21,065 bases of DNA from a virus: IMG/VR virus record IMGVR_UViG_3300021964_000677, positions 1 to 21,065 of that record; one strand, 5' to 3'. The notes under the pieces are model-generated. The model was given only the letters and a program-made list of their open reading frames with translations. It did not search any database and was not told where the DNA came from. Below, in pieces: positions 1-21,065 of the stretch. The first letter of the stretch is position 1. Each line of letters opens with the position of its first letter. Both the position numbers and the translations under genes were made by a program.

Positions 1-2766
1 AAGCTGGAAGAAGGGGCAAGCAAAGACTATACCGCTAGTGCATCTACAAACACAGTAACGCTTAACTCAGGGGCAGCGGCAGGTGATGTTGTTGAGGTTC
101 TTGAGTATGGTCAGCCTAATTCCATTACTGACCTCTCTGATACGCCTAGTTCATTAGGCACGGCGGGCCAAACTCTTGTGGTCAACAGCGGTGGTACGGC
201 TCTTGAGTTCGGCTCGGTTTCTGGCGGTTCTATGACTGTCTATAACGATCTGAACGGCACAGACGGTACACCTAGCGGTTATACTTATCTAACGAATGCC
301 AGTAGCCCATCAAACGGTGACCTTGCTTTTGTCACGGCAAATAACACAGTTTATGTTCGTGCAGCTTCTGGGTGGCGCAAGATTGCTACGATACAAGAAG
401 CGCCAAGTGCAGTAACAGGTCAGGCAGCTAGTTATCCTAATATTGGGCAAAACGCTACGACTGACATCACACTTTCAACGACTGACCCAGAAGGCTTTGA
501 TGTTACGTGGTCTTATGTTGTGGGTGGTAATGGCACTCTATCAGGCAGCAATATCAATAACAGCAATGGCGACACTCTCGCATCTATTGCAGTTCAAACA
601 GCAAATTCTAACAGTGGCGGTACTAATACAATAACCTACCGCATTACCCGCCAAACAACGACTATTGCTGGCGATTTCACTATTACGTTTACGGCGACTG
701 ATAGCCAATCAACTGGCACTTCAGACACAGGTGCTATATCCTTTGAGCTTGCTTTTACTATTGCCGATAGCCACCATACGTCATTACTTATGGCGACTGA
801 CGGATCGGCTGGTGCTAACTCAACAATTACTGATACACCAGCATCAGGCAACACCGCAAAAACACCTACAGTTGTTGGTGATATTTATGCTGGCACGTTT
901 AGCCCGTATCGACATGGTGGGTATAGTACCTATTTTGATGGGAACGATTATCTAGCTGTCACGAAATCTACTGATTTAGATTTGGATACAAACAACTGGA
1001 CTATAGAATGCTGGCTTAATTTAACAAACCCATCAGCTACACAAGCAGTTTACAGTTTTGGTTACGAAACACAGACTACTAGAGGGTGTATAATATATTT
1101 ATACGGCGGAAATTTACATTTCGCTTATTCGACAACTGGAAGCAACAACACCGATACTTCTATGGGCAGTCACGGAATTGTTGCAAATGAATGGACCCAT
1201 CTTTCTGTCGTTAGAAATGGAAGTACGATTACTGGCTATATAAATGGGGCTGCTCTAGGCACTACGATAAATATTGGTGCCTCTGATATTTATTACCCTA
1301 GTTCGGGCAATGTTCGCATAGGAGGAGATGGAACAAATTTCGTAACAGGCTATATATCTGATTTTAGGTTAGTAAATGGAACAGCAATTACACCAGCATC
1401 AGGTGGCCCAACTGAGCGCCTTACTGCCGTAACAAATACCAAACTACTTGCTTGCCATCTTCCATACTTTGCAGACAGTTCCTCTAGCTCTCACTCAATC
1501 ACAACAAGCGGCGACCCTGAGACAAAACCATTTGGCCCGTATGATTACGATGAATATGACGAAAGCATCAACGGCGGGTCGCTATATTTTGATGGGTCTG
1601 ATTATCTTAGTCTTGGCACAGATAGTGACTTTTTAATAGGAAGCAACGACTACTCAATCGAAGCATGGGTCTATTTTACATCTGCAAGTTTTCCCCAAGG
1701 TTGGGTTAATCATCAGAACTCTACAACCTCTGCATCAGCAGGTCAGTTTATTGCGTATTTTTACACAAATAATAGTATTCGTATTACCGACCACACAGCT
1801 AACAGACCAGCAGTTGTATGCACATTGCCAGAGACTTTGGTTGCAAACACATGGTATCATGTTTCAATGAATCGTTACGACTCCAATACATCATTTAAAG
1901 TTTATTTAAATGGCGTTGAAGCAACAAATTACACAACAAGTAATGGCGATGGTAGATTTACAAACTATAGCAGTCAAGGAACAGTGACGGTTGGCGTTAA
2001 CGCTACACCAATTTGGTTTACGGGTTATATGGCTGATTTTAGATGGCTTGTAGGTTCTAGCGCATACACAACTGATGGAACACCGCCTACTTCGCCACTT
2101 TCAGCTATAACTAATACTAAGCTGCTCCTGAAAGGCACAGACGCTCACGTTATTGATAAGTCTCAGGGGAATAATCTGAAGTTGTTTGGAACAACAGCGG
2201 CGGTAACAAGTTCAAGCAGCCCAACCCCACCTAATAACACCACTATATCATCACAAAACTCAATCTTTTTTGATGGTAATTCTGACTACATCACACTCGC
2301 TGATAATGAATTATATGGCTGGGGAACAGGAAGTTGGACGTTTGAGGTTTGGCTGTACATAACTAAAACGGGTGGTTTCAACGCCATCTTTGATACACGG
2401 GTGGGTACAGGCACAGAAACAGGCTCTTTTGGTTTGGGGGTGCATACCACTGGTCGGGTTCAAATGTTTTCAAGCCCATCGGCATTTTATTACCCAACAG
2501 ATACATTAAGTTTTAATACGTGGCAGCATCTAGCAATTGTGAAAGATGCAGACACAAGCACAACCACAATGTATTTTAATGGTACGGCTGCATCTACAAC
2601 CTACTCTGACACAAGAAATTATGGGGCAAGTCAGCCCGTTCAAATAGGTAAAGACGATACAACCTCAAATTACTTTGGTGGGTACATGCAAGACCTTAGA
2701 ATAACTAAGGGTAAAGCTCGCTACACCAGCAACTTCACTGTCCCATCTGCACCACTGAAAGGCTAA
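1..2766 (+). CDS. Tail fibre / adhesin with three LamG domains (5' end missing)
   Basis: The reading frame is open from base 1, so this is the 3' part (921 visible residues) of a longer gene; the GTG at 178 is only an internal valine codon. The first ~60 residues look like a fibre linker (SITDLSDTPSSLGTAGQ). An Ig/cadherin-like stretch follows at about 390-770 (STTDPEGFDVTWSY). Then come three LamG (concanavalin A-like lectin) domains at about 916-1395, 1573-2070 and 2257-2740. Each opens with a FDG motif (YFDGNDY, YFDGSDY, FFDGNSDY), has a central W-T/Y-H-x-S or W-Q-H-L-A strand, and ends with GY-[IM]-x-DxR. LamG domains bind carbohydrates in other proteins, so a role in attaching to host surface glycans is likely (inference). 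The next gene starts three bases after the stop. The family is called with good confidence; whether it is a side fibre or a head fibre cannot be told. Confidence 0.85.
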   Translation, partial: KLEEGASKDYTASASTNTVTLNSGAAAGDVVEVLEYGQPNSITDLSDTPSSLGTAGQTLVVNSGGTALEFGSVSGGSMTVYNDLNGTDGTPSGYTYLTNASSPSNGDLAFVTANNTVYVRAASGWRKIATIQEAPSAVTGQAASYPNIGQNATTDITLSTTDPEGFDVTWSYVVGGNGTLSGSNINNSNGDTLASIAVQTANSNSGGTNTITYRITRQTTTIAGDFTITFTATDSQSTGTSDTGAISFELAFTIADSHHTSLLMATDGSAGANSTITDTPASGNTAKTPTVVGDIYAGTFSPYRHGGYSTYFDGNDYLAVTKSTDLDLDTNNWTIECWLNLTNPSATQAVYSFGYETQTTRGCIIYLYGGNLHFAYSTTGSNNTDTSMGSHGIVANEWTHLSVVRNGSTITGYINGAALGTTINIGASDIYYPSSGNVRIGGDGTNFVTGYISDFRLVNGTAITPASGGPTERLTAVTNTKLLACHLPYFADSSSSSHSITTSGDPETKPFGPYDYDEYDESINGGSLYFDGSDYLSLGTDSDFLIGSNDYSIEAWVYFTSASFPQGWVNHQNSTTSASAGQFIAYFYTNNSIRITDHTANRPAVVCTLPETLVANTWYHVSMNRYDSNTSFKVYLNGVEATNYTTSNGDGRFTNYSSQGTVTVGVNATPIWFTGYMADFRWLVGSSAYTTDGTPPTSPLSAITNTKLLLKGTDAHVIDKSQGNNLKLFGTTAAVTSSSSPTPPNNTTISSQNSIFFDGNSDYITLADNELYGWGTGSWTFEVWLYITKTGGFNAIFDTRVGTGTETGSFGLGVHTTGRVQMFSSPSAFYYPTDTLSFNTWQHLAIVKDADTSTTTMYFNGTAASTTYSDTRNYGASQPVQIGKDDTTSNYFGGYMQDLRITKGKARYTSNFTVPSAPLKG

Positions 2767-2769
2767 CTC

Positions 2770-5268
2770 ATGTTAGGATTTCACCCATTAGCCGCCGCCC
2801 CGTTAGGTGGACTCGCTGGTGGTAACGCTATTACTTTATCTGTTGATGCTGGTAGTTTTACTCAGACAGGTCAGACTGTTGGTTTAAATAAGGCTATTAA
2901 ACTATCCGTTGATGTTGGTAGCTTCTCTGTAAACGGTCAGACGGTAGGTTTATTTAAAGCGCTCACAAGAACGGCTGACAGTGACAGTTTTACCCTTACG
3001 GGGCAAGACGTAGATTTAACCAAAGCCCTTAATGTCGATATTGATAGTGGCAGCTTTAGTCTGAGTGGGCAAGATGCTACTTTAAACCATTTTGTAATTG
3101 GTCAAATTACAGAGTCCACTGCAGTCACTGCCTCTGTAGCGGGTAGGCTTGCTGTTGATGGCGATATTACCGAAAACATTGCAGTTACTGCATCTGCCGC
3201 TAGTAGGCTTGCTGTTGATGGCGATATTACTGAGTCAATAGCAATAACTGCTACTGCACAAGCAATAGGTGACATAGCATTTGTAGCTGATGCGGGGGCA
3301 TTTAGCCTTTCTGGACAAGATGTTGTTTTAAGTGCGGGTAGCACTCTTGAAGTAAGCTCTGGTTCATTTACTACAACTGGAAATGCTGTTGACCTTTTCA
3401 GAGCAATTACAATGCCAGCGACATCTGGCACCTTTACTGTCAGTTTACAGGGCGCAGCTAAACTTATTACTGAAGTAACGCCTAATGGTAACTTCTCTCT
3501 TAGCGGTCAAGATGTTGGTTTTTATCTTGGTCAGTCTTTTGAATTAAATAATGGCAGCTTTAATTTAAGTGGTCAAAACGTAACATTTAATAAAGCACAA
3601 AACATTGAAGCGGTTAATGGCTCCTTTACCCTTAACAGCCAAGAAGTAAATTTAAACGTAAGTAAAAATGTCAGTGTTGCATCAGGATCATTTAGTCTTA
3701 GTGGTCAAAATATAAATACAAATAGAGGTTATAGTTTAGCGGCTTCAGATGGCAGTTTTAGTCTGAGTGGTCAAACTGTAAACTTAAAGAAATCAGTTAA
3801 AATTATTGCAAACAACGGAAGCTTTAATGTTTCTGGACAAGTTATAGATTTAATTAAGAGCCTTAATGTATCAGCGGTTAATGGAAGTTTTGTTTTAAAT
3901 GGCCAGTCTGTTAATCTAGCGCGTGGCAAGCTTTTTGACATTGATAACGGTACATTCACTGTTTCTGGGCAAGATATTACCCTTCAAAAAGCGCCCAAGT
4001 TACAAGTTACATCAGGAACATTTACTTTAAGCTTGCAAGGCGCAGCTAAACTAATAACGGAAGTTACGCCTAACGGAAGCTTTGCAGTTACAGGTCAAGA
4101 CGCGACCTTTGTAAAACAAATTAACATCTCGGCAGAAAGCAACAGCTTTATATTAACTGGTCGTGATGCAACACTTATTAAAGATGTAAAAGTTGCGCTT
4201 GATAGCGGATCATTCAATAGCACAGGTCAATCAGTAAATTTAATTAAGGATGTTAAGCTTGAGGCTGGTGCAGGAAGCTTTACAGCTTCTGAGCAAGATG
4301 TTGGTCTTAAAGTTGCAAAAGTATTAAGTGCTTCAAGTGGTAGTTTTGTAGTCTCTGGTCAAACAATAGATTTTAATAAAGCTCTCAAGGTTGCTCTTGG
4401 CACTGGATCATTTTCTATAAGCGGTCAAGAGCTAGATTTTGGTATTGGTAAAAACTTTGAAGCTGGTTCTTTTGTCTTATCAGGTCAAGCCGTCAATTTA
4501 AATAAATCGCCAATCTTATCAGTAGATAGTGGAATAATATCTGTTGAAGGCAAAGATGTAGATTTAGTTAGAACGTCTAACCTTTCTGTAGAAAGTGGTA
4601 GCTTCAGTATCAGCGGTCAAGAGCTTGACTTTGATATTAGCGAGGGTTTTGAAGCTGGCTCCTTTATACTTACAGGACAGGCGGTAAACTTTAACAAAGC
4701 TCCTTCTTTAAGCCTTGATGAAGGCGATTTCTCTGTTTCTGGTCAAGACATTGCACTTCTTAAAGATGTAAAAATATCTATTGATAGTGGCAGCTTCTCC
4801 GCAACTGGAAAAGAAATAGACTTTGGTATTAGTGAAAGTTTTGAGCGTGGTACGTTCGCGCTTGATGGTCAAGCGATTGACTTATTTAAAACTGTTAAGA
4901 TACTTGGCAATGAAGGTTCGTTTAGCTTAGTTGGTCAAGATGTAAGCCTTCCAAGGGCGAGAGAAATTTCTCTTGATGCAGGTAACTTTACACTTACTGG
5001 TCAAGATATAACCAAAGACATAACTGAAGTTATTGATGCTGGTAGCTTTACTTTAACAGGGCAAAATGTCCTTATTATAAGCCCACTAAGAATTACGTTA
5101 GAAGTAAATCAATTTAATATAAGCCTTTCAGAAGTCAATTTGATTGCAGACGTAGCTAGAGTAAGGTCTGAAGATCAAAACTACATCAGAGTATTTACAG
5201 TTGCCAATGAAAATAATGTCGTATCGCTTAACCCTTCTTCTAACAGTGTTAAATTAGAGGCTGCATAA
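2770..5268 (+). CDS. Giant tandem-repeat virion protein (about 33 x 22-residue beta repeats)
   Basis: An 832-residue protein of unknown function. After a short N-terminus (MLGFHPLAAAPLGGLAG) nearly all of it is a 22-residue repeat with consensus DSGSFSLSGQDVxLxKAxxL. I count about 33 units between bases 2845 and 5163. The array is broken once, near 3106-3290, by three copies of a different 20-residue unit beginning ITES/ITEN. No signal peptide, membrane segment or catalytic motif is seen. The alternating hydrophobic pattern and Gly/Ser turns suggest two short beta strands per unit, perhaps a beta-solenoid or long fibrous shaft (inference). The C-terminal ~35 residues (from about 5164) are non-repetitive and may be an anchor or cap. 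Between a LamG fibre and a BppU-N-like protein, an extended surface fibre is the best guess. The stop and the next ATG share a base (TAATG). Confidence 0.75.
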   Translation: MLGFHPLAAAPLGGLAGGNAITLSVDAGSFTQTGQTVGLNKAIKLSVDVGSFSVNGQTVGLFKALTRTADSDSFTLTGQDVDLTKALNVDIDSGSFSLSGQDATLNHFVIGQITESTAVTASVAGRLAVDGDITENIAVTASAASRLAVDGDITESIAITATAQAIGDIAFVADAGAFSLSGQDVVLSAGSTLEVSSGSFTTTGNAVDLFRAITMPATSGTFTVSLQGAAKLITEVTPNGNFSLSGQDVGFYLGQSFELNNGSFNLSGQNVTFNKAQNIEAVNGSFTLNSQEVNLNVSKNVSVASGSFSLSGQNINTNRGYSLAASDGSFSLSGQTVNLKKSVKIIANNGSFNVSGQVIDLIKSLNVSAVNGSFVLNGQSVNLARGKLFDIDNGTFTVSGQDITLQKAPKLQVTSGTFTLSLQGAAKLITEVTPNGSFAVTGQDATFVKQINISAESNSFILTGRDATLIKDVKVALDSGSFNSTGQSVNLIKDVKLEAGAGSFTASEQDVGLKVAKVLSASSGSFVVSGQTIDFNKALKVALGTGSFSISGQELDFGIGKNFEAGSFVLSGQAVNLNKSPILSVDSGIISVEGKDVDLVRTSNLSVESGSFSISGQELDFDISEGFEAGSFILTGQAVNFNKAPSLSLDEGDFSVSGQDIALLKDVKISIDSGSFSATGKEIDFGISESFERGTFALDGQAIDLFKTVKILGNEGSFSLVGQDVSLPRAREISLDAGNFTLTGQDITKDITEVIDAGSFTLTGQNVLIISPLRITLEVNQFNISLSEVNLIADVARVRSEDQNYIRVFTVANENNVVSLNPSSNSVKLEAA
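2845..5163 (+). repeat. Protein-coding repeat array, period 66 bp (22 residues), with higher-order periods
   Basis: About 33 units match the pattern GSFxxxGQxVxLxK. Most are 22 residues and a few are 20. Bases 4333-4908 form a higher-order period of exactly 192 bp (64 residues = 22+20+22) repeated three times; the middle unit of each copy is the short form (GQELDFGIGKNF, GQELDFDISEGF, GKEIDFGISESF). A rarer unit variant, LQGAAKLITEVTPNG, occurs twice, at about 3445 and 4033, which is 196 residues or nine units apart. The DNA has diverged more than the protein in most units, which points to old duplications under selection for protein shape. Confidence 0.85.
3106..3285 (+). repeat. Interrupting 60-bp (20-residue) tandem repeat, three copies
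   Basis: Three consecutive 20-residue units begin ITESTAVTAS, ITENIAVTAS and ITESIAITAT; the third is degenerate at its end. The first two share an exact 27-bp stretch (3144-3170 and 3204-3230) coding for part of RLAVDGDIT. This is a different repeat family from the surrounding 22-residue array, and the near-identical DNA suggests a younger duplication. Confidence 0.8.
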
Positions 5269-5591
5269 TGCCCTTTTACTTAAAACAAAACGACACTGCT
5301 CCTTCTATAAGAGCCACACTCAAAGATGGTAGTGGTAATGTAATAGATCTTACAGGGGCCAGTGTAAATTTTCACATGAAAGACCTGAATGGTACAATTA
5401 AAATTGATGCCTCTGCAGTTGTAATTGACCCTGCTACAAGCGGAATAGTTCAATACAACTGGACCAGTTCCAACACAGATACTGCGGGGCCTTATTCTGC
5501 AGAGTTTGAAGTTACTTACTCAGATGGCAGTGTAGAAAGTTTTCCCAATGATGGGAACATTGGAATACTTATCACTAAAGAGTTAAACTGA
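5268..5591 (+). CDS. Small BppU-N-like virion protein
   Basis: A 107-residue protein that resembles the N-terminal domain of phage baseplate upper proteins (BppU family). The visible pattern is a lysine/threonine-rich first strand, then LKDGSGNVIDLTGASVNFHM, a DPATSGIVQYNW hairpin, and GPYSAEFEVTYSDG followed by SFPNDGNIGILI. In lactococcal phages this domain fixes receptor-binding proteins to the tail tip; here the domain stands alone, without the fibre-like C-terminal part. It could serve as an adaptor that anchors one of the two large upstream adhesins (inference from position). Its start overlaps the upstream stop (TAATG) and its stop overlaps the next start (TGATG), so translation is probably coupled to both. 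Family assignment rests on pattern memory only. Confidence 0.6.
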   Translation: MPFYLKQNDTAPSIRATLKDGSGNVIDLTGASVNFHMKDLNGTIKIDASAVVIDPATSGIVQYNWTSSNTDTAGPYSAEFEVTYSDGSVESFPNDGNIGILITKELN

Positions 5592-6310
5592 TGACCACTT
5601 GGGGTCGCCACCTTTATGAGCATGATCCACTGGCTATCGCTAAAGGTGAGGTGAATGATTATCAAGTTAGAAATATAGCTGGTTATCAGGAAAGCGTATC
5701 AACAACTTTTATACCCACTTGGGCATATGCTACAGTTTATACTTATCCTACCTCTGCTGTAACAATGGATGTAGCAAGTACAGATACAGTAAATGACAAT
5801 GGGTATATTGTGCGGATTGTGGGGCTGGATGCAGATTATAAGATTATATCTGAAGACGTTACTATACCAGCCACAACAACAAAATCTTTTTATAGAATTA
5901 ATGACGTATTGTTTTTCAACACTGATGGCAATCAAGGTTTAATTACAGTGTCCAATGGTGGGACAGTTTACGCAGCCATAAGAGCGGGTGATGGTAAAAA
6001 CCAAGCTAGTTTTTTCACTGTACCAGCAGGATATAGTTTTTACCTTTATCGTATAGATGCCTTTTCCAATGACACTACCTCTGGTAAAACTGGCCTGTTT
6101 AGGAATGTCTATGTAAATAACTTAGGTCATTTTTTCACAGTGTCTAGGACAACCTTTTCTAACACTATGAATATCGTACATTCACTGCCCCTTAAATATT
6201 TCGAGAAAACTGATGTGCAATTTCAAGTTAGAACGGGCCAAGGTACACATGAAATGAATATTTATGCTGAAGGTGTATTAGCTAAGAATATAGTTAGGGG
6301 TGAACCGTAA
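5591..6310 (+). CDS. Virion-type protein of unknown function
   Basis: A 239-residue protein with no name I can support. It is beta-rich and soluble, without signal peptide or membrane segment. The middle part (RIVGLDADYKIISEDVTIP at about residues 75-95, GQGLITVSNGG-like strand near 115-125, then ASFFTVPAGYSFYLYRID near 140-158) recalls a family of structural proteins found in marine cyanophages and related phages: a GLDADY strand, a repeated turn, then a TVPAG strand. Such proteins are found in virions but their role is not settled. It lies between the adhesin genes and the capsid protease and overlaps both neighbours by one base. A tail- or head-surface protein is the most likely reading. 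Confidence 0.5.
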   Translation: MTTWGRHLYEHDPLAIAKGEVNDYQVRNIAGYQESVSTTFIPTWAYATVYTYPTSAVTMDVASTDTVNDNGYIVRIVGLDADYKIISEDVTIPATTTKSFYRINDVLFFNTDGNQGLITVSNGGTVYAAIRAGDGKNQASFFTVPAGYSFYLYRIDAFSNDTTSGKTGLFRNVYVNNLGHFFTVSRTTFSNTMNIVHSLPLKYFEKTDVQFQVRTGQGTHEMNIYAEGVLAKNIVRGEP

Positions 6311-7692
6311 TGCCCTATTCTCGTAACTCAGAGCTTCCAAAAGCAGTTAGGCAAACCGTGCCAGAGGAAAAACAAACACAGTTTCGTCGTGTCTTCAACT
6401 CAGTTTATGCAGATACCAAGAGTGATCAAAGAGCTTTTTCTGCCGCTTGGTCTGCAGTAGAGAAAAGACAGATGGATGAAGATTTGTTCACTAACCCTGC
6501 AGAAGCTCGCACAAGAGCGAGGATGATGGGAATTGGTGAAGATATCCACACACACTTTATGAACGGTCAGGCTTACTACATGCCAGCGGCTACGCATGAA
6601 GCATATATGGAATACTACAATCAGATTGGTGATATAGATGATAAGGAAGAGCCTGATGATTTACTTTCTAGGGTCTTGACCGCTATCATTCAAGAGATCA
6701 CCAAGGTTGATATGTCTACGCTGGAAAGTAAGGCAAGCGACCACAATAAAAAACATGGGGGTAAAGGTAAGGTAACTGCTTCTACCTTACGTCAGGTTTA
6801 CGACAGGGGTATTGGCGCATACAAGACAAACCCGTCTTCTGTAAGACCTAATGTGTCCTCTAAAGAACAATGGGCTATGGCGCGTGTCAACAACTTCTTA
6901 CGTACTATTCGCACTGGTCGTTTCCGTAGCGGTAAACACGATACTGATTTACTCCCTACTAAACACCCCCTGTCAACAAGAAAGAATGACGTGTGGGATG
7001 AGAGTGAACTGCCTACCGAAGCAGCCATCAATAAAGCAGACAAACCTTTAAACAAACCGTTTAGGCTTCCCTCTGGATCAAGCAAGAAGTTTGGGGTTTA
7101 TGTTAAAGATGGTGACAAAACCAAGAAAGTAACTTTTGGTGATCCTAATATGGAGATTCGCCGTGATGATCCCAAAGCCAGAGCCAACTTTCGTAGTCGT
7201 CATTCGTGCGATACTGCAACTGATAAGACAACTGCGAGATATTGGTCTTGTCGTATGTGGGAGAAAGGAGCCACAGTGAGTGACTTAACTAAAACAGAGA
7301 TCGAAGGGAAGATCCTCAAGACAGACGAAGAACAACGTATTGTCTATGGATGGGCTTCCGTTATCACTGAGGGGGGTGAACGAGTAGTTGACCGTCAAGG
7401 TGATGTAATCGAAGCCGACACACTTGTTAAAGCCGTGAATGATTTCATGGAACATATTCGTGTCGGTAAAACAATGCACACAGGTAAAATGACAGGGCGT
7501 GTAATTCACTCTCTGCCTATCACTAAGGAAATTGGTGAAAGCCTTGGCATACAGAGTGACCGTGAAGGATGGGTTGTGGCTTACAAAGTCTACGACGATG
7601 ATGTCTGGGATAAGGTCAAATCTGGTGAACTTGCGGCCTTCAGTATCGGTGGTCGTGCAATCAAGGAGAAACTTGAAGATGAATCTTCTTAA
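6310..7692 (+). CDS. Multidomain capsid maturation protease (ChaB - DUF5824-like - KKF/YWSC module - XkdF)
   Basis: A 460-residue protein with four parts. Residues 1-54 are a ChaB-like domain (LPKAVRQTVPEEKQTQFRRV, then FSAAWSAV). About 100-220 is a DUF5824-like region (NKKHGGKGKVTASTLRQVYD, then QWAMARVNNFLRTI). About 255-320 is a conserved phage module (SKKFGVYVKDG, FGDPNMEIRRDDPKARANFR, HSC at 298-300, YWSC ending at Cys314). About 323-460 is the XkdF-type prohead serine protease (GWASVITEGGERVVDRQGDV, His in GKTMHTGK, Ser in LAAFSIGGRA). The protease would cut scaffold and capsid precursors during head maturation; the roles of the front modules are unknown. An internal ribosome binding site and GTG sit exactly at the junction of the third and fourth parts. 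The end overlaps the scaffold gene by 14 bases. Confidence 0.85.
   Translation: MPYSRNSELPKAVRQTVPEEKQTQFRRVFNSVYADTKSDQRAFSAAWSAVEKRQMDEDLFTNPAEARTRARMMGIGEDIHTHFMNGQAYYMPAATHEAYMEYYNQIGDIDDKEEPDDLLSRVLTAIIQEITKVDMSTLESKASDHNKKHGGKGKVTASTLRQVYDRGIGAYKTNPSSVRPNVSSKEQWAMARVNNFLRTIRTGRFRSGKHDTDLLPTKHPLSTRKNDVWDESELPTEAAINKADKPLNKPFRLPSGSSKKFGVYVKDGDKTKKVTFGDPNMEIRRDDPKARANFRSRHSCDTATDKTTARYWSCRMWEKGATVSDLTKTEIEGKILKTDEEQRIVYGWASVITEGGERVVDRQGDVIEADTLVKAVNDFMEHIRVGKTMHTGKMTGRVIHSLPITKEIGESLGIQSDREGWVVAYKVYDDDVWDKVKSGELAAFSIGGRAIKEKLEDESS
7264..7278 (+). promoter_or_regulatory. Internal Shine-Dalgarno (AAAGGAG) and in-frame GTG start
   Basis: AAAGGAG at 7264-7270 lies five bases before an in-frame GTG at 7276, which begins MSDLTKTEIEGKILK. 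This is among the best ribosome binding sites in the window and falls exactly at the border between the YWSC module and the XkdF protease. Starting here gives a free protease of 138 residues (7276-7692). The use of this start is inferred. Confidence 0.55.
7276..7692 (+). CDS. Candidate nested short form: free XkdF-type protease, 138 residues
   Basis: This is the same frame and stop as the 460-residue protein, but initiated at GTG 7276. It contains the whole XkdF-like domain with the candidate catalytic His (GKTMHTGK) and Ser (AFSIGGRA) and none of the ChaB, DUF5824-like or YWSC modules. Many phages encode a stand-alone XkdF protease of about this size, so the short form would be complete on its own. 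If both starts are used, the long form could place a few tethered proteases in the head while the short form supplies the bulk. It is listed separately as a hypothesis; the long form is the certain gene. Confidence 0.45.
   Translation: MSDLTKTEIEGKILKTDEEQRIVYGWASVITEGGERVVDRQGDVIEADTLVKAVNDFMEHIRVGKTMHTGKMTGRVIHSLPITKEIGESLGIQSDREGWVVAYKVYDDDVWDKVKSGELAAFSIGGRAIKEKLEDESS
7663..7668 (+). promoter_or_regulatory. Ribosome binding site deciding the scaffold start
   Basis: AAGGAG sits ten bases before ATG 7679, inside the end of the protease gene. It supports 7679 rather than the in-frame GTG at 7532, which lies deep in the protease domain and would add 49 residues without family character. Confidence 0.75.
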
Positions 7693-8458
7693 GCAACTTG
7701 AGCTTGACGAACTATCTTTGGTTGACCGTCCTGCAAATGCGTCTGCCAAAGTTGCACTTTTCAAGCGTGATTCCGAAGAGGAAAATATGGAAAAAGCATA
7801 TAAAATGAGCGATGCCGAAATGGAGGAAATGGACAAAGTGTCTGATGACCTCAAGGCTAAACTTCGTGGCTACATGGGAAAAGGTTATACCTTCCCAGAA
7901 GCCAAGAAAATGATGGATGACGACATGAAGAAAGCTGATGAGGATATTTCCTTGGAAGCTGAACTCATGGAACTCAAAGAGGAAAACGAGAACCTACGCA
8001 AACAGCTAGGTGAAGTCGTTGAGAAAAAAGAAGAGGTCGTAGAGACGATTGAGGTTAATGGAGAGGTGGTAGTAAAGGCTGACATTCCAGAGCCTGTCTT
8101 GAAAGCTCTTGAGGAAGCTAAGGTCGAAAAGCAGATGATCGAACTGCGTAAAAGAGCCGAAGCGGAATTACCACACTTTGACGTTGAAGTGGCTATGTCG
8201 TTGCTCAATGTTATCAAGGGTGATGCAAAAGTCCTAGAGGCACTTAAAGGCGCAGATGCTGCTTTTGCTGCTGCTATGGACGAAGTGGGAGAAAAATCTG
8301 TCGAGGCCGACATGACTGACCCACAATCTAAACTAGACAAGATGGTAGATGCCTATGCCGAAGAGCATAAGGTCAACAAATACGCTGCTTTTGATGCCAT
8401 CTCTAAAACAGCAGAGGGTAAATCCCTTATCGCTAAAACTTATGAAATTGGAGAATAA
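7679..8458 (+). CDS. Capsid scaffold protein with protease-type SLVDRPAN head
   Basis: A 259-residue, very charged protein, mostly helical. Residues 1-36 carry LDELSLVDRPANASAKVALF, a motif that normally ends XkdF/HK97-type proteases. The middle (about 85-160) is Glu/Lys-rich coiled coil (LKEENENLRKQLGEVVEKKE). The C-terminal part is a small Ala-rich helical domain that would bind the shell. Position between the protease and the decoration and capsid genes, size and composition all fit a scaffold that organises the procapsid and is then digested. It starts 14 bases before the protease stop, in the +1 frame, with its own ribosome binding site. A second in-frame ATG at 7787 with AGAGG five bases upstream would give a form lacking the SLVDRPAN head (MEKAYKMSDAEMEEMDK). 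Confidence 0.75.
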   Translation: MNLLKQLELDELSLVDRPANASAKVALFKRDSEEENMEKAYKMSDAEMEEMDKVSDDLKAKLRGYMGKGYTFPEAKKMMDDDMKKADEDISLEAELMELKEENENLRKQLGEVVEKKEEVVETIEVNGEVVVKADIPEPVLKALEEAKVEKQMIELRKRAEAELPHFDVEVAMSLLNVIKGDAKVLEALKGADAAFAAAMDEVGEKSVEADMTDPQSKLDKMVDAYAEEHKVNKYAAFDAISKTAEGKSLIAKTYEIGE

Positions 8459-8460
8459 TC

Positions 8461-8832
8461 ATGGCTGTACAAGAATCGCGTGATACACGTACATTCATTG
8501 CTGGCGAAGATCTATCATCTTCTCAGTTTAAATTCGTAACGCTAGAATCAGACGGACAAGTTGATCTTGCCGATTCTGCAGGTGAAAACTGCATTGGTGT
8601 AGTTATCAATGATCCTGCATCTGGTGGGGAAGCAACTGTTGTCGTATCTGGTAAGACAATGGTACAAGCTGGTGGCACAATCGCTGCTGGTGCTTCTGTA
8701 GCCACTGCTGCCGATGGGCAAGCTGTAACTGCCTCAGCGGGCAACATTGTAATGGGTTATGCTTTGGAAGCAGGTGTTGACGGTCAAACTATCGCCGTTG
8801 AACTGATCCAAGGTGGTAACGCTGCTGCGTAA
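8461..8832 (+). CDS. Capsid decoration / cement protein (DUF2190-like)
   Basis: A 123-residue, small, acidic, Gly/Ala-rich protein, all beta by appearance. Matching family signs are SSSQFKFVTLESDGQVDLAD near the start, then IGVVINDPASGGEATVVVSG, and repeated Ala/Gly turns (GGTIAAGASVATAADGQAV) ending in VELIQG. Proteins of this type bind the outside of the shell after expansion and stabilise it. It lies directly before the major capsid gene, the usual place. GGAG at 8450-8453 is seven bases before the ATG. The stop is followed by a 26-base gap to the capsid gene. Like the capsid gene, it appears to use more C-ending codons than the adhesin genes, in keeping with high expression (by eye only). 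Confidence 0.75.
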   Translation: MAVQESRDTRTFIAGEDLSSSQFKFVTLESDGQVDLADSAGENCIGVVINDPASGGEATVVVSGKTMVQAGGTIAAGASVATAADGQAVTASAGNIVMGYALEAGVDGQTIAVELIQGGNAAA

Positions 8833-8858
8833 CCTGTAAATAGGAAGGAATAACAACA

Positions 8859-9869
8859 ATGCCTATGCTAACCGCCTCACAGGTACATATTGATCAGCCG
8901 TTAACAAATCTGACAGTAGCGTACCTACAATCACAAGACAACTTTATCGCTGATAAGGTTTTCCCAAACGTACCTGTTGATAAAAAGACCAACAAGTATT
9001 ACATCTATGACCGCGAGAACTTCTTCCGTAGTGAAGTCCAGCCTCGCGCTCCACGCACTCGTTCACAGCGCGTTGGTATGTCAATCTCAAATGCAACGTA
9101 CACTTGTGACGTGCGGTCTTTGTCTACAGACTTTGACTTTGAGACACTGGCAAATGCTGACACTGCTTTGGATATTCGTCGCGGTGCATCAGAAATGCTC
9201 ACACACAATCTCTTGATTGACCGTGAAAAGCGTTTCATGTCTACGTTCTTTGGAGCGGGTATCTGGACGACTGAGTACACTGGTGTTGCTAATGCTGACA
9301 ACGATACTGCAGCAGAAGTCACACAGTGGGATGACTACACAAACTCAACTCCAATCGTTGACGTAACGAATGCTCGCCGTGCGATGCAGGTTGCTTCTGG
9401 TGGCTTTAAGCCAAACAAAATGGTTGTTACCCGTGATGTCCACGACACACTGATCAACCACCCAGACATCCTTGCACGTCTTAACGGTGGCGCAACTGTG
9501 ACCAACACGGCAATCATCACTCAAGGCAAACTGGCTGAGATCTTTGAGATTGCTGAGTATCACATCGTTGACGCGATTGAGAACACTGCAAAAGAGGGTC
9601 TTACTGAGTCTCTCGAATTTGTAGCAACCAAGAAAGCTGCTCTCTACTATGCGCCACAGTCTGCAGGATTGATGGTTCCATCAGCAGGGTACAACTTCAC
9701 ATGGAACGAACTGGATAACGCATCTGGTTACGGTATCGACATTCGTTCTTACACAGGTGACTTCCTGCGTGTTGAAGGTGTTGCAGAGCTTCTTGAAGCT
9801 AACATGGCTTACGACCAAAAGGTTGTAGGTGCAGACCTTGGTGTGTTCTTTAACACCATCTTGTCATAA
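8859..9869 (+). CDS. Major capsid protein
   Basis: A 336-residue protein that forms the icosahedral head shell. It has the style of the gpE-like branch of the HK97 fold: an N-terminal arm ending in ADKVFPNVPVDKKTNKYYIY, a spine region rich in Arg (REKRFMSTFFGAG), ARRAMQVASGGFKPNKMVVT and HDTLINHPDILARL as the typical central helix and P-domain, and a C-terminal beta part (YNFTWNELDNASGYGIDIRS) before DFLRVEGVAELLEA. There is no long N-terminal delta domain, which agrees with the separate scaffold upstream. AGGAAGGAA at about 8842-8850 is a strong ribosome binding site; a second ATG two codons in (8865) is possible. The start at 8859 gives MPMLTASQ. Confidence 0.9.
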   Translation: MPMLTASQVHIDQPLTNLTVAYLQSQDNFIADKVFPNVPVDKKTNKYYIYDRENFFRSEVQPRAPRTRSQRVGMSISNATYTCDVRSLSTDFDFETLANADTALDIRRGASEMLTHNLLIDREKRFMSTFFGAGIWTTEYTGVANADNDTAAEVTQWDDYTNSTPIVDVTNARRAMQVASGGFKPNKMVVTRDVHDTLINHPDILARLNGGATVTNTAIITQGKLAEIFEIAEYHIVDAIENTAKEGLTESLEFVATKKAALYYAPQSAGLMVPSAGYNFTWNELDNASGYGIDIRSYTGDFLRVEGVAELLEANMAYDQKVVGADLGVFFNTILS

Positions 9870-9873
9870 GGAG
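9868..9873 (+). promoter_or_regulatory. Ribosome binding site favouring ATG 9881 over GTG 9878
   Basis: AAGGAG overlaps the stop of the capsid gene and lies seven bases before ATG 9881 but only four before GTG 9878. The ATG is therefore the better start for the next gene. Confidence 0.6.
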
Positions 9874-9880
9874 TTAGGTG

Positions 9881-10279
9881 ATGACCCGACCGCCTTTCCA
9901 ATATGATAAGCCAGTCTTCGTGCGTAATCCTAATGGATTGCTGATGAATGGTAAGCGTTATGCTAAAGGTGATCTCGTTCCTTGGAAGGAGCGGGGTCTC
10001 CCGAAGGCCAACATTGAACGTATGTACAATGAGCTTCACCTTCATCATAATGAAGAGCTAGAGGTTACACTAAAGCCTTCTGTCGGTGACGGTCTTACTG
10101 ATCTTGATGCAGAGCAACTTGAAATCCTTGTTAAGACAATCAACGAGAGGGTAAAGGCCAAGACCTCTAATGAAGCTGAATACGACAGAAAGAAATGTCG
10201 TGTATCTAAAATCAAAGATAAACAAATTGGCTTCATTCGCTCTTGGCGTGGAAGACATGGTGACTTAGAGGCAGATTAA
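9881..10279 (+). CDS. Head-completion region protein of unknown function
   Basis: A 132-residue, basic protein without a name I can support. The N-terminal half has PVFVRNPNGLLMNGKRYAKG followed by DLVPWKERGLPKANIERMYN, which looks like a small conserved phage domain. The second half is a helix (DLDAEQLEILVKTINERVKA) and a Lys/Arg-rich tail (RKKCRVSKIKDKQIGFIRSW). It starts 12 bases after the capsid stop and shares one base with the next start (TAATG). In other phages this slot often holds a protein for head closure or joining; the basic tail may contact DNA or other virion proteins (inference). Confidence 0.5.
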   Translation: MTRPPFQYDKPVFVRNPNGLLMNGKRYAKGDLVPWKERGLPKANIERMYNELHLHHNEELEVTLKPSVGDGLTDLDAEQLEILVKTINERVKAKTSNEAEYDRKKCRVSKIKDKQIGFIRSWRGRHGDLEAD

Positions 10280-10743
10280 TGGCTTGGACTTATGACGAAA
10301 CCGATCTTGTAACTACAAGTGCTTCTGGTAGGGTAAATGTGGTTCGCCTGTTGATTGGTGATACAGATAATAACGACCAATTAATCCAAAACGAAGAGAT
10401 CATTTTCGCATTAGCTCAGTCCAATAATAATGTCTACTTTGCGGGATCTTGGGCAGCAGGTACAATCGCTGCTAAATTCGCTCGTAGGGTAACTACAAAA
10501 ATAGATGGGGCCTTATCATCGAACTACAGTGATTTGGCTAAACAGTATAAGGCCCTGTCTGCAGACCTTCGTGAACAAGGTCAGAAATATTCTATGACAT
10601 CTGCAAGTCTACGTGCTGGTGGTATATCTAACGCAGTTATAAAAACTAACCGTAGATTAACTGATAGGCCTGATTCTAGCTTTGCTAAGGGTCAGTTTGA
10701 TAACCCACCAACTGATGAACAGTATATCAGGGATTATGAATAA
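10279..10743 (+). CDS. Head-tail connector (gp6-like adaptor)
   Basis: A 154-residue, mainly helical protein. VRLLIGDTDNNDQLIQNEEI near residues 22-42 is the typical opening of the gp6-like head-tail connector family, in which a short helix is followed by an acidic loop and a second helix. Later helices (FAGSWAAGTIAAKFARRV, then LSSNYSDLAKQYKALSADLR) fit the four-helix core. Such adaptors form a ring under the portal and make the binding site for the stopper and tail. The stop overlaps the next start by one base (TAATG), and it is followed by the other neck genes in the standard order. Confidence 0.75.
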   Translation: MAWTYDETDLVTTSASGRVNVVRLLIGDTDNNDQLIQNEEIIFALAQSNNNVYFAGSWAAGTIAAKFARRVTTKIDGALSSNYSDLAKQYKALSADLREQGQKYSMTSASLRAGGISNAVIKTNRRLTDRPDSSFAKGQFDNPPTDEQYIRDYE

Positions 10744-11096
10744 TGTCGTTTCGGTCTTACGACCTTCTGAAACTTGTAGATGAACACGGGGAGACCTTAA
10801 CTCTCCGTAAGTATTCCTATGGTGCCTACAACCCCCAGACCTCAGCTTTGGCATCATCAAGCAGTACGGATTACACATTTACTGGTTACTTCTATAACTA
10901 TAGTCTTGGGGTAATTGATCCTGAGAATATAAACAGAGGTATACGTAAATGCGTGATCCCTGCTTTGGGGTTGACTGTCGCTCCTGATACTGAGGACGAG
11001 ATTATAGGTAATGGGAACAAGGTCCATATCAATAACGTCCTTACTATGTTCTCTGGTGGTACTGCTCTCTGCTATATTTGTGATGTAAGCGAATGA
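10743..11096 (+). CDS. Head-tail stopper / joining protein
   Basis: A 117-residue beta-rich protein. DEHGETLTLRKYSYGAYNPQ near the start and the pattern of strands with TFTGYFYNYS and KVHINNVLTMF at the end match small head-tail joining proteins that close the connector channel (SPP1 gp16 / HK97-type stoppers). The identity comes mostly from gene order: it follows the gp6-like adaptor and precedes a gp10-like protein. The end overlaps the next gene by four bases (ATGA). Confidence 0.6.
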   Translation: MSFRSYDLLKLVDEHGETLTLRKYSYGAYNPQTSALASSSSTDYTFTGYFYNYSLGVIDPENINRGIRKCVIPALGLTVAPDTEDEIIGNGNKVHINNVLTMFSGGTALCYICDVSE

Positions 11097-11509
11097 TTAA
11101 ATCCTCTGTCAAAATTGATGAAGCGGCTATAGCTAGAAAAATAGAAGCTGCTAAAACAAGTATTTTAGAAGAAGTAAAGAATGAATTTGCGGCGATTGCA
11201 TGGGACGCAACTAGGTTCTCCCCTGTATATACTGGCGCTTTTGTTACGTCTTGGTCATTTGAGACAGGTAAGTCAGGTAGGCCAAGGGGTAAAAGTTCTC
11301 TCAATAAACCTGAAGCCACTGATAAAGAGGGTATGAGAAAAGAAGGCCTTCAAAATCTTCTGTCTGATATAGATAAAATCCCTGACTTAGAAAGCACAAA
11401 AGTGGCTGTACTTCGTAATGGCGCACCTCACGCAGAGTATGTTGACTCTGGAGATAGTAAACAGGTAGGTCATATTATAAAGGGTAAATTAATAAGGCTT
11501 CACGGATGA
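11093..11509 (+). CDS. Tail completion / neck protein (HK97 gp10-like)
   Basis: A 138-residue protein. A long N-terminal helix (DEAAIARKIEAAKTSILEEV) is followed by AWDATRFSPVYTGAFVTSWS, the SPVxTGAFxxSW motif typical of HK97-gp10-like tail completion proteins, and by GAPHAEYVDSGDSKQVGHII, the matching Ala-Tyr-Val-x-x-Gly loop. These proteins sit where the tail joins the head. The two ends overlap their neighbours by four bases each (ATGA), so translation is probably coupled. Confidence 0.75.
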   Translation: MIKSSVKIDEAAIARKIEAAKTSILEEVKNEFAAIAWDATRFSPVYTGAFVTSWSFETGKSGRPRGKSSLNKPEATDKEGMRKEGLQNLLSDIDKIPDLESTKVAVLRNGAPHAEYVDSGDSKQVGHIIKGKLIRLHG

Positions 11510-11913
11510 GTAGCATATTTGTTGACATAAGACGTGGACTAGAATACGAACTCTCTCAGGTTACTGATATTCCCTCTATAGCCTACGAGAACGTATCTTT
11601 TGATCCTACAACGGGAACCTCTTGGGTGAGACCTACCTTCATTCCTACTTCCCGTAGGCCAGCAGTTAGAGGCACAAGCCCACAACAACTCTACACAGGG
11701 ATATTTAGGGTTGACTGCTTTGTGGCAGAGGGTAGTGGACCTTTAGCTGGTGACAATCTAGCAAACAGTATAATCGAGGCTTTTGAAGCTACCACAGATA
11801 TCACATTCAATTCAAAGACGATATCTATAGATTATGCAGAAAGAGAGGAAGGTAGGCTATCCTCTCCTTGGTACTTCATTCCAGTCACTATTGGCTGGTA
11901 TACATATAATTAG
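11506..11913 (+). CDS. Tail terminator (DUF4128 / gpU-like)
   Basis: A 135-residue protein. The N-terminal helix (IFVDIRRGLEYELSQV) plus SWVRPTFIPTSRRPAVRGTS and QQLYTGIFRVDCFVAEGSGP follow the layout of the DUF4128 tail terminator family: a helix, then strands with a conserved Y-x-G-[IF] segment, then the helix GDNLANSIIEAFEA. The C-terminus WYFIPVTIGWYTYN is the usual closing strand. Terminators stop tube growth and bind the neck. Position just before the tube gene supports the call. The gap to the next gene is ten bases. Confidence 0.7.
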   Translation: MSSIFVDIRRGLEYELSQVTDIPSIAYENVSFDPTTGTSWVRPTFIPTSRRPAVRGTSPQQLYTGIFRVDCFVAEGSGPLAGDNLANSIIEAFEATTDITFNSKTISIDYAEREEGRLSSPWYFIPVTIGWYTYN

Positions 11914-11923
11914 GAGAAACTAA

Positions 11924-12901
11924 ATGGCTTTCGCACAAGGCTCTCGTTCTAGTCTGTCGTTCAAAGAAGAAACGACTTTTGGTACGACACCAGCAGGTAA
12001 CTTTCAGAACCTGCCTTTCACCTCTCATTCACTCAACCTTACGAAAGATCGTGTAGCTGGTACAGACATCCAAGCTGACCGTATGCCTCGCGTTGACCGT
12101 CATGGTAACAAGGTCGTGGGTGGGGATATTGTAGCAGACCTACGTCACGCTGAATTTGACGTTCTTATGCAGTCTGCCCTTATGTCAGATAATGACTTCG
12201 CTACAGGCTTTACTGCTGGAGATGGGTCTACAACCGTAACTAACGCAGCTATCGTGGGTACTACACCTACTTTCTTGTCAATTGAGGATTACTCAGCAGA
12301 CATAGACCAAGCACGTTTATTCACAGGTTGTGCAGTAAACACAATGGCAGTCTCTATGGCCCCTAACCAGATGGTAACAGCTACTTTTGGTATGGTTGGT
12401 AAGACGATGACCATTGGTGCTACACAGAAGACACAAGATGCCTCTGCTGGTAACGAGCCATTTGATTCTTACTCAGGTGACATTAAACTTGGCAACAAGG
12501 GTACACTTGGTTCAGCGTTGACGCTTATCACCGCTCTTGATTTTACTGTTACAAACAACTTTGCGCCAACTCTGGTTATTGGTGAAGATACACCATCATC
12601 CCTTGAGTTTGGTACGGTATCTGTTGAAGGTACGGTTTCAGCATATTTTGAAGATGCAACATTGCTCAACCGCTTCTTAAACGAGACAGAATCGGCGCTT
12701 GAGGTTTCTGTGGGGGAAGGGTCAAACACGCTGACATTTCTGTTCCCACGCATCAAGGTAAACTCTGCTGACGTAGGGGTAGATGGTCCAACATCACGTA
12801 TTATCAACATGTCTTTTGTTGGTCTACGTACTGATGAGGATCTTAGCTCTTCAACAACGAATGCAAATACCATTCTTCAAATTACGAAGTCTGGTGCATA
12901 A
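11924..12901 (+). CDS. Major tail tube protein
   Basis: A 325-residue protein that would polymerise to form the tail tube. It resembles the Phage_tube_2 type: QGSRSSLSFKEETTFGTTPA at the start, then RVAGTDIQADRMPRVDRHGN and a GGDIVADLRHAEFDVLMQ segment, a beta core, and a C-terminal RIINMSFVGLRTDEDLSSST. Length fits the larger tube proteins of this type. Codon use looks close to the capsid gene, with many C-ending codons, in keeping with high copy number (by eye). The preceding GGAGA (about 11914-11918) is a good ribosome binding site. It is followed by the only structured non-coding gap in the window, at 12902-12983. Confidence 0.85.
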   Translation: MAFAQGSRSSLSFKEETTFGTTPAGNFQNLPFTSHSLNLTKDRVAGTDIQADRMPRVDRHGNKVVGGDIVADLRHAEFDVLMQSALMSDNDFATGFTAGDGSTTVTNAAIVGTTPTFLSIEDYSADIDQARLFTGCAVNTMAVSMAPNQMVTATFGMVGKTMTIGATQKTQDASAGNEPFDSYSGDIKLGNKGTLGSALTLITALDFTVTNNFAPTLVIGEDTPSSLEFGTVSVEGTVSAYFEDATLLNRFLNETESALEVSVGEGSNTLTFLFPRIKVNSADVGVDGPTSRIINMSFVGLRTDEDLSSSTTNANTILQITKSGA

Positions 12902-12983
12902 GAATCCTAGCTAGGATGAGGGGGGTGGTTGTCGGGTGCTGCTCCCCTCGCTTTAAAACCCGACTAGCCCGAAAGGAAACCCA
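12902..12983. promoter_or_regulatory. Structured leader between tube and chaperone genes (hairpin plus possible H-type pseudoknot)
   Basis: This 82-base gap holds three complementary pairs. ATCCTAGCTAGGAT at 12904-12917 is a perfect 14-base palindrome. Directly after it, 12918-12926 (GAGGGGGGT) can pair with 12941-12949 (GCTCCCCTC), nine pairs including two G-U. The loop of that stem holds GTCGGGT (12931-12937), which is fully complementary to ACCCGAC (12958-12964), giving an H-type pseudoknot layout. The chaperone's ribosome binding site (AAAGGAA, about 12973-12979) lies just downstream. Only a short TTT follows the first stem, so it is a poor intrinsic terminator. A role in mRNA processing, stability, or reducing chaperone expression relative to the tube is inferred. 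Confidence 0.5.
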
Positions 12984-13382
12984 ATGGACTTGAAAGACCT
13001 GACACCGACAAGTGACACTGTGGATGTGAACATTGTGCATCCTACGACACTAGAACCATTACTGAATGATAATTCAGACCCAATGGTAATTACTATGTAT
13101 GCTCCACATTCTAAGGAGTATAAGGCTGCAATACATGAACAGACAAACAAGCGTCTAAAACAAGCGCAGTCAAAGAAGAAGGTAGATTTAACTGCTGAAG
13201 ATATAGAAGACGCCACTCTTGATTTATTTGCCAAGACAACAAAATCTTGGAATATCACATACGATGGTAAAGAACCAGATTTCTCTGTGAGTAAAGCAAA
13301 AGAGATTTATAGCGAAGTCTTCTGGATTAGAGACCAGATTGACGAAGCGGTGAGTAACTCTTTAAATTTCAAGAAGGCTTGA
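12984..13382 (+). CDS. Tail assembly chaperone G (gpG-like)
   Basis: A 132-residue soluble, charged protein between the tube and tape-measure genes, the fixed position of gpG-like chaperones in siphoviruses. It holds the helical region KEYKAAIHEQTNKRLKQAQS and, later, AKEIYSEVFWIRDQIDEAVS. Chaperones of this type keep the tape measure soluble and recruit tube subunits. A canonical in-frame slippery heptamer, T TTA AAT, lies at 13361-13367, four codons before the stop, so part of the ribosomes should go on into the T frame. The name gpG is by role and position; sequence similarity to lambda gpG is not claimed. Confidence 0.8.
   Translation: MDLKDLTPTSDTVDVNIVHPTTLEPLLNDNSDPMVITMYAPHSKEYKAAIHEQTNKRLKQAQSKKKVDLTAEDIEDATLDLFAKTTKSWNITYDGKEPDFSVSKAKEIYSEVFWIRDQIDEAVSNSLNFKKA
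13361..13367 (+). promoter_or_regulatory. Programmed -1 ribosomal frameshift site (TTTAAAT)
   Basis: The heptamer fits X XXY YYZ in the correct phase: zero-frame codons are TTA (13362-13364) and AAT (13365-13367). After slipping back one base the next codon is TTT at 13367, and the -1 frame has no stop until 13718. A small hairpin TCAAG-AAGG-CTTGA (13369-13382) begins one base later and includes the zero-frame TGA; it is closer to the slip site than usual stimulators, so its role is uncertain. Confidence 0.85.
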
Positions 13383-13720
13383 TTGAAGAGCTTCTCGACT
13401 TTGCAGAACATGAGTTCTCCATCAGTAAGCCCGACAAAAGCGGGATATCAGAACGTGAACACTTAGAACAAGTAGAAAGGCAGACTGGACGTAGACCAAA
13501 GGGATTGGATGGACCTGATTTTCCCACTTTGTTGTCTCACATCTGGTCTGCCTTTGTTGCATTAAGCAGTGGCAGAACTATGGGCTTCTCTGGCCCTAAC
13601 CCGATTACCTACGATCAAATAAAAGCATGGAAGGAACTTACGAATACACCCTTGTCTTCTTGGGAAGTAGAGGCAATAAAACGTGTGGACGTAATTTACA
13701 TGGGTAGTTTTAATGGCTGA
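13367..13720 (+). CDS. T part of the frameshifted GT tail chaperone (GT fusion 12984-13720, 245 residues)
   Basis: This frame has no good start of its own. The only candidate is TTG 13379, which overlaps the G stop and lacks a clear ribosome binding site. It is best read as the C-terminal extension of G made by -1 slippage at 13361-13367: 128 residues from G, then FQEGLIEELLDFAEHEF and on to GSFNG, 117 residues, 245 in total. T domains of GT proteins bind the tube protein while the G part binds the tape measure (known from lambda). It contains FPTLLSHIWSAFVALSSGRT and ends with a helix (WEVEAIKRVDVIYMG). Its end overlaps the tape measure start by eight bases. Confidence 0.8.
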   Translation, partial: FQEGLIEELLDFAEHEFSISKPDKSGISEREHLEQVERQTGRRPKGLDGPDFPTLLSHIWSAFVALSSGRTMGFSGPNPITYDQIKAWKELTNTPLSSWEVEAIKRVDVIYMGSFNG

Positions 13721-15995
13721 TCTTGCAGATATTCGCATAGGTATTGATGTTGAAACAGGGGATGTCGCTAGGGCTGTACAAATGTTTGAGTCCTTCAAGC
13801 GCAAAACTGCCCAATTAAAGTTGGAATTAAATAAGGGTAATATAACTCAAAAAGCATATAATCGCTCTATTCAGCAAATGGGAGCGCAGCTTGGTAAAGT
13901 AACAGGCAATACCAATCAAGCTAAAAGCGCCATGATGAAGTATAGGCTTGCGATAGAAAATGCAACTGATCAACAACTTAAGTTTACTACAGCTTCTGGT
14001 AAAGGTATGCGTAGGATGGAGATCCTCGCACAACAAGCTGGTTATCAAATCGGTGACTTGGCTGTACAAATTCAGTCTGGTACTAACGCTGCTGTTGCTC
14101 TAGGTCAACAAGGCTCACAGTTGCTAGGCTTTTTTGGTCCTACAGGAGCTATTGCTGGTGCTGTTTTAGCTATCGGTACTGGTTTAATTGCTCCGTTCCT
14201 AAAAGCTAAAGATGCAATTAAGGACACTACAAAAGAAATTGAATCTTTACGGTTACAAATCGACCTAATTAAGTTTGGTTTCAAAGATGAAAAGTCCTTT
14301 CAACTTACTATAGACATAGAAACAGCAAGGAAAAATATAGACGAGTTTAAAGCCAACATTTCAAAATTAAAGTTGGTCCCAAGCGATACTTCCGCTGTTC
14401 AAGTGGTGGAGTATTTAAAAGCCATAAAATATCAAGAGGGTCTTATAAAATCCGCTATGGATGAGCTTAAAGTAAGAGCTAATCTTACGACAGAGTATAT
14501 GATCCAAGAAGATAAACTCAAAAGACTTGAATCTTCACATAACGATTTAACCTCTGCTGCTAACGCTTACTCTAAGGCTAACGAGGAAATTTCAGAAGAA
14601 AGGGCTAAAGAACTTGACCTACTATCAAAAATAGCTAATACAAACCCTAGAATAAAAAAAGAGCAAGATGCCTTAGTTTCTGCTGCTAAGGCTTACTCTT
14701 TAATTAATGGTCAAATACTACAAGAAAAAGTTAAAGAACTTGAGTTATTATCAAGGATAGCTAATACAAATCCTAAGATAAGAAAAGAGCAAGATGCCTT
14801 AGTTTCTGCTGCTAAGGCTTACTCTTTAATTAATGGTCAAATATTATTAGAGAAGGCTGAGGAGATTGAGTTATACGCGAGGCAATTTGCTAAACAAGAC
14901 ACAATAAATGAACTATTACATTATGAGGTAAAGTATGGTAAAGACAGCGCAGAATATAAAAAACTACAAAATAGTTTACAGGATGAGCAATTAAAAAAAG
15001 AAATTGAATTATTAAAACTAAGTGATACTCAGGAAAAGGCATTGGTGTCACTAGTAAATGAGCAACGAAAGCTACTTGATCAATTAGATGAAGAAGAAGA
15101 AAAAAGAAAAAGGATAGCTAACTTAATAATATCCCCCTCTCTTGCAGCTAAAGGGGCTGGTTATGCGGCTTTAAGTGATGAATTGGCATTAAGGCAAGCC
15201 ACAGGTTTGGGTGTAGTAGAGGACAAGACGGATAAAAAGACTAAAGCTAAAGAATCTATGGCTTCCATAATAAAAAGCATGGAAGAACAAGCTAATCTTC
15301 AAAGACAATTAGTAGGCTTATCTGATCAAGAAGCTGATTACTTACAGATACTATATAACCTAAAAGAACAAAATAAAACTGCCTCTGGAAAAATGACTGA
15401 GGCTCAACTTAAACAAGCAGCAAAAAGAATAGCCGCCATAAATGCAGAAACAGCCGCTTTAGAGGCGCAAGAACAGAGGCTACAAGGTATAGCTGATACT
15501 TTAGCAAACGAATTTGAAAATTCTTTCATGTCTATGATAGATGGGACAAAGAGCGTAGATGATGCCTTTAGGGATATGTCAAGGAACATAATTAGTTATC
15601 TCTACAGAGTCCTTGTGCTGCAGCAAATGATAAGAGGGTTTGGGACAATTCTTGGTGGATCAGGTAATCCAATTCTGTCTGCTATAGGTGGAGCTTTAAG
15701 TAACTATTCTATGGATGGTGGTGGTTACACAGGTAGTGGGCCTCGCTCTGGTGGATTAGATGGCAAGGGCGGCTTTATGGCTATGTTGCACCCTAATGAA
15801 ACTGTTATAGACCACACTAAGGGTCAGTCTGCAGGGGGTGTTACTGTCGTACAGAACATCAATATTTCCACTGGTGTACAACAAACAGTTCGTAATGAGA
15901 TAAGAACTTTGATGCCACAGATAGCAGAAAGTGCTAAGGCTGCTGTAGCTGACGCTAAACGTCGAGGGGGTTCATATGGAAGGAACTTTGCATAA
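13713..15995 (+). CDS. Tape measure protein
   Basis: A 760-residue, mostly helical protein that sets tail length and helps DNA entry. The N-terminal ~130 residues have coiled-coil character, with MRRMEILAQQAGYQIGDLAV and QIQSGTNAAVALGQQGSQLL, a pattern common in tape measures. One hydrophobic stretch (about residues 138-165: LLGFFGPTGAIAGAVLAIGT and on) could cross a membrane. A long Lys/Glu-rich helical region follows, with a 42-residue tandem repeat. The C-terminal part has SFMSMIDGTKSVDDAFRDMS and a Gly-rich GGGYTGSGPRSGGLDGKGGF segment before LHPNETVIDHTKGQSAGGVT, the usual tape-measure end. At about 1.5 angstrom per helical residue, a tail of roughly 110 nm is expected. It overlaps the T frame by eight bases. 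Confidence 0.9.
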   Translation: MADLADIRIGIDVETGDVARAVQMFESFKRKTAQLKLELNKGNITQKAYNRSIQQMGAQLGKVTGNTNQAKSAMMKYRLAIENATDQQLKFTTASGKGMRRMEILAQQAGYQIGDLAVQIQSGTNAAVALGQQGSQLLGFFGPTGAIAGAVLAIGTGLIAPFLKAKDAIKDTTKEIESLRLQIDLIKFGFKDEKSFQLTIDIETARKNIDEFKANISKLKLVPSDTSAVQVVEYLKAIKYQEGLIKSAMDELKVRANLTTEYMIQEDKLKRLESSHNDLTSAANAYSKANEEISEERAKELDLLSKIANTNPRIKKEQDALVSAAKAYSLINGQILQEKVKELELLSRIANTNPKIRKEQDALVSAAKAYSLINGQILLEKAEEIELYARQFAKQDTINELLHYEVKYGKDSAEYKKLQNSLQDEQLKKEIELLKLSDTQEKALVSLVNEQRKLLDQLDEEEEKRKRIANLIISPSLAAKGAGYAALSDELALRQATGLGVVEDKTDKKTKAKESMASIIKSMEEQANLQRQLVGLSDQEADYLQILYNLKEQNKTASGKMTEAQLKQAAKRIAAINAETAALEAQEQRLQGIADTLANEFENSFMSMIDGTKSVDDAFRDMSRNIISYLYRVLVLQQMIRGFGTILGGSGNPILSAIGGALSNYSMDGGGYTGSGPRSGGLDGKGGFMAMLHPNETVIDHTKGQSAGGVTVVQNINISTGVQQTVRNEIRTLMPQIAESAKAAVADAKRRGGSYGRNFA
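14541..14918 (+). repeat. 126-bp (42-residue) tandem repeat in the tape measure, three copies
   Basis: Residues 277-318, 319-360 and 361-402 align as three tandem copies (NDLTSAANAYSKANEEISEE, DALVSAAKAYSLINGQILQE, DALVSAAKAYSLINGQILLE). Copies 2 and 3 share an exact DNA stretch of about 57 bp (14661-14717 and 14787-14843), so that step is recent; copy 1 has diverged. The third copy loses similarity at its end. The period is a whole number of codons, so tail length can change without breaking the gene. Confidence 0.85.
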
Positions 15996-16600
15996 TGGCT
16001 ATTACTTACCCACTAGCATTACCTACACATACGGGTATAGCCTCTATTGAGTTACATGCCGTTAACGCTGTAGCTTACAGCCAATCCCCATTTACATTTA
16101 AAGGTCAAGCACATGCTTACTCTGGTGAGATGTGGACCGCTGATGTATCACTACCACCTATGAAACGTGATAACGCAGAGCGCTGGATAGCTTTTCTGAT
16201 GAGTCTAAGGGGTCAATATGGTACTTTCCTACTAGGTGATCCTAATGGGACGTCTGTAATTGATGATGCTAGTTCTCTTACTATAACTGGTAACACTGGT
16301 GCAAGGGTTGTTAGCGCCAATGTTCCATCTGGGCAAACAATTAAGGCTGGTGATTACTTTTCTTTAGGCACTGATAATAATCAAAGATTATACAAAGTCT
16401 TGAGTGATTACACAGGCACAGGCTCCTTGCAATCTAATGTACTAGATATATGGCCAGCCTTACGTGCTAGTGCATCATTGGAATCAGCAGACCTAACAAC
16501 GCCACAAGGTCGTTTTAGACTAGCGTCTAGCGATACTAGCTGGTCAATCAATGACGCTAGTTTCTATGGTTTAACATTTGGAGCAATAGAGGCGTTATGA
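15995..16600 (+). CDS. Distal-tail (Dit-like) protein
   Basis: A 201-residue protein in the slot directly after the tape measure. ITYPLALPTHTGIASIELHA at the start, then GEMWTADVSLPPMKRDNAER with WIAFLMSLRGQYGTFLLGDP, fit the proteins that form a ring at the end of the tail tube and hold the hub. The later GQTIKAGDYFSLGTDNNQRL, KVLSDYTGTGSLQSNVLDIW and PALR segment is also common in this group. No fibre or carbohydrate-binding insertion is seen. Both ends overlap neighbours (TAATG, ATGA). The function is inferred from position and pattern. Confidence 0.65.
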   Translation: MAITYPLALPTHTGIASIELHAVNAVAYSQSPFTFKGQAHAYSGEMWTADVSLPPMKRDNAERWIAFLMSLRGQYGTFLLGDPNGTSVIDDASSLTITGNTGARVVSANVPSGQTIKAGDYFSLGTDNNQRLYKVLSDYTGTGSLQSNVLDIWPALRASASLESADLTTPQGRFRLASSDTSWSINDASFYGLTFGAIEAL

Positions 16601-17217
16601 CAAGAGCAGTCCCAACAGCATTGCTTAATGCGTTACACGAAGGTGGAGATCAAGATAATCCACTTACAGACATAGAAGTATTTTATGCTGTTGATTTAGC
16701 ATTTGATAGCGGCAATTTGCGTTTGTGGACAGGTTATGGTGATAAAACAATTAATAACCAAACTTATGTCGGCACTGGTAGTTTGTTGGCTATAGATGGC
16801 TTGGAAGAAGCGTCTGATCTATCGGCTAAAGGAACTACGTTAACTTTAAGTGGTTTGGATACTTCAATTGTCTCATACGCATTAACAGAAGAATATCAGG
16901 GTAGGCTAGTAACAATTTATTGGGGGGTTGGCACAGAAACTGTTGAAGTCTTTAGTGGCTTTATGGACAAAATGGTAATTGAGGACTCTGGCGAAACGGC
17001 AACAGTCAGCCTGTCCGTAGAAAGTCGTCTAATTACATTAGAGCGCGCAAGAGTGCGCCGCTATACAAGCGAAAGTCACGCTGCAGTCAGGTTAAGAAAA
17101 TGGTTAGATAACGGAAATACTGGAACGCCAGCCGTTGATACTTTTTTTGATTGGGTGACTAAACTGCAAGATAAACAAATAGTTTGGGGGCGTGCTGTTA
17201 AAGATGGTGAATCCTAA
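16597..17217 (+). CDS. Tail hub-like protein (DUF2163-like)
   Basis: A 206-residue beta-rich protein placed between the Dit-like and DUF6950-like genes, where Rhodobacter gene transfer agents and many phages have their baseplate hub. Features seen: DIEVFYAVDLAFDSGNLRLW and TGYGDKTINNQTYVGTGSLL in the first half, LSAKGTTLTLSGLDTSIVSY, then GFMDKMVIEDSGETATVSLS, ESRLITLERARVRRYTSESH and a closing DTFFDWVTKLQDKQIVWGR. This last signature (R-x-R-x-Y-T-x-x-x, then F-x-x-V-x-x-L-x-D-x-x-[IV]-x-W-G) is typical of the group. The gene overlaps the next by 14 bases if that begins at 17204. Confidence 0.65.
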   Translation: MTRAVPTALLNALHEGGDQDNPLTDIEVFYAVDLAFDSGNLRLWTGYGDKTINNQTYVGTGSLLAIDGLEEASDLSAKGTTLTLSGLDTSIVSYALTEEYQGRLVTIYWGVGTETVEVFSGFMDKMVIEDSGETATVSLSVESRLITLERARVRRYTSESHAAVRLRKWLDNGNTGTPAVDTFFDWVTKLQDKQIVWGRAVKDGES

Positions 17218-17623
17218 TTTAGACGCACTGAATGAATATATACGCGAGGTTCGTAATGTTCCGTTCCAATGGCACGTAAACGATTGTTTCATATTTACCA
17301 ATAATGCTTTCCGCGCCATGTACGGTGAAGGTTGGGCAGATGATTGGGTAGGTAAATACACTGAAAACGGGCTGTACCTAAAGCGTGACGAATTGCGCAA
17401 AGTATTTCAAGCAAAGACGTTAGATGAAGCGATAGACCGCAAGTTGAAGCGTGTTGACCGAATACCGCCGAAGGGTGCGTTAGTCACGACTGACAGAGTT
17501 CGCAGATGGGTTATTGGCGAAGCTATGGGCATAGCAATCGGCACAAAGGCTATCTTTGTAGGGGAAAAAGGTATAATTTCTACGCAGATAGACTTCATCA
17601 CGAACGCATGGGTTAAGGTATGA
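17204..17623 (+). CDS. Tail-tip protein, DUF6950-like (NlpC/P60-slot)
   Basis: A 139-residue protein in the slot where tail peptidases of the NlpC/P60 type are usually found (compare lambda gpK or gp14 of gene transfer agents). PFQWHVNDCFIFTNNAF holds a Cys in the N-D-C position of the family, followed by GWADDWVGKYTENGLYLKRD. The end (RRWVIGEAMGIAIGTKAIFV, then ITNAWVKV) matches DUF6950. A clear partner His after a strand is not obvious, so peptidase activity is uncertain. It may also act only as a structural plug at the tip. ATG 17204 is preferred; GTG 17192 is in frame and would add four residues, and neither has a strong ribosome binding site. Confidence 0.6.
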   Translation: MVNPNLDALNEYIREVRNVPFQWHVNDCFIFTNNAFRAMYGEGWADDWVGKYTENGLYLKRDELRKVFQAKTLDEAIDRKLKRVDRIPPKGALVTTDRVRRWVIGEAMGIAIGTKAIFVGEKGIISTQIDFITNAWVKV

Positions 17624-20600
17624 AATATAAGCTAGGCGACATAACGGTTAAATACTGGAATGACTGGGATCGTGTTCCGCGTGATCCGTTTATTCTTTTC
17701 GGCGGGAACATCCTTGCGGCACCTACCATTGCACAGGTATTTATTGCTAAAGTTATTGGCTATATTGCAGTTTCGCTTGTTACTTCTTGGGCGCTTTCGG
17801 CATTAGCGCCTAAAGATAAGGGAGAATACGGATTACTTGCTAATGCTCGCGATGCGATTGCACCACAGCAAATTGTATATGGTGAAGTGCGAAAAGGTGG
17901 AATTATAACATACATCGAAAGCACAGGTAATAAAAACAAATATTTGCACCAAATCATTGTACTTGCTGGGCATGAGGTCAATAGCATTGGTGACATTTAC
18001 ATTAATGATGAGGTAGTTACACTCAATAGTTCTCAAGACCCCGATCTTGATGGTGTTGTAACTGATGCCAAATGGGGCAGCAAAATACTGATAAAAAAGT
18101 TTACTGGCGCAGACAATCAAAATGTTTACAACACATTAAGTGCAATCTCTAACGGACCAGAGTGGCAGGTCGATGGGTCAGCCCCTAGTAACAGTGAAGA
18201 TTCTAACTTTAAAGGCGAAGGGATAGCCTGTTTATATGTTCGTATGCAGTATGATAAAAATGTATTTGCAGAGGGCATCCCCTCGTTTACAGCAAAGGTG
18301 CAAGGTAAAAAAGTTTATGATCCTCGCACGTCTACAACAGGGTATTCTGCAAATGCCGCATTGTGCATTCGTGATTATCTTGTATCGTCTTATGGCTTAG
18401 ATAATACTGGAGATACTAACGATACTGTATTCCAAGTAGCGGCAAATACGTGTGATGAAACCGTAACTCTTGCATCTTCTGGAACAGAAAAACGCTATGA
18501 AATGAATGGCGTAATTTCTCTTAATAGAACTCCATCTAATATTCTAGCAGACATGATGACGTCTTGTGCTGGCACATTGTTCTGGGGGCAAGGTAAATGG
18601 CATTTGAAGGTTGGGGATTATACTTCCCCTGTAAAAACATTTACTTTAGATGACCTGCGTAGCTCAATTAATATAGACACAAAGCATAGTCGGCGTGACA
18701 ATTTTAATATTGTGCGAGGCACGTTTAACGATGCAAGTCAAGACTTTATTACTGCTGACTATCCAGAAATCAGATCATCAACATTTATATCAAATGATAA
18801 TGGTGTTGAAAATGAATTAGACTTAGAACTGCCGTTTACTACATCATCAGCAATGGCACAACGATTAGCCAAAATGACGTTGTTTCGTGCGCGAGAAGAA
18901 ATGACTGTTGTTGCTGATTTTGGTTTGTCTGCATTTGAAGTAGAATGTGGAGATATTATTGCACTTACTATTGATCGTTATGGCTGGTCAGCTAAGGAAT
19001 TTGAAGTTGTCGGCTGGAAGTTTAAAAATGACGGTGATGCTGGAGATTTGCGAGTTACATTAAACCTGCGTGAAACCTCATCATCAGCATTTAGTTGGTC
19101 GGCAGAAGAGCAAGAAATAACTAGCAATGATAGCACATTGCCGACCGCATCTGAAAGCATAACACCATCCTCTATTAGTGTAACTGATACTGGCGTAGTG
19201 CAAACTGATGGTACATTTGTTGCACAAATAAAAGTAGCTTGGACGGCTGGCCTAAATGAATTTATTGAAAGCCATGAAGTTCAGTGGAAGTTAGCTGGTG
19301 CATCTGATTATGCGGCGACAGAAATTGAGGCTGACGAAAACAGTATTATTCTAGGGCCAGTGGAGTCTGGGAAACAGTATAATATTCGGGTTAGAAGTAG
19401 GTTATCGTCTGGCAGAATAAGTTCTTGGGTTTCCGCATCACCGCACACAGTAGGTGGAGACACAATTGCTCCATCGCCAGCTACAGGATTAAGTGCAACT
19501 GGTGGTGTTCAAAGCGTTACTTTAGATTGGACTGCACCTACTACGCAAGTTGGTGGCGGGACTTTATATGATTTAAAAGGCTATTACGTTTACCGAAACA
19601 CTAGCAATAGCCAACCAGCATTACCAATTGCTTTTGTTTCTGCTGACAAATATGTCGATGGTGGATTATCAAACAATACGACATATTATTATTGGGTTGA
19701 GTCTGTTGACTTCTCAGGAAATCCAAGCACGTCAGTTGCCAGCGATTCGGTTACAACAAATCCAGAGTTGGTTAATGGTACTAATGGTACTAATGGGACA
19801 AATGGAGCAGACGGAGCAGACGGAGCAGACGGAGCAGACGGAGCAGACGGAGCAGACGGAGCAACTGGTGATACTGTAGTTACTGGAAAAGTTTACTATC
19901 AAACTTTGCAAGCCTTATCACCTACCACGCCAAGCGCAACAAGCTATAGCGTTTCAAGTGCGTCTTTTACTGGACTTAGCTCTGGATGGTCATTAACTCA
20001 GCCAGCGGTAGATATAACTGACACAAGCGTTTATGAGTGGTCATCTGACTTTACTGTAACTATTGATGGTAGCACATCTGCGCAAACTCTTGTGTTTACA
20101 AGCCCAGCGAGTGCAATACAAGTTACTACTGACTTACAGTCTGACAATTATGTTGCTGGAACTTCTGGCTGGTCTATTGAGCGCGACACTGGCAATGCTG
20201 AATTTCAGAATGCTACTATTCGCGGCACATTGAATGCTAATGATATTGAAGCTGGTACGCTTAGTGTAGATAGATTAGCGGGATTGAGTAGCATTGCGAC
20301 ATCATCTGTCTTATACACTTATTCATCAAGTACACTAACAACTGGTGATACTGCAACACTTACACTTTCTAATATAAGGTCGGGGTCTAAAATTCTTGCA
20401 GGTTTCTCAGGGCAATGTGAAGCAACAAGTGCTACTGACACTAATGAATTTATCTATGTGCCAAAGTTGACTGTCGGCGCTACAACTATTGACTTGGGTG
20501 TTGCTCGCGATAAATTTTACGCAAACCCTGTAACGGGAATTGTAGGAACTACATCCACCACCACCAGTATAGCAGTTACTTTGGCACATACTTCAAGCAG

Positions 20601-20649
20601 AAGATTTGAAGTTACTGGAACGCTCTTTATATTAGCAGTAGAGGTTTAA
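17620..20649 (+). CDS. Tail tip / host-specificity protein (J-like) with FN3 domains and a collagen-like hinge
   Basis: A 1009-residue protein. A hydrophobic helix lies at about 34-64 (AQVFIAKVIGYIAVSLVTSW). LLANARDAIAPQQIVYGEVR with KGGIITYIES is typical of the conserved J-like core, which runs to about 500. Two fibronectin type III-like domains follow at about 516-612 and 617-712. Residues 719-750 are collagen-like (three NGT and six GAD triplets). Then comes a beta domain, and WSIERDTGNAEFQNATIRGT near 851-870 with NANDIEAGTLSVDRL, a segment common near the end of such tip proteins. The last ~120 residues are probably the receptor-binding end (inference). It forms the central tip that closes the tube and contacts the host. 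The start overlaps the previous stop (ATGA). Confidence 0.85.
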   Translation: MKYKLGDITVKYWNDWDRVPRDPFILFGGNILAAPTIAQVFIAKVIGYIAVSLVTSWALSALAPKDKGEYGLLANARDAIAPQQIVYGEVRKGGIITYIESTGNKNKYLHQIIVLAGHEVNSIGDIYINDEVVTLNSSQDPDLDGVVTDAKWGSKILIKKFTGADNQNVYNTLSAISNGPEWQVDGSAPSNSEDSNFKGEGIACLYVRMQYDKNVFAEGIPSFTAKVQGKKVYDPRTSTTGYSANAALCIRDYLVSSYGLDNTGDTNDTVFQVAANTCDETVTLASSGTEKRYEMNGVISLNRTPSNILADMMTSCAGTLFWGQGKWHLKVGDYTSPVKTFTLDDLRSSINIDTKHSRRDNFNIVRGTFNDASQDFITADYPEIRSSTFISNDNGVENELDLELPFTTSSAMAQRLAKMTLFRAREEMTVVADFGLSAFEVECGDIIALTIDRYGWSAKEFEVVGWKFKNDGDAGDLRVTLNLRETSSSAFSWSAEEQEITSNDSTLPTASESITPSSISVTDTGVVQTDGTFVAQIKVAWTAGLNEFIESHEVQWKLAGASDYAATEIEADENSIILGPVESGKQYNIRVRSRLSSGRISSWVSASPHTVGGDTIAPSPATGLSATGGVQSVTLDWTAPTTQVGGGTLYDLKGYYVYRNTSNSQPALPIAFVSADKYVDGGLSNNTTYYYWVESVDFSGNPSTSVASDSVTTNPELVNGTNGTNGTNGADGADGADGADGADGADGATGDTVVTGKVYYQTLQALSPTTPSATSYSVSSASFTGLSSGWSLTQPAVDITDTSVYEWSSDFTVTIDGSTSAQTLVFTSPASAIQVTTDLQSDNYVAGTSGWSIERDTGNAEFQNATIRGTLNANDIEAGTLSVDRLAGLSSIATSSVLYTYSSSTLTTGDTATLTLSNIRSGSKILAGFSGQCEATSATDTNEFIYVPKLTVGATTIDLGVARDKFYANPVTGIVGTTSTTTSIAVTLAHTSSRRFEVTGTLFILAVEV
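19804..19866 (+). repeat. 9-bp minisatellite (GGAGCAGAC x6) in the tip gene
   Basis: Six exact copies of GGAGCAGAC (19804-19857) code for Gly-Ala-Asp, followed by a changed copy GGAGCAACT. Directly upstream, GGTACTAAT-type 9-bp units (about 19777-19803) code for Gly-Thr-Asn. Such perfect repeats can gain or lose copies by slippage, and the 9-bp unit keeps the frame, so the collagen-like hinge length can vary without knocking out the gene. Confidence 0.9.
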
Positions 20650-20650
20650 T

Positions 20651-21028
20651 ATGTTTTATTTGTATACTGTTAATGAGGGTTTAATTGTAACAAAGTTAGA
20701 TGAAGATAGTAGCAATGAATTGATTGCTGCTAACAATGGCTCACTAGCGAAAATACAATGTCCAGAGAACCATGAGACTGTAAAGTATATTAAAGTTGTT
20801 GACGGTGTGTGTATTGCAGAAACACAAGCTGAAATTGACGGATATTTAATGGATGAATTACGGGCTGAACGTAATCTCAAATTATCTACATCAGATTGGA
20901 CGCAAGCCTTAGACAGTCCGTTGACAGACGCTAAAAGGGCGGAGTGGCGCACCTACCGCCAAGCATTGCGTGATTTACCCGCAAGCACGACTGACCCTGC
21001 AAACCCAATTTGGCCCTCTAAACCTTAA
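20651..21028 (+). CDS. Tail assembly chaperone (Phage_tail_APC-like)
   Basis: A 125-residue protein. The N-terminal part (MFYLYTVNEGLIVTKLDEDS) is specific to this phage group. The C-terminal part, RAERNLKLSTSDWTQALDSP, then LTDAKRAEWRTYRQALRDLP and NPIWPSKP, is the clear signature of the phage tail assembly chaperone family often found beside tail fibre genes (R-x-x-R-N-x-x-L-x-x-x-D-W, then W-x-x-Y-R-Q-x-L-R-D-[IL]-P). The function of this family is believed to be help in fibre or tip assembly. It starts one base after the J-like stop. Confidence 0.8.
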   Translation: MFYLYTVNEGLIVTKLDEDSSNELIAANNGSLAKIQCPENHETVKYIKVVDGVCIAETQAEIDGYLMDELRAERNLKLSTSDWTQALDSPLTDAKRAEWRTYRQALRDLPASTTDPANPIWPSKP

Positions 21029-21037
21029 GGTAGATTT

Positions 21038-21065
21038 ATGGAATACGATGTACTTTGGACTGCTG
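21038..21065 (+). CDS. Start of a further gene, cut by the window end
   Basis: ATG 21038 is preceded by TAAGG at 21026-21030, seven bases upstream, and begins MEYDVLWTA before the window ends. Nine residues are too few for a function. In similar phages this place may hold small membrane or lysis-related genes, but that is not shown here. Confidence 0.5.

Follow-up and report, generated by a model that had tools for sequence, protein, structure and literature searches.

The RNA between the tail tube and tail assembly chaperone genes of a family of marine phages almost certainly folds, judging from comparison of relatives, into a hairpin followed by an H-type pseudoknot with a 12-bp first stem (S1), a one-base loop (L1), a 7-bp second stem (S2) and an A/U-rich crossing loop (L3). 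The pseudoknot loop has further complements at the start of the chaperone gene. We tentatively propose that the element is a cis-acting RNA switch which would control translation of the chaperone.

Results

The element in its operon

The window, the whole stretch of DNA analysed here, is a 21-kb viral contig (21,065 nt) carrying a siphophage structural operon, in which the ORF list and PHROG matches identify capsid, tail terminator, tail tube, chaperone, tape measure and tip genes. The features of the tube-chaperone junction are as follows.

11924..12901, + strand: tail tube (major tail protein) gene, the upstream cistron (PHROG phrog_290, E 8.5e-61; ORF list)
12902-12983: gap between tube and chaperone genes, 82 nt
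12904..12917, + strand: hairpin 1, ATCCU-AGCU-AGGAU, 2 nt past the tube stop codon; palindrome ATCCTAGCTAGGAT
12918..12929, + strand: 5' arm of S1, a 12-bp stem, partner 12938-12949
12930..12930, + strand: L1, a single unpaired U
12931..12937, + strand: loop and 5' strand of S2, GUCGGGU (GTCGGGT in DNA), exact complement of 12958-12964
12938..12949, + strand: 3' arm of S1
12950..12957, + strand: L3, A/U-rich crossing loop, 8 nt in the window and mostly 7-14 nt in relatives
12958..12964, + strand: 3' strand of S2, ACCCGAC, the proximal loop partner; duplex -11.2 kcal/mol, 19 nt to the ATG
12967..12972, + strand: second anti-loop copy, GCCCGA, adjoining the Shine-Dalgarno sequence; six pairs with UCGGGU, -9.3 kcal/mol
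12973..12977, + strand: Shine-Dalgarno AAGGA of the chaperone gene, from sequence
12979..12985, + strand: degenerate anti-loop copy at the start codon (ACCCAAU), overlapping the AUG; -5.7 kcal/mol
12984..13382, + strand: tail assembly chaperone gene, the putative regulated cistron (PHROG phrog_313, E 9.5e-08)

An earlier, sequence-only reading of this stretch had reported the palindrome, the match between loop and downstream strand and the 19-nt distance to the ATG, all with exact coordinates. The nine-pair stem that it described (12918-12926 with 12941-12949) is present but is part of the longer S1, so that L1 shrinks to one base. Its perfect palindrome also exists and is better described as an RNA hairpin, which in relatives carries a GUAA or UUCG loop on a stem that still pairs. 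To call this the only structured gap of the operon is fair by the ORF list, in which neighbouring genes overlap or are spaced by no more than some tens of bases; structure itself was assessed at this gap only.

The same reading had placed a frameshift site about 400 bases further on, and the slippery heptamer U_UUA_AAU (T_TTA_AAT in DNA) indeed lies in the chaperone frame at 13361-13367, with a -1 shift leading into an ORF that ends at 13720. Tail chaperones usually have this G/GT arrangement. A role of the pseudoknot as frameshift stimulator was rejected, as the element sits past the tube stop codon and the UUUAAAU site is some 400 nt downstream. Two repeats were noted elsewhere in the operon: the tape measure gene holds about two copies of a 126-nt (42-codon) tandem repeat (14596-14874), and exact 9-nt repeats at 19804-19863 encode a collagen-like Gly-Ala-Asp array in a J-like tip protein.

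Collection and distribution of the element

Chaperone protein searches, which do not presuppose the RNA, yielded 80 loci each and a DNA pattern search at least 120 stretches. Reading the gaps of 442 loci gave 204 distinct regions, and from these came 196 distinct elements, which represent 421 loci. Eight gap regions were left out: five belong to distant phages that have no such element, one contains a gene start in duplicate, and two have suffered partial loss. Divergent representatives, differing at five or more positions, number 43, and the counting tool was run on 42 of these. In the gaps of L310 and L295 the 5' arm of S1 and the loop are gone and the start-codon repeats are kept, which may reflect recombination or contig chimeras.

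The element occurs in a family of marine phages represented by hundreds of environmental contigs and one isolate, roseophage CRP-6; this only isolate found has a Rhodobacteraceae host, FZCC0042. In every case examined it lies at the junction of tube and chaperone genes, with one copy per phage. The window, CRP-6 and 10 of 12 larger contigs each have a single copy, weak second matches scoring below 17 bits. Two contigs, L087 (173 kb) and L111 (73 kb), were discarded as carriers since their pattern matches are due to chance. For bacterial genomes the chaperone search gave no instance of the element, and the 33 matches of a pattern search of genome_contigs are close to chance expectation, none reaching 20 bits with the model. 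Chaperones encoded behind very similar elements can be just ~40% identical to that of the window, which implies that the element is more strongly conserved than the protein or has moved between phages by recombination.

Compensating changes support both stems

The folding energy of the gap is ordinary (minimum free energy z -0.72, matched by 45 of 200 shuffles), so claims about structure must rest on comparison. The minimum free energy fold recovers the 12-bp S1 and hairpin 1. An RNAalifold model built from a MAFFT alignment puts part of S1 wrongly, and pairs were therefore counted in a hand-registered, ungapped, spliced alignment. Hand registration favours S1 by construction, a bias that is bounded by block shuffles and by a control in which the partners were slid against each other.

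Across the 43 representatives, 506 of 516 S1 cells are paired, compared with a mean of 348 and a maximum of 380 when the 3' arms were shuffled as blocks among sequences (1000 trials). Two-sided compensating changes occur at all 12 pairs of S1 (42 sequences). The stem is perfect at 12 bp in 182 of the 196 elements, and 178 combine an L1 of 1 nt with an L2 of 0. When S1 and S2 are taken together (42 representatives), 97.9% of cells are paired, as against 77.0 +/- 1.0% after shuffling and 45-53% with partners slid; the covariation score is 0.652 (42 representatives) versus 0.219 for shuffled sequences.

The loop hexamer GUCGGG is invariant (196/196) and only its seventh base varies (U in 181, G in 9, C in 6). 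S2 is paired in 97.6% of cells (42 representatives). Its pair 7 switches from U-A to G-C by two-sided change in seven sequences, and four other pairs vary one-sidedly, in the 3' strand only (G-C/G-U or U-A/U-G). The near-invariance of the loop makes compensation weaker in S2 than in S1. Hairpin 1 keeps its pairing in relatives while its stem differs and its loop varies (AGCU, ACGU, GUAA, UUCG, UACG, GCGU). The 8 nt 3' of S1, summed over the 196 elements, comprise 655 T, 560 A, 318 C and 35 G. Relatives thus retain the stems with compensation, the opposite of what would have spoken against the H-type pseudoknot that the sequence-only reading had suggested, and comparison strongly supports that fold.

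Loop complements mark the chaperone start

A site matching the loop complement at six or more of seven positions and ending within 12 nt of the AUG is present in 194 of the 196 distinct elements. Counting all loop-complementary copies downstream of S1, of which the last lies at the chaperone AUG, 35 elements have two, 112 three, 45 four and two five. The best start-site copy ends directly before the AUG in 130 elements and 1 nt before it in 39, and overlaps it by 2 nt in 25. Near-AUG sites at this threshold (at least 6/7, G-U allowed) also arise in 37% of shuffled tails, so the weight lies on exact position and gene specificity and not on mere presence. By the strict pattern NYYYGA, such a site stands at 119 of 133 distinct chaperone starts; ten other genes of these loci have it at 9 of 553 starts, the tube gene at none (0/111). 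The earlier suggestion that the element controls ribosome entry thereby gains specific support.

The start copy takes forms such as ACUCGAC, ACCUGAC, ACCCGAU and UCCCGAC in relatives, and its positions 3 and 4, each facing a loop G, are C or U only, with no purine in 388 cells. Covariation of this pairing is small (93.2% of cells paired versus 91.7% shuffled) because the loop hardly varies, and support for it comes from position, specificity and the C/U-only variation. Elements with G at loop base 7 have C as the first base of the start copy in 6 of 9 cases, those with U in 8 of 181 (Fisher p 4e-6, without correction for descent). This correlation comes largely from one clade and may represent one event; the loop-G relatives L290, L291 and L298 retain A, not C, in the start copy.

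By duplex folding, S2 pairing is stronger than start pairing in 31 of the 43 representatives and equal in nine. The start-copy duplex averages -8.9 kcal/mol in these representatives, against -5.7 in the window.

The window holds only one other ACCCGAC, about as many as chance would give; it lies at 9884-9890, directly 3' of the ATG in the gene that follows capsid. In CRP-6 (L476; 28487-28543 on the minus strand and 8014-8093) a terminator-like hairpin stands after the capsid gene with ACCCCGACG before the next ATG, and the start of gp18 carries GCCGAAAGGAAAACTCGATATG, which closely resembles the chaperone start region. The motif at capsid and gp18 in CRP-6 may reflect chance or a wider use.

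Discussion

The proposed switch would work through a choice of partners. With the loop paired to the proximal copy, as S2, the Shine-Dalgarno sequence and AUG would be free and the chaperone made; with the loop paired instead to a copy at the Shine-Dalgarno sequence or the AUG, initiation would be blocked. The resting state would be 'on', because transcription yields the S2 3' strand before the other partners and its pairing with the loop is usually the stronger. Some factor acting against S2, whether an RNA-binding protein of phage or host or occupancy by ribosomes, would then turn the chaperone down, keeping it low and adjustable beside the abundant tube protein. A near-invariant loop on a stem free to change is what would be expected where one loop must match several partners. 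A role in setting the ratio of tube to chaperone, as the sequence-only reading had it, fits the place of the element.

A bolder form of the proposal, which we regard as doubtful, is that one pseudoknot loop picks among several near-identical strands towards the start codon, the copy chosen setting the rate of chaperone initiation. Such a device would constitute a new class of phage translational switch, and it might possibly sense the free pool of tube or chaperone protein, thereby tuning tail assembly in real time.

The main rival explains the same repeats by protein binding. The T4 gene 32 operator is bound by gp32, and its repeats are UUAAA/UAAA (PMC535899). In T4 and RB69, as here, an H-type pseudoknot in phage mRNA lies 5' of the ribosome-binding site and is followed by a stretch of repeats that includes the Shine-Dalgarno sequence (PMC535899); the repeats here differ in complementing the pseudoknot loop, and the downstream gene encodes a tail chaperone. 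By analogy one of the phage's own proteins, the chaperone and tube proteins being conceivable candidates, could bind the pseudoknot and then the CCYGAY repeats, covering the Shine-Dalgarno sequence and AUG; the repeats would be protein sites, and their match to the loop would follow only from the use of one repeat as the S2 strand. The layout is alike, a pseudoknot 5' of the ribosome-binding site and then a less structured stretch of repeats across that site (PMC535899), although the repeat sequences differ. Sequence recognition is also suggested by a loop and repeat that are near-invariant while S1 varies freely, and in the clade with C at loop base 7 (GUCGGGC) most repeats keep an A facing that C. 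Since no candidate RNA-binding protein was found and the C/U-only variation facing loop G is more simply explained by pairing with G, we judge this operator unlikely.

Other readings assign the structure to RNA decay, to transcription or to DNA. Hairpin 1 and the pseudoknot could stop 3' exonucleases after cleavage in A/U-rich sequence, protecting the tube message and leaving less of the chaperone message. The element usually lies a few nucleotides after the tube stop and offers a GC-rich 12-bp S1, stable tetraloops on hairpin 1 and an A/U-rich L3. Moreover the only isolate has a host in the Rhodobacteraceae, the family in which the intercistronic hairpin of the Rhodobacter puf operon sets segmental stability (cited in PMC8625941). 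The puf structure likewise lies between differently expressed cistrons of an operon, but its hairpin region acts on RNA stability and, in the account consulted, comes without a described pseudoknot or start-codon complement (PMC8625941). Distant phages also place strong hairpins at the same junction. A plain hairpin would suffice for such protection, however, and neither the precise geometry and invariance of the loop nor its complements, fixed at the chaperone AUG and rare at other genes, would be explained, so that a stability mechanism in place of the switch seems rather improbable; a stability role alongside it is possible. Read-through blocking, another suggestion of the sequence-only reading, would make S1 a partial terminator that cuts transcription into the chaperone gene. 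S1 is GC-rich, and phages of Acinetobacter, Rhizobium and Limnohabitans have terminator-like hairpins with T runs at this junction, yet TTTT follows S1 within 9 nt in just 40 of the 196 distinct elements and is absent in 156. In the window S1 is followed by GCTTTAAA. The T run directly behind a GC-rich hairpin that defines an intrinsic terminator is lacking in most elements, and terminators need no conserved loop, S2 or start-codon repeats; this idea is weakened to the point of being very improbable. Almost nothing speaks for a DNA feature (a palindromic protein-binding site or cruciform) or a conserved peptide beyond the perfect palindrome of the window. Both are already contradicted, by the many conserved G-U pairs within S1, by hairpin loops that turn non-palindromic (GUAA, UUCG, UACG) over a retained stem and, for coding, by gap lengths spread over all three frames, which also tell against an extension of the tube protein by frameshift or read-through.

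The switch, as the reading we favour, has further parallels. Translation of repZ in IncI-alpha plasmids requires formation of a pseudoknot that an antisense RNA blocks (summarised in PMC8383071). In the repZ leader a pseudoknot 5' of the ribosome-binding site decides downstream translation (PMC8383071), as proposed for the present element; what sets the phage element apart is its several alternative partner strands. Phages of Acinetobacter, Rhizobium, sewage and Limnohabitans (L275-L280) carry terminator-like hairpins at the tube-chaperone junction in place of the element. These share the strong hairpin and the gene junction but are mostly a hairpin with a T run, and they have neither the 8-nt loop nor S2 nor loop-complementary repeats. 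Pseudomonas phage Ab18 has no gap at all, its tube gene overlapping the next gene. Taken with the hairpins of distant phages, this suggests that different phages may serve a shared need at this junction by different devices.

We file the element with phage or plasmid pseudoknots that control a downstream start. As a conserved RNA structure it is well supported, and it is absent from Rfam: at the gathering score no family of Rfam 15 matches the window or 12 divergent loci, and a relaxed threshold gave matches at chance level only. A search of the open-licence literature likewise returned no description of a pseudoknot at the tube-chaperone junction. CRP-6 is a cultured phage that carries the element and can be used for testing. 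Siphophages need tube protein in bulk and chaperone sparingly, and the known device for this ratio is frameshifting inside the chaperone gene. If the pseudoknot and its start-codon complements act as proposed, that message would contain a second ratio device, 400 bases upstream of the first.
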